Below, one piece after another: positions 1 through 64,000 of a stretch of 64,000 bases of DNA. The position numbers were made by a program, and so were the translations under genes. A model generated the notes under the pieces. That model was not told the origin of the DNA, did no database searches, and saw nothing but the letters and a program-made list of their open reading frames with translations. The stretch comes from Methylobacterium sp. J-068. Lineage in GTDB: Bacteria; Pseudomonadota; Alphaproteobacteria; Rhizobiales; Beijerinckiaceae. Each line of letters begins with the position of its first letter. Positions within the stretch are counted from its first letter, which is position 1. The stretch is from positions 1 to 64,000 of the forward strand of contig NZ_JAKSXY010000063.1 in NCBI RefSeq assembly GCF_022829445.1, read 5' to 3'.

Positions 1-88
1 TCCTGGAAGGAGAGGGTTGGGGTGAGGTGTAGTCCATCTCCGGAGAGGTCACGCACCTCACCCTGTCCCTCTCCTTCCAGGAGAGGGG
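1..88. repeat. REP-like imperfect palindrome, copy 1 (left edge)
   Basis: The two arms (about 1-29 and 54-82) are near-perfect inverted complements built on a purine-rich GGAAGGAGAGGG motif and its complement. They enclose a short CCATCTCCGGAG-like loop. The same element recurs at about 62137-62235 with a few substitutions, so this is a dispersed repeat and not a gene-specific terminator. It may be cut by the window start. Such an element could fold in RNA and stabilise or end transcripts, which is inference. Confidence 0.75.
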
Positions 89-260
89 ACCCGCGCTCCG
101 TCTCGTCAGCTGTCCGACCTAATCTACCGGAGGCCGTATGATGGATCAGAAATTTCGGGGCTCGACGTACCGGGATCGCTCTATCCACAGGCCTATTTCG
201 TGCGATTGCCTTTACGGACCATGGGTTTGTCGAGCGCCTGTCCACAACCCATGCCGTGCG

Positions 261-294
261 TTGACACAGCCAAGCATAAGAACAAAATAGGAAC
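261..294 (+). promoter_or_regulatory. imuA promoter with LexA operator
   Basis: A consensus -35 TTGACA (261-266) is followed after 17 nt by an AT-rich -10 (284-289). Overlapping the -10 is GAAC-N7-GAAC (280-294). This is the reverse complement of the direct repeat GTTC-N7-GTTC, which is the known alphaproteobacterial LexA box. The position fits SOS repression of the mutagenesis cassette. It also rules out imuA starts upstream of about 295. Confidence 0.85.
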
Positions 295-322
295 AGAACC
301 CGCCGCGAAAGAGAAATTGGTC

Positions 323-1099
323 ATGCCGCAGGCCGCGAACGGACACGACGACCGGCTCGCCGATCTGCGCCGACAACTCAACGACGCGGTGCGCGACCGG
401 GTCCGGCAGCGGTCGGCGCTCCCGTTCGGCGTACCCGCCCTCGACGCGCACCTGCCGAACGGCGGCCTGCGGTGCGGCGCGCTCCATGAAGTGGCCGAGA
501 CCGGCGCGGCCGCCGAGCATGGCGCACTCGCTTGCCTGTTCACCGCCGGCATCCTTGCCCGCCTTCCCGGTCCCGTGCTGTGGTGCCTGCGCGGTGGTGA
601 CCTGTTCGCCCCTTCCCTCGTCGGCGTCGGCCTGATGCCCGGTCGGATCGTGTTCGCCGAGACAGGCAACGATGCCGAGGCGCTGCCCGCGATGGAGGAG
701 GGCCTGCGCACCCGCGGCCTCGCCGCCGTGGTGGGCGAGGTCTCGCGCCTCGGGCTGACCGCCTCCCGGCGCATGCAGCTCGCGGCCGAGCGAACCGGCG
801 TCATGGCGCTCGTCATCAGGCGGTGGCGGACCGGCGCGGAGCGCGGGGCCGGCGAGGGCGACCCGACCGTGGCCCTGACCCGTTGGCGGGTGTCGCCCCA
901 GCCCGGCGCCGGGCCGCCGATGCCGGGCCTGCCCCGGGCCCGCTGGCTCGTCGAACTCACCCGTGCCCGCGGCGCGGACGCCCCCCGCTCCTGGATCCTG
1001 GACGCGCCTGATGCGACGGGTCGTCTCCGTGTACCTTCCGACCTGGTCGACCGACCTGTGGCGGCGCCGGAACGCATCCCGCGCGCCGGCATGGGATAG
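323..1099 (+). CDS. imuA: ImuA, RecA-like SOS mutagenesis accessory protein
   Basis: A 258-aa protein of the ImuA family. ImuA works with ImuB and DnaE2 (ImuC) in damage-induced translesion synthesis and mutagenesis. The assignment rests on its place as first gene of an imuA-imuB-dnaE2 operon and on its N-terminal pattern, an amphipathic start leading into LPFGVPALDAHLPNGGLRCG. I see no intact Walker A motif, in keeping with a degenerate RecA-like fold. The ATG at 323 was chosen because in-frame starts further upstream (for example 200) would lie upstream of or inside the LexA-controlled promoter. The 3' end overlaps imuB by 89 nt. Confidence 0.9.
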   Translation: MPQAANGHDDRLADLRRQLNDAVRDRVRQRSALPFGVPALDAHLPNGGLRCGALHEVAETGAAAEHGALACLFTAGILARLPGPVLWCLRGGDLFAPSLVGVGLMPGRIVFAETGNDAEALPAMEEGLRTRGLAAVVGEVSRLGLTASRRMQLAAERTGVMALVIRRWRTGAERGAGEGDPTVALTRWRVSPQPGAGPPMPGLPRARWLVELTRARGADAPRSWILDAPDATGRLRVPSDLVDRPVAAPERIPRAGMG

Positions 1100-2528
1100 C
1101 CCGCTCGTCGTCGCGGCCAGCGACGGCCCGCGACGCGTGCTCGTCGCCGTGGACCGCGCGGCGCGGCGCCTCAACCTGCGGCCCGGCATGACGGTGGCCC
1201 ATGCACAGGCGGCGGTCCCCGACCTGACGGTGGTCGAGGCGGATCCGGAGGCTGCCGCCGATGCGCTGCAGGATCTCGGCGCGTGGTGCCTGCGCCGCTA
1301 TTCGCCCCTCGTCGCCCTCGACCTGCCGGACGGCCTCTGGATCGAGGTCGCCGGGGCCGCCCACCTGTTCCAGGGGGAGGCGCGCCTGATCGAGGACCTC
1401 GTCGCCGGGCTGGCGCGGCGGGCGCTCTCGGCGAGGGCCGCCGTCGCCGACACGCCGGGCGCGGCCTGGGCGGTGGCGCGCTTCGCCCCGCGTGAGCCCG
1501 TGATCGCGTCGGGAGCCCAGGCGGCCTCCATCGCCGAGCTGCCGGTGCGGAGCCTTCGTCTCTCCCGCGAGACCGTCGCCGGGCTGGTGCAGCTCGGGAT
1601 CGAGCGCGTGGGCCAGCTCGCGGCCAAGCCCCGCGCGCCCCTGCGCCTGCGCTTCGGCGAGGAGGCGGTGCTGCGCTTCGACCAGGCGCTGGGCCGCACC
1701 CCCGAGCCGCTGGCCTACCTCGCCTCGCCGAAGGTGCCGCGCGTCCGGCTGGCCTTCGCCGAGCCGATCGGCGCGCCGGAGACCCTCGTGCGCGTGACGG
1801 AGCGGCTGCTGTCCGATCTCTGCGCGGTGCTGGAGCGGCAAGGGGTCGGGGTGCGCCGCCTCGACCTGCTGTTCCGCCGCGTGGACGGCGTGAGCCAAGG
1901 GGTACGGGTGGCGACCGCCCAGCCGACGCGAGCCGTGCGCCATCTCCTGCGCCTGTTCGTCGAGCGGCTGGCGCTGGTCGATCCGGGCTTCGGCATCGAC
2001 GAGGCGGTGCTCGCCGCATCGGCGGTGGAGTGGTTCGACGCGACCCAGGCACCGCTCGGCGACCTTGTGGGCGAGGGAGCGGACGCCGACCTCGCCGAAC
2101 TTGTCGACCGCCTGACGGTCCGGCTCGGTACGCGGCGGGTGTTCCGCATCGCTCCCGTCGCGAGTGGGCTGCCGGAACGGTCCGTGCGCCGCGTCGGGCC
2201 CCTCGCGGCAGTGCCGGATGCGGACTGGCCCGCCGGCCTGCCGCGGCCCGTCCGCCTGCTCCGGCCGCCGGAATCCGTGATGGTCGTCGCGCTCGCACCC
2301 GACCACCCGCCGGCGCTGTTCGTCTGGCGCCGCTCCCGGTTGCGCGTCGCGCGCGCCGACGGTCCGGAGCGGGTCCACGGCGAGTGGTGGGTCTCGGACG
2401 CGGAAGGCGGGCTCGTGCGCGACTACTACCGCGTCGAGACGACGGCCGGCGACCGGTTCTGGCTGTTCCGGGACGCCCCGGCGCTCGAGGGCGGACGCTG
2501 GTGGCTGCATGGCGTCGGCGAGGCGTGA
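1011..2528 (+). CDS. imuB: ImuB, inactive Y-family polymerase-like protein
   Basis: A 505-aa homologue of ImuB. This is a catalytically inactive Y-family polymerase relative that bridges the beta clamp, ImuA and DnaE2 in the mutasome. The protein opens [12 protein letters not shown], where an active Y-family polymerase would carry the first catalytic aspartate (DMDAFF-like). That acidic residue is absent, as is known for ImuB. The ATG at 1011 gives this family-typical N-terminus; the frame stays open upstream to 963 but without family-like residues. The gene starts inside imuA, and its stop overlaps the dnaE2 start by one base (TGATG), so translation is probably coupled. Confidence 0.9.
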
Positions 2529-5500
2529 TGGGCTACGTCGAGCTCCAGGTCACGACGCACTATTCCTTCATGCGCGGCGCCTCCTCGCCGCGTGAGCTGT
2601 TCGCGACGGCCGCCCTCCTCGGACACGCGGCGCTCGGGATCGCCGACCGCAACTCGCTGGCCGGCATCGTCCAGGCCCACGACGCCGCCAGGGCCACGGG
2701 CCTGCGGCTGGTGGTCGGTTGCCGGCTCGACCTGACGGAGCCCGGCGGCCCCTCGCTCCTGGTCTATCCCACCGATCGGGCGGCTTACGGCCGCCTGTGC
2801 CGCCTCCTCACCCTCGGCAAGGGCCGGGCGGAGAAGGGTGGCTGCCGGCTGCACTGGGAGGATGTCGGCGCGTGGGCGGACGGGATCGTCGCGGTTCTCC
2901 TCGCCGACCGGCCCGACGCGGCCCTCGCCGACGACCTCGCACGGGTGAAGCGGAGCTTCGGCGATCGGGCCTACTGCGCCCTGACGCGACGCTATCGGCC
3001 CGACGACGCCCTGCGGCTGGACGCGGTCGCCGCGTTGGCGCGGGACGCCCGGGTCCCGACCGTGGCCATCGGCGACGTCCTCTACCACGTGCCCGACCGG
3101 CGGGTGCTGCAGGACGTGGTCACGGCGATCCGCCTCGGCACGACCGTCGACCGGCTCGGCCATGCCCGCGAGCGCCATGCCGGCCGCCATCTCGTCGCGC
3201 CGCCCGAGGCCGAGCGCCTGATGGCGCGCCACCCCGACGCGGTCGCGCGCACCGGCGAGATATTCGCGCGTTGCACCTTCTCCCTCGACGAGCTGACCTA
3301 CAGCTACCCGACGGAAGCGGCCGAGGACGGCACCTCGGCGCAGGACCGCCTTGAGGCGCTGACCTGGGCAGGCGCGGCCGAGCGCTACCCGGCCGGGCTC
3401 CCCGACAAGGTTCCGGCCCAGATCCGGCACGAGCTCACGCTGATCGAGCGCCTCGGCTACGCGCCGTACTTCCTGACCGTCGATAGCATCGTCCGGTTCG
3501 CGCGGACGCGGGGCATCCTGTGCCAGGGCCGGGGCTCGGCCGCGAACTCCGCCGTGTGCTTCGTGCTCGGCATCACCTCGATCGACCCCGTGCGGCAAGG
3601 CCTGCTGTTCGAACGGTTCATCTCGGAGAACCGCGGCGAGCCGCCCGACATCGACGTCGACTTCGAGCACGAGCGCCGCGAGGAGGTGATCCAGTGGGTC
3701 TACGAGACCTACGGGCGCCACCGCGCCGCGCTCTGCGCCACCGTGATCCGATACGGCACGCGCGGCGCCGTGCGCGAGGTCGGCAAGGCGCTGGGCGTGC
3801 CCGAGGACGTCACCGGCGCGCTCGCCGGCCTCGTCTGGGGCATGTCGAGGGACGGCGTCGGCGAGCGGGAGGTGGCGAGCCTCGGCCTCAACCCCGACGA
3901 CCGGCGCCTGCGGATGACGCTCGACCTCGCGCGCCAGCTCATCGACACGCCCCGCCATCTCGGCCAGCATCCCGGCGGTTTCGTGCTGACGCTGCACCGC
4001 CTCGACGAGCTATGCCCGGTGATCCCGGCGACGATGGCCGACCGGCAGACCATCGAGTGGGACAAGACCGATATCGAGACCCTGAGATTCATGAAGGTGG
4101 ACGTGCTCGGGCTCGGGATGCTCGGCTGCCTGCGCCGCGCCTTCGACCTGCTCGCCGCCCACCGCCCCGGTGCCCCGACCGGGCTCGCGACGATTCCCGC
4201 CGAGGATCCCGCCACCTACGCGATGATCCGGCGCGCCGATACGGTCGGCACGTTCCAGATCGAGAGCCGCGCGCAGATGGCGATGCTGCCGCGGATGAAG
4301 CCGACCACCTTCTACGACCTCGTCATCCAGGTCGCCATCGTCCGTCCCGGCCCGATCCAGGGCGACATGGTCCACCCGTATCTGCGCCGGCGGGAGGGCC
4401 GCGAACGGGTGGCCTATCCGACCGAGGCGCTGCGCCGCGTGCTGGAGAAGACGCTCGGCGTGCCGCTGTTCCAGGAGCAGGCGATGCAGGTGGCCATCGT
4501 GGCGGCGAGCTTCACGCCGGACGAGGCCGACCGGCTGCGCCGGGCGATGGCGACCTTCAAGTCCACGGGCGGGGTGTCCCCGTTCCGGGACAAGCTGATC
4601 CGGGGCATGGTCGGCAACGGCTACGCCCCCGAGTTCGCCGAGCGCACCTTCAGGCAGCTCGAAGGCTTCGGGAGCTACGGGTTCCCGGAAAGCCACGCCG
4701 CCTCGTTCGCCCTGATCGCCTACGCATCGTCCTGGCTGAAGTGCCGGCACCCGGACGTGTTCCTGTGCGCGATCCTGAACGCGCAGCCGATGGGCTTCTA
4801 CGCGCCGGCGCAGCTCGTCCGGGATGCGGAGGGGCACGGCGTCGAGGTCCGGCCGGTGGATGTCAACGCCTCGGCCTGGGACTGCACCCTGGAGGCGTCG
4901 CAGGGACCCTTGCTGGCCGTGCGCGAAGGCCTGCGCATGGCCCGCGGCCTGGCGGAACGCGATGCCGCACGGCTGATCGGGGCGCGGCCGCCGGTCGGCT
5001 ACGCCTCGGTCGAGGACGTGTGGCGGCGCGCCGGCGTGGCGGCCGGCGCCCTACGCGCGCTGGCCGGGGCCGACGCCTTCCTGTCGCTCGGCCTCGACCG
5101 GCGCGCGGCGCTCTGGGCCATTCGCGGCCTTGCCGACCGGCCGCTCGACCTGTTCGCGGCGGCCGACGCGCGGGAGGGGCAGCCGCGACCCGAGCGCGTC
5201 GAGCCCGCGGTCGATCTGGTGCCGATGAGCGCGGGACGCGAGGTCGTGGAGGACTACCACGCCACCGGCCTGAGCCTGCGCGCGCACCCGCTCGCCTTCC
5301 TGCGCGGCGATCTCGCTGCCCAAGGCTACCGGCCGTGCCAGGTGCTCGACGCCGCGACCACCGGGCGGGCGCTGGGGCTGGCGGGTCTGGTACTGATGCG
5401 GCAGAAGCCGGGCTCGGCCAACGGCACGATGTTCATCACGCTGGAGGACGAGACCGGCATCGCCAACCTCATCGTTTGGCCGCCCGTGTTCGAACGGTAC

Positions 5501-5806
5501 AGGCGCCTGATCCTGACCGCCGGGATGGTGGGGGTGCGGGGCCGGGTGCAGCGCCAGGGCCTCGTCGTCCACGTCCTCGTGGACGGCCTCGTCGACCTGA
5601 CCGCCCTGTTGCGTCGGGTCGGCGACCGGACGGAGGGGGACGCCGCGCTCCCGCCGCCGAAGGGCCGCGGCGACGCGGCACGCAACGGAGGACGGGATCA
5701 GAGGGAACCGGCTCTCTCCGAGCGTGCGGACCGTGGCGCACCTTCCCTCCCGGCGGCGCCTTCCTCCACCTCGGCGATCAAGATCGCGACCCGGAACTTC
5801 CGGTAG
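2528..5806 (+). CDS. dnaE2: Error-prone DNA polymerase III alpha subunit DnaE2 (ImuC)
   Basis: A 1092-aa C-family polymerase that performs the error-prone synthesis step of the ImuABC mutasome. The N-terminal PHP domain begins [16 protein letters not shown]. The catalytic core includes [12 protein letters not shown] and the aspartate motif PDIDVDFE near residue 375. An OB-fold region follows near residues 950-1020, and the protein ends in IKIATRNFR, a DnaE2-type C-terminus. Length matches the family (about 1080 aa). The ATG at 2528 overlaps the imuB stop; the frame is open for about 500 nt upstream, but that is a shadow of imuB. It presumably shares the LexA-controlled promoter of imuA. The stretch 5807-6061 after it separates it from a convergent gene and holds nothing I recognise. 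Confidence 0.95.
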
Positions 5807-6061
5807 CCGGAACGGGAGCCTCTCGACTTCCCCATGGAATGGTTTTGACAAACCACGGTTCCGTCCGGAAACGCGGTGACCCGGCATTGCATGGAATACC
5901 CGCGCGGCTCGGTTGCACACGCTTTCAAAAGCATCCCCGGACGTCGAAAAACCCGTCCCGACGGTTTCCCGAAGATTGGCCTGGACGTCCAGGAGCGGGC
6001 CCCGTCCGGGATCGATCAAAACGCACGAGAATTGTTCGATCTCATGCCGCCGATCGACCGG

Positions 6062-7237
6062 TCAGGCTCGGGACGATCCCTGTGCGCTTGCGCGGGCGCG
6101 CCGGTCGGCGCTGCGCGAGGCCCCCAGGAGAATCTCGACGACGTATTCCTGCTCCGTACGGGTGATCGCCGCGTCGAGCGGGAGACGGATGAGGGTTCCG
6201 GTCACGGCGTCCGTCACCGGAAGCCGGCCCCGGCTTCGTCCATAATGCCGCCCGGCGGGGGACGAATGGAGCGGGCGATAATGCGTTCGCGCGTCGATTC
6301 CATGCGACCGGAACGCCTCGAGCGTCCTTTCGCAGGCGTCCTGATCCAAGGTCCGGATTGCGAAGATGTGACCGTTGTGGCCTGCCTCCACGGGAATGTG
6401 CGGCAGGCGCAGGTGCGCCGTCGAACCGGCCCCTTCGAGAAGCTCGGCGTAATAGGCCCAGGCGCATCGACGCGCCCGGTTGATCGCGGCGGCCTCCGCC
6501 AGTTGCGCGGACAGGAGTGCGGCGGTCGCTTCGGACGGCGTGAAGGACGATCCGAGCGCACACCACTCGTAGCGCTGGACTTCACCGCGGTCGAACCGGG
6601 ACCTGTCCGTGCCCTTGTGCCAGACGAGATCGGCCCGTTGGACGAGATCCGCCCGGTTCACGTGCAAGGCTCCCCCCTCGCCGCAGCTCACGTTCTTGGA
6701 TGCGTGGAAGCTGAACGCTCCGAAATCGCCGAAGCCTCCGAGCGGCGCGCCGTTCCAGGTCGCGCCGAAGGCCTGGGCGGCATCCTCGATCAGCGTGATG
6801 TTCCGATCGCGGCACAACCCGACCAACGTGTCCATGTCGCAGCCGACACCGGCATAATGCACGCACACCAGGGCGCGCGTGCGCGGAGTCACCGCGGCGG
6901 CGGCCTGCACCGGATCGATGTTGAGCGTGTCTTCCCGGATATCGACGAAGACCGGCACCGCGCCGCGCAAGGCCACGGCGTTCGCCGTGGACGAGAAGGT
7001 CCAGGACGGCATGACGACCTCGTCACCGGGGTTCAGGCCGATGATCAGCGTGGCCATTTCCAGGGCGTCGGTACAGGACGTCGTCAGGAACGGCCGGCTA
7101 CCCGGAACGGCCTCGCGAAGCTGCGCGTGGCAACGCTCGGTAAAGGCCCCGCCGCCCTGCAACGCGCCCGCCGCGAGGGCGCGGCTCACATCCGCCTGGG
7201 CGTGAGCGGACACGGCCGGTCGATAGAACGGAATCAA
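6062..7237 (-). CDS. DegT/DnrJ/EryC1 sugar aminotransferase, WecE/RffA-like
   Basis: A 391-aa PLP enzyme resembling dTDP-4-amino-4,6-dideoxygalactose transaminase (RffA/WecE) along its whole length. It shows the start MIPFYRPAV, then GDEVVMPSWTFSSTANA, VHYAG, EDAAQAFGA, and the PLP lysine in FHASKN (Lys181). Later it has KGTDRSRF and a HYRPLHSSPAG substrate segment. Such enzymes make amino-deoxy sugars for O-antigen or other surface glycans. No other glycan gene lies nearby, so the gene is an orphan. Its base composition looks less GC-rich than its neighbours and an AT-rich tract sits just upstream, which hints at transfer. The exact sugar substrate cannot be told from sequence. Confidence 0.85.
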   Translation of the reverse strand: MIPFYRPAVSAHAQADVSRALAAGALQGGGAFTERCHAQLREAVPGSRPFLTTSCTDALEMATLIIGLNPGDEVVMPSWTFSSTANAVALRGAVPVFVDIREDTLNIDPVQAAAAVTPRTRALVCVHYAGVGCDMDTLVGLCRDRNITLIEDAAQAFGATWNGAPLGGFGDFGAFSFHASKNVSCGEGGALHVNRADLVQRADLVWHKGTDRSRFDRGEVQRYEWCALGSSFTPSEATAALLSAQLAEAAAINRARRCAWAYYAELLEGAGSTAHLRLPHIPVEAGHNGHIFAIRTLDQDACERTLEAFRSHGIDARTHYRPLHSSPAGRHYGRSRGRLPVTDAVTGTLIRLPLDAAITRTEQEYVVEILLGASRSADRRARASAQGSSRA

Positions 7238-7740
7238 GATCCAGCCCTGAGTTTTGAATTTCCAGCTGAACCGGCGGGCGACAAAGGCAAGATCTTCCGA
7301 TTTACTATTGAAATATTTATTGTTTGAACGCGCGACCGAACATGATGCAAATTACTTAGCTCATCGTCCAGACGATGGGGCCGCCAGCTTTGAGACGCGC
7401 AGCCAACATACGATTCTCGTTTAGCGCGTTCAACGGAAAGGTCAACCGGACGCAAAGCGACCTGGGGATTACTTCGATATCTCGCGTCAAAACCTCGTGT
7501 CGGACGGTCCTGATTTTCTTCAAAGCGACAGGGCTCTCGGGAATTCAACCTGACATGGCAGTCTCCATTCCGTCATGAGGCATTCGGTCCTACCGATTTC
7601 ACTTCGGCCTTCCCGTGCGGCATGCAAAGTCGTTGTGGTCCTCGGCTGTCGCCAGCGCCCACGCGATGCGGGAGGCGCTCTCCCCGACGGGGCTTCCCGC
7701 GCTATCCTTTCCCCCTGCTGGAACGCGGCGCGAGGGAGCC
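7238..7740. other. Non-coding gap between aminotransferase and glpD
   Basis: About 500 bp without a convincing gene. The part next to the aminotransferase start (about 7290-7330) is strikingly AT-rich for this genome, with runs such as TTGAAATATTTATTGTTTG. It probably contains the promoter of the minus-strand gene. Short open frames on both strands here have no family features and atypical composition. Just before glpD a GCGAGGGAGCC stretch provides its ribosome binding site. Confidence 0.6.
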
Positions 7741-9294
7741 ATGACGACAGTTGCGAACGCCGACCCATCCACCGCCGATTACGACCTGCTCGTCATCGGC
7801 GGGGGTATCAACGGGACCGGCATCGCCCGGGATGCGGCGGGTCGCGGCCTGCGCGTCCTGCTCTGCGAGCGGGGGGATCTGGCCGAGTTCACCTCTTCCT
7901 CCAGCACCAAGCTGATCCATGGCGGCCTGCGCTACCTCGAGCAATACGCGTTCCGCCTGGTCCGTGAGGCCCTCGCCGAGCGCGAGCGCCTGCTGCGCAT
8001 GGCGCCGCACATCATCTGGCCCCTGCGCTTCGTGCTGCCCCACGATACGGGCCTGCGCCCCGCCTGGCTGCTGCGCCTCGGCCTGTTCCTGTACGATCAC
8101 CTGGCGCGCCTGCGGACGCTGCCCGGCTCATCGGGGGTCGACCTGCGCCGCTCGGCCCTCGGCGCACCGCTTCAGGCCCACCTGACGAAGGGCTTCGTCT
8201 ATTCGGATTGCTGGGTCGAGGACAGCCGCCTCGTGGTGCTGAATGCCATGGATGCGCACGCGCGCGGCGCCGTGATCCGCACCCGCACCGGCGTCGAGTT
8301 GGCCCACCGGAGCGCGGGCGCCTGGAGCGCCGGCCTGCGGGATGGCGTGACGGGGCGCAGGTGGGAGGTGCGGGCGCGCGCCATCGTCAACGCCGCCGGC
8401 CCCTGGGTCGGCGAGACCCTGGGCGTCACCCTCGGCATCGACAGCCGCGCGGCCGTGCGGCTGATCAAGGGCAGCCACATCGTCGTGAAGGCGCTCTATC
8501 CGGGCGAGCACGCCTACATCCTGCAGCAGCCCGATCAGCGCATCGTCTTCGCGATCCCCTTCGAGCGCGCCTTCACCCTGATCGGCACCACCGACGTGCC
8601 CCATGAAGGGCCGCCCGGCGCGGTGACGATCTCGACGGAGGAGACGCGCTACCTCTGCGACGCGATCAATCGCAGCTTCGCGACCCGCATCGGCCCCGGC
8701 GACGTGGTGTGGAGCTATTCCGGCGTGCGCCCCCTTTACAACGACGCCGCCACCGAAGCCTCGGCGGTGACCCGCGACTACGTGCTCGACCTCGATGCGC
8801 CCGCCGGGCAAGCCCCCGCCCTCTCGGTGTTCGGCGGCAAGATCACCACCTACCGGCGCCTCGCCGAACACGCGCTGGCGCGCCTCGCCCCGTCCTTCCC
8901 GGATCTCGGCCCGGCCTGGACCGGAGGTGCGACGCTGCCCGGCGGCGACATGGCGAATGCCGATTTCGAGGCCTTCCGGGCGGCCTTCGCCCACGCGGTC
9001 CCCTTCCTGCCGGCCGAGACCGCGGACCGGCTCGCCCGGGCCTACGGCACGCAAGCCCACGGCATCGTCGGCGCGGCGCGGTGCCTCGCGGATCTCGGGG
9101 AGCGCTTCGAGGGCGGCCTCACGGCGGCGGAGGTGGACCACCTCGTGCGCGCCGAGTGGGCACGCACGGCCGACGACGTCCTGTGGCGCCGCTCCAAGCT
9201 CGGCCTGCGCACCTCGCCCGACGGCGTGGCACGGCTGGAGGCCTACCTCGCGCGCCACGCAACGTCCGGCGCGGACTCGACGGCGCCCGCCTGA
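7741..9294 (+). CDS. glpD: Aerobic glycerol-3-phosphate dehydrogenase GlpD
   Basis: A 517-aa FAD-dependent membrane-associated enzyme. It oxidises sn-glycerol 3-phosphate to dihydroxyacetone phosphate and passes electrons to quinone. It shows the Rossmann FAD motif [21 protein letters not shown] near residue 17, the family signature [16 protein letters not shown], and a late [16 protein letters not shown] segment. Length is normal for the family. The ATG at 7741 follows a purine-rich ribosome binding site, and longer versions would read through non-conserved sequence. It lies 38 nt before glpK in the same direction, so the two probably form a glycerol-use operon. No glpF or glpR is in the window. 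Confidence 0.95.
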
Positions 9295-9332
9295 GGCCGG
9301 GCCGAACACGAAGCATCCAGGAGGCATCCGCC

Positions 9333-10838
<1,506 letters not shown>

Positions 10839-10939
10839 GGATGGCTGCGAACCGGCCCGGCACCGATGCCGGCCGGCGGTGTTGACACCGGGCCGGGCCC
10901 TGTCCCGGTCACGACGGCGGGCGGGACAGAACGAACCTC

Positions 10940-11851
10940 ATGGATCATCACGCACCAGCAAAACCGACCGTCGTCCTCGCCGGCATCGGCGGCGATCTCG
11001 GCGGCCGCATCGCCCGGGCCCTCATCGCCGAGGGCGCGGAGGTGCGGGCGCTGGTGCGCCGGACGAGCGGGATGAGTCCGCGCCACGCGCCGGAGATCCC
11101 GGGCCTGACGCGCGTGCCCGTCGATTACTCGGACGCAACGGGGCTGTCGGCGGCCTGCGGCGGCGCGGCCTGCGTGGTCTCGGCGTTGAACGGCCTCGAA
11201 CCCGTGATCCTCGGCGTCCAGGGCCAGCTCCTCGACGCGGCCGTGGCGGCCGGCGTGCCGCGCTTCATCCCCTCCGATTTCTCCCTCGACTTCACGAAGA
11301 CCCGGCCGGGCGACAACCGTAATCTCGACCTGCGCCGAGCCTTCATGGCGCGGATCGACCGGACGCCGATCCGCGCGACCTCGATCCTGAACGGTGCCTT
11401 CGCCGAGCTCCTCACCGGCGCGGCGCCGATCGTCCTGAAACGGCCGCGCAAGATCCTCTACTGGGGCTCGGCCGACCAGCCCCTCGACGTCACCACCAAG
11501 GAAGACGTCGCGCGCTACACCGCGGCCGCCGCCCTCGACCGGCAGGCGCCGCGCATCCTGCGCATCGCCGGGGATGTCGTGACGCCGCGTGACCTCGCGT
11601 CCATCATGAGCGACGTCACCGGAGAGACCCACGGACTCTGGCGCGCGGGCGGTCTCGGCCGCCTCGGGCTCGCCATCCGGATCGTGCGCCGCCTGACGCC
11701 GTCGAGCGACGCGGTGTTCCCGGCCTGGCAGGGCATGCAGTACCTGCGCGACATGGCGAGCGGCCTCGGCAAGCTCGATCCCCTCGACAACGACCGCTAC
11801 GGCGCAAGGCCCTGGACCAGCGCGCGCGCGGTGCTGGCGGCCGACGCGTAA
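10940..11851 (+). CDS. NmrA-like NAD(P)-binding oxidoreductase
   Basis: A 303-aa protein of the atypical short-chain dehydrogenase type (NmrA / isoflavone reductase-like). The N-terminal nucleotide-binding loop reads VVLAGIGGDLGGRIARAL near residues 10-27. RALVRR follows at the position that reads the NADP phosphate, and AAVAAGVPRFIPSDFSLD is typical of the family. These proteins reduce small aromatic or quinone substrates or act as redox sensors; the substrate here is unknown. It stands alone between glpK and a convergent sensory operon. A short perfect inverted repeat GACCGG-TG-CCGGTC directly after its stop (11853-11866) could help end transcription, though it lacks a T run. Confidence 0.75.
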   Translation: MDHHAPAKPTVVLAGIGGDLGGRIARALIAEGAEVRALVRRTSGMSPRHAPEIPGLTRVPVDYSDATGLSAACGGAACVVSALNGLEPVILGVQGQLLDAAVAAGVPRFIPSDFSLDFTKTRPGDNRNLDLRRAFMARIDRTPIRATSILNGAFAELLTGAAPIVLKRPRKILYWGSADQPLDVTTKEDVARYTAAAALDRQAPRILRIAGDVVTPRDLASIMSDVTGETHGLWRAGGLGRLGLAIRIVRRLTPSSDAVFPAWQGMQYLRDMASGLGKLDPLDNDRYGARPWTSARAVLAADA

Positions 11852-11925
11852 GGACCGGTGCCGGTCGATCGCTTCGGTGTCGGGCCCACCGCCGTCACCC
11901 CGTGTCCGCGCAGCCCGAGCCGGTC

Positions 11926-13701
11926 TCAGTCTCGCCGGCCGGCGCGGCTCGCCACGAGTCGCAGGCCCTGAACGGGTGGATCGGCCAGCGCCGCCGCGAC
12001 CTTGCGCTCCAGTTCGCCGCCCCGGAACGGCTTCTGCACGATCCGATCCGTCCCGACCTCGCCGCCCCGCATCAGGACGGTGGTGTCGGCGTAGCCGGTG
12101 GCGAACATCACCGCCAGGTGCGGCCAGCGGCGCCGGATCTCGCCCTCCACCTCGGCGCCGTTCATGCCCGGCATGGCGAAGTCGAGCAGGATGAGGTCGA
12201 CGCACGGATCGAGCTCCAGGGCCTGCAGCGCCGCGAGGCCGGACCCGGCCTCCCGGACGGCGTACCCGGTCTCCGACAGGATCGTCGTGGTGACCTCGCG
12301 CACGGCGCTGTCGTCGTCCACCACGAGAATGACGGGCCTGTCGTCCGACTCACGTCGAGCAGCGCAGTCGACCGCCTGCGGCGCGACCGGCTCGGCGCGA
12401 GGGCCGGCCTCGGCGCGCGGCAGGTAGACCCGGACGGACGTGCCCTCGCCGACCCGCGTGTCGATGCGGACGCCGCCGCCCGATTGTTTGGCGAAGCCGT
12501 AGACCTGCGCGAGCCCGAGGCCGGAGCCCTTGTCGACCGCCTTCGTGGTGAAGAAGGGTTCGAAGACCCGCGCCAGGACGTCGGGCGGGATTCCGGTCCC
12601 GGTGTCGCTCACCGCCACCATCACGTAGGCGCCGGGGCTCGGCTCCTCCACGCGGGCGGGCGGCTGCGTCAGCGTGACGTTGGCGGTCTCGATGGTCAGG
12701 CATCCGCCCACCGCCATCGCGTCGCGGGCGTTGATCGCGAGGTTGAGGATCACGAGCTCGATCTGCGTCGCGTCGACGAGCGCCGACCAGAGATCGCCCT
12801 GAAGCGTCATCTCGATCCGGACTGCGCCGCCGATGGAACTCTGCAGCAGGTCGCGCATCGAGGCGACGGTCTGGTTCAGCTCGACCGGTGTCGGTTCCAG
12901 CCGCTGGCGCCGTGAGAAGGCGAGGAGTTGCGCGGTCAGGCGCGCGCCCCGGTCGGCCGCGCCCCGCATCATGGCGAGGCGGTTTTTCGAGCGCTCGTCG
13001 GCCACGGCGCGCCCCAGGAACTCGATGTTGCCCGAGATCACCGTGAGGAGGTTGTTGAAGTCGTGCGCAACGCCGCTGGTGAGTTGGCCCACCGCCTCCA
13101 GGCGCTGGGCCTGCCGCAGGGCTTCCTCGACGCGCTCGCGCTCGACGATCTGGCGATGCAGTTCGGTGTTGGCGGCGGCGAGTTCGCGGGTGCGCGCCTC
13201 GACCCGCGCCTCCAGGGTCTCGTTCAATTCGCGCAGATCCTGCAGGGCACGCTCGCGCTCGGCCCGCGCCCGGGCCTCGGAGAGTGCGCGCATGATGGTG
13301 CGGGGCAGGCGGTCGAGCCGCTGCTTGGTGACGTAATCGGTGGCGCCGCGCTTGAGGGCCTCCACCGCCACGTCCTCGCCGAGGGTGCCGGAGACGAAGA
13401 CGAACGGGGTGCCGGGGCATTGCACCCGGGCGATGGCGAGGGCGCTGAGACCGTCAAAGGTCGGCAGGACGTAATCGGCCAGGATCAGGTGGTGGGCACG
13501 CGCCGCCGCCGCGCGGGTGAAATCGGCCTGGGTCATCACCCGGTCGAGATCGTAGGGGTGCCCCAGGTCGTCGAGCACCCCGCCGAGCAGTTCGGTGTCG
13601 AGATCGCTGTCCTCCAGGAGCAGGATCCGCAGCGGCTCCGAACCGTACCCCTCCGCCAGACCAGGCTCCGTCTCGGCGTCCTTCAACTGTTCGATGGCCA
13701 T
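11926..13701 (-). CDS. Hybrid histidine kinase, REC-HisKA-HATPase-REC
   Basis: A 591-aa soluble sensor kinase. Residues 24-140 form a receiver domain with phospho-acceptor Asp76 ([13 protein letters not shown]). A coiled coil follows at about 140-200. The HisKA box [11 protein letters not shown] has His213. HATPase motifs include [24 protein letters not shown] and [12 protein letters not shown] second receiver near residues 470-580 carries Asp507 ([12 protein letters not shown]). There is no membrane segment, so input probably comes through the first receiver from a partner kinase. Its start overlaps the response regulator gene by 19 nt, in an operon headed by a bacteriophytochrome, which implies a red-light phosphorelay. 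The output target is unknown. Confidence 0.9.
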
Positions 13702-14147
13702 TCTCCCCCACGGTGCGGCGGCGGTTCGTTCAGCACCGCCCAGAAGACCCCGAGATCCTGGATCGCCTCGAAGAATTCCGTGAACCCAACGGGCTTGACC
13801 ACGAAAGCGTTCACCCCGAGGTCGTAGGAACGCACGAGGTCGGTCTCCTCCCGCGAGGAGGTGAGCATCACCACGGGGATCGCCCGCGTGCGGATGTCGC
13901 CCTTCACCTTGGCGAGCACTTCCAGACCGTCGACCTTGGGCAGCTTCAGGTCCAGGAGCACCACGGCCGGGTCTCGGGCGTCGCGGCCCTCGTGCTGACC
14001 GCGCCGGTACAGGAAGTCGAGGGCCTCCGCGCCGTCCCGGCAGATCACGATCTGATTGGCGAGTTGGCTCTTCTCCAGGGCGGCGAGCGTCAGCTCGATG
14101 TCGTTCGGGTTGTCCTCCACGAGGAGGATCGGCTTCAGGTCGGGCAT
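13683..14147 (-). CDS. Single-domain response regulator (phytochrome partner)
   Basis: A 154-aa CheY-like receiver with no output domain. It shows [14 protein letters not shown] (acidic pocket), phospho-acceptor Asp66 in [13 protein letters not shown], the switch residues MLTSS, and the lysine of VVKPV. This is the Rcp1/BphR type usually paired with bacteriophytochrome kinases. It starts 3 nt after the phytochrome gene ends and overlaps the hybrid kinase gene. The likely route is phosphate flow from the phytochrome to this protein, and possibly on into the hybrid kinase; the last step is inference. The C-terminal extension [14 protein letters not shown] is not part of the receiver fold. Confidence 0.92.
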
Positions 14148-14150
14148 GGT

Positions 14151-16502
14151 TCAGCGCGCTTCCTTCGACGCGGATCGGGAACGGGACGCGGTCCCGGGAT
14201 TCACCACCGCTCTGGGCGACGGCAGCGTGAAGCAGAAGGTGGCGCCCTCGCCGAGAACGCCCTCGGCCCAGGTGCGCCCACCGTGGCGCTCGACGATGCG
14301 CCGGACGTTCGCGAGGCCGATGCCGGTCCCCTCGAATTCCTCGACCCGGTGCAGACGCTGGAAGACCCCGAACAGCTTGCCCACATAGGCCATGTCGAAG
14401 CCGACGCCGTTGTCGCGTACGAAGAACACCGGCTGGTCGGCCCCGTGGTCGTCCGGGCGCCCGCCCACCGCGTCCGCTTCGAGGCGCCCCACCTCGATGC
14501 GGGCCTCGGGGCGCGTCCGCGTGTATTTGACCGCGTTCGAGAGCAGGTTCTCGATGACGAGGCGCAGCATCACGGGATCGGCATGGACCTGGCCGAGCGG
14601 TCCGATCGTCCAGTGGATGGTCCGTTCCGGCCCGACGTCGCGCAAGGTGGAGCGCCGGACCTCCTCGACCAGCAGGGTGAGGTCGCAGGTCACGGGTTTC
14701 AGGGAATTGCGGCCCATCTGAGAGAAGCGCAGCAGGTTGTCGACGAGGGTGCCGGCGGAGAACGCGGCCTCCACGATGGTGTCGACGTAGTGGCGCCCCT
14801 TGTCCGTCAGCCGGGCGCCCTCGCGGGAACGTAGGAGTTCGGAATACCCGACGATGTGCCGGAAGGGTGCGCGCAGGTCGTGGCTCACGGAGTAGGAGAA
14901 GGCCTCCAGCTCCTTGTTGGAGCGCTGGAGTTCCTCGCTGAGGGCGGCGAGTTCCTCGGCCCGCCGCAGCACGATGCCGAGCACCGACCCGCGCAGCTCC
15001 TTCACGGCCTCGGTCTCGGCGCGCGACCACGGAAGGGCGCGGCCCTGCAGCGTCTCCTTCCAGATCTCGAAGGATTTGCGCGGGTGCAGCCGATCGGGGC
15101 CGCCGGCCGGGTCGGCCAGCGCCGCCTTGTTCGGGTCGCCGCCCCACCGCACGGTGCGCACGACCTCCGGCCTGAACCAGAGCACGTAGCTCGCGTATTT
15201 CTGCGAAATCGAGATGGCCAGGAGGCCGCTCGCCCGGTCCGCGAACGCGCGCGCGGGCGGATGCTCTTCGCCCAGCGCCTCGGTGGCGACGATGTCGGCG
15301 CCGCCTGGGCCGCTCGAGAGCCATTGGTAGATGGCGCGGACCTCGCCCTCGGTCGGCGTCACGCCCATCAGCCGGCAGCTCTCGGCCGTGACCACCGCCG
15401 CGCCCGAAGCGCCCGCCAGGGCCAGGACGTCGTCCGTGTGCTTCAGGAGACCCTCGAGAAAGTTCTCCTCCTCCGCCATGTAGCCGAGGAGCCGGGCCTG
15501 GATCGTCCCGAGCGCGAGCCGCTGCTCGGCCTCGGCGCCGCGCTCCTTGGCGGCGAGTTGCAGCGCGAAGATGCGGGTGAGGAAGTCGCAGGCGTTGCGG
15601 GCCTGGAGCGGCACGCGCCGCGCCGCGCGGTTGTGGCACGAGATCAGGCCCCACAGAGCCCCGTCGACGAGGATCGAGACCGACATCGACGCCTCGGTGC
15701 CCATGTTGCGCATGTAGGCCACGTGCACGGGCGAGACGCTGCGCAGGATCGACTGGCTGAGATCGAGGGGCTCGTCGTCCGCCGCGCCCGGCTCGCGCAG
15801 GATCGGCACGGGCAGATAGGCTGCGTCCGGAATGATGCGCAGGCGGTTGCGCCGGTAGAGTTCGCGCGCCTGGGCGGGGATGTCGGAGGCCGGGAAGCGC
15901 AGATCGAGATAGGAGGGCAGGGCACCGTTGCCGTCCTCGGCCACCACGGTGCCGTGCCAGTCCCGATCGAACCGATAGACGAGGGTGCGATCGAAGCCGG
16001 TGATGTGGCGGATGTCTACCGCCAGGAGTTGGCACAAAGCCACCACCGAATCCGCCTCGGGCAGGCCTTCGACGAAGCGGCTGAGGCGCGGGTAGAGCGC
16101 GTCGAGACTGTGCTGGGAAGCGGATTTGCTCGCCACCGCCTCGAATTCCAGAACCGTCAGTTCGTCGGAATGATGGACGGCGAGATCGTAGGCGCGGGCG
16201 CCGTCGACCGTCGCCAGCGTGACGGTGCGCAGATACAGCGCGCCGTCGCGGTCGCGCGCGTCGAGGCCGGTGAACGGGTCGGCGAGGTCCGGAAAGACCG
16301 ATGCGAAATCCCGGCCGAGGAGCGGCGCGTCCGGCTGGCCTTCGAGGCGCGGCGCGTTGGCGCTCGCCTGGACGATGCGCCGCCGGGGCCCCTCGACGGC
16401 GATGAGGAACCCATGCGGCTGGAGGGTGCCGAGGCGATGGATCGGCTCCCGGTCGCAGGCGGTCAGTTCCGCCTCGCGCGGGCCCCTGGCGGTCGAGGTC
16501 AA
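14151..16502 (-). CDS. bphP: Bacteriophytochrome histidine kinase
   Basis: A 783-aa red/far-red photoreceptor kinase with PAS-GAF-PHY and HisKA-HATPase modules. The likely biliverdin-attachment cysteine is Cys16 (LTACDREPIHRLGTLQPHG). The GAF domain holds FPASDIPAQARELYRRN and SPVHVAYMRNMG. The usual CHH next to the chromophore reads CHN here. The PHY tongue motif PRKSFEIWKE is present. The kinase box SYSVSHDLRAPFRHIVGY has His541, and the ATPase lobe shows DNGVGFD and GTGIGLANVRRIVERHGG. The start is TTG, preceded by a GGGAG motif; no ATG or GTG in frame precedes Cys16. It heads an operon with a response regulator and hybrid kinase. No haem oxygenase gene is in the window. Confidence 0.93.
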   Translation of the reverse strand: MTSTARGPREAELTACDREPIHRLGTLQPHGFLIAVEGPRRRIVQASANAPRLEGQPDAPLLGRDFASVFPDLADPFTGLDARDRDGALYLRTVTLATVDGARAYDLAVHHSDELTVLEFEAVASKSASQHSLDALYPRLSRFVEGLPEADSVVALCQLLAVDIRHITGFDRTLVYRFDRDWHGTVVAEDGNGALPSYLDLRFPASDIPAQARELYRRNRLRIIPDAAYLPVPILREPGAADDEPLDLSQSILRSVSPVHVAYMRNMGTEASMSVSILVDGALWGLISCHNRAARRVPLQARNACDFLTRIFALQLAAKERGAEAEQRLALGTIQARLLGYMAEEENFLEGLLKHTDDVLALAGASGAAVVTAESCRLMGVTPTEGEVRAIYQWLSSGPGGADIVATEALGEEHPPARAFADRASGLLAISISQKYASYVLWFRPEVVRTVRWGGDPNKAALADPAGGPDRLHPRKSFEIWKETLQGRALPWSRAETEAVKELRGSVLGIVLRRAEELAALSEELQRSNKELEAFSYSVSHDLRAPFRHIVGYSELLRSREGARLTDKGRHYVDTIVEAAFSAGTLVDNLLRFSQMGRNSLKPVTCDLTLLVEEVRRSTLRDVGPERTIHWTIGPLGQVHADPVMLRLVIENLLSNAVKYTRTRPEARIEVGRLEADAVGGRPDDHGADQPVFFVRDNGVGFDMAYVGKLFGVFQRLHRVEEFEGTGIGLANVRRIVERHGGRTWAEGVLGEGATFCFTLPSPRAVVNPGTASRSRSASKEAR

Positions 16503-16742
16503 GGCGTCCGCTCCCTGGCACCGGACAGCCCGACATGCCCGTCCACAGGGTCGTGCCTACGCGGATCGCCCCACGAGCGCAACGTGGCACGAAGGAGGGG
16601 AAACCCGGCCGGCGACGCATGACGATCGGGGGTTGCACCCGAACCGAGCGGACCGCGTCTTCGACTTTGGACCGGACTCGCCCTAGCTTGGCCGAGATGG
16701 GACGAGGCCGCGCGGGCGGCGGGCGAAAGCGGGGGGAAACGC

Positions 16743-17969
16743 ATGTCGAAGTCGGATCGCGTGGAGTCGCGCCCGCCGGAACTCCAGAGCCCCTGGCGCA
16801 CGGAGGCGCGGGTGGCGCTCCAGGCGGAGGCCCGCGCCTTCGCCCACGAAGTCGTGATGCCACTGGCCGACGAACTCGACCCGCAGAAAGCGGAGATGCC
16901 CCGTTCCCTGATCGACCGGATGGCCGCGAAGGGCTGGTTCGGCATCACGATTCCGGCCGAGCATGGCGGCCTCGGCCTCGGTGTGTTCGAATATTGCCTC
17001 GTCTCGGAGGAGCTGGCGCGGGCCTGGCTCTCCGTGGGAAGCATCCTGGCCCGGGGCCAGGGCCTGGGCACCCAGACGCTCGATCCGGAGCGGCGGCGCG
17101 GCCTCCTCGAGAGCTCGGCCAAGGGCCAGTGGATCGGCGGCATCGCCCTGTCCGAGCCGGCCGCCGGTTCGGACCTCGCCGGCGTGCAGACCCGCGCGGT
17201 GCGCGAGGGCGACACCTGGGTGCTGTCGGGGATGAAGCGCTGGGCGGGCTTCGCCAAGGCGGCCGATTTCATCGAGGTCCTGGCCCGCACCCGCGACCCG
17301 CAGCCGGGCGAGCCGCGCTCGGCCGGGCTGGAGCCCTTCCTCGTGGTCAAGGAGCCCGGCACCTTCCCGCCCGGCATGACCGGACGGGTCATCGACAAGA
17401 TCGGCTATCACGGCTTCCTCACCTTCGAGCTCGACCTCGACGGGGTGCGGGTGCCCGAGAGCGACCGGCTCACGGGCCTCTACGGCGACCAGGGCGCGGA
17501 CGCGGATTCCGGCGGCTTCGCCTCCGTTCAGCGCGGCCTCAACATCGCGCGCGTCCACACCGCCGCCCGCGCCGTGGGCGTCGCCCGCGCGGCCCTGGAG
17601 GACACCCAGGCCTATCTTCAGGAGCGCGAGCAGTTCGGCCATCCGATCGGCGATTTCCAGGCCCTTCGCTTCGCGCTCGCCGACATGGCGGCGGACGTCG
17701 CTCAGGCCCGCGCCTTCTGGCAGCAGGTGGCCCATCTCCTCGATGCCGGCGAACCGGCGGAGAGCGAGTCCGCCATGGTCAAGCTCGTCTGTACCGAGAT
17801 GGCGGTGCGGGTGACCAACCAGGCGATGCAGCTCCACGGCGGCAACGGCTACACCACCGAGCGCCGGGTGGAGCGCTACTGGCGCGACGCGCGGCTGACC
17901 ACGATCTTCGAGGGCACCAGCGAGATCCAGCGCCGGATCATCAGCGACCGGATGCTGCCCAAGGCGTGA
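16743..17969 (+). CDS. Acyl-CoA dehydrogenase
   Basis: A 408-aa FAD-dependent acyl-CoA dehydrogenase that introduces a trans-2 double bond into an acyl-CoA. The domain order is normal: an N-terminal helical part, the FAD/substrate segment IALSEPAAGSDLAGVQTRA, then EREQFGHPIGDFQALRFALADM. The C-terminal MQLHGGNGYTTE leads to IFEGTSEIQRRIISDRM, which contains the expected catalytic glutamate region. Substrate chain length cannot be assigned. It stands alone, divergent from the phytochrome operon across about 240 bp that must hold both promoters. It is followed directly by a strong hairpin. Confidence 0.9.
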   Translation: MSKSDRVESRPPELQSPWRTEARVALQAEARAFAHEVVMPLADELDPQKAEMPRSLIDRMAAKGWFGITIPAEHGGLGLGVFEYCLVSEELARAWLSVGSILARGQGLGTQTLDPERRRGLLESSAKGQWIGGIALSEPAAGSDLAGVQTRAVREGDTWVLSGMKRWAGFAKAADFIEVLARTRDPQPGEPRSAGLEPFLVVKEPGTFPPGMTGRVIDKIGYHGFLTFELDLDGVRVPESDRLTGLYGDQGADADSGGFASVQRGLNIARVHTAARAVGVARAALEDTQAYLQEREQFGHPIGDFQALRFALADMAADVAQARAFWQQVAHLLDAGEPAESESAMVKLVCTEMAVRVTNQAMQLHGGNGYTTERRVERYWRDARLTTIFEGTSEIQRRIISDRMLPKA

Positions 17970-18004
17970 GACCGTCGCCGCTCGATCGAAGCGGAGACGG
18001 TCTC
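17968..18004. terminator. Long hairpin between convergent genes
   Basis: Nine-base arms GAGACCGTC and GACGGTCTC are perfect complements. Inside them a second pair CCGCT/AGCGG closes a seven-base loop CGATCGA, with a single mismatch between the stems. It starts on the stop codon of the acyl-CoA dehydrogenase and lies about 80 nt from the end of the convergent kinase gene. This fits a two-way terminator, although no long T run follows. Confidence 0.6.
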
Positions 18005-18081
18005 GCTCAGCCCGCGCGGCGCCTGAGCGAAGCCCAGATCCGCCATCCCGAGGGGATCGAACGGATCTGGTCCGACGCGCC

Positions 18082-20528
18082 TCAGCGCCCACCCATCACC
18101 ACGCGCAGCTTGTCGGCGAGGTCCTCCCGCCGATAGGGCTTGCTGAGGAGCGGAAGGTCGACGGGCACGCCCTGCTCGCCGAGGGCGGAGCCGGTGTAGC
18201 CCGAGGCGAGCAGCACCCGCAGGCCCAGGCGCAGGCGGCGGGCCCGCACGGCGAGTTCGATTCCGTTCATGCCGCCCGGCATGACCACGTCCGAGAACAG
18301 GATGTCGATGCGCTCGGGCCCCTTCAGGCGCTCCAACGCCTCGGCCGCGTGGGTGGCGGTGAGGGTGTGGTATCCGAGCTCGGACAGGCTCTCGACCGCC
18401 ATCTCCAGCACGGCGGCCTCGTCCTCGACCACCAGGATCACCTCGCCCTCCGCCGCCCGGCGCAAGGGCAGGAGCGCGTCGGTGCGCGCCGACACGGCCG
18501 CCGGCTCCCCCGAGCGCGGAAGGTCGATGGTGAGGGTGGTGCCGAGGCCCGGCGCGCTCGCGACGCGGACCTGGCCGCCACCCTGTCGGACGAAGCCATA
18601 GACTTGGCTCAGGCCGAGGCCGGTGCCCTTGCCGACGTCCTTGGTGGTGAAGAACGGCTCGAAGGCCCGCGCGGCGGTGGCCGCATCCATGCCCGTTCCG
18701 GTATCGGTGACCGAGACGCGGACGTAGTCCCCCTCCGTCAGGTCCGGCCAGGCGGCGCGGCGTTCCGGGGTGACGGCGAGGTTCTCGGTCCGCACCGTCA
18801 GGGTGCCGCCGCCCGGCATGGCGTCGCGCGCATTCACCGCGAGGTTGAGGATGGCGCTCTCGAACTGGCCGGGATCGAGCCGCACCGGATCGAGGGCGGC
18901 GTCGAGGTCGAGGACGAGGGTCACGGTCTCGCCGAGCGCACGCCGAAGCAGGCCCTGGAAATCCTTCAGCAGGTGGTTCGGGTTCACCGTCTCGGGCCGC
19001 AAGACCTGCCGGCGCGAGAACGAGAGGAGCTTCTCGGTGACCTCGGCGCCGCGCCGCGCCGCCGTCATCGCCGAGGTCGCCAGCCGCTCGACCCGCCGCG
19101 CGTCGTCGGGGCGGCGGACGATCATGTCGAGATTGCCCACGATCACGGTGAGCAGGTTGTTGAAATCGTGGGCGACGCCGCCCGTGAGCTGGCCGATCGC
19201 CTCCATCTTCTGGGCCTGGTTCAGGCGCTGCTCGGCCTCGCGACGGTCGGTGGTGTCGATGACCACACCGACCATGAACGCCGGATCGCCGGCGGGGTCC
19301 CGGTAGGTCCGTCCGCGCACGTCGATCCAGCGCTCGGCGCCGTCGCCCGCCCGGACGATCCGGCACTGGACCTCGAAATGCTCGTCCCGGGACCGGCTGT
19401 CCTGCCGGACCCGCGCTAGGACGGCCTCGACGCCGGGACGGTCGTCCTCCACCACATGGCGCAGGAAGTCGTCGACGCCCCAATCGGGCAGCAGCGTCTC
19501 GTAGCCGAAGATCCGGTCGTGCCGCAGTGTCCGGCTGGACTTGCCCGTGGCGAGGTCGAGGTGCCAATCCCCCATATCCGCGGCCTCGAGGGCGACCACG
19601 AGGCTGTCCCGCGCCATCGCGAGATCCGCCCGCTGGCGCTCGCTCAAGCGCGCCGCCCGCTCGGCCGCGCCGTAGAGCCCGTCGACTTCGCGCAGGTAGA
19701 CGCCCAGCAGGATCATGCCGGCGGCGAGCGCCTCCAGCCGTCCGGCGAACCAGCCCACGCTTCCCCGCGCCGCGCCCGGCAGGGTGACCACGTTGTCGAA
19801 GACGAGGAGCAGCAGCGAGACCGCGTGGTCCAGCACAGAGTGGCGAGCGCCACGAGGGTGAGGACCATCACGCCCGGCCCGATGCCGGAGGTGGTCAGCA
19901 GCCGGTAATCGTCGCCATCGACGCAGCGCGGCAGGTATTCGACCCAGGCGACCACGACCCAGGTCAGCATCGCGACCCCCGCGACCACCGCCAGAGCGGC
20001 GAGGCCGCCGACCCGGCCGACACGATCGGGCCGCACCCAGCGCGGACGGCCATCCCCCTCCATGATCGCGTAGGGCAGCGCGAAGAGCGGCGGCCCGACA
20101 TGCCACAGGGTCCACAACCACGTGGTCGTCCCCGGCCCCGAGCCGAGGATGCGGCCCGGTGCGAACACGCCCGGAAAGGTCAGGAGCTGCACCGCGACGA
20201 TCAGGGTCGTGAAGAGAGAGCCGGCCGCCAGGACGAGGAGCGGGACGGAAGCGGTGCGCCGGTACTGGGCGAAGAACAGGTAGGTGGTGACCGCGTAGAC
20301 CGTGATCAGCGCCGCCTGATAGCTCGGCACGAAGCCCGGCATGGCCCCGACCGGGTCGGTCACGATGGGCAGGAGCGCCAGCGTCAGCAGCGCGAAGGCC
20401 GCCGAGACCGCCGACGCGAACCGCCGCTGCGGCCGGCTCGGCGGCGCGTTCGCGAAGGTGGGAAGGTCTGGAAGTCCAGCGGTTTCCGGCACGTCGGGCT
20501 CCCGGGCCAGGCACCAGGAGCGGATCAC
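18082..20528 (-). pseudogene. MASE4 membrane hybrid histidine kinase with apparent frameshift
   Basis: The N-terminal frame (GTG at 20528) encodes a MASE4-like membrane sensor with about seven hydrophobic segments, beginning around RRFASAVSAAFALLTLALLP. Near 19842 this frame degenerates into Cys/Ser-rich nonsense. The -1 frame picks up as SVLDHAVSLLLLVFDNVVTLPG and runs on through a PAS domain, HisKA ([11 protein letters not shown]), HATPase and a receiver (DILFSDVVMPGGMNG) to 18082. One missing base would restore a single protein of about 815 aa. It could be a true inactivating mutation or a sequencing error. The signal sensed is unknown. The kinase half resembles the phytochrome-linked hybrid kinase nearby. 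Confidence 0.75.
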
Positions 20529-20879
20529 CCGGCGATCAGGACCTGCAACGGTCTAGCACCTTCCGGAATCCGTGCCCATGACCGCCTCAGACGGAAGGCC
20601 CGCCCGATCGGCAACGCCCCGACCATGTCGCGAACTACAGAACGTGCGCGCGCGCTCGGGGCGGACGCCGCCCGAGCCGAGACATCGGCCGATCGGACGC
20701 ACCCCGCATTTTTCCGGGCGCGGTCAATCCAAATCGAACGCGATCCATCGAATCATATTCCATGATTTCAAGAAAAACGACGACGCCGTTGTCGCGCCTA
20801 CTCGAAAAACAAAAGATCAAGCTGGAACCCGTAAACTCGGAATACGCTTCAGACTTCGATCGAACATTCGGAGAAAACC
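20529..20879. other. Non-coding gap upstream of small membrane ORF
   Basis: About 350 bp with no convincing gene. The right half (about 20720-20879) is clearly less GC-rich than its surroundings, with stretches such as GATTTCAAGAAAAACGACG. It likely holds the promoter of the 58-aa ORF. The left part must hold the promoter of the MASE4 kinase. Short open frames here have no recognisable features. Confidence 0.5.
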
Positions 20880-21056
20880 ATGCAGGATCAATATCTGATC
20901 TTCGGCCTCGCGCTCGCGACATTCGCGATCGCCATCGCTGTACTTCTGGTCATGCGGGCTCGTATCGCCGCCAAGAAGAAGACGCCCGAACGCTCCGCCT
21001 TCCTCGACACGCATGGCGGACCGCCCCGGAAGAACCGGCCGGGTACCGAGCATTGA
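20880..21056 (+). CDS. Small single-pass membrane protein, 58 aa, unknown
   Basis: A short gene I do not recognise by family. The ATG at 20880 is preceded by CGGAGA at a good distance. The protein begins MQDQYLIFGLALATFAIAI. It has one hydrophobic helix (residues 5-25), then a basic stretch (RARIAAKKK), then a polar tail rich in Pro and Arg ending RPGTEH. This gives an N-out or tail-anchored layout. Codon use in the body is normal for the genome. The role is unknown. Evidence is limited to the ribosome binding site, the membrane helix plus positive-inside pattern, and a clean open frame. Confidence 0.6.
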   Translation: MQDQYLIFGLALATFAIAIAVLLVMRARIAAKKKTPERSAFLDTHGGPPRKNRPGTEH

Positions 21057-21077
21057 GGGGCTGCGCGGCGCTCTCGC

Positions 21078-21124
21078 CGAGGGCGCCGCCTGCACCGCGA
21101 GGGCGCCGCCTGCATTACGAGGGG
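21078..21124. repeat. 20-bp tandem repeat, about 2.3 copies
   Basis: The unit CGAGGGCGCCGCCTGCA plus three variable bases occurs at 21078-21097 and 21098-21117, and a third partial copy begins at 21118. It lies between the 58-aa ORF and the 3' end of the convergent cytochrome gene. The central GGCGCC is itself palindromic. It could influence termination, but no clear stem plus T run is visible. Confidence 0.7.
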
Positions 21125-21158
21125 GGCCTCCGCTTTTCCGGGACGGGGCGGGCTGCGC

Positions 21159-22721
21159 TCAGGGCTTCGGAGCGGCCGCGTTCGAGGCCCGGACCTCCGG
21201 ATTCTTCAGCTGGCTGTAGACGATGCTGGAGAAGCTCCCGATCACCGCGTGCCAGCCCGCCTTGTCGTAGCTCGGGTCGTTCCGCCCGGCCTGGCAGAAC
21301 GCCGTCGTCAGGCCGTTCACGAGGTCGTCGCCCTTGGCATCGGGCAGCGCCGCCCGGATCGGGGGCAGCAGGGTGTTGATCGTCGCGATGAAGTTCTCCT
21401 GGCCCACCCCCTTGAGTCGCTCGACGGTCCCCGCATCCGCGATCGCCTTGGCGACGTCGGGCTGGGCGATCTCGGCGCAGGGCGCCGTTCCGGCCAGCAT
21501 CGTCTGCGTCGCATTGCGGGCCGTCGCGACGATGCCGCGCTCGACGATCACCGGGGCGGCGTTGCCCCAGGCGTTGCGCACGTAATCCGTGACGTCGGCG
21601 ACCTCCTGGTCGGTCATGCCGGCGCCGATCGCCGGCATCGGCGCGTAGCCATTCTGGGCGGCGAGCCCGCCGAGGATCACGCGGATCACCGTCTCGGGTC
21701 CCTTCGCCTGCACCGAACCGTTGCCCGCGAGCGCCGGGATCGCCCCCTCCACGCCCTTGCCGTCCGGCTTGTGGCAGGACGAGCAGTAGCTGAGATAAGT
21801 GGCGGCTCCGGGAGCGCCGGCCGCGTTGAAGGCCTGCAGGTCCTTGACCTTGTAGCTCTCCTTGGCCTTCTGCGTGCGCAGATAGGCCACCATCGCCTTG
21901 AGGTCGGCATCGGTCAGCTTGGAGAGAGATTCCTCGATCGTCTGGCGCATCGGGCCGGCGGCGACGCCGGGCAGGGTGCCGGGTGCCGTACCCGTCTTCA
22001 GGTAGGTCACCACCTGATCGTCGCTCCAGGCGCCGATGCCGCTATGGTCGTCGGGGGTGATGTTGGGCGCGTACCAGCCGTCGATGACGCCGCCGCCGAG
22101 CTTGCCGGCCAAGCCGCTGTTGCCGACGATCTTGTTGGCGTTGTGACACATGCCGCAATGGCCGAGCCCCTCGACCAGGTAGCCGCCGCGATTGACCTCT
22201 TCGCTCGCCTGCGGATCGGGCTTGAACTCGCCCGCCGTGAAGAAGGCGGTACGCCAGGTGATGAGCGCGGTGCGGATGTTGAACGGGAAGGGGATCTCCG
22301 AGGGCTGGCGCGGCTCGTGCACCGCCGGCAGCGACTTCAGGTAGGCGAAGATCGCGTCGGAATCCGCGCGCGTGACCTTGGTGTACCAGGCGAACGGAAA
22401 GGCCGGGTAGAGGTAGGAGCCGTCCTTGGTGATGCCCTCGTGGAAGGCCCGGTAGAAATCGTCCGCGCTCCAGGTGCCGAGGCCCGTCTCCGGATCCGGC
22501 GTGAGATTCGGCGTCCGGATCTTCCCGATCGGCGTGTTGAGCACGTAATTGCCCGCGAAGGGTTTGCCGCCCGGCGCGGTGTGGCAGGCGACGCAATCGC
22601 CCGCGGTCGCCAGATATTCGCCCCGCTTGATCAAGTCCGAATCTTGCGCCGCGGCGGCGCTCGCGATGAAGCCGATGGCGAGCCCGGCCCCCAGACGGAG
22701 AGCGGTGCGGCGGTTCCTCAT
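21159..22721 (-). CDS. Three-haem cytochrome c, alcohol/gluconate dehydrogenase type
   Basis: A 520-aa secreted cytochrome. A signal peptide (MRNRRTALRL to about residue 25, ending ASAAAA) directs it to the periplasm. Three CXXCH haem sites are present: Cys43-His47 (CVACH), Cys189-His193 (CGMCH) and Cys313-His317 (CSSCH). This architecture matches the cytochrome c subunit of membrane alcohol, gluconate or sorbitol dehydrogenases, which passes electrons to ubiquinone. About 100 extra C-terminal residues follow the third haem domain. No dehydrogenase subunit lies beside it, so its electron donor is unknown. It is transcribed in line with the tspO-bchP-bchG block and starts about 70 bp beyond it. 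An AGGAGAG site precedes the ATG. Confidence 0.88.
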   Translation of the reverse strand: MRNRRTALRLGAGLAIGFIASAAAAQDSDLIKRGEYLATAGDCVACHTAPGGKPFAGNYVLNTPIGKIRTPNLTPDPETGLGTWSADDFYRAFHEGITKDGSYLYPAFPFAWYTKVTRADSDAIFAYLKSLPAVHEPRQPSEIPFPFNIRTALITWRTAFFTAGEFKPDPQASEEVNRGGYLVEGLGHCGMCHNANKIVGNSGLAGKLGGGVIDGWYAPNITPDDHSGIGAWSDDQVVTYLKTGTAPGTLPGVAAGPMRQTIEESLSKLTDADLKAMVAYLRTQKAKESYKVKDLQAFNAAGAPGAATYLSYCSSCHKPDGKGVEGAIPALAGNGSVQAKGPETVIRVILGGLAAQNGYAPMPAIGAGMTDQEVADVTDYVRNAWGNAAPVIVERGIVATARNATQTMLAGTAPCAEIAQPDVAKAIADAGTVERLKGVGQENFIATINTLLPPIRAALPDAKGDDLVNGLTTAFCQAGRNDPSYDKAGWHAVIGSFSSIVYSQLKNPEVRASNAAAPKP

Positions 22722-22791
22722 GGCGTCTCTCCTCGGGTGGGTCTTCGGGGTGAATGGATCTTCGATGTGAATGACTTTTGAGAGCGGTCGG

Positions 22792-23112
22792 TCAGCCGTG
22801 CGGGTCGAGGGGCATGGGTTCGGGTCGGGCGGGTGCCGGACGGCCGGGCGCTGCCAGGCCGCCGAGGCGCAGGGTCATCTCCATGCCGTGCGCCAGCCCC
22901 GAGACCGCGAGGCAGCCGGCGATGGCCGTCCAGTCCGCTCCCGTCAGCGCGGCGCGCAGCGCCAACATCAGCGCGGCACCGGAGGTCAGGTTGCAGACCA
23001 GGGGCAGGGGCAAACCGTCGCGGCGGCGCCACAGGATCAGGACGAGGGCTTCGAGCGCGACGAGCACCAGGATCGCGTCGATGATGCGTCCGCTGGCGAA
23101 CAGACCGGCCAT
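22792..23112 (-). CDS. Small membrane protein in photosynthesis cluster, unknown
   Basis: A 106-aa protein with about three hydrophobic segments (residues 8-28, 36-55 and 62-80). It ends in a short polar tail rich in Pro and Arg. I do not recognise a named family. It begins 3 nt after tspO ends on the same strand, so it is co-transcribed with tspO and bchP. A role in porphyrin or pigment-complex handling is only suggested by location. Confidence 0.65.
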   Translation of the reverse strand: MAGLFASGRIIDAILVLVALEALVLILWRRRDGLPLPLVCNLTSGAALMLALRAALTGADWTAIAGCLAVSGLAHGMEMTLRLGGLAAPGRPAPARPEPMPLDPHG

Positions 23113-23115
23113 CGC

Positions 23116-23622
23116 TCAGGCGCTCCGGAACGGACCGTTGAGCCGGACGATCGCCCGGTTCAGGAAGGCCGCGACACCGACCCAGGCGAGGTAGGGCAGG
23201 AGCAGGAGGGCGGCCGTGCCCGAGACGCGCGCGGTGACGAGGATCAGCGCCGCGATGGAGAGCCAGAGGAACACAACCTCGATCAGAGCCCAGTCCGGCC
23301 GCCGCAGACGGAAGAACAGGCCGCTCCAGGCGATGTTGAGACCGGCATTGACCGCGTAGGCGGCGAGGAGGGCCGCCCGTGCGGCGAAACCCGCATCGGC
23401 GTTCCAGGCCAGGACCGCCGACACGGCCGTGAGGGTGAAGATGGTCGTCCAGACCGGGCCGAAGGCCCAGTCCGGCGGCTTCCAGGCCGGGCGGCGCAGG
23501 GCCTGATACCAGGGGCCGGTCGTCGTCAGCAGGCCCCCGGCGAGCGCCACGAGGAAGGCCGCCCCGGCCGCCACCAGGGCCGGCGCCCAGCCGCTGGCGG
23601 TGGCCTCCGGCACTCCCGTCAC
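23116..23622 (-). CDS. tspO: TspO/MBR family tryptophan-rich sensory protein
   Basis: A 168-aa membrane protein with five hydrophobic helices. It carries family signatures PAWKPPDWAFGPVWTTIF near residue 45, NAGLNIAWSGLFF near residue 92 and a late aromatic PYLAWVGVAAFLNRAI. TspO (CrtK) binds tetrapyrroles in the outer or cell membrane and tunes photosynthesis gene expression with oxygen in Rhodobacter. Its ATG overlaps the bchP stop (ATGA), so translation is coupled to bchP. Confidence 0.92.
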   Translation of the reverse strand: MTGVPEATASGWAPALVAAGAAFLVALAGGLLTTTGPWYQALRRPAWKPPDWAFGPVWTTIFTLTAVSAVLAWNADAGFAARAALLAAYAVNAGLNIAWSGLFFRLRRPDWALIEVVFLWLSIAALILVTARVSGTAALLLLPYLAWVGVAAFLNRAIVRLNGPFRSA

Positions 23623-24815
23623 GGCGAGACCCAGCGGAACAGGTGCGCCAGATCCTTGAAGAAGATGCGCGCATGGGCGACGGGTTTCGCCCGGACCAGC
23701 TCCTTGTTCATGTAGGAATCCCAGGTCAGCTGCTGCACGTCGCGGTCGCGGCAGATCGAGACGAAGCGCTCGCGCAGGGCGTCGTTGCGGTACCAGACCC
23801 CCTGCATGATGCGCAGGATCAGGAAGACCCGCCCGTGCAGGCGCATGAAGCGCCGCCGCGCCCCGGCGAGCGCCTTGGCCTGACCCGTGGCGAGGAAGGC
23901 TTCCGCCGCCTCGGCGGCGAGGCGCCCGCCCAGCATCGCATAGTAGATCCCCTCGCCGGAGGCCGGGGCGACGATGCCGGCGGCATCACCGGTGAGGAGC
24001 ACGTCCCGGCCGTTGTCCCACCGGCGCAGGGGCTTGAGGGGGAGGGGGGCGCCCTCCCGGCGGACGGTCTCGCCGGCCTCGAGGCCCGTCGAGGCGCGCA
24101 GCGCCCGGATGGCGCCGCGCAGGGAGAAGCCCTTGTGGGCGGAGCCGGTGCCGATGCTGACCGTGTCGCCGTGGGGGAAGACCCAGGCGTAGAAATCCGG
24201 CGAGAGCTTGCCCTGGTAGTAGACGTCGCAGCGCGTCGCCTCGACGTCGTGGCCCCCCGTCTCCGGCAGCCGGACGATCTCGTGATAGGCGAAGACCTGG
24301 CGCATGGCGGCATGGCCCGGGATCTCGGCCCGGCCCACGGGCGAACTCGCCCCGTCCGCGCCGATGACGAGCCGCGCCCGCGCGGCTCTGGGAAAGCCGT
24401 CCTGCAGGTAATGCACCGTGGCGCCGGCCTCGTCCCGCTCGATGTGCCGGAAGCTCGCCGCGCGCAGCACCGCCCCGGCCTCGGCCGCGCGGCAGCGCAG
24501 CCAGGGGTCGAAATCGGCGCGGTCGACCATGCCGACGAAGCCGTCGCCGATGGGCATGTCGACCCGCTTGTCCTTCGGTGAAACCATCCGGGCCGAGCGG
24601 ATGCGGGCGACGAGCAGGTGGTCGGGAATCGCGAAGTCGCGGATCAGGCGCGGCGGGATCGCGCCCCCGCAGGGCTTGATCCGGCCCGGCTTGTCGAGGA
24701 GCAGGACGCGCCGTCCGCTCCGCGCCAGATCGGTGGCCGCCGTGGCGCCGGCCGGGCCGCCGCCCACCACCACCACGTCGTAGGTCTCGGGTTCGGTCCT
24801 ACCGCTCGGAGCCAT
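23619..24815 (-). CDS. bchP: Geranylgeranyl reductase BchP
   Basis: A 398-aa flavoprotein that reduces the geranylgeranyl tail of bacteriochlorophyll a to phytyl. It shows the FAD motif VVVVGGGPAGATAATDLARSG near residue 14, then LLLDKPGRIKPCGGAIPP, LVIGADGASSPVGR, VLLTGDAAGIVAPASGEGI and a long C-terminal helix pair. The ATG at 24815 is preceded by GAGGTGA, and the open frame upstream lacks conserved sequence. Order bchG - pucC-like gene - bchP is the same as in Rhodobacter. Confidence 0.95.
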   Translation of the reverse strand: MAPSGRTEPETYDVVVVGGGPAGATAATDLARSGRRVLLLDKPGRIKPCGGAIPPRLIRDFAIPDHLLVARIRSARMVSPKDKRVDMPIGDGFVGMVDRADFDPWLRCRAAEAGAVLRAASFRHIERDEAGATVHYLQDGFPRAARARLVIGADGASSPVGRAEIPGHAAMRQVFAYHEIVRLPETGGHDVEATRCDVYYQGKLSPDFYAWVFPHGDTVSIGTGSAHKGFSLRGAIRALRASTGLEAGETVRREGAPLPLKPLRRWDNGRDVLLTGDAAGIVAPASGEGIYYAMLGGRLAAEAAEAFLATGQAKALAGARRRFMRLHGRVFLILRIMQGVWYRNDALRERFVSICRDRDVQQLTWDSYMNKELVRAKPVAHARIFFKDLAHLFRWVSP

Positions 24816-24849
24816 GACTTCACCTCGCAAGACTTGAGTTGGCCTGACG

Positions 24850-26190
24850 TCACCCGATGGACAGCGTTGCCTCGAAGGGCGATGCGACGCGCCGGGCGCG
24901 CGGCACCTCGGTCGCGGGCGCGTGCGCGATCCGCAGCGCGAGCGCGGCGGCGAGGACGAACAGCACGGCCTCCCCGGCGAAGACGCCCGCATAGGCATCG
25001 ACGGCCCGCGGCGCGACGAGGCGGGCGAGATCGACGGCCACCGTGCCGAGGAAGCCGCCCGCCCCGAAGGCCAGCCCCTGCGCCGCGCCCCAGACGCCCA
25101 TGCGGGTGCCCCGCTCGGCCTCGCCGCCGGCCCCCGCCAGCGCCATCATCGAGCCGATGGCGGCGACCGCGAAGATCCCGTTGAAGAGCCCGAGGGCGAA
25201 GACCGGGATGCGTAAGGGAAAGTCCGCGCCCGCGAGGCCGCCGCCCGCGATGCCGAGGAGGGCGAGCGCCGAGCCGGCGCAGCCGAGCGTCGTCCACAGC
25301 TTCAGCGATCCCAGCACGGGCCCGCCGATGCCGATGGTCAGCCCGGCGACGACCAGCATGCCGGCGAGCACGCCGCCGTGCTGCAGGCCCGCGAGCTTGG
25401 TGGTGACGCCCGGCGACATCGCGAAGACGAGCCCGGCGAAGGGTTCGAGGATGAGTTCCTGGCCGCTATAGGCGAGCATCGCCACGAAGATGAAGATCGT
25501 GAAGCGGCGGGAGTCCGGCTCGGCCCAGACCCGGGCCAGCACCTCGGGGAAGGGGCGCTTGGCCGCCCCGGCATCCGCCGGGTCCATCCGGGCGGGCTCG
25601 ATGCCGCGCACCGCGAGGATGGCGACCAGGACGGCGATCAGCGAGACCGTGCCGGAGACCGCGACGAGGCGGGCGCCCGAGAAGGGATCGAGGAAATGGC
25701 CGGCCAGCGGCGCCGTGATGGCGAACCCGGCGATCATCATCACCCAGACGATGGTGGCGGCCGCACCCCGGCGACGGGCCTCGACGCCGGTGGCGAGGAG
25801 AACGAGGAGCGAGGTGCCGGCCGCCCCGGCCCCCATGCCCACGGTGAGGAAGGCGAGCACCGCCAGGGCGAGGCCGGCGGCCGGGTGCGTTTCGGCCAGG
25901 GCCGTGGCGACGGCCGCCCCGAACCCGCCGAGTGCCAGGGCGGCCATGCCGCCGACGATCCAGGGCGTGCGGCGGCCGGTCCTGTCCGAGCCGTAGCCCC
26001 AGCGCGGACGCAGGACCTGCACGGCGTAGTGCAGGGCGACGAGACCACCGGGCACGATCGCGGGTAGCGCCAGTTCGACGACCATGACGCGGTTGATCGT
26101 CGAGGTCATCAGAACCACGACGGCCCCGAGCGCCGTCTGCACGAGGCCGAGCCGGACGATGGCGAGCCAGCCGAAGGGAAGGGTGGCCAT
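24850..26190 (-). CDS. PucC/LhaA-family major facilitator (Bch2, ORF428-like)
   Basis: A 446-aa membrane protein with about twelve hydrophobic segments. It belongs to the PucC branch of the major facilitator superfamily, as judged by STINRVMVVELALPA near the N-terminus, PRWGYGSDRTGRRTPWIVGG and GQELILEPFAG. Family members help deliver bacteriochlorophyll or assemble antenna complexes. The gene lies between bchG and bchP, the position of ORF428 in Rhodobacter. Its ATG overlaps the bchG stop by one base. A second family member (lhaA) is encoded at 38567-39988. Confidence 0.88.
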   Translation of the reverse strand: MATLPFGWLAIVRLGLVQTALGAVVVLMTSTINRVMVVELALPAIVPGGLVALHYAVQVLRPRWGYGSDRTGRRTPWIVGGMAALALGGFGAAVATALAETHPAAGLALAVLAFLTVGMGAGAAGTSLLVLLATGVEARRRGAAATIVWVMMIAGFAITAPLAGHFLDPFSGARLVAVSGTVSLIAVLVAILAVRGIEPARMDPADAGAAKRPFPEVLARVWAEPDSRRFTIFIFVAMLAYSGQELILEPFAGLVFAMSPGVTTKLAGLQHGGVLAGMLVVAGLTIGIGGPVLGSLKLWTTLGCAGSALALLGIAGGGLAGADFPLRIPVFALGLFNGIFAVAAIGSMMALAGAGGEAERGTRMGVWGAAQGLAFGAGGFLGTVAVDLARLVAPRAVDAYAGVFAGEAVLFVLAAALALRIAHAPATEVPRARRVASPFEATLSIG

Positions 26191-27074
26191 CACGGGGCTC
26201 CCATCGCCAGGGGCCGCAGGGCGAAGGCCGCCACCAGCATGCCGAGGACGTAGAGCGTCGTGCCGGTGCCGTTGTACCAGGCGGCGCGCGCGCGGGGTTC
26301 GGCCAGCAGCCGGCGCATCAGGACGAACTGCCCGAGGAGCAGCGCACCGATCAGCGTGCCGTGCCAGGGCCGGTGCCAGACGAACAGCCCGAGGATCACG
26401 GCGACCTGCGGCAGCGCCATGACGAGGCAGGCGAGGCGCGCGGCCCCGAGGGTGCCGAGCTGGACCGGCAGGGAGCGGATGCCCATGCGCCGGTCGCCCT
26501 CCACCGACTTGAAGTCGTTGAGGGTCATGATCCCGTGCGCGCCGATGGAGTAGAGCAGGGCCACGAGGAGAACGCGCGAATCGGGCACCGAGGCCGCCAT
26601 CACGGCCGCCCCCGTGAACCAGGGCAGGCCTTCGTAGCAGAGGGCCACGGCCGAGTTGCCCCACCAGCCGTTGCGCTTCAGGCGCAGCGGCGGGGCGCTG
26701 TAGATCCACGCCAGCACGAGGCCGAACAGCGCGGCGCCGAGGATCCAGGGGCCGAGGGCGGCCGCGACCAGGAGCGACAGCACGGTCCAGCCCGCCGCGA
26801 CGTAGAGGCCCCAGCGCCCCGGCATCCGGCCCGAGGGGATCGGCCGGTGCGGCTCGTTGATGGCGTCGACGTGGCGGTCGTACCAGTCGTTGACCGCCTG
26901 CGAGGTCGCGCAGACCAGGGGCCCGGCGAGTACGATTCCGGCGGCGATCACCGGCCATTGTCCGCTCGGCGAGGAGCCGGAGGAGACCACGCCGCAGGTG
27001 AAGGCCCACATCGGCGCGAACCATGTGATCGGCTTCAGAAGCTCGACGAGGGCGCTGGGTGCGGGCGTTGCCAT
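26190..27074 (-). CDS. bchG: Bacteriochlorophyll synthase BchG
   Basis: A 294-aa membrane UbiA-family prenyltransferase that esterifies bacteriochlorophyllide a with geranylgeranyl diphosphate. It opens LVELLKPITWFAPMWAFTCG. The first Asp-rich motif is NDWYDRHVDAINEPHRPIPSG and the second is LNDFKSVEGDRRMGIRSLP. I chose the ATG at 27074. The next in-frame ATG upstream (27104) abuts the PpsR operator and would leave no room for the promoter elements. It is the first gene of the minus-strand bchG - pucC-like - bchP - tspO block. Confidence 0.93.
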   Translation of the reverse strand: MATPAPSALVELLKPITWFAPMWAFTCGVVSSGSSPSGQWPVIAAGIVLAGPLVCATSQAVNDWYDRHVDAINEPHRPIPSGRMPGRWGLYVAAGWTVLSLLVAAALGPWILGAALFGLVLAWIYSAPPLRLKRNGWWGNSAVALCYEGLPWFTGAAVMAASVPDSRVLLVALLYSIGAHGIMTLNDFKSVEGDRRMGIRSLPVQLGTLGAARLACLVMALPQVAVILGLFVWHRPWHGTLIGALLLGQFVLMRRLLAEPRARAAWYNGTGTTLYVLGMLVAAFALRPLAMGAP

Positions 27075-27105
27075 GAGGACGACGCTAGTTTTTAACGCTA
27101 CCAAG

Positions 27106-27123
27106 TGTCAAGTTTGATTTACA
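27106..27123 (-). promoter_or_regulatory. PpsR/CrtJ operator upstream of bchG
   Basis: TGTCAAGTTTGATTTACA is an exact TGT-N12-ACA palindrome, the known PpsR/CrtJ binding motif. Read on the minus strand it overlaps a perfect -35 TTGACA. PpsR binding would therefore block transcription of bchG and the genes after it. It sits between bchG and the 3' end of ppsR. Confidence 0.85.
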
Positions 27124-27200
27124 CGCCCTGCGCGGGATCGTGTTGCCGCAGGGGGCGCGCAGTCGCGTCGTTCTTCGAACGGCGAATCGACGCTGTCTTG

Positions 27201-28673
27201 TCAGCCCATGTCTTCGGGGCGGCCCATGTCGTCCGGCCGGCCCATGTCTTCGGGCGTGTCGAGATCGCCGATGCCGTAGCGCCGCATCTTCGCATAGAGG
27301 CCCTGCCGGCTGAGGCCGAGCATCTCCGCCGCCGAGGCCCGGTTGTCGCGGGTGATGCGCAGGGCCGCCTCGATGCAGAGGCGCTCGATCAGGTCGGTCG
27401 ATTCCCGAACGAGGTTCTTCATCGAGACCCGGCCGACGAGTTCGGTCATCTGCTCGACGGAGCGCGGGAGTTCCCGCCCGCCGGAGACGGCGGCCCGGCG
27501 CGGCGTCGCCCGCAGGGTGAAGCCGAGGCAGGGCTGCCCTCCGCCCGTCGCCGACACGGCCGCGACCTCCACCTCCTCGACCGTCCCGTAGGCGCCCCGG
27601 ATGTAGGAGGGGAAGTGGCGCACCGATCCGTGCTGGGCCAACGTCGTGAACAGGGCGGCCGCCTCGGATTCCTCCCGCCCGAGCCAGCGTTCCAGGGGCT
27701 GGCCCCGGACCTGCTCCTCGGTGGCGAGCTGGACGAGGTCGAGGAAGGCCGGGTTGGCGGTGAGGATGCGCCGTCCCGCATCGGTGACGACGAATCCTTC
27801 CGGCAGGCTCCGGATCACCGCGAGGGCACCGGCCCGCGGCGGCTCGGCCTCCGCGCTCGCCGGCTCGGACGAGGCGAGCCGCAGGAGCACGCTGGTGACG
27901 TTCTCCTGGCGAAACAGCGACGCGGCGACCCGGACGGACCCGCGCCGGGCTCCGAGCCTGGCATCGAGGTCGGTCGCCTGTCCGGTGACGCGCAGGCCCG
28001 CGAAGAGCGATTCGAGGTCGCGCAGGCTGGTGGCGTCGAACAGGTCGACGACGTCCTGCCCGACGATCCGCTTGTCCGCGCGGCCGATCAGGCGCGCGGC
28101 GGCGGGGTTGACCTCGGTGACCCGCCGGGTCCCCGCATCCACCACCAGGACGGGCTCGGAGCCGAGCTGGAAGAGCAGGCGATAACGCGTCTCGGCGCCG
28201 CGCATGCGCAGGTAGTCGCGCTCGAGCGCCTGCTGCGTCTCGGCGAGCGTCCGCTGCAGCGACGCCATGGCGCGCAGGTTCCGACCGAGGACCAGGATCT
28301 GGCCATCCTTGGCGAGCCGCATGGCGGCATAGCGCACGGGCAGATCGATCCCGGTGGGCGAGACGTGGTTGACCTGTCGCCAGCGCGTCACCGCGCCGGG
28401 CGCGGCGTCCTTCAGGAGGGCGGCGATCTTCGGCCGGCTCTCGATCGTCACCGTATCGACCCAGGGTCGCCCGAGCCACGCCTCGCAGCCCTCGCCCTCC
28501 AGGTCGGAGCTGCCGAAGGTGGCGTCCCGGATGACGCCCTCGGCATCGATCACGAGCGAGAGATCCGTCGCGGCGGCGACCAACAGCCCGGCCGCTTGCG
28601 CGTCGAGTGGTCCGAGTGACTTCTGAAGCGCCGCAAGCGCAGGGCTCGTGGCAGGGAGCGCCGAGCTGGTCAC
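27201..28673 (-). CDS. ppsR: PpsR/CrtJ photosynthesis repressor
   Basis: A 490-aa transcription factor that represses bacteriochlorophyll, carotenoid and antenna genes under oxygen. It has an N-terminal PAS-like domain, a glutamine-rich linker helix (LQRTLAETQQALERDYLRM), and two further PAS domains near residues 155-270 and 285-400. A Fis-type helix-turn-helix lies near 446-470 (SAAEMLGLSRQGLYAKMRRYG). Cys433 in RLCIEAAL matches the redox-active cysteine of Rhodobacter PpsR/CrtJ. After the HTH it carries an unusual tail made of repeats of EDMGRP. It follows aerR on the same strand, a classic repressor-antirepressor pair. The gap to aerR (28674-28760) shows no clear operator. Confidence 0.95.
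   Translation of the reverse strand: MTSSALPATSPALAALQKSLGPLDAQAAGLLVAAATDLSLVIDAEGVIRDATFGSSDLEGEGCEAWLGRPWVDTVTIESRPKIAALLKDAAPGAVTRWRQVNHVSPTGIDLPVRYAAMRLAKDGQILVLGRNLRAMASLQRTLAETQQALERDYLRMRGAETRYRLLFQLGSEPVLVVDAGTRRVTEVNPAAARLIGRADKRIVGQDVVDLFDATSLRDLESLFAGLRVTGQATDLDARLGARRGSVRVAASLFRQENVTSVLLRLASSEPASAEAEPPRAGALAVIRSLPEGFVVTDAGRRILTANPAFLDLVQLATEEQVRGQPLERWLGREESEAAALFTTLAQHGSVRHFPSYIRGAYGTVEEVEVAAVSATGGGQPCLGFTLRATPRRAAVSGGRELPRSVEQMTELVGRVSMKNLVRESTDLIERLCIEAALRITRDNRASAAEMLGLSRQGLYAKMRRYGIGDLDTPEDMGRPDDMGRPEDMG
27205..27258. repeat. 18-bp tandem repeat at the 3' end of ppsR
   Basis: Three 18-bp units (27205-27222, 27223-27240, 27241-27258) read CCCATGTCTTCGGGGCGG with a few changes. 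On the coding strand they give PEDMGRPDDMGRPEDMG as the last residues of PpsR. Copy number may vary between strains, because in-frame 18-bp units do not break the protein. Confidence 0.85.
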
Positions 28674-28760
28674 AGGTCACCACGCCGTAATGTGGTCAGG
28701 TAGAAAGGGAGAATGAGGGAGACCTTCTCGATCGGGCGTATCCTTTGCCGGGTTCGTCTT

Positions 28761-29645
28761 TCAGCAGGGTATGACCGACAGATCAAGCAGGCTTTCAGCA
28801 ATGCACAGGGCTTGTCGCGCGTCGGAGGCGGCGGCATCGGCGCCGACCTGACGGCAGCCCTCGGGATTGGCCGTGAAGGCCGGGCCGCCGACCATGACAC
28901 GAAGGGCAGGGTTGCGCGAATCCCGGCGCAGGGCCGCGACGGTCTCGGTCATCCGGGACATCAGGACGTCGCAGGCGAGCGAGAGGCCGACCACGTCGAA
29001 CCAGTCGTTCCGGACCCGCGCCAGGGTGTCGTGGCTCGGCTCGGAGGCCGTGCAGGTCACATCCCACCCGGCCTCCCGGAAGAATCGTTCGACCACCGTG
29101 AGGCCGAAGCTGTGCGCCTCGCCCGGACAGGGCAGCAGGAGAATGCGGCGGCCCTCGCGCGGCTCCACCGGCTCGACCCCGAACCGGTGGACGACCTCCC
29201 GCATGATCCGCTGCAGGCGCCCCATCGCCCGGGTCACCTCGACGAAGTCGCAGAGATCCTCTTCCCACAGCGTGCCGAGGTGGCGCGCCGTCGGAGCGAG
29301 CAGATCGAGGAGCAGACTGTCGGTGGCGAGGCCGCTCGCCAGGAGGGCCGCAATCCTGGCGTCGAGGTCGTCTCCGGCCGGCGCGAGCATCAGATCGGTG
29401 AACGCCGCGACCTGCTCGGCATCAGGCAATATACCGCAAAAAGACGCGGCGACATCCTGCCGATGGGTCAGCATGAGCCGGGGGATGATCTCGGCCTCGA
29501 CGACGCGGGCCAGATCTTCCTGAAATCGCAGGCTCCGACCGAAATCCGCGAGCTGGGCCGCAATGCCGAAATCACCGAATCCGGCGAGCTCCCGGCTGGA
29601 AATCTCGTAACGCAAACAATCGCCTAACTGCCTCACATCATCCAT
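28761..29645 (-). CDS. aerR: AerR/PpaA-type B12-binding antirepressor
   Basis: A 294-aa regulator with an N-terminal segment of about 80 residues and then a cobalamin-binding pair of domains. GTLWEEDLCDFVEVTRAMGRLQRIM matches the B12-dependent helical domain, and LLLPCPGEAHSFGL plus VVGLSLACD and VMVGGPAF match the B12-binding Rossmann part. AerR of Rhodobacter binds cobalamin in the light and alters CrtJ activity. The gene is directly upstream of ppsR on the same strand, which supports that role. The ATG at 29645 has a GGGGAGAG ribosome binding site. Confidence 0.9.
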   Translation of the reverse strand: MDDVRQLGDCLRYEISSRELAGFGDFGIAAQLADFGRSLRFQEDLARVVEAEIIPRLMLTHRQDVAASFCGILPDAEQVAAFTDLMLAPAGDDLDARIAALLASGLATDSLLLDLLAPTARHLGTLWEEDLCDFVEVTRAMGRLQRIMREVVHRFGVEPVEPREGRRILLLPCPGEAHSFGLTVVERFFREAGWDVTCTASEPSHDTLARVRNDWFDVVGLSLACDVLMSRMTETVAALRRDSRNPALRVMVGGPAFTANPEGCRQVGADAAASDARQALCIAESLLDLSVIPC

Positions 29646-29819
29646 TGGTCTCTCCCCAATGCAGCTGACGGCGCAACTATCGGTTCGATCTTGCGTGTCG
29701 AATTCCGGACTTCAATCTGATCGGGCGCCTGAGCACCCCTGGCGTAAAAAGGGCCGACCTGTGCGGACCCGAAAGGCAGCGTGACGATACGCCGGAAAAT
29801 GGATGAATCAATGCCCGAA

Positions 29820-29848
29820 CTATAACTATTCTGCATTCAATCCGTCAA
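29820..29848 (-). promoter_or_regulatory. Probable aerR promoter
   Basis: On the minus strand a -35 TTGACG (29848-29843) and a -10 TTATAG (29825-29820) are spaced by 17 nt. This leaves a leader of about 165-170 nt before the aerR ATG, in which I see no gene or known riboswitch. The -35 is one arm of the palindrome at 29843-29860. Confidence 0.6.
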
Positions 29849-29860
29849 AGTGTTTTGACG
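29843..29860. promoter_or_regulatory. Palindrome between aerR and bchF promoters
   Basis: CGTCAAAGTGTTTTGACG is a perfect inverted repeat with 7-bp arms and a GTGT centre. It covers the aerR -35 and lies 10 bp from the bchF -35. It is not an exact TGT-N12-ACA box. Its TGT pairs with an ACA 20 bp away in the bchF -35 (29874-29876), so it may be a divergent PpsR site or bind another regulator. Confidence 0.5.
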
Positions 29861-29870
29861 TAAAGCCAGC

Positions 29871-31734
<1,864 letters not shown>

Positions 31735-31738
31735 GGCC

Positions 31739-33254
31739 ATGCAGCTCACGCTCTGGACCTACGAGGGGCCCCCTCACATCGGCGCGATGCGGATCGCCAC
31801 CGCCATGCGGGGCCTGCACTACGTGCTGCACGCGCCGCAGGGCGACACCTATGCCGACCTGCTCTTCACCATGATCGAGCGGCGGGATGCCCGCCCGCCG
31901 GTGACCTACACCACCTTCCAGGCCCGCGACCTCGGCGCCGACACCGCCGCGATCTTCCAGAACGCCGTGGCCGAGGCCTACGCGCGCTTCCATCCGCAGG
32001 CGATGATCGTCGGCGCCTCCTGCACCGCCGAGCTGATCCAGGACGATCCGGGCGGCCTCGCCCGCGCCCTCGACCTGCCGATCCCGGTCATTCCCCTGGA
32101 ATTGCCCGCCTACCAGAAGAAGGAGAACTGGGGCGCCTCGGAGACCCTCTATCGTCTCGTTCGGGCGCTGGCCGGCGGCACGCGCACGCCCCGCGCGGAG
32201 CGCCGGCCACTCTGCAACCTCCTCGGCCCCACGGCTTTGGGCTTTCGCCACCGCGACGACCTCGTCGAAGTCACGAAGATCCTCGGCGCGCTCGGCATCG
32301 ACGTGAACGTGGTGGCGCCGCTCGGCGCGACGCCGGCCGATCTCGGCCGTCTCGGGGCGGCGGACTTCAACGTGGTGCTCTATCCCGAGATCGCCCGCGC
32401 GGCCGCCCAGCACCTGCAGAAGACCTTCGCGCAGCCGATGGTCGAGACCGTGCCGATCGGGGTCCAGGCCACCATCCGGTTCGTCGAGGAGGTCGCCCGA
32501 GCCGCCGGCGTCGACCCGGCCCCCGTGCTCGCCGGCGCACCCTCGCGGCTGCCCTGGTACTCGCGCTCGGTCGATTCGACCTACCTCACCGACAAGCGCG
32601 TCTTCATCTTCGGCGACGCCACCCACGCGCTCGCCGCCGCCCGGATCGCCGCCACGGAACTCGGCTTCCGGGTCGTCGGTCTCGGCACCTACACCCGCGA
32701 ATTCGCCCGCGAGGTCCGGGCCGAGGCCGCCCTTCACGGCATCGAGGCGACGATCACCGACGATTACCTCGACGTCGAGGCCGCGATCCAGGCGGCGCAG
32801 CCGGAACTCGTCCTGGGCACGCAGATGGAGCGCCATGTCGCCAAGCGCCTGGGACTGCCCTGCGCGGTGATCTCGGCCCCGATCCACGTGCAGGACTTTC
32901 CGGCCCGGCACTCGCCGCAGATGGGCTTCGAGGGCGCCAACGTCCTGTTCGACACCTGGGTCCATCCGCTGATGATGGGCCTGGAGGAACACCTGCTGGG
33001 CATGTTCCGCGAGGATTCCGAGTTCCACGGCGCGGCCGCCCCCTCGCACCTGCCCCGGCACGGCGCGGAGCCCGCGCCCATCGTGGTGGAGGCGCCCGCG
33101 GCGCCGGCCGAGCCGATCATCCTCACCTGGGCCTCGGAGGCCGAGAAGGAGCTGAAGAAGATTCCGTTCTTCGTGCGGGGCAAGGCCCGCGCGAACACCG
33201 AGCGCTTCGCGCGGGAACGCGCGCTGCCGCTCATCACCCTCGAGACATTGTACG

Positions 33255-33280
<26 letters not shown>
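31739..33280 (+). CDS. bchB: Dark protochlorophyllide reductase subunit BchB
   Basis: A 513-aa partner of BchN. It supplies the fourth cluster ligand, Asp36 in [12 protein letters not shown], which is the unusual aspartate known from the Rhodobacter capsulatus enzyme. The start [18 protein letters not shown], the [15 protein letters not shown] loop and the C-terminal [21 protein letters not shown] helical domain are all diagnostic. Its last 26 nt overlap bchH in another frame. Confidence 0.95.
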
Positions 33281-37855
<4,575 letters not shown>

Positions 37856-37868
37856 GGGGAGCCGGACC

Positions 37869-38570
37869 ATGACCTCGCACAGCTACGCGGCCCGCCGCTC
37901 GCAATTGACCACCTACTTCGACCGCACCGCCGTCGAGGCCTGGGCGCGCCTGACCTCCGACGCGCCGGTCTCGAAGATCCGCGCGACCGTGCGGGCCGGG
38001 CGCGATGCCATGCGGGCCAACCTGCTGGGATGGCTGCCGGCCGACCTCACGGGCCGGCGCCTGCTCGATGCCGGCTGCGGCACGGGGGCGCTGAGCCTGG
38101 AGGCCGCCCGAAGGGGGGCCGAGGTCGTCGCCATCGACGTCTCGCCGACGCTGATCGGCCTGGCTCGGGAGCGCACGAGCCTCTCCGGTCCGGGCCGCAT
38201 CGAGTTCCGCGTCGGCGACATGCTCGATCCGGCCCTGGGTCGCTTCGACCACATCGTGGCGATGGATTCGCTGATCCACTACGCCACGCCGGACATCGTC
38301 CGGGCGCTCGCCGTCCTCGCGGACCGCACCGAGACTTCGGTGCTGTTCACGGTGGCGCCGCGCACCCCGCTCCTCACACTGATGCACATGGCCGGCCGCG
38401 CCTTCCCGCGCGGCGACCGGGCGCCCGCCATCGTGCCGGTCGGCGAGGCGGATCTGCGCCGGCGCGTGGCGGCGGATCCGGCCCTGGCGGGTGTCGGCAT
38501 CGCGCGCGCGCACCGGGTGAACAGCGGGTTCTACCTCTCGCAGGCCTTCGAACTGAGGCGGGCGTCATGA
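37869..38570 (+). CDS. bchM: Mg-protoporphyrin IX methyltransferase BchM
   Basis: A 233-aa SAM-dependent methyltransferase that makes Mg-protoporphyrin IX monomethyl ester, the substrate of AcsF. The SAM motif is LLDAGCGTGALSLEAARRGA near residue 60, followed by VVAIDVSPTLIGLA. The N-terminal YFDRTAVEAWARLTSDAPVSKIR is specific to BchM/ChlM. A purine-rich GAGGGGAG site precedes the ATG. Its stop overlaps the lhaA start. Confidence 0.95.
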   Translation: MTSHSYAARRSQLTTYFDRTAVEAWARLTSDAPVSKIRATVRAGRDAMRANLLGWLPADLTGRRLLDAGCGTGALSLEAARRGAEVVAIDVSPTLIGLARERTSLSGPGRIEFRVGDMLDPALGRFDHIVAMDSLIHYATPDIVRALAVLADRTETSVLFTVAPRTPLLTLMHMAGRAFPRGDRAPAIVPVGEADLRRRVAADPALAGVGIARAHRVNSGFYLSQAFELRRAS

Positions 38571-39988
38571 CCCGCCTCGGCGCCTCCATGGCCCGTGCGC
38601 TTCAGCGCGTCGGCCCCGGCATGCTGCCCTTCGCCGACGCGGCGACGGCGGAACTGCCGATGGGGCGCCTGCTTCGCCTCGCCCTGTTCCAGGTCACGGT
38701 CGGCATGGCGGCCGTTCTCCTCATCGGCACGCTCAACCGGGTGATGATCGTCGAACTGGCGGTGCCGGCCTGGATCGTGGCCGTGATGCTGTCGCTGCCG
38801 CTGATCTTCGCGCCGTTCCGGGCGCTGGTCGGCTTCCGCTCGGACACGCACCGCTCCGTGCTCGGCTGGCGCCGGGTGCCCTACATCTGGTTCGGCACGC
38901 TGCTGCAGTTCGGCGGGCTCGCCATCATGCCCTTCGCCCTGCTGATCCTGTCTGGCGACACCACCGGCTCGGCCTGGCCCGGGCACGTGGCGGCGGCCCT
39001 CGCCTTCGTGCTGGTCGGCGCCGGCCTCCACACCACGCAGACCGTGGGCCTGGCGCTGGCGACCGACCTCGCACCGGCCCATGCGCGGCCCCGCGTCGTC
39101 GCGCTCCTCTGCGTCATGCTGCTCGTCGGCATGGTGGTGAGCGCCGTCGCCTTCGGGCTGCTGCTCGCCGACTTCTCGGCGCTCCGCCTCATCAAGGTGA
39201 TCCAGGGGGCCGCACTGGTCACCATCGTGCTCAACGGCATCGCCCTGTGGAAACAGGAGCCCCGCGCGCCGGGCCGCACGGCGCGGGAATTGCCCCGCCC
39301 GGCCTTCTCGGAATCCTGGGCGCTCTATGCCGGCAGGGGCAGGGCGCGCCGCCGCCTCGTGGCCACGGGCCTCGGCACCGCCGCCTTCTCGATGCAGGAC
39401 ATCCTGCTGGAGCCCTATGGCGGGCAGATCCTGCACCTGCCCGTCGCCGCCACCACGGCGCTGACCGCCCTGCTGGCGGCCGGGGGCGGCCTCGGCCTCC
39501 TCATCGCCGCGCGCTGGCTCGACCGGGGCGGGGACGCCTTCCGGGTCGCCGCCTCCGGAGCCGTCGTCGGGATCGCGGCCTTCTCGGCGGTGATCTTCGC
39601 CGCGCCGCTCGATTCCGCCCGGCTGTTCGCGGTCGGTGTCGGCCTGATCGGTCTCGGCGGGGGGCTCTTCGCCCACGGCACCCTCACGGCCTCGATGGCC
39701 AAGGCCGGCCCGGAGGATACCGGCCTGGCGCTCGGCGCCTGGGGCGCGGTCCAGGCGAGCGCGGCCGGCCTCGCCATCGCGGCCAGCGGCATCCTGCGGG
39801 ATCTCGGTGCCCATCTGGCCGAATCCGGCCGCCTCGGTGAGGCGATGAACCTGCCCTCGACCGGCTACCTCATCGTCTACCACCTCGAGATCGCGCTGCT
39901 CTTCGCCACCCTGCTGGCGATCGGCCCCCTCGTCCGCGACGTGCGCCCCGCCCGCCGCGCGCCACAACCCTTGCCCCGCTCAGCCTGA
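38567..39988 (+). CDS. lhaA: LH1 assembly factor LhaA (PucC family)
   Basis: A 473-aa major facilitator-type membrane protein with about twelve helices. Family patterns are GTLNRVMIVELAVPAW, RALVGFRSDTHRSVLGWRRVPYIW and a late QDILLEPYGGQIL. LhaA aids assembly of the core antenna around the reaction centre. Position between bchM and puhA is the standard one in purple bacteria, which separates it from the Bch2-like paralogue near bchG. Confidence 0.93.
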   Translation: MTRLGASMARALQRVGPGMLPFADAATAELPMGRLLRLALFQVTVGMAAVLLIGTLNRVMIVELAVPAWIVAVMLSLPLIFAPFRALVGFRSDTHRSVLGWRRVPYIWFGTLLQFGGLAIMPFALLILSGDTTGSAWPGHVAAALAFVLVGAGLHTTQTVGLALATDLAPAHARPRVVALLCVMLLVGMVVSAVAFGLLLADFSALRLIKVIQGAALVTIVLNGIALWKQEPRAPGRTARELPRPAFSESWALYAGRGRARRRLVATGLGTAAFSMQDILLEPYGGQILHLPVAATTALTALLAAGGGLGLLIAARWLDRGGDAFRVAASGAVVGIAAFSAVIFAAPLDSARLFAVGVGLIGLGGGLFAHGTLTASMAKAGPEDTGLALGAWGAVQASAAGLAIAASGILRDLGAHLAESGRLGEAMNLPSTGYLIVYHLEIALLFATLLAIGPLVRDVRPARRAPQPLPRSA

Positions 39989-40000
39989 AGGAGACCGGCC

Positions 40001-40777
40001 ATGCCGAGAGGTGAAATCACGGGCTACGTCGATGTCGCGCAGGTGGTGCTCTACGCGTTCTGGATCTTCTTCGCCGGCCTGGTCTTCTACCTGCGCCGGG
40101 AGGATCGCCGCGAGGGCTATCCGCTCGAATCCGAGGCGGCGCGCGGCCGGGCCATGCCGCCGGACCCGTTCCTGATCCCGTCGCCCAAGCGCTTCCTGCT
40201 CTCCAACGGCCACGTGAAGTTCGCGCCCCAGATCGGCGAGCGCACGCCCTGGACCTTTCGCGGCCACAAGCTCGAGGTCTGGCCGGGCGCCCCCCTGGAG
40301 CCCGAGACCGACGGCCTGCACGACGCCATCGGCCCGGCTTCCTACGCCAACCGCGAGGACAGCCACGACGAGACCTGGGACCGCGAGAAGCGTATCGTCC
40401 CCTTGCGCGTCGCCGATCACTTCGTGGTCCACGAGGACGGCCCCAACCCGATCGGCATGTCGGTGTTCGGCGCCGACCGGCAGGTCGCCGGCACGGTCAG
40501 CGACCTCTGGGTCGACCGGGGCGAGTCGATGGTGCGATACTACGAGGTCGAACTCGGGGCCGGCGGGCGCCGCGTCCTGATGCCCGCCACCTTCTGCAGG
40601 ACCGGGCGCTTCTCGCGCACGGTCACGTGCGAGGCGCTGCTCGCGCACCAGTTCGCCGATGTCCCGACCACGAAGGACCCCGATTCCGTCACCCTCTACG
40701 AGGAGGAGCGGATCATGGCCTTCTACGGCGGCGGCACCCTCTACGCCACGCCGCTTCGCCAGGAGGCCTTCCTGTGA
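40001..40777 (+). CDS. puhA: Photosynthetic reaction centre H subunit PuhA
   Basis: A 258-aa protein with one N-terminal membrane helix (QVVLYAFWIFFAGLVFYLRREDRREGYPLE) and a large cytoplasmic PRC-barrel domain. It caps the L/M core and guides proton uptake to the secondary quinone. Diagnostic segments are FVVHEDGPNPIGMSVFGADR and CEALLAHQFADVP. A GAAGGAGA site precedes the ATG. Its stop overlaps the GTG start of puhB. Confidence 0.96.
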   Translation: MPRGEITGYVDVAQVVLYAFWIFFAGLVFYLRREDRREGYPLESEAARGRAMPPDPFLIPSPKRFLLSNGHVKFAPQIGERTPWTFRGHKLEVWPGAPLEPETDGLHDAIGPASYANREDSHDETWDREKRIVPLRVADHFVVHEDGPNPIGMSVFGADRQVAGTVSDLWVDRGESMVRYYEVELGAGGRRVLMPATFCRTGRFSRTVTCEALLAHQFADVPTTKDPDSVTLYEEERIMAFYGGGTLYATPLRQEAFL

Positions 40778-41460
40778 GCCGGTCCGCCAAGCGCCCCTCC
40801 CATCACCTGCCCGCCAATGCCTTCGACGCGCCGCCCGGCCTGCCGGCGGCCCTCCCGGCCGGCGAGCACATCCTCTGGCAGGGCCGGCCCTGCGGCTTCG
40901 GCATCGCCTTCCGAGCCCTGCACCTGCGTCTCGTCGGAATATGGTTCGCGGGGCTCGCCCTCTGGGCCGCGCTGCCGCCGGCTCTGGCGGGGCGGTGGAT
41001 CGAGGCCGGGACCCTGGCGGCCCCGACCCTCGGCGTCGGCGCGGGGGCACTGGCGCTCCTGTCGCTGCTCGGCTGGCTTTCGGCCCGCACCACGGCCTAC
41101 ACCATCACCAACCGCCGGGTGGTGATGCGGGTCGGCATCGCCCTGCCGATGACCCTGAACCTGCCCTTCGCCCTCGTCGAGGCGGCCGAGTGCGCGCTCC
41201 ATCCGGACGGCAGCGCCGACCTGCCCCTGCGCCTGCGCGCCGGCAACCGCGTCGCCTACCTGCACCTCTGGCCCCATGCCCGGCCCTGGCGCGTGAACCG
41301 GCCCGAGCCGATGCTGCGCGCGATCCCGGATGGCCGCGCGGTCGCCGAGATCCTCGCGCGCGCCCTGACGGCCCATCGCGCCTTGCCGGAAGAGGTGGCG
41401 GGCCCCGTCGTCCTGCGCCCGCGTGCCGCGCCGGCCCCGCGTCTCGCGACCGCGAGCTGA
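40774..41460 (+). CDS. puhB: Photosynthetic complex assembly protein PuhB
   Basis: A 228-aa membrane protein with a PH-like (bPH2) fold and two to three hydrophobic segments near residues 50-110. ILWQGRPCGFGIAFRALH and TTAYTITNRRVVMRVGIALPMTLNLP are family patterns. PuhB is needed for proper reaction centre and LH1 assembly. The start is GTG inside the puhA stop (GTGA), chosen because it directly precedes the conserved N-terminus SRSAKRPSHHLPANAFDAPP. The stop is 3 nt before puhC. Confidence 0.9.
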   Translation: MSRSAKRPSHHLPANAFDAPPGLPAALPAGEHILWQGRPCGFGIAFRALHLRLVGIWFAGLALWAALPPALAGRWIEAGTLAAPTLGVGAGALALLSLLGWLSARTTAYTITNRRVVMRVGIALPMTLNLPFALVEAAECALHPDGSADLPLRLRAGNRVAYLHLWPHARPWRVNRPEPMLRAIPDGRAVAEILARALTAHRALPEEVAGPVVLRPRAAPAPRLATAS

Positions 41461-41463
41461 GCG

Positions 41464-41931
41464 ATGGACCCGCATCCGCTCGCCCGCAGCGCGGGACGCA
41501 CCTCACGGGCCCTCGTCGTCGGGGTCGGTCTCCTCGTCGGTTTCGTGGTCGCCGCGGTCACCGTCGGACGCGTCGAGAGCGTCGGCCTGACGCGGATGGA
41601 GCCGGCCCGCCCGGTCCAGAGCCTCGCGCTCCGGGTCGACGACGCGGCGGACGGCTCGATCACCCTGCGGGACGCCGAGCGCGGCGACCTCGTCGCCACG
41701 GTCCGGCCGGGGGCCGACAACTTCATCCGCGCCACCCTGCGGGGCTTCGCGCAGGGCCGGCTGCGGGCCGGCCTGTCCCGCGAGGTGCCTTTCCGCCTCA
41801 CGCGCTTCGACGACGGCTCGCTGCGCCTCGACGACGCGCTCACCGGCCGCAGCGTCGATTTCGGCGCCTTCGGCCCGTCGAACTTCGCCGCCTTCGCCCG
41901 CCTGATGCCGAATGACGGAACCGTACCATGA
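41464..41931 (+). CDS. puhC: Photosynthetic complex assembly protein PuhC
   Basis: A 155-aa protein with one N-terminal membrane helix (residues 17-37) and a periplasmic domain with PVQSLALRVDDAADGSI and VRPGADNFIRATLRGFAQGR. PuhC is a non-pigment factor that organises the core complex. The protein is encoded between puhB and a small ORF whose ATG overlaps the puhC stop. Confidence 0.9.
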   Translation: MDPHPLARSAGRTSRALVVGVGLLVGFVVAAVTVGRVESVGLTRMEPARPVQSLALRVDDAADGSITLRDAERGDLVATVRPGADNFIRATLRGFAQGRLRAGLSREVPFRLTRFDDGSLRLDDALTGRSVDFGAFGPSNFAAFARLMPNDGTVP

Positions 41932-42230
41932 TGGCCTGGCTGAACGGACGCCGCAGCGTAGACGTCCCCTGCACCGTCGAGATCGAGCAGACCGCCGAGA
42001 GCCTGCACGCTCACGTGGTCCTCGACGCGACCTTCGAGATCGAGCCCGGTGACGCCGTGCAGGTGCACGACGCCCCGACCTCGGTGCCCTACGGCGAGCG
42101 CCTCGTGGTGCGCCGGACCGCCACCGTGACCCGCGCCGGCCGCATCGAGCGGCTCTGGACCAAGCTCGCGGGACACCTCGAACTCACCGAACTCTACGAA
42201 GTCAGCTTTTCCGAGAGGAGGCGCCTGTGA
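41928..42230 (+). CDS. Small conserved-position protein in the puh operon, unknown
   Basis: A 100-aa soluble protein without a recognised domain. It is rich in charged residues and beta-forming patterns ([41 protein letters not shown]) and ends [13 protein letters not shown]. It overlaps puhC at its start and acsF at its end, so it is translated as part of the operon. A small gene at this place, between puhC and acsF, is common in photosynthetic alphaproteobacteria. A role in cyclase or complex assembly is only inference. Confidence 0.75.
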
Positions 42231-43303
42231 CCGCAGCGATCCAGCAGCCCGTCCCCAAAACGCCGATGAACGAGGCGACCAAGGCCGCGCAGGAGACGAC
42301 GTTTCTGTCGCCGCGCTTCTACACGACCAATTTCGAGGAACTCGACCGCACCGACGTCGAGCCCGTGCGGGCGGAGTGGAACAAGCTCATCGCGGAATTG
42401 CGCGCCGACCCGAACAAGCGCCACTTCACGCGGAACGAAGAATTCGACTGCGACATGTCCGGGCTCGATCCGGCCCTGCGCAAGGAGTTCATGGACTTCC
42501 TGGTCTCGTCCATCACCGCCGAGTTCTCGGGCTGCGTGCTCTACGCCGAGATGCGCAAGCGGGCGAAGAACCCCGACATCCGCGAGCTGTTCGGCTTCAT
42601 GAGCCGCGACGAGGCGCGCCATGCCGGCTTCATCAACGACGTGCTCAAGGATTTCGGCATCGGCGTCGACCTGGGCTTCCTGACGAAATCGAAGAAGTAC
42701 ACCTTCTTCCGGCCGAAGTTCATCTTCTACGCCACCTACCTCTCGGAGAAGATCGGCTACGCCCGCTACATCACGATCTTCCGCGAGCTGGAGCGCAATC
42801 CGGAGCGCCGCTTCCACCCGATCTTCAAGTGGTTCGAGAAGTGGTGCAACGACGAGTTCCGCCACGGCGAGGCCTTCGCCCTGCTCATGCGCGCCAATCC
42901 GAAGCTGACCTCGGGCGTCAACCGCTACTGGATCAAGTTCTTTCTGCTCGCGGTCTTCGCGACGATGTATGTCCGCGACCATTGCCGCCCGGCCTTCCAC
43001 GACGCGCTGGGCGTCGATCCGACCGATTACGACTTCCAGGTCTTCCGGATCACCTCGGAGATCTCGAAGCAGACCTTCCCGCTGACCCTCGACCTCGACA
43101 ATCCCCGCTTCAAGCAGGCTCTGGACCGGCTCCTGACCTGCTCGGAGAAGATCGCCGACGCCAAGGCCCAGGGCGGACTCCTCGGCAAGCTCAGGCACGG
43201 CGCCTGGATCGCCGCCTCGGCGGTCAACTTCGCGCGGCTCTACGCCCTGCCGACCCTCGACAACCCGATGCCGGCGGAAATCCGCCTCAAGCCGGTCTGG
43301 TAG
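42227..43303 (+). CDS. acsF: Oxygen-dependent Mg-protoporphyrin ester cyclase AcsF
   Basis: A 358-aa di-iron enzyme that forms ring E of protochlorophyllide with molecular oxygen. The iron-ligand motifs are visible as [11 protein letters not shown] and [11 protein letters not shown], with further glutamates in [13 protein letters not shown]. No anaerobic cyclase bchE is in the window, in line with an aerobic phototroph. The start is GTG overlapping the preceding stop, with GAGGAGG before it; an ATG 13 codons later is the alternative. Confidence 0.95.
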
Positions 43304-43304
43304 G

Positions 43305-44156
43305 ATGGGGGCCTACGCGCTTCCCGCCCTCTACGCGGTGCTGGTCTGGTGGTTCTCCACCGGCCTGATCCTGCTCCTCGACCATCGCCCGCGCTCCACG
43401 CACGCGCTCAGCATGGTCGCGGGGACGGGCGTGCTCGGCCTGTCGCTCTGGGCGATCGGCGCCTCGGCCGGAGATGCGAGCGCGGGGAGCGCCTACATCG
43501 CCTTCACGGCGGCCCTCCTCGTCTGGGGCTGGCAGGAGATGAGCTACTACATGGGCTTCGTCTCGGGTCCGCGCACCCTCGGCTGCCCGCCGGGCGCCAG
43601 CGGCCTCCAACGCTTCCGGGCGGCGGCGGCCACCAGCCTGTGGCACGAGGCGGCGATCGTCGCTGGCGGCCTCGCCATCCTGGCCCTGACCTGGGGCGAG
43701 CCCAACCGGTTCGCCCTTTGGACCTACCTGGTCCTGTGGGGAATGAACCTCTCGGCCCGCCTCAACCTATTCCTCGGGGTCCGCAACCTCAACGCCGAGC
43801 TCCTGCCCGAGCACCTCGCCTATCTCGGCAGTTACCTGCGGACGCGCGCCATGAACCCGCTCTTCCCGGTCTCGGTGACGGCGGCGGGGATCGCCACCAT
43901 CGCCCTCGTGCTGGCGGCGCTCGGCGAAGGCGCGACCGCCCACGAGGTCGCGGGTCTCAGCATCCTGGCGACCCTGATGGCGCTCGCCACCCTGGAGCAC
44001 GGCTTCCTCATGCTGCCGCTGCCCTCGGCCGCCCTCTGGCAATGGAGCCTGCCGAAGATCGCGGACGCCCGCCCGATGCCGTCGCCGATCCCGGCCGCGC
44101 GCGGCGAAACGCCGTGCGTCGGGGAGCGCCGTCTCGCCGAGGTCGACGGACACTGA
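43305..44156 (+). CDS. puhE: Putative photosynthetic complex assembly protein PuhE
   Basis: A 283-aa membrane protein with about seven to eight helices. [19 protein letters not shown] at the start, [17 protein letters not shown], and [25 protein letters not shown] in the second half are family patterns. Loss of PuhE in Rhodobacter alters bacteriochlorophyll levels and complex assembly. It lies one base after acsF and before hemA, the standard order. Confidence 0.92.
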
Positions 44157-44257
44157 ACCACCCGCTCCGGTGGAGCGGAGATGCGAACGCCGCCCCGGCG
44201 GCAGGGCAGACGAGCGGGCTCGAAAGACCCGCCGAGCAACGAGGGAAGGGGACGGGC

Positions 44258-45475
44258 ATGAACTACGAAGAGATCTTCGGCTCTGCTTTGGCCGGCCTGC
44301 ATCGCGAGGGGCGCTACCGCGTCTTCACCGACCTCGAGCGACAGGCGGGCCGCTTCCCGCACGCCACGCACCACACGCCCGACGGCACGCGGCCCGTCAC
44401 CGTCTGGTGCTCGAACGACTATCTCGGCATGGGCCAGCACCCGGCCGTGATCGAGGCCATGCACGAGGCGCTGGACCGCTGCGGCGCCGGCGCCGGCGGC
44501 ACCCGCAACATCTCGGGCACCAACCACTACCACGTGCTGCTGGAGCGCGAACTCGCCGACCTGCACCGCAAGGAGGCGGCCCTGCTGTTCACGTCCGGCT
44601 ACGTCTCGAACTGGGCGGCACTCGGCACGCTCGGATCGCAGATGCCGGGCTGCGCCATCTTCTCGGATGCCGGCAACCACGCATCGATGATCGAGGGCAT
44701 CAAGGCCGCCCGCGCCGAGCGCCACATCTTCCGCCACAACGATCCCGACGATCTCGACCGCAAGCTGCGCCTCGTCGACCCCGCGCGGCCGAAGATCGTG
44801 GCCTTCGAATCGATCTACTCGATGGACGGCGACATCGCCCCCATCGCGGAGATCTGCGATGTCGCCGAGGCGCACGGCGCGCTCACCTATCTCGACGAGG
44901 TCCACGCGGTCGGCCTCTACGGGGAGCGCGGCGGCGGCATCTCGGAGCGCGAGGGCCTCGCCCATCGCCTCGACGTGATCGAAGGCACGCTGGGCAAGGC
45001 CTTCGGGGTCCATGGCGGCTACATCACGGGGTCCGCGAAGCTCTGCGACTTCGTGCGCAGCTTCGCCTCGGGCTTCATCTTCACGACGTCGCTCCCGCCC
45101 GCCGTGGCGGCGGGCGCGGCGGCGAGCATCCGCCACCTCAAGGCCAGCCAAGCCGAGCGGGTCCGGCATCAGGACCGGGCGGCCGCGGTGCGGGCCCGCC
45201 TCGACGCCGCCGGCATTCCCTACCTGCACAACGACAGCCACATCGTGCCGGTGATGGTCTACGACCCGGTGCTCTGCAAGGCGATCAGCGACACGCTGCT
45301 CGACGAGTTCGGCATCTACGTCCAGCCGATCAACTACCCGACCGTGCCGCGCGGCACCGAGCGCCTGCGCATCACGCCCTCGCCCCTGCACACGGATGCC
45401 GACATCGACCATCTGGTCGGCGCTCTGACCGCGATCTGGGCGCGGATGGACGTGCAGCGGGTGGCGGCGGAGTAG
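44258..45475 (+). CDS. hemA: 5-aminolevulinate synthase HemA
   Basis: A 405-aa PLP enzyme that condenses glycine and succinyl-CoA to 5-aminolevulinate, the first step of tetrapyrrole synthesis. It shows [42 protein letters not shown] and the PLP lysine in [14 protein letters not shown] near residue 248. The ATG at 44258 follows GAGGGAAGGGG; the reading frame upstream overlaps puhE and is not conserved. Placing hemA inside the photosynthesis operon lets precursor supply follow pigment demand. Confidence 0.95.
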
Positions 45476-45531
45476 CCGCGAGATCCTCGACCCGTCCCGC
45501 GACCGGATCGATCTGACATCGAGGTGGCCCC

Positions 45532-46692
45532 ATGCCGATCAACGGATTGCCCAGAGCAGCGGCACCAGCGCCGCCCTCGCATCCCACCGAGGCGCACGGC
45601 ATCCGGATGCCGCGTCGACCCGCGAGCCTCACCGTCGAGGTCAGGCGCACGGCCGCACGCGAAGATCCCGCCGTCCCGCCGACCTTCCCGTTCTCGGCCA
45701 TCGTCGGCCAGGACGAGATGCGCCGCGCGCTCCTCATCGCGGCCGTCGATCCTTCGGTCGGCGGCGTGCTGGTGTTCGGCGACCGCGGCACCGGCAAATC
45801 CACCGCCATCCGGGGCCTCGCCGCCCTGCTGCCGCCGATGGCGGCGGTGGCAGGCTGCCCCTATGCCTGTGATCCGGGCGAGCCGGCGGGGCTCTGTCCG
45901 CACTGCTCCGGGCGATCCGGTGCGCGCAAGGCTCAGGCGATCCCAGTACCGGTCGTGGACCTGCCGCTGGGCGCGACCGAGGACCGGGTCGTCGGCGCCC
46001 TCGACCTGGAGCGGGCTCTGACCAGGGGCGAGAAGGCGTTCGAGCCGGGGCTGCTGGCCCGGGCCAATCGCGGCTTCCTCTACATCGACGAGGTCAACCT
46101 CCTCGACGATCACCTCGTCGACCTGCTCCTCGATGTGGCGGCCTCCGGCGTGAACACCGTGGAGCGCGAGGGCCTGAGCATCCGGCATCCCGCCCGGTTC
46201 GTGCTCGTCGGCAGCGGCAACCCGGAGGAGGGCGAGCTGCGGCCCCAGCTCCTCGACCGCTTCGGTCTCGCGGTCGAGGTGACGACGCCCACCGACCTGC
46301 CGACCCGCATCGACGTGGTGCGCCGGCGCGACGCCTACGAGCGCGATCCGGCCGGGTTCTGCGCGGCCTATGCCAAGGCCGATCGCTCCATCCGGAAGAC
46401 CCTCGCGGCGGCCCGCGCGCGTCTGCCCGCCCTCACGGTGCCGGACGCGACCCTGGAGGCGGCGGCCCGGCTCTGCCTCGCGCTCGGCACCGACGGCCTG
46501 CGCGGCGAACTGACCCTGATGCGCACCGCCCGCGCGCTCGCCGCCTACGAGGGCGCCGAGACGGTGAGCCTCGATCACCTCGCCCGCATCGCGCCCTCCG
46601 CCCTGCGCCATCGCCTTCGCCGCAACCCCCTCGACGAATCAGGCTCCACCGCGCGGGTCGCGCGGGCCGTGGAGGATGTGCTGGCGCGATGA
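45532..46692 (+). CDS. bchI: Magnesium chelatase ATPase subunit BchI
   Basis: A 386-aa AAA+ ATPase that drives Mg insertion with BchD and BchH. The [17 protein letters not shown] start of the domain, Walker [10 protein letters not shown], Walker [22 protein letters not shown] and [21 protein letters not shown] are diagnostic. An insertion after Walker A holds four cysteines ([17 protein letters not shown]), a possible zinc site absent from the Rhodobacter capsulatus protein as I recall it. The first 48 residues precede the conserved part; ATG at 45607 is an alternative start. A GAGGTGG site supports 45532. Confidence 0.94.
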
Positions 46693-48398
46693 GCACGGCG
46701 TGGACCCTGGCTCTCCGGGCCGCCCGGCTGGCCGCCGCCGACCCGCATGGCTGCGGCGGCGTGGTGGTCCGGGCCGGGGCCGGGCCGGTGCGCGACCTCT
46801 GGCTCGACCACCTGCGCGGGCATCTCGCCGCCGGGCGGCGCCTGTTGCGCATGCCGCCCGGCATCGCCGACGACCGCCTGCTCGGCGGCCTCGACCTCGC
46901 CGCCACCCTCAGCGCCGGGCGCCCGATCACCCAGGCCGGCCTCCTGGCCGAAGCCGATGGCGGCTTCTTCGTGGTGCCCATGGCCGAGCGCCTGACGCCC
47001 GGGCTCGCCGCACGCCTCGCGAGCGCCCTCGACACGAGCCTGATTCGGGTGGCGCGCGACGGCCTCGCGGCCTCGGTACCGGCCCGGATCGGCCTGATCC
47101 TCCTCGACGAGGGCATCGGCGACGAGGAGCGCGTCCCGGACGCGCTGGCGGATCGCCTCGCTTTCCACCTGGACCTGACCGGCATCCGCTGGCGCGAGAC
47201 CGATCCGGTCTCGGCGGCTCCGGTGCCCGGTGGCTCCCCGAGCGATCGACCCTCCACGACGGCGGTCGCCGATCTCTGCAACGCCGCGGACCGTCTCGGC
47301 ATCGCCTCCCTGCGCGCACCGCTCCTCGCCCTGCGCGTCGCGCGTCGCGTGGCGCTCTGTGACGGCGAGGCCGCGCTCAGCGAGGAGCACGTCCACGAGG
47401 CCGCCCGCCTCGTGCTGGCGCCCCGCGCGACGCGGCTTCCGCCCGAGGCGGACGATCGCGCGGAGGCCCCCTCGGCCGCGCCGCCGCAGGACAGCCCGGA
47501 AGGGTCGTCCCCTGAGACCGAAGACACGATGGCATCCGGGGTGGAGAGCGTGGTCGAAGCCGCCAGGGCGGCGATCCCGGCCGGGCTGCTCGCTCAACTC
47601 ACTGCCGCGGCCTGCCGCGTCCCGGCCGCGAAGGCGGGCAAGGCCGGCGCGCCCGTCTCCGCGACGCGCGGGGGCCGCCCGGCCGGCACACGACCAGGCC
47701 ATCCCCGCGAGGGCCGGCTCGCCCTGATCGAGACGCTGCGCGCCGCCGCGCCCTGGCAGCGCCTCCGCGCGCAAGCGGGCCCGGGCGGACCCGGCATTCG
47801 GGTCCAGGCCTCGGACTTCCGCATCACCCGGTTCCGCCAGCGCAGAGAGACCACCACGATCTTCGCCGTGGATGCTTCCGGCTCCGCCGCGCTGGAACGC
47901 CTGGCCGAGGCCAAGGGCGCGATCGAGTTGCTCCTCGCCGAGGCCTATATCCGCCGGGACAAGGTTGCCCTCGTGTCGTTCCGTGGCAGTGGCGCGGAGA
48001 TCCTGCTGCCCCCGACGCGGGCCCTGGCGCGCGCCCGGCGCGGCCTCGGTGCGCTGCCGGGCGGCGGCGGCACGCCGCTCGCCTCCGGCCTCGACGCCGC
48101 CGCCGACCTCGCCCGCAGCGTCGGGCGGGGCGGGGGCAGCGCCGTCGTCGTCGTGCTCACCGATGGGCGGGCCAACGTCGCGCGCTCCGGCGCACCCGGA
48201 CGCGCCCAGGCGGGGGCCGACGCCCTCCACGCCGCGCGCCTGATCCGGGCGGCGGACATCCGCACCATCCTCATCGACACCGCGGCACGGCCGCAGGACC
48301 CGGCCCGCCGCCTCGCCGAGGCGATGGGCGCGCGCTATCTGCCCCTCCCGTATGCCGACGCGACGGTCCTGAGCAGCGCGATCCGCTCGGCGCGATAG
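46689..48398 (+). CDS. bchD: Magnesium chelatase subunit BchD
   Basis: A 569-aa subunit with an AAA+-like N-terminal half that lacks an intact P-loop, an acidic/proline linker (about residues 250-300), and a C-terminal von Willebrand A domain. The metal-binding motif [22 protein letters not shown] and the threonine-type loop [14 protein letters not shown] are present. It links BchI to BchH. It overlaps the bchI stop (ATGA). Confidence 0.94.
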
Positions 48399-48409
48399 AG
48401 GTTCTGCGA

Positions 48410-49327
48410 ATGAGCGCGCCGAGCGACAGGCCCGTGTGGGAACGCGAGGGCGCCGATTGGCCGAATCGCGCGGCGAGCCGGTTCGTCACGGCGTCCGGTC
48501 TGCGATGGCACGTTCAGGAGATGGGTGATTCCGAGGCGCCGGTCCTGCTGCTGCTCCACGGCACCGGCGCGGCGACGCATTCCTGGGCCCGGCTCGCGCC
48601 GCTGCTCGCCGCGCGCTTCCGGGTCGTCGCGCCGGATCTGCCGGGCCACGGCTTCACCGATCCGCTTCCCGCCGGCCGGTTGTCCCTGCCCGGAATGGCT
48701 GACGCGATCCGCGATCTCATGGGCGAACTCGCCGTCACGCCGTCCATCGTGGTCGGGCATTCCGCCGGCGCGGCGATCCTCGTGAGGCTCTGCCTCGACG
48801 GGCTGTCGCCGCGCCTGCTCGTCGCGTTGAATGGGGCGCTGACCCCGTTCCCCGGCCTCGCCTCCGTGCTGTTCCCCGGCCTCGCCCGGATGTTGTTCCT
48901 CAACCCGATCACGCCGCGCATCTTCGCCTGGACGGCGGATCGCCCGGCGGTAGAGCGCTTGATCCGGGGGACCGGTTCGCGCCTCGACGCCCGCTCGTTG
49001 GATCTGTACCGACGCCTGTTCCGCTGCCCCGGACACGTTGCCGGCGCCCTCGGCATGATGGCGAACTGGGACCTCGCCAGCCTCGACCGCGCGGTGGCCG
49101 CTCTCGCGGTGCCCACCCTGCTGGTCGTGGGCGGCGACGACAAGGCGATCGCGCCCGAAACGGCGTTCGCGCTCAAGGATCGGCTGCCGAATGCGCGCGT
49201 GAACCTGCTGCGCAATCTCGGGCACCTCGCCCACGAGGAGGCGCCGGACCGCGTGGCGGCCGTGATCCTAGAGGCGTTCGAAGGCCTGCCGGCCGCGCCG
49301 AAGAGCCTCTATCGGACCGTACCGTGA
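48410..49327 (+). CDS. bchO: Alpha/beta hydrolase BchO
   Basis: A 305-aa alpha/beta hydrolase found beside bchI-bchD in purple bacteria and linked to Mg chelation. VLLLLHGTGAATHSWA is the oxyanion segment, VVGHSAGAAILVRLCLDG the nucleophile elbow with Ser, and LLRNLGHLAHEEAP holds the late histidine. The substrate is not established. It follows bchD by 11 nt and closes this part of the operon before the crtI promoter. Confidence 0.9.
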   Translation: MSAPSDRPVWEREGADWPNRAASRFVTASGLRWHVQEMGDSEAPVLLLLHGTGAATHSWARLAPLLAARFRVVAPDLPGHGFTDPLPAGRLSLPGMADAIRDLMGELAVTPSIVVGHSAGAAILVRLCLDGLSPRLLVALNGALTPFPGLASVLFPGLARMLFLNPITPRIFAWTADRPAVERLIRGTGSRLDARSLDLYRRLFRCPGHVAGALGMMANWDLASLDRAVAALAVPTLLVVGGDDKAIAPETAFALKDRLPNARVNLLRNLGHLAHEEAPDRVAAVILEAFEGLPAAPKSLYRTVP

Positions 49328-49362
49328 ATCCGCGCTTGCACGCCTGAGTTTTCCCTTGATAG

Positions 49363-49380
49363 TGTCATCTTATGTTGACA
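49363..49380 (+). promoter_or_regulatory. PpsR/CrtJ operator at the crtI start
   Basis: TGTCATCTTATGTTGACA is an exact TGT-N12-ACA palindrome. It overlaps the first codons of crtI (ATG at 49372), so either crtI begins further in or its transcript has almost no leader. A weak promoter TTGCAC (49336-49341) with GATAGT after 16 nt fits a start near 49371. Confidence 0.8.
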
Positions 49381-50898
49381 CTCGCCGACTCGCCGAGCCC
49401 AACGACACACGAAGGCCAGCGGCCCCATGCCGTGGTGGTCGGCAGCGGCTTCGGCGGCCTCGCGGCGGCGGTTCGGCTCGGGGCACGGGGCTACCGGGTC
49501 ACGGTGCTGGAGCGCCTGGAGCAGCCGGGCGGGCGGGCGCGGGTGCATCGCCAGGACGGCTTCACCTTCGATGCCGGCCCGACCATCGTGACGGCACCGT
49601 TCCTGTTCGAGGAACTCTGGGCCTTGTGCGGACGCCGCATGGTGGACGATGTCACCCTGGCGCCGATGCTGCCGTTCTACCGCATCCGCTTCCCGGACGG
49701 CGCGACCTTCGACTATAGCGGCGACCCGGCGGCGATGCGCGCCGAGGTGGCGCGGTTCTCACCCGACGATGTCGCGGGCTACGAGCGCTTCATGGCGCGC
49801 AGCGCCGCGATCTGCCGGGTGGGCTTCGAGGAACTCGGGCACGTAGCCTTTTCCTCGGTGTCCGACATGCTGCGGATCATGCCAGCCCTGCTGCGCCTCG
49901 GCGGGCATCGCTCGGTCTACGATCTCGTCGCGCGCTACATCCGCGACGAGCGCCTGCGGACGATCTTCAGTTTCCACCCGCTGCTCATCGGCGGCTCGCC
50001 CTTTCGGGCCAGCGCGATCTACTGCCTGATCGCGCATCTGGAGCGGCGCTGGGGCGTCCACTTCGCGATGGGAGGAACCGGCCGTCTGGTCGACGGACTC
50101 GTCGGCCTGATCGAGGGGCAGGGCGGTGCCGTGCGCTGCGGCGCCGAGGTGGCCCGCATCGACACGGCCGCCGGGCGCGCCACCGGCGTGACGCTGACGG
50201 AGGGCACGCGGATTCCCGCCGACATCGTGGTCTCGAACGCCGACTCGGCCCACACCTACCTGACTCTGCTGGCCGATGCGGGGCGTGGCTGGGGTCGGGC
50301 GAAGCTGAAGGCCTCGCATTCCTCGATGGGCCTGTTCGTCTGGTACTTCGGCACGAACCGCAAGTTCTCCGACATCGCCCATCACACCATCCTGATGGGG
50401 CCGCGCTACCGCGAACTGATCGCCGACATCTTCGTGCGCAAGATCCTGGCGCCGGATTTCAGCCTCTACCTGCATCGGCCCACCGCCACCGATCCGCTCC
50501 TGGCGCCCCCCGGCTGCGATGCGTTCTACGTCCTCGCCCCGGTGCCGAACCTCGCGGGCGGCCAGGACTGGTCCGTCCTCGCCGAGCCTTACCGGCAGGC
50601 CATCGAGGCGAATCTCGACGCCACGGTCATGCCGGGCCTGACGGGCTCGATCGTGACTTCGCGGATGACCACACCCGCGGATTTCGCCACCGATTTCCTG
50701 AGCTTTCGCGGCTCCGGCTTCGGCCTCGAACCGGTGCTGACGCAATCGGCCTGGTTCCGGCCGCACAACGCCTCGTCGGCCGTCCGGAACCTCTATCTCG
50801 TCGGGGCGGGCACCCATCCGGGCGCGGGCCTGCCCGGCGTCCTCTCCTCGGCCAAGGTCCTCGACACGGTGGTGCCGGATGCGCGCATTCACGCTTGA
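49372..50898 (+). CDS. crtI: Phytoene desaturase CrtI
   Basis: A 508-aa FAD enzyme that introduces double bonds into phytoene to give neurosporene or lycopene. Key segments are HAVVVGSGFGGLAAAVRLGARG, ERLEQPGGRARVHRQDGFTFDAGPTIV near the N-terminus, and NLYLVGAGTHPGAGLPGVLSS at the end. The start at 49372 lies inside a PpsR operator. A GTG near 49435 is possible but would cut into the FAD-binding strand, so 49372 is kept with some doubt. It overlaps crtB by 20 nt. Confidence 0.93.
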   Translation: MLTLADSPSPTTHEGQRPHAVVVGSGFGGLAAAVRLGARGYRVTVLERLEQPGGRARVHRQDGFTFDAGPTIVTAPFLFEELWALCGRRMVDDVTLAPMLPFYRIRFPDGATFDYSGDPAAMRAEVARFSPDDVAGYERFMARSAAICRVGFEELGHVAFSSVSDMLRIMPALLRLGGHRSVYDLVARYIRDERLRTIFSFHPLLIGGSPFRASAIYCLIAHLERRWGVHFAMGGTGRLVDGLVGLIEGQGGAVRCGAEVARIDTAAGRATGVTLTEGTRIPADIVVSNADSAHTYLTLLADAGRGWGRAKLKASHSSMGLFVWYFGTNRKFSDIAHHTILMGPRYRELIADIFVRKILAPDFSLYLHRPTATDPLLAPPGCDAFYVLAPVPNLAGGQDWSVLAEPYRQAIEANLDATVMPGLTGSIVTSRMTTPADFATDFLSFRGSGFGLEPVLTQSAWFRPHNASSAVRNLYLVGAGTHPGAGLPGVLSSAKVLDTVVPDARIHA

Positions 50899-51955
50899 CG
50901 CCGCGCGCGCCCCGCTCTGGGCGATTCCCCATGCGAACGCGGCCGATCACGCGGCCTGCCGGGAGGCGATCCGGCTCGGCTCGCGCAGCTTCTTCGCCGC
51001 CTCCGCCCTGCTCCCCGCCCGCATCCGGCGGCCCGCCTACGGGCTCTACGCCTTCTGCCGGCTCTCCGACGATGCCGTGGACGACGCGGCGGCGCGCGAT
51101 CGCCCGGCCGCCCTGGCGCGGCTGGCCGCGCGGCTCGCCCGGATCTACGACGACACCCCCTGCGACGCGCCGGCCGACCGGGCGATGGCGGACCTCGTCG
51201 CGGCCCATCAGCTTCCGCACGCCCTGCCGGCGGCCCTGATCGAGGGACTGGCCTGGGACGCGCAAGGGCGGCGCTACGAGACCCTGTCCGACCTGACAGG
51301 CTACGCGGCGCGGGTGGCGGGCAGCGTCGGCACGATGATGACGGTGCTGATGGGCGTGCGCGACGCCGGGACCCTCGCCCGCGCCTGCGACCTCGGGGTC
51401 GCGATGCAGTTCACCAACATCGCCCGCGACGTCGGGGAGGACGCTCGCGCCGGCCGGCTCTACCTGCCCCTGGCCTGGATGCGGGAGGCGGGGCTCGATC
51501 CGAACGCGTTCCTGGCCGATCCGACCTCGAGCGCGGCATTGCGGGGCATCGTCGCCCGACTCCTCGCCGTGGCGGAAGGCCTCTACGCCCGTTCCGAGGC
51601 CGGCATCGCGGGCCTGCCCCTGGATTGCAGGCCGGCGATCCGTGGCGCCCGCCTGATCTACGCCGAGATCGGCCGCGAACTCGAGCGGGGCGGGCTCGAT
51701 CCCATCTCCACCCGCGCCCACGTCACGGGCCGCCGCAAGGCCGTGCTCCTGGCCCGCGCGCTGCGGCCGGCTCCGGCAGCCCACGCGCACCCCGTCCCGC
51801 CCCTCGCCGAGACCGCCTTCCTGGTGGACGCCGTCGCGGCCCGGCCGGTGCCGGCGCGACCGGCCTGGTGGGACGTGGGCGGACGGGCGGCGCGGGTCCT
51901 CGATCTCATCGAGGCCCTGCGGGAGCGCGAGGAGACGGCGACCGCCGGTCCATGA
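50879..51955 (+). CDS. crtB: Phytoene synthase CrtB
   Basis: A 358-aa enzyme that joins two geranylgeranyl diphosphates to phytoene. The two Asp-rich motifs are YAFCRLSDDAVDDAAA and TNIARDVGEDARAGRLYLP. LIYAEIGRELERGGLDP and RAHVTGRRKAVLLARAL are also typical. It begins within crtI and ends overlapping a small ORF (ATGA). The last 60 residues are rich in Ala and Pro and poorly conserved. Confidence 0.94.
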   Translation: MRAFTLDAARAPLWAIPHANAADHAACREAIRLGSRSFFAASALLPARIRRPAYGLYAFCRLSDDAVDDAAARDRPAALARLAARLARIYDDTPCDAPADRAMADLVAAHQLPHALPAALIEGLAWDAQGRRYETLSDLTGYAARVAGSVGTMMTVLMGVRDAGTLARACDLGVAMQFTNIARDVGEDARAGRLYLPLAWMREAGLDPNAFLADPTSSAALRGIVARLLAVAEGLYARSEAGIAGLPLDCRPAIRGARLIYAEIGRELERGGLDPISTRAHVTGRRKAVLLARALRPAPAAHAHPVPPLAETAFLVDAVAARPVPARPAWWDVGGRAARVLDLIEALREREETATAGP

Positions 51956-52107
51956 GCGACCCGCTCTTCGCCGCCTTCGATATCGGACTGGTCTTCGCGC
52001 TCGCCTTGGGACTGGCGATCTGGCAGCTCGTCGTGCTCAGGCGCGGCATCCGGCGCGACCGGGCCGAGGCCGTGGCGCGGGACCGCGACGCGGACCCGCC
52101 CGCCTGA
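51952..52107 (+). CDS. Small membrane protein after crtB, 51 aa, unknown
   Basis: The ATG overlaps the crtB stop, which suggests coupled translation. The protein has one hydrophobic helix (FDIGLVFALALGLAIWQLVVL) followed by a basic, then acidic tail ending DADPPA. No known family was recognised. Its end lies 6 nt before the end of convergent crtC. It resembles in layout, though not in sequence, the 58-aa ORF at 20880-21056. Confidence 0.65.
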   Translation: MSDPLFAAFDIGLVFALALGLAIWQLVVLRRGIRRDRAEAVARDRDADPPA

Positions 52108-52113
52108 TCAGCC

Positions 52114-53013
52114 TCACCGGGTCCGGCGCGGCATCCGGAACGGCAGCATGAGCCGCACCAGGGGGTGACTGAACCGCGTCAGCGACAGACTTTCGTGCAC
52201 CGGCCGCACCGGCTCTCCCCGCAGGATCGAGGCGAGGTGCGAGCGCGCATAGAACGGCGTGTCCTCGAAGGTCCGCAGGATCCGGGACTGGCCGTCGTCG
52301 CTGCGGGTCCCGCGCGGCATCCGCCACAGGCGCGTCGGCGGCAGGGCTGCGGCGGGAGGCGCCTCGATCTCGCGCGGCGTCCCGTCGGACGCGAAGCACA
52401 GCGTCAGGTTCTGGTGGCTGCCGTCGCGGCGATGCACGTCGTAGAGGATCGCCGCCCCGTCCCGAAGGTCCGCCCGGCACCAGGTCCAGTCCGTAAAGGC
52501 GGCCTCCAGGGCGGTGTCGCCGTGGTTGGTGTCGAAATAGGCGGTGCCGCGCCAGGTGAGATCCGGCTCGCTGAGCGCGACCTCGACGGGCGAGGAGGGC
52601 GCCATCGGCCACCAGCGGTGTCGGCCGGCGGGGTCGAGGTCGTGAGGCCCCGGCGTGAAGCCGGGCGGGCTCAGGCGGATGGTGCCGCGCACCCGCGTGG
52701 GGATCGGCGCCGTGACCTCGTCGAGGCGGATGGTCAGCGTGGTCCCGTCCCAGTCGAGCCCGCTCGGGCCGATCCGGATGTGGTCGGCATCGCGGGCGAG
52801 GGCGGCGCGTCCGCGCTCGGTCATGCAGAACCGGTTCGCGCGCTCCCCGTAGAGCACCACGTTGACGGCGCAGTGATCGAAGGGGTCGCGCCGCGTGTCC
52901 CAGGCGTAATAGGGCGAGAACACGCTGCCGATGAAGGCGATGATGGTCAGCCCCTGACGCCCGTCCGCGCTCAGGGCGTCGACGTACCACCAGACGTAGC
53001 CGTCGCGGTCCAC
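52114..53013 (-). CDS. crtC: Carotenoid 1,2-hydratase CrtC (5' end uncertain)
   Basis: A protein of about 299 aa that adds water to neurosporene or lycopene in the spheroidene pathway. DGYVWWYVDALSADGRQGLT, FIGSVFSPYYAWDTRRDP and RVHESLSLTRF-like ends identify the family. The only in-frame start is GTG at 53013, which begins VDRDGYVWWY. Related proteins have about 15 more residues, and the DNA just upstream encodes a fitting PRFDTRV. An ATG in another frame (53056, MSRGTRTAP) would join it if one C of a CCC run (plus strand 53030-53032) were removed. So either the GTG is used or there is a 1-nt indel. Its start overlaps the 3' end of crtD. Confidence 0.85.
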   Translation of the reverse strand: MDRDGYVWWYVDALSADGRQGLTIIAFIGSVFSPYYAWDTRRDPFDHCAVNVVLYGERANRFCMTERGRAALARDADHIRIGPSGLDWDGTTLTIRLDEVTAPIPTRVRGTIRLSPPGFTPGPHDLDPAGRHRWWPMAPSSPVEVALSEPDLTWRGTAYFDTNHGDTALEAAFTDWTWCRADLRDGAAILYDVHRRDGSHQNLTLCFASDGTPREIEAPPAAALPPTRLWRMPRGTRSDDGQSRILRTFEDTPFYARSHLASILRGEPVRPVHESLSLTRFSHPLVRLMLPFRMPRRTR

Positions 53014-54509
53014 CCGCGTGTCGAAGCGCGGGCGCCGTGCGTGTCCCGCGAGACATTGTCCCGCAGGAGGCTGTCCGCCGCGATCCGCCCCGACTGCGCC
53101 GCCATCGGCACGCCCGGCCCCGGGTGAACGCTCCCCCCCGCGAGGTAGAGCCCCCGGATCTTCGTGCGCGCCCCCGGCCGCTTGAACGACGCCATCCAGC
53201 CGTGGGAAGCCCGCCCGTAGAGGGCGCCCGCCGTGCCCGGAAACAGGCGTGCGAAATCCTCCGGCCGCGTCGTCACCGACTCGGCCGTCTCCGTGAGGTC
53301 CAGCCCGCTCGCGCTCAGGCGCCGCCGCATCGTGGTCACGCATGTCTCGATCTCCGAGGGGCTGAAGGGGCGGGCGGGGGCGTTGGCGAGGCAGAGCAGG
53401 CGCTCGGCCCCGTCCGGGGACGGGCGCGCGTCGCTCCGGTCCTGGGCGCAGACGTAGATCGTGGGGTCGCCGGGGAGGTGCCCGCGCCGGATCTGCGCGA
53501 ACTCGGCCGCGTAATCGGCCGAGAAGAACACGGTGTGGCGCGCCAGCGGGAAGCCCCGCGCCCGCGCCTTCAGGCAGAGCGTCACGGCCGAGAGCGAGCG
53601 GTCCGAGGGCGGGACGGGCTCGGCGGCGCGGGCGGCCTCGCGTCCGAGCAGGCCGTCGGCCAGGGCCGCCACGTCGGCATTGCAGACCACCGCGTCGGCG
53701 GGCACCCGCTCGCCGTCGGTCAGATCGATCCCGGCGACGCGTCCGCCCGACACCGCGATCGCGCGCACGGGCGTTCCGTAGCGAAGGCGAGCGCCGTTCC
53801 GGCTCGCGAGGTCGGCCACCGCCCCGGCGAGGCGGCTGAGGCCGCCCGCGACGTGCCAGACGCCCTGGCTCTCCACGTGCGCCACCAGCATCAGGGTGGC
53901 GGGCGCGGCGAAGGGCGAGGAGCCGCAATAGGTGGCGTAGCGCCCGAAGAGCTGGCGCAAGCGCGGATCGGAGAAGTAGTCTCCGAGCGCGCTCCAGAGG
54001 GTGGTGAAGGGCTGGATTCGCCAGAGATCGCCGAGGCCGGAGAGGCCGGCGCGCCGCGTCAGGTCGATCGGACTCGGGCGCTCACCCCGGATGAACGGCC
54101 CCTCCAGGGTGGCGTAGACCTCGGCCGCACGGGTGCGGAAGCGGCGGTAGCCCTCCCCCTCGCGCGGCCCCGCGAAGGCCGCGATGGCCGCCTCGGAGGC
54201 GTCCGGATCGGCGAAGAGATCGAGGGTCTCGCCGGGGCCCCAGGCGTGCCGGGCGAGAACGGAGGCGGGTTCGAGCCCGACATGGGCGCTGAAGTCGGCG
54301 CCGCATTCCGAGAAAATCTCCTCGAACACCCAGCGCATGGTGAAGACGGTGGGACCGGCCTCCACCTCGCACGCGCCGACCGCGACGCTGCGCATCTTGC
54401 CGCCGGGGCGTGAAGACTGTTCCAGCACGGTGACATCGAGGCCCGCATGGGCGAGCCGCGCGGCCGCCACCAAGCCACCGATCCCGGCGCCAACAATCAC
54501 AACCTTCAC
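52971..54509 (-). CDS. crtD: Hydroxyneurosporene 3,4-desaturase CrtD
   Basis: A 512-aa FAD enzyme that desaturates 1-hydroxy carotenoids after CrtC. It shows VVIVGAGIGGLVAAARLAHAGLDVTVLEQ, GPTVFTMRWVFEEIF, YATYCGSSPFAAPATLMLVAHVE, and GLYLAGGSVHPGPGVPMAAQSGRIAADSLL. The last 25 residues after SLLRDN run into the crtC start and are not conserved. It is divergent from crtE and shares a PpsR-bound promoter region with it. Confidence 0.93.
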   Translation of the reverse strand: MKVVIVGAGIGGLVAAARLAHAGLDVTVLEQSSRPGGKMRSVAVGACEVEAGPTVFTMRWVFEEIFSECGADFSAHVGLEPASVLARHAWGPGETLDLFADPDASEAAIAAFAGPREGEGYRRFRTRAAEVYATLEGPFIRGERPSPIDLTRRAGLSGLGDLWRIQPFTTLWSALGDYFSDPRLRQLFGRYATYCGSSPFAAPATLMLVAHVESQGVWHVAGGLSRLAGAVADLASRNGARLRYGTPVRAIAVSGGRVAGIDLTDGERVPADAVVCNADVAALADGLLGREAARAAEPVPPSDRSLSAVTLCLKARARGFPLARHTVFFSADYAAEFAQIRRGHLPGDPTIYVCAQDRSDARPSPDGAERLLCLANAPARPFSPSEIETCVTTMRRRLSASGLDLTETAESVTTRPEDFARLFPGTAGALYGRASHGWMASFKRPGARTKIRGLYLAGGSVHPGPGVPMAAQSGRIAADSLLRDNVSRDTHGARASTRGWTATATSGGTSTP

Positions 54510-54547
54510 GCTTATTTCCTAACGTCATTCCAATCCGTCTTGACGAG

Positions 54548-54565
54548 TGTCAATCAATACTGACA
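54548..54565. promoter_or_regulatory. PpsR/CrtJ operator between crtD and crtE
   Basis: TGTCAATCAATACTGACA is an exact TGT-N12-ACA palindrome in the centre of the 98-bp divergent spacer. On the plus strand a TTGACG -35 (54540-54545) touches it. On the minus strand TTGACA inside it forms a -35 for crtD. One operator could therefore repress both directions. Confidence 0.87.
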
Positions 54566-54607
54566 CTTTGCACGACAATCAACACGTGACGATGGAGGGA
54601 CGGCCAT

Positions 54608-55477
54608 ATGGACGCGAACTGCCGAATCGAGCAGGCGCTGGACGCCGCCGTCGCACATCTGGAAGCGCCGGGGGCGCCTCCACGGCTTGCCGAGGCCCTG
54701 CGCTACGCGGTCTTTCCCGGCGGCCATCGCATCCGTCCGCGCCTCTGCCTCTCGGTGGCGCGGGCCTGCGGGGACGACGATCCGGCGGCCTCCGACGCGG
54801 CGGCGGCGGCGATCGAACTTCTGCACTGCGCCTCCCTGGTGCATGACGACCTGCCCTGCTTCGACGACGCGCCCCTGCGGCGCGGCCAGCCCTCGGTCCA
54901 TGCCGCCTTCGGCGAGCCCCTGGCGGTCCTCTGCGGCGACGCCCTCATCGTCTCGGCCTTCGAGACCCTGGCGCGCGGGGCGGCACGCAGTCCCAAGCGC
55001 CTCGCCTCCCTGGTCGGGCTGGTCGCGCGGGCGGCCGGGTCGCCGGCCGGCATCGCCGCCGGTCAGGCCTGGGAATCGGAGCCGAACGTGGCGCTCACCG
55101 AGTACCAGCAGGCCAAGACCGGCGCGCTGTTCGCCGCCGCCACGGTGACGGGAGCGGCGGCGGCGGGCGCCCCGTCGCTGCCCTGGCGCCTCCTCGGGGA
55201 GTGTCTCGGCGAAGCCTACCAGGTGGCCGACGACCTGCGCGACGTCGCCTGCCGGCAGGAGGAGGTCGGCAAGCCGGTCGGCCGCGATTCGACCCTGGGC
55301 CGGCCGAACGCCGCCGCCCTGCTGGGGATGAGCGGCGCGCTGGCGCGGCTGAAGCGCCTCGTGCGCGAGGCGGTCGAGGTGATTCCCGCCTGTCCCGGCG
55401 CCGAGACCCTGCGGGCCGAGATCGAGGCGCAGACGCGGCTGTTCCTGCCGGCGAGCCTCGCGCGGGAACTGGCCTGA
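54608..55477 (+). CDS. crtE: Geranylgeranyl diphosphate synthase CrtE
   Basis: A 289-aa prenyltransferase that supplies C20 diphosphate both for carotenoids and for the bacteriochlorophyll tail. It has the first Asp-rich motif HDDLPCFDDAPLRRG (Asp80-Asp87), FPGGHRIRPRL, and a second motif read as VADDLRD where most relatives have DDxLD-like sequence. Length is normal. The ATG at 54608 follows a GGAGGGA site. Followed by crtF after 1 nt. Confidence 0.93.
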   Translation: MDANCRIEQALDAAVAHLEAPGAPPRLAEALRYAVFPGGHRIRPRLCLSVARACGDDDPAASDAAAAAIELLHCASLVHDDLPCFDDAPLRRGQPSVHAAFGEPLAVLCGDALIVSAFETLARGAARSPKRLASLVGLVARAAGSPAGIAAGQAWESEPNVALTEYQQAKTGALFAAATVTGAAAAGAPSLPWRLLGECLGEAYQVADDLRDVACRQEEVGKPVGRDSTLGRPNAAALLGMSGALARLKRLVREAVEVIPACPGAETLRAEIEAQTRLFLPASLARELA

Positions 55478-55478
55478 G

Positions 55479-56627
55479 GTGACGCGCGGCGGCGCGATCG
55501 GCACGCACGGGCCGCTCCCGGCGCGCGGCTGGCGGGCGCGCTGGCGCGCCTTCCGGGCGCGGACCGTGGCCGATCCGCGCTTCCAGCGCTGGGCCGCCGG
55601 ATTTCCCCTGACGCGCCGCATCGCGCGGGCGAACACCCGGGCGCTCTTCGATCTGTGCGCCGGCTTCACCTATTCGCAGACGCTGTTCGCCTGCCTGCGT
55701 CTCAATCTTTTCAACCACTTGGCGAACGGGCCGGTGCCGGCCGAGACGCTGGCGGCGCGGATGGGCCTCGGCCCCGAGGCGGCGCTGCGCCTCCTGCGGG
55801 CGGCCGCCTCCCTCGACCTGATCGCGCCGCTTCCCGACGGCAGCTTCGCCCTGGCGGATCTCGGCGCGGCGCTGATCGGGAACCCCGCCATCGGCCGGAT
55901 GGTGGAGCATCACGCCCTGCTCTACGACGACCTGCGCGATCCCGTGGCGCTGCTGCGCGGGGAGGCGAGACCGACCCGGCTCGCCGGCTACTGGCCCTAC
56001 GCGACGGGCGAGGGCGCGGCCCTCGAATCGGAGGCCGTGGCCCCCTACGGCGCCCTGATGGCGGCCTCCCAGGCGCTGATCGCCGAGGACATCCTCGAGG
56101 CCTATCCCCTTCACCGGCACCGCTGCCTGATGGATGTCGGCGGCGGGGAGGGCGCCTTCCTGGCGGCGGCGGGCCGCGCGGCGCCGTCGCTGCAACTCCG
56201 GCTGTTCGACCTTCCGGCGGTGGCGGCGCGGGCCGAGGCCCACCTGACGGCCGAGGGCCTCGGGGCGCGCGTCCGGACGTTCGGCGGCAGCTTTCTGCGC
56301 GACCCCCTGCCGGCGGGCGCCGACGCGATCTCCCTGGTGCGCGTGCTACACGATCACGACGACGCGGCCGCTCGCGACATTCTTCGCGCCGCCCGGGCGG
56401 CGCTCCCGCAACACGCCGCGCTCATCATCGCCGAGCCGATGAGCGGCACGCGCGGCGCAGCGCCGATCACGGACGCGTATTTCGGGCTCTACCTCCTCGC
56501 CATGGGGAGCGGGCGCTGCCGGACGGTGGCCGAGCTGACGGGGCTGCTCCACGAGGCGGGCTTCACGACGGTGCGGGAGATGCGGACCCGCCGGCCCCTG
56601 CTGACGCGCGTTCTGGTGTCAACCTGA
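55479..56627 (+). CDS. crtF: Hydroxyneurosporene O-methyltransferase CrtF
   Basis: A 382-aa SAM-dependent O-methyltransferase that makes the methoxy group of spheroidene-type carotenoids. An N-terminal dimerisation and helix-turn-helix region (FDLCAGFTYSQTLFACLRLNLF, then ETLAARMGLGPEAALRLLRAA) precedes the SAM site MDVGGGEGAFLAAAGR near residue 225 and RVLHDHDDAAARDILR. The start is GTG at 55479, immediately after the crtE stop, with crtE codons supplying the purine-rich site. Confidence 0.92.
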   Translation: MTRGGAIGTHGPLPARGWRARWRAFRARTVADPRFQRWAAGFPLTRRIARANTRALFDLCAGFTYSQTLFACLRLNLFNHLANGPVPAETLAARMGLGPEAALRLLRAAASLDLIAPLPDGSFALADLGAALIGNPAIGRMVEHHALLYDDLRDPVALLRGEARPTRLAGYWPYATGEGAALESEAVAPYGALMAASQALIAEDILEAYPLHRHRCLMDVGGGEGAFLAAAGRAAPSLQLRLFDLPAVAARAEAHLTAEGLGARVRTFGGSFLRDPLPAGADAISLVRVLHDHDDAAARDILRAARAALPQHAALIIAEPMSGTRGAAPITDAYFGLYLLAMGSGRCRTVAELTGLLHEAGFTTVREMRTRRPLLTRVLVST

Positions 56628-56672
56628 CTGGACAGTCGCGCGGAATTCGATGCGGGCATCCGTAAGTTATGC

Positions 56673-56704
56673 TTGACGTTCTAAAGTGTCTATCTAGGAT
56701 GACA
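56673..56704 (+). promoter_or_regulatory. bchC promoter with PpsR/CrtJ operator
   Basis: A -35 TTGACG (56673-56678) and a -10 TAGGAT (56695-56700) are spaced by 16 nt. The exact operator TGTCTATCTAGGATGACA (56687-56704) covers the -10. This is the classical target of PpsR/CrtJ, since bchC is a known member of the regulon in Rhodobacter. The transcript likely runs on into bchXYZ and puf genes. Confidence 0.85.
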
Positions 56705-56760
56705 CATCGGATCCGGAACCAAGCGGATCGAATCGCCGGGACAGGGGGAGGACGGGCACG

Positions 56761-57693
56761 ATGGACGCGCAGGCCGTCATCCTTCATCGCCCCGGCGAGA
56801 TCAGCCTCGATGCCCTGACCCTCGACGCGCCGACCCCGGCGGATGCCGTCGTCGCCATCCGCTGGAGCGGCATCAGCACGGGCACGGAGCGCCTGCTCTG
56901 GTCCGGCCGGATGCCGGATTTTCCGGGCATGGGCTACCCGCTGGTCCCCGGCTACGAGTCGGTCGGCGAAGTGGTCGAGGCCGGTGCCGAATCCGGGCTT
57001 CGGGCGGGGCAGACCGTGTTCGTCCCCGGCGCCCGCTGCTTCGGCCCCGTGCGCGGCCTCTTCGGCGGGGCGGCCTCGCACCTCGTCAGCGCCGGCGCCC
57101 GCCTCGTCCCCATCGATCCGGACATGGCGGAGCGCGGCACCCTCATCGCGCTCGCCGCCACCGCCCACCACGCTCTGGCGGGGCTCGACCTCACCCAACC
57201 CCTCCTCGTCGTCGGCCACGGCGTGCTCGGGCGACTCGTCGCCCGGATCGCCTGCGCGCTCGGCGGCACGCCGGAGGTCTGGGAGACCGACCCGGCGCGC
57301 CGGGAGGCCGAGGGCTACACGGTCCGCGCACCCCTCGACGAGGTCCGGGGCGCCTACGTCACCATCCTGGATGTCAGCGGCGACGCGACGATCCTCGACA
57401 CCGCGATCCGGCATCTCCGGCCCGGCGGCGAGGTGGTGCTGGCGGGCTTCTACGAGGCCCGGCTCGCCTTCGACTTCGCCCCCGCCTTCCTGCGCGAGGC
57501 CCGCATCCGGGTCGCCGCGCAGTGGCGGTCGGAGGATCTCGCCGCGACCCTGGCGCTGATCGCGACCGACCACCTCTCCCTCGACGGCCTGATCACGCAC
57601 CGACGCCCGGCCGGGCACGCGGCGCACGCCTATCGCACGGCCTTCGGCGATGCCGGATGCCTGAAGATGATCCTGGATTGGAGTGCCGCATGA
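56761..57693 (+). CDS. bchC: Bacteriochlorophyllide a dehydrogenase BchC
   Basis: A 310-aa oxidoreductase that oxidises the C3 hydroxyethyl group to acetyl. It belongs to the medium-chain dehydrogenase type: WSGISTGTERLLWSG, VPGYESVGEVVEAG, VFVPGARCFGPVRGLFGGAASH and VVGHGVLGRLVARI. It heads the bchC-X-Y-Z operon. Its stop overlaps the bchX start. Confidence 0.94.
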   Translation: MDAQAVILHRPGEISLDALTLDAPTPADAVVAIRWSGISTGTERLLWSGRMPDFPGMGYPLVPGYESVGEVVEAGAESGLRAGQTVFVPGARCFGPVRGLFGGAASHLVSAGARLVPIDPDMAERGTLIALAATAHHALAGLDLTQPLLVVGHGVLGRLVARIACALGGTPEVWETDPARREAEGYTVRAPLDEVRGAYVTILDVSGDATILDTAIRHLRPGGEVVLAGFYEARLAFDFAPAFLREARIRVAAQWRSEDLAATLALIATDHLSLDGLITHRRPAGHAAHAYRTAFGDAGCLKMILDWSAA

Positions 57694-58691
57694 ACATGCA
57701 GCTGAACGGCGCCGCCCTGAAAGCATCCGAGGCCCTGCGCGCCGAGGCCGGCATCGAGCCGGACCCCGTGCCCGTGGCCGCCACCAAGGCGACGCAGATC
57801 ATCGCGATCTACGGCAAGGGCGGCATCGGCAAGTCGTTCACGCTGGCCAACCTCAGCTACATGATGGCCCAGCAGGGCAAGAAGGTCCTGCTCATCGGCT
57901 GCGACCCGAAGAGCGACACCACCTCGCTCCTGTTCGGCGGCCGCGCCTGCCCGACCATCATCGAGACCTCGACCAAGAAGAAGCTCGCCGGTGAACAGGT
58001 CGCCATCGGCGACGTCTGCTTCAAGCGCGACGGCGTCTACGCCATGGAACTCGGCGGCCCGGAAGTCGGGCGCGGCTGCGGCGGGCGCGGCATCATCCAC
58101 GGCTTCGAGTTGCTGGAGAAGCTCGGCTTCCACGAATGGGGCTTCGACTACGTGCTGCTCGACTTCCTCGGCGACGTGGTCTGCGGCGGCTTCGGCCTGC
58201 CGATCGCCCGCGACATGTGCCAGAAGGTCATCGTCGTCGGCTCCAACGACCTGCAGTCGCTCTACGTCGCCAACAACGTCTGCTCGGCGGTGGAATACTT
58301 CCGCAAGCTCGGCGGCAACGTCGGGGTCGGCGGCCTCGTCATCAACAAGGACGACGGCACCGGCGAGGCCCAGGCCTTCGCGGCTGCCGTCGGCATCCCG
58401 ATCCTGGCCTCGATCCCGGCCGACGACGACATCCGCAAGAAGAGCGCGAACTACGAGATCATCGGCCGGCCCGAGAGTCCCTGGGGCTCGCTGTTCGCCG
58501 ACCTCGCGCAGAACGTCCACGACGCGGCGGCCAACCATCCGACGCCGCTCTCCCAGGACGGTCTGCTCGGCCTGTTCAAGGGCGAGGCCGTGGGCCGGGG
58601 CGTCACCCTGGTGCCCGCCACCTTCGAGGACATGTGCGGCACGGCCCAGGTCGTGAAGCCGTCCCTCGAAGTCGTCTACGACGAGGTCTGA
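57690..58691 (+). CDS. bchX: Chlorophyllide reductase ATPase BchX
   Basis: A 333-aa NifH-like iron protein that powers reduction of ring B of chlorophyllide. P-loop [17 protein letters not shown] near residue 38, CDPKSDTTSLLFGG, and the two cluster cysteine segments VGRGCGGRGI and [14 protein letters not shown] are present. The KSF in place of KST separates it from BchL. It overlaps bchC and ends 5 nt before bchY. Confidence 0.95.
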   Translation: MNMQLNGAALKASEALRAEAGIEPDPVPVAATKATQIIAIYGKGGIGKSFTLANLSYMMAQQGKKVLLIGCDPKSDTTSLLFGGRACPTIIETSTKKKLAGEQVAIGDVCFKRDGVYAMELGGPEVGRGCGGRGIIHGFELLEKLGFHEWGFDYVLLDFLGDVVCGGFGLPIARDMCQKVIVVGSNDLQSLYVANNVCSAVEYFRKLGGNVGVGGLVINKDDGTGEAQAFAAAVGIPILASIPADDDIRKKSANYEIIGRPESPWGSLFADLAQNVHDAAANHPTPLSQDGLLGLFKGEAVGRGVTLVPATFEDMCGTAQVVKPSLEVVYDEV

Positions 58692-58696
58692 CGCGC

Positions 58697-60274
58697 ATGG
58701 CCGTCACCCTCGACATCGCCGATCTGCGCGCCCGTAAGGAGCGCCCGGCCTCGACCCTGGCGGCCCCGGCCGTTCCGGCCGAGGTGGTGAACCTCGCCGC
58801 CGCCAAGGGCGACGGCCTCGGCTGCCATGCCGGCAAGGACGCGATGACGGCGGCCGCCAAAGCCGCCGGCATGAGCGAGACCCTCGACCAGTATGCCAGG
58901 GACTATCCGAAAGGTCCGCACGACCAGCCGCAGAGCATGTGTCCGGCCTTCGGCTCCCTGCGCGTCGGCCTGCGCATGCGCCGCACGGCGACGATCCTCT
59001 CGGGCTCGGCCTGCTGCGTCTACGGCCTGACCTTCACCTCGCATTTCTACGGGGCGAAGCGGAGCGTCGGCTACGTGCCGTTCAACTCCGAGACCCTGGT
59101 CACCGGCAAGCTGTTCGAGGACATCCGCGAAGCGGTGTTCGATGTCGCCAAACCCGCCGATTACGATGCCGTCGTGGTGATCAACCTGTGCGTGCCGACC
59201 GCCTCCGGCGTGCCCCTGCGGCTCCTGCCCAAGCAGATCGACGGGGTGCGCATCATCGGCATCGACGTGCCGGGCTTCGGGGTGCCGACCCATGCCGAGG
59301 CCAAGGACGTTCTGGCCGGCGCCATGCTGAAATTCGCCCGCACGGAGGTCGAGCAAGGGCCGGTGCAGGCGCCCCGCGCCGGCCGCTCCGAGCGGCCCAC
59401 GGTGACGCTGCTCGGCGAGATGTTCCCCGCCGACCCCGTGGTGATCGGCGGCCTCCTCGAACCCCTCGGGCTCGCCGCCGGTCCCGTCGTGCCCACCCGC
59501 GAATGGCGCGAACTCTACGCGGCGCTCGACGGCGCGGCCGTGGCGGCGATCCACCCGTTCTACACCGCCTCGATCCGCGAGTTCGAGGCGGCGGGTCGGC
59601 CCATCGTCGGCTCGGCGCCCGTCGGCCACGACGGCACCGCCGACTGGCTCGACCGGATCGGCGAGGCCTGCGCCGTCCCCCGCACCCTCGTGGAAACCAC
59701 GAAGAACCGGATGCTGCCGATGATCCGGGGGGCGCTGGCGGCGACGCCGATCAAGGGCCGCATCACCCTGTCGGGCTACGAAGGCTCGGAGCTGCTCGTC
59801 GGCCGCCTCCTCGTCGAGAGCGGCGCCGATCTGCGCTACGTCGGCACCGCCTGCCCGCGAACCCCCTATGCCGAGGCCGACCGGGACTGGCTCGAGGCCC
59901 GCGGCGTCACGGTCCGGTTCCGCGCCTCCCTGGAGGACGATCTCGCAGCCCTCCTCGAATTCCGGCCGGATCTCGCCATCGGCACCACCCCGGTGGTGCA
60001 GAAGGCGAAAGCCCTGGCGATCCCGGCGCTCTACTTCACCAATCTCATCTCGGCCCGCCCCCTCATGGGCGTCGCGGGCGCCGGGTCGCTGGCCAAGGTC
60101 ATCAACGCGGCCATCGGCAACCGGCACCGCTTCGACACCATGCGGGACTTCTTCGCCGGGGTCGGCGAGGGCCACGCCGCCGGCATCTGGGAAGACGTCC
60201 CACAGCTGCGCAAGGCCGTGGCCAGCGCCCCCCGGGGCAAGCCCGCGCACGATCCGATCGGGGAGATGGCCTGA
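58697..60274 (+). CDS. bchY: Chlorophyllide reductase subunit BchY
   Basis: A 525-aa NifD/BchN-like subunit of chlorophyllide reductase. Cluster cysteines are in [22 protein letters not shown] and [10 protein letters not shown]. The N-terminal 75 residues are a variable extension. The stop overlaps the bchZ start by one base (TGATG). Confidence 0.94.
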
Positions 60275-61740
60275 TGCTCGTCCTCGATCACGACCGGGCC
60301 GGCGGCTACTGGGGCGCCGTCTACGTCTTCACCGCCATCAAGGGCCTTCAGGTGGTCATCGACGGCCCCGTCGGCTGCGAGAACCTGCCCGTCACCTCGG
60401 TGCTGCACTACACCGACGCCCTGCCGCCGCACGAATTGCCCATCGTGGTCACGGGCCTCGCGGAGGAAGAGCTCGGCCGCCACGGCACGGAAGCCGCGAT
60501 GAAGCGGGCGCACGCGACCCTCGATCCGGGCCAGCCCAGCGTCGTCGTCACCGGCTCCATCGCCGAGATGATCGGCGGCGGCGTCACCCCGGAGGGCACC
60601 AACCTCCAGCGTTTCCTGCCGCGCACCATCGACGAGGACCAGTGGCAGGCCGCCGACCGGGCCATGGCCTGGCTCTGGCAGGAATACGGCGCGCGGAAAT
60701 TCGCCAAGAAGGGCATCCCGGCCCGGCCGGCGCGCAAGGAAGGCGAGCGCCCCCGCGTCAACATCATCGGGCCGGCCTATGGCACCTTCAACATGCCCTC
60801 GGATCTCGCCGAGATCCGCCGCCTCATCGAGGGCATCGGCGCCGAGGTCAATCTCGCGTTTCCGCTGGGCTCGCATCTCGCCGACGTGCCCAAGCTCGTG
60901 AACGCCGACGCCAATATCTGCCTCTACCGCGAGTTCGGCCGGCTCCTCTGCGAGGCCCTGGAGCGGCCCTACCTGCAGGCGCCCATCGGTATTCACTCGA
61001 CGACGAAGTTCCTGCGGTCGCTGGGCGAGATTCTGGGCCTCGACCCCGAGCCGTTCATCGAGCGCGAGAAGCACACCACCATCAAGCCCGTCTGGGACCT
61101 GTGGCGCTCCGTGACCCAGGACTTCTTCGGCACGGCGAGCTTCGGCATCGTGGCGTCCGAGACCTATGCGCGGGGCGTCCGGCACTTCCTCGAGGACGAG
61201 ATGGGCCTGCCCTGCCATTTCGCGGAGTCCCGCAGGGCCGGCGCCAAGACCGACAACGCCGCCATCCGCGACCTCATCGCGAAGAATCCGCCGCTGGTGC
61301 TGTTCGGGTCGTTCAACGAGCGGATGTATGCGGCGGAAGCCGGGGCGCGGGCGATCTTCGTGCCCGCCTCGTTTCCCGGCGCCATCATCCGGCGCCACAC
61401 CGGCACGCCCTTCATGGGGTTCTCGGGCGCGACCTACCTCGTCCAGGAGGTCTGCAACGCCCTGTTCGACATGCTCTTCCACATCCTGCCGCTCGCCCGC
61501 GACATGGATGCCGTCGAGGCGACGCCGGGGCGGTTCCACCGCGAATTGCCGTGGGACGAGGCGGCGCGTGCCCGGCTCGACGAACTCGTCGAGGCCCATC
61601 CGGTGCTGGTGCGCATCTCGGCGGCCAAGCGCCTGCGCGATGCCGCCGAGCGGGCGGCGCGCGGGGAGGGCGGCGCCCGCGTCTCCCCCGACCACGTCGA
61701 GCGCGCCCGCGCCGAGACGAGCTTGGGGGCCGCCGCATGA
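60274..61740 (+). CDS. bchZ: Chlorophyllide reductase subunit BchZ
   Basis: A 488-aa partner of BchY. Cys35 in [11 protein letters not shown] supplies the fourth ligand of the shared iron-sulfur cluster. [20 protein letters not shown], the [21 protein letters not shown] loop and the C-terminal helical domain with [30 protein letters not shown] identify it. Downstream 134 nt lead to the pufQ-like gene. Confidence 0.95.
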
Positions 61741-61874
61741 GCGCGCGCCCGGCTCCTTCGCATGTTTCCCTTTCCGGCTGGAGCGGCGCGGCGCCGCCCG
61801 GCCGATCGAGACCGAGCCCACGCATCCTCCGCCGGATGCGTCCCGCCGCGGAACGCCACGAGGAGATCCATCCC

Positions 61875-62090
61875 ATGCAACGTTCTCTGAATTCGGTGTC
61901 GCGCCAGCATCAGGACGAGGTCCAGGCCCGGATCATCCTGGGGCTGACCTACCCGTTCTTCCTCGTCGCCGCCGTGGCGCAGCGGGTGTGGCCGGGCGCG
62001 CGCAGCGCGCTGCCGCAGCAGCGCCGCTCCGTCTTCGCCGAGGCGCGCGCCATGGCGGTCTCGGCCATCCCCTTCGTCTTCATGGGCTGA
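61875..62090 (+). CDS. pufQ: PufQ-like small membrane protein
   Basis: A 71-aa protein with one hydrophobic segment ([19 protein letters not shown]) and a second near the end ([15 protein letters not shown]). It lies between bchZ and pufB, the place of pufQ, whose product aids bacteriochlorophyll handling. The [15 protein letters not shown] end resembles PufQ of other Hyphomicrobiales as I recall it; similarity to Rhodobacter PufQ is weak. The ATG at 61875 has a GAGGAGAT site. An in-frame ATG overlapping the bchZ stop (61737) would add 46 Arg/Pro-rich residues and is less likely. Confidence 0.65.
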
Positions 62091-62422
62091 CACGCAATTC
62101 GGTCGATCACTTCGGTCTTCATACTCGGAACGCGCCCCCTCTCCTGGAAGGAGAGGGTTGGGGTGAGGTGCAGGCCATCTCCGGAGGGGTCACACACCTC
62201 ACCCTCACCCTCTCCTTCCAGGCGAGGGGACCCCGCGCCAGTTTCCGAACTGTGCGGCCGGAACTCGTCTCACGGGGCTCGGCGACGCTCACGGCGCACG
62301 GGCCCCCACCGACCTCCCGTCATGCGGCGGGAAGGACCGCCGAGGCCGCGCCGCGCGGCCTCAGCGACATCCGCCGCCCCCGGACATCCGGGCGCGGCCA
62401 GTCAAAGCGGAGGTTTGAACCG
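62091..62422. other. Leader region between pufQ-like gene and pufB
   Basis: About 330 bp without a gene. It contains the second REP-like palindrome (62137-62235) and further GC-rich inverted pieces near 62340-62400. No TGT-N12-ACA box is present, so puf expression may depend on read-through from bchC or on a promoter I cannot identify. Structures here could set the level of puf mRNA. Confidence 0.6.
62137..62235. repeat. REP-like imperfect palindrome, copy 2 (puf leader)
   Basis: This repeats the element at the left edge of the window, with arms CTCCTGGAAGGAGAGGG and complement TCTCCTTCCAGGCGAGGG around a CCATCTCCGGAGGGG core. About nine of ten bases agree between copies. It could form a long stem in RNA just before pufB. 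Confidence 0.8.
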
Positions 62423-62644
62423 ATGGCCAATGGCATTGTCGAGAAACCGAGCAGCCTGTCCGGGCTGACGGAACCGGAAGCCAAGGAGTTCCACGCGATC
62501 TTCTTGACGAGCTTCATCATCTTCACGGCGATCGCCGTGGTCGCCCACATCCTGGTGTGGCTGTGGCGCCCGTGGCTGCCCGGACCGAAGGGCTACGCTG
62601 CCCTCGAGACGGCGGCCCAGGGCGTCGTCTCCCTGCTCTCCTGA
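62423..62644 (+). CDS. pufB: LH1 antenna beta polypeptide PufB
   Basis: A 73-aa core antenna protein. A polar N-terminus with [20 protein letters not shown] is followed by a single membrane helix. The bacteriochlorophyll-ligating histidine lies in [16 protein letters not shown]. The C-terminal tail of about 20 residues ([20 protein letters not shown]) is longer than in Rhodobacter. A GGAGG site precedes the ATG at good spacing. Followed by pufA after 16 nt. Confidence 0.96.
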
Positions 62645-62660
62645 GAAGGACCCCCTCATC

Positions 62661-62849
62661 ATGCACAAGGTCTGGCTTCTCTTCGATCCGCGCCGCACGC
62701 TGGTGGCGCTCTTCACCTTCCTGTTCATCCTGGCGCTGCTGATCCACTTCATCCTGCTCAGCACCGACCGCTTCAACTGGCTGGAAGGCCCCAAGGCGCC
62801 GCGCACCGCCAACGCGCAGACCCTGGTCCTGCCGACGATGCCCGCCTGA
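62661..62849 (+). CDS. pufA: LH1 antenna alpha polypeptide PufA
   Basis: A 62-aa core antenna protein with the start [18 protein letters not shown], a membrane helix, and the chlorophyll-binding histidine in [16 protein letters not shown]. The C-terminal tail is [26 protein letters not shown] site lies before the ATG. The 111-nt gap to pufL shows only weak inverted repeats, unlike the strong stabilising hairpins known after pufA in Rhodobacter. Confidence 0.96.
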
Positions 62850-62960
62850 CCGGCGCGGCACCGAACGGCAACGGACCGCACAACACGGATGATCGGCGGG
62901 CTGGCCACACACCACCCGTCGACCATCGCCGAGAATCGTGATGAGCCCTGGGAGGTCGCG

Positions 62961-63785
62961 ATGGCGATGCTGAGTTTCGAGCGCAAATACCGCATCCGCG
63001 GCGGCACCCTGATGGGCGGCGACCTGTTCGATTTCTGGGTCGGGCCGTTCTACGTCGGCTTCTTCGGCGTCACGACGCTGTTCTTCTCGGTGCTGGGCAC
63101 GGCCCTGATCCTCTACGGCGCGGCCCTCGGGCCGACCTGGAACATCTGGCAGATCAACATCGCCCCGCCCGACCTCAAATACGGGCTCGCCCTGGCGCCG
63201 CTCCAGGAGGGCGGCCTCTGGCAGATCATCACCTTCTGCGCGGTCGGCGCCTTCTCGTCCTGGGCCCTGCGCGAGGTCGAGATCTGCCGCAAGCTCGGCA
63301 TCGGCTACCACGTGCCCTTCGCCTTCTCGGTGGCGATCCTGGCCTACGTCACCCTGGTGGTGGTGCGCCCGTTGCTGATGGGCGCCTGGGGCCACGGCTT
63401 CCCCTACGGCATCCTGTCCCACCTCGATTGGGTCTCGAACACCGGCTACCAGTACCTGCACTTCCACTACAACCCGGCGCACATGCTGGCGGTGTCGTTC
63501 TTCTTCACCACCACGCTGGCGCTCTCGCTCCACGGCTCGCTGATCCTGTCCTCCACCAATCCCGGCAAGGGCGAGGTGGTGAAGACGCCCGAGCACGAGG
63601 ACACCTTCTTCCGCGACACCATCGGCTACTCGATCGGCACCCTCGGCATCCACCGCCTCGGCCTGTTCCTGGCCCTCTCGGCGGGCTTCTGGAGCGCGGT
63701 CTGCATCGTCATCAGCGGCCCGTTCTGGACCCGCGGCTGGCCGGAATGGTGGGGCTGGTGGCTCAACCTGCCGGTCTGGCGCTGA
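62961..63785 (+). CDS. pufL: Photosynthetic reaction centre L subunit PufL
   Basis: A 274-aa membrane protein with five helices that binds half of the reaction centre pigments and quinone A/B sites. [30 protein letters not shown], the helix C region around [29 protein letters not shown] with histidine ligands, and [25 protein letters not shown] are typical. GGGAGG before the ATG at 62961 supports this start over an earlier in-frame one. Confidence 0.97.
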
Positions 63786-63811
63786 GGCCGGATCGACCGC
63801 GCGCGACACGC

Positions 63812-63882
63812 ACCTCGGACGACGGCGACGTCGGACAACGACGACTTCGGACAACGACAACTTCGGACAACACGGATTTCGG
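63812..63882. repeat. 16-bp tandem repeats between pufL and pufM
   Basis: Four full units of 16 bp (63812-63827, 63828-63843, 63844-63859, 63860-63875) and a partial fifth follow the pattern ACTTCGGACAACGACA. The right-hand units are most alike. They fill most of the 118-bp pufL-pufM spacer, which is only a few bases long in most purple bacteria. Confidence 0.85.
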
Positions 63883-63903
63883 GAAAGGGGGGCTCGTGAC
63901 GTC

Positions 63904-64000
63904 ATGGCCTATTACCAGAACATCTTCTCCGAAGTGCAGGTCCGGCCGATCAAGCCGGAACACGGAATCCCCGTCGACGTCGACAAGCGTTGGGGCACGC
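63904..64000 (+). CDS. pufM: Photosynthetic reaction centre M subunit PufM (partial)
   Basis: Only the first 32 codons are in the window. MAYYQNIFSEVQVRPIKPEH and the following VDKRWGT match the N-terminus of PufM. The gene runs off the right edge. The CGTGACGTC before the ATG is a poor ribosome binding site, but GAAAGGGGGG lies about 12-20 nt upstream. Confidence 0.9.
   Translation, partial: MAYYQNIFSEVQVRPIKPEHGIPVDVDKRWGT

What the first reader, a model, noticed from the sequence alone, without database searches (positions are those of the whole stretch)
63812..63882. 16-bp tandem repeat array splitting pufL and pufM
pufL and pufM are normally almost contiguous so that L and M are made in equal amounts. 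Here a 118-bp spacer is mostly four and a half copies of a 16-bp unit with drifting left copies and similar right copies, a sign of recent slippage growth. The array may change mRNA folding, decay or translation of pufM, and its copy number could vary between strains.
Basis: partly seen in the sequence, partly recalled or inferred. Interest (0 to 1): 0.6.

Follow-up and report, generated by a model that had tools for sequence, protein, structure and literature searches.

The report
Lineage-specific repeat lengthening pufL-pufM gap
A short piece of DNA repeated about four times in a row sits between two photosynthesis genes of a Methylobacterium; it is real, but it looks like ordinary copying slippage in a gap whose length varies widely across the genus.

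Summary
pufL ends at 63785, pufM starts at 63904, and the 118-bp spacer holds a 16-bp tandem array (63815-63871; TRF score 86, highest in the window; 0 of 60 simulated windows reach it). Two details are off: copies 2 and 3 match best, with divergence toward both ends; and pufL-pufM gaps are short outside the genus (55 of 60 loci under 40 bp) but not inside Methylobacterium, where 107 primary loci span 13-147 bp and 71 are at least 40 bp. A 32-bp piece of the array (up to 3 mismatches) was found in 1 of 111 genus genomes, this one. The other 11 members of its pufLM clade have 23-44 bp spacers; the six 27-bp ones share 20-22 of 27 positions with the window's last 27 bp, which carry pufM's ribosome-binding site. 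So about 91 bp were gained in this lineage. Deleting array copies in silico barely changes predicted access to the pufM start, and the spacer folds no better than shuffles. Smaller tandem duplications occur in the same spacer elsewhere in the genus. Best reading: slippage growth in a length-tolerant spacer, with pufM using its own strong SD; mostly neutral. Strain-level copy number could not be tested. A candidate conserved RNA structure in Methylorubrum-side spacers is the better side lead.

The parts
62961..63785 (+). pufL (photosynthetic reaction centre L subunit), 274 aa plus stop
   Evidence: translation; found in 107 of 111 genus genomes; name from recalled knowledge of the family, protein-family libraries were not scanned
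63772..63795 (+). predicted 9-bp RNA hairpin (63772-63780 with 63787-63795) across the pufL stop codon
   Evidence: RNAfold; whole stretch z -1.11, 31 of 200 shuffles fold as well, so weak
63786..63876 (+). about 91 bp of spacer with no counterpart in the 27-bp spacers of the same clade (29-bp leader plus array)
   Evidence: alignment of 12 clade spacers; tree
63815..63878 (+). 16-bp tandem array, four units TCGGAC...: 63815-63830, 63831-63846, 63847-63862, 63863-63878
   Evidence: TRF (63815-63871); unit identities
63877..63903 (+). old core of the spacer, alignable to the 27-bp spacers of relatives (20-22 of 27 identical in six)
63883..63891 (+). predicted Shine-Dalgarno stretch GAAAGGGGG of pufM
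   Evidence: duplex energy -14.4 to -15.8 kcal/mol, rank 3 of 110
63904..64000 (+). pufM (reaction centre M subunit), start ATG; continues past the window end, 330-aa ORF in L002
   Evidence: no in-frame start codon upstream in 107 open codons

Best explanation
A lineage-specific tandem-repeat expansion inside an intercistronic spacer whose length is loosely constrained in Methylobacterium. Shown: the array exists, is far beyond chance, and is confined to this genome among those searched; the close clade has short spacers; the spacer's last 27 bp, with the pufM ribosome-binding site, align to the whole spacer of relatives. Inferred: replication slippage or unequal exchange made copies of a 16-bp unit upstream of that core; pufM is translated by fresh initiation at its own SD rather than depending on close coupling to pufL; the insertion is neutral or nearly so.
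For: Array real and above chance (0 of 200 shuffles of the spacer reach its self-similarity score 31.5; the next best of 74 spacers is 17.5). Unique: 1 of 111 genus genomes. Derived: 12-row clade at SH-aLRT 99, the other 11 with 23-44 bp. Core kept: 20-22 of 27 identical. Spacer length labile: 13-147 bp over 107 primary loci, at least 7 short/long switches at a 40-bp cut on 105 rows. Other tandem duplications in the same spacer: 18 bp in L040 and L041 (0 of 300 shuffles each), and repeats spanning the pufL stop in L064 (17 bp, 1 of 300) and L008 (13 bp, 3 of 300); 10 of 84 loci fall at or under 15 of 300 against 4.2 expected. Little predicted effect of the array on start-site access: 0.37 full, 0.34 without array, 0.34-0.37 with one to three copies. 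Strong own SD, rank 3 of 110.
Against: The origin of the 29-bp leader and of the first 16-bp unit was not found; no relative shows an intermediate with one or two clear units. L064 and L008 are individually weak after looking at 84 loci. Most long spacers in the genus show no tandem signal (74 of 84 loci above 15 of 300), so slippage explains this array but not spacer length in general. Neutrality is not tested: no expression, proteome or strain data.
Confidence: 0.75

Rival explanations
1. The array tunes pufM output: it changes mRNA folding, decay, Rho-dependent polarity or ribosome standby, so that copy number sets the L to M ratio.
For: It lies in the one place where such tuning could act; the window has a stronger predicted SD (rank 3 of 110) than the other 11 clade members, as might be expected if coupling to pufL had been lost. 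Segmental puf mRNA stability, with a stabilising hairpin after pufBA, sets complex ratios in Rhodobacter (passages of PMC10253847 and PMC6238624 seen).
Against: Predicted start-site access hardly moves with copy number; the array is not unusually unstructured (0.401 unpaired against 0.441 for shuffled arrays, 154 of 200 at least as high); spacer folding z +0.77; no Rfam hit at the spacer (one sub-threshold chance hit elsewhere); no sigma-70-like promoter or terminator-like site in the spacer. The array is not conserved.
Confidence: 0.12
2. The array is a set of binding sites for a DNA- or RNA-binding regulator, kept by selection.
For: Four regularly spaced copies of one unit; the middle two differ at one base.
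Against: The unit is not enriched elsewhere in the genome: at up to 2 mismatches 4 places outside the array against 8 for the reversed control pattern; absent from relatives; ends diverged; no promoter-like site nearby in 62400-64000.
Confidence: 0.04
3. Assembly artefact.
For: Draft genome of 128 contigs; raw reads are not available here.
Against: The whole array of about 64 bp would fit within one ordinary short read (inference), the units are not identical, and both neighbours are intact ORFs.
Confidence: 0.04

Closest known systems
Short tandem repeat (minisatellite-like, VNTR-like) in bacterial intergenic DNA
   Same: Adjacent near-identical units of fixed period in non-coding DNA, restricted to one lineage, as expected of slippage.
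   Different: Copy-number variation between strains, which defines a VNTR, was not testable.
pufA-pufL intercistronic hairpin of Rhodobacter (Klug et al. 1987, known here from passages in PMC10253847 and PMC6238624)
   Same: Non-coding sequence inside the puf operon that could affect segment levels.
   Different: Different gap (pufL-pufM), repeats rather than a conserved hairpin, no unusual predicted stability.
Long pufL-pufM spacers of other Methylobacterium and Methylorubrum species
   Same: Same place, similar length in 20 of 107 primary loci of at least 100 bp.
   Different: Those share no sequence with the array; the Methylorubrum-side ones hold hairpins instead.

Membership tests
Tandem repeat array (minisatellite-like) | Head-to-tail units of one period beyond chance | tested here: met
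   TRF score 86; 0 of 60 simulated windows and 0 of 200 spacer shuffles reach it
Variable-number tandem repeat (VNTR) | Copy number differs between strains | not testable with these tools
   collections used hold one genome per species; in other species the array was not found
Dispersed repeat family (REP/ERIC-like) | Unit recurs at many places in the genome | tested here: not met
   4 places outside the array at up to 2 mismatches, reversed control 8; 126-base query 1 match
Stabilising intercistronic RNA hairpin | Stable hairpin beyond what composition gives | tested here: not met
   spacer z +0.77, 158 of 200 shuffles as stable; with flanks z -1.11, 31 of 200
Stabilising intercistronic RNA hairpin | Measured effect on mRNA half-life | not testable with these tools
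   no expression data
Described RNA family (Rfam 15) | Match at the family's gathering score | tested here: not met
   window 62800-64000: one match at E 0.69, below gathering score and outside the spacer

The most novel reading that the evidence does not exclude
In Methylobacterium the pufL-pufM spacer is a fast-evolving control region: lineages repeatedly gain repeats or hairpins there, pufM is uncoupled from pufL and gets its own strong ribosome-binding site, and spacer content sets the L to M ratio in these aerobic phototrophs. The 16-bp array would be one such recently gained control module.
Probability: 0.08. Interest if true: 0.5.

Novelty: new member of a known kind. Interest (0 to 1): 0.15.

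Why it matters
It shows that the distance between the genes for two subunits needed in equal amounts can change tenfold between related species (13 to 147 bp), which argues against tight stop-start coupling as a requirement for making them. The array itself is a minor, probably neutral instance. If the spacer did control the L to M ratio, the genus would offer many natural variants for testing how operons balance subunits.

Tried and rejected
Array conserved in relatives: rejected, 1 of 111 genomes. Unit dispersed in the genome: rejected. Array as unstructured standby stretch: not supported, it is no less paired than shuffled arrays. Array as structured element: not supported. Known RNA family, promoter or terminator in the spacer: none found. 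pufM start inside or upstream of the array: no in-frame start codon in 107 open codons. Literature: searches (0 papers) gave no paper whose listing concerned a pufL-pufM spacer repeat in Methylobacterium; only passages of two papers were seen, the rest as listings, and subscription papers are mostly not held. The MAFFT alignment was useless because one locus was given on the wrong strand; redone. The first test for the 16S tail (exact 16-mer) found nothing, and one search matched 1 of 21 genomes; one search found GGATCACCTCCTTTC in the own genome (C17:2463-2479), so the last U of the anti-SD used is not supported; one search repeated the SD ranking without it, rank 3 of 110 unchanged. Spacer median was 71 as first counted; after correcting L107, whose pufL is frameshifted, it is 68.

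Full report
What is there. The spacer between pufL (stop 63783-63785) and pufM (ATG 63904) is 118 bp. TRF reports a 16-bp array at 63815-63871, 3.6 copies, score 86, the highest of the window. Sixty first-order Markov simulations of the window reached at most 75, and among 222,448 further bases of the same genome one array scored higher, 88. Against 200 dinucleotide shuffles of the spacer its self-similarity score of 31.5 was never reached; the next best of 74 genus spacers of at least 40 bp scored 17.5. Four units begin with TCGGAC; units 2 and 3 agree at 15 of 16, unit 1 agrees with them at 13 and 12, unit 4 at 12 and 11.

Relatives. The genus search covered 111 genomes; 107 have pufL. I took one pufL-pufM locus from each of these 107, plus 3 of 4 divergent second copies, 110 loci in all. 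Spacers of the 107 primary loci run from 13 to 147 bp; 36 are under 40 and 20 at least 100; the median is 68 after correcting L107, 71 before. Outside Methylobacteriaceae, of the loci returned by a capped similarity search (80 kept of 593), 60 were usable: median 21 bp, 5 at least 40 (16 Methylobacteriaceae rows, one MAG of the genus and 3 rows without a usable pufM start left out). Short gaps are thus usual outside the genus and a minority inside it.

The array is new here. A 32-bp stretch with up to 3 mismatches occurs in 1 of 111 genus genomes, this one (a few genomes are incomplete, the lowest 70%). On a quick maximum-likelihood tree of pufL plus pufM (105 rows; two loci with frameshifted pufL and the three second copies left out; SH-aLRT support only) the window sits in a 12-row clade with support 99; the other 11 have spacers of 23 to 44 bp, and the sister placement with G015 (28 bp) has support 85. 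Six of them have 27 bp, and these share 20 to 22 of 27 positions with the last 27 bp of the window spacer. About 91 bp, a 29-bp leader of unknown origin plus the array, were therefore gained in this lineage.

A labile spacer. On the tree at least 7 changes between under 40 and 40 or more are needed, 9 at a cut of 60. Clear tandem duplication is seen in L040 and L041 (18 bp, 0 of 300 shuffles), weaker in L064 (17 bp) and L008 (13 bp), whose repeats include the end of pufL and its stop region; in all 10 of 84 loci fall at or under 15 of 300, 4.2 expected. So slippage acts in this spacer in more than one lineage, but most long spacers carry no tandem signal.

Does the array do anything? Predicted unpairedness of the pufM start region is 0.37 with the full spacer and 0.34 to 0.37 with array copies left out, rank 52 of 110 loci; the array is no more open than shuffled versions (0.401 against 0.441, 154 of 200 at least as high). 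The spacer alone folds slightly worse than shuffles (z +0.77), with flanks slightly better (z -1.11). No Rfam match, promoter-like or terminator-like site lies in the spacer. The pufM SD is the third strongest of 110 by duplex energy, stronger than in the other 11 clade members (16S tail recalled and checked to GGATCACCTCCTTTC). This suits independent initiation of pufM but does not prove it.

Mechanism. Most likely replication slippage multiplied a 16-bp unit just upstream of the kept core of the spacer, and selection tolerated it because the core with the SD stayed intact. The steps shown are presence, uniqueness and derived state; slippage as the cause, independent initiation and neutrality are inferred. 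Functional tuning of pufM remains possible and untested; I put it at about one in eight.

Side result. In 18 Methylorubrum-side loci the spacer (105-139 bp) has a consensus structure: a 9-bp hairpin soon after the pufL stop and a second stem ending just before the SD, with an inner stem missing as a unit in 4 loci. Cells paired 97.0% (0 of 500 shuffles as high), covariation score 0.092 against 0.072 (4 of 500), pairs with changes on both sides 3 against 1.3 (59 of 500); slid controls give 0.022-0.048. RNAalifold's covariation term is only -0.09. The structure was derived from the same alignment, and relatedness inflates these counts, so this is a lead.

Names.

Noticed in passing
L041:1323-1467 and 17 related loci (alignment A2): Candidate conserved RNA structure in the pufL-pufM spacer of the Methylorubrum-side clade: hairpin after the pufL stop, second stem just before the SD and GTG start, inner stem deleted as a unit in 4 of 18. 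Modest covariation.
   Followed up: partly
L039, L040, L041 (spacer, between the two stems): A 17-18 bp tandem duplication lengthens these spacers to 139 bp; clear in L040 and L041, weak in L039.
   Followed up: partly
L107 (G005) and L108 (G070): pufL is matched in two frames, i.e. appears frameshifted or carries a sequencing error.
   Followed up: no
L018 (G009) and L024 (G054): 73-bp spacers among near relatives with 14 bp, another recent gain, with a weak 21-bp repeat.
   Followed up: partly
L109, L110, L111 (G026, G062, G068); also G034: Four genomes carry a second, divergent pufL (74-75% identical); in the three fetched, a divergent pufM lies beside it, with 42-59 bp spacers.
   Followed up: no
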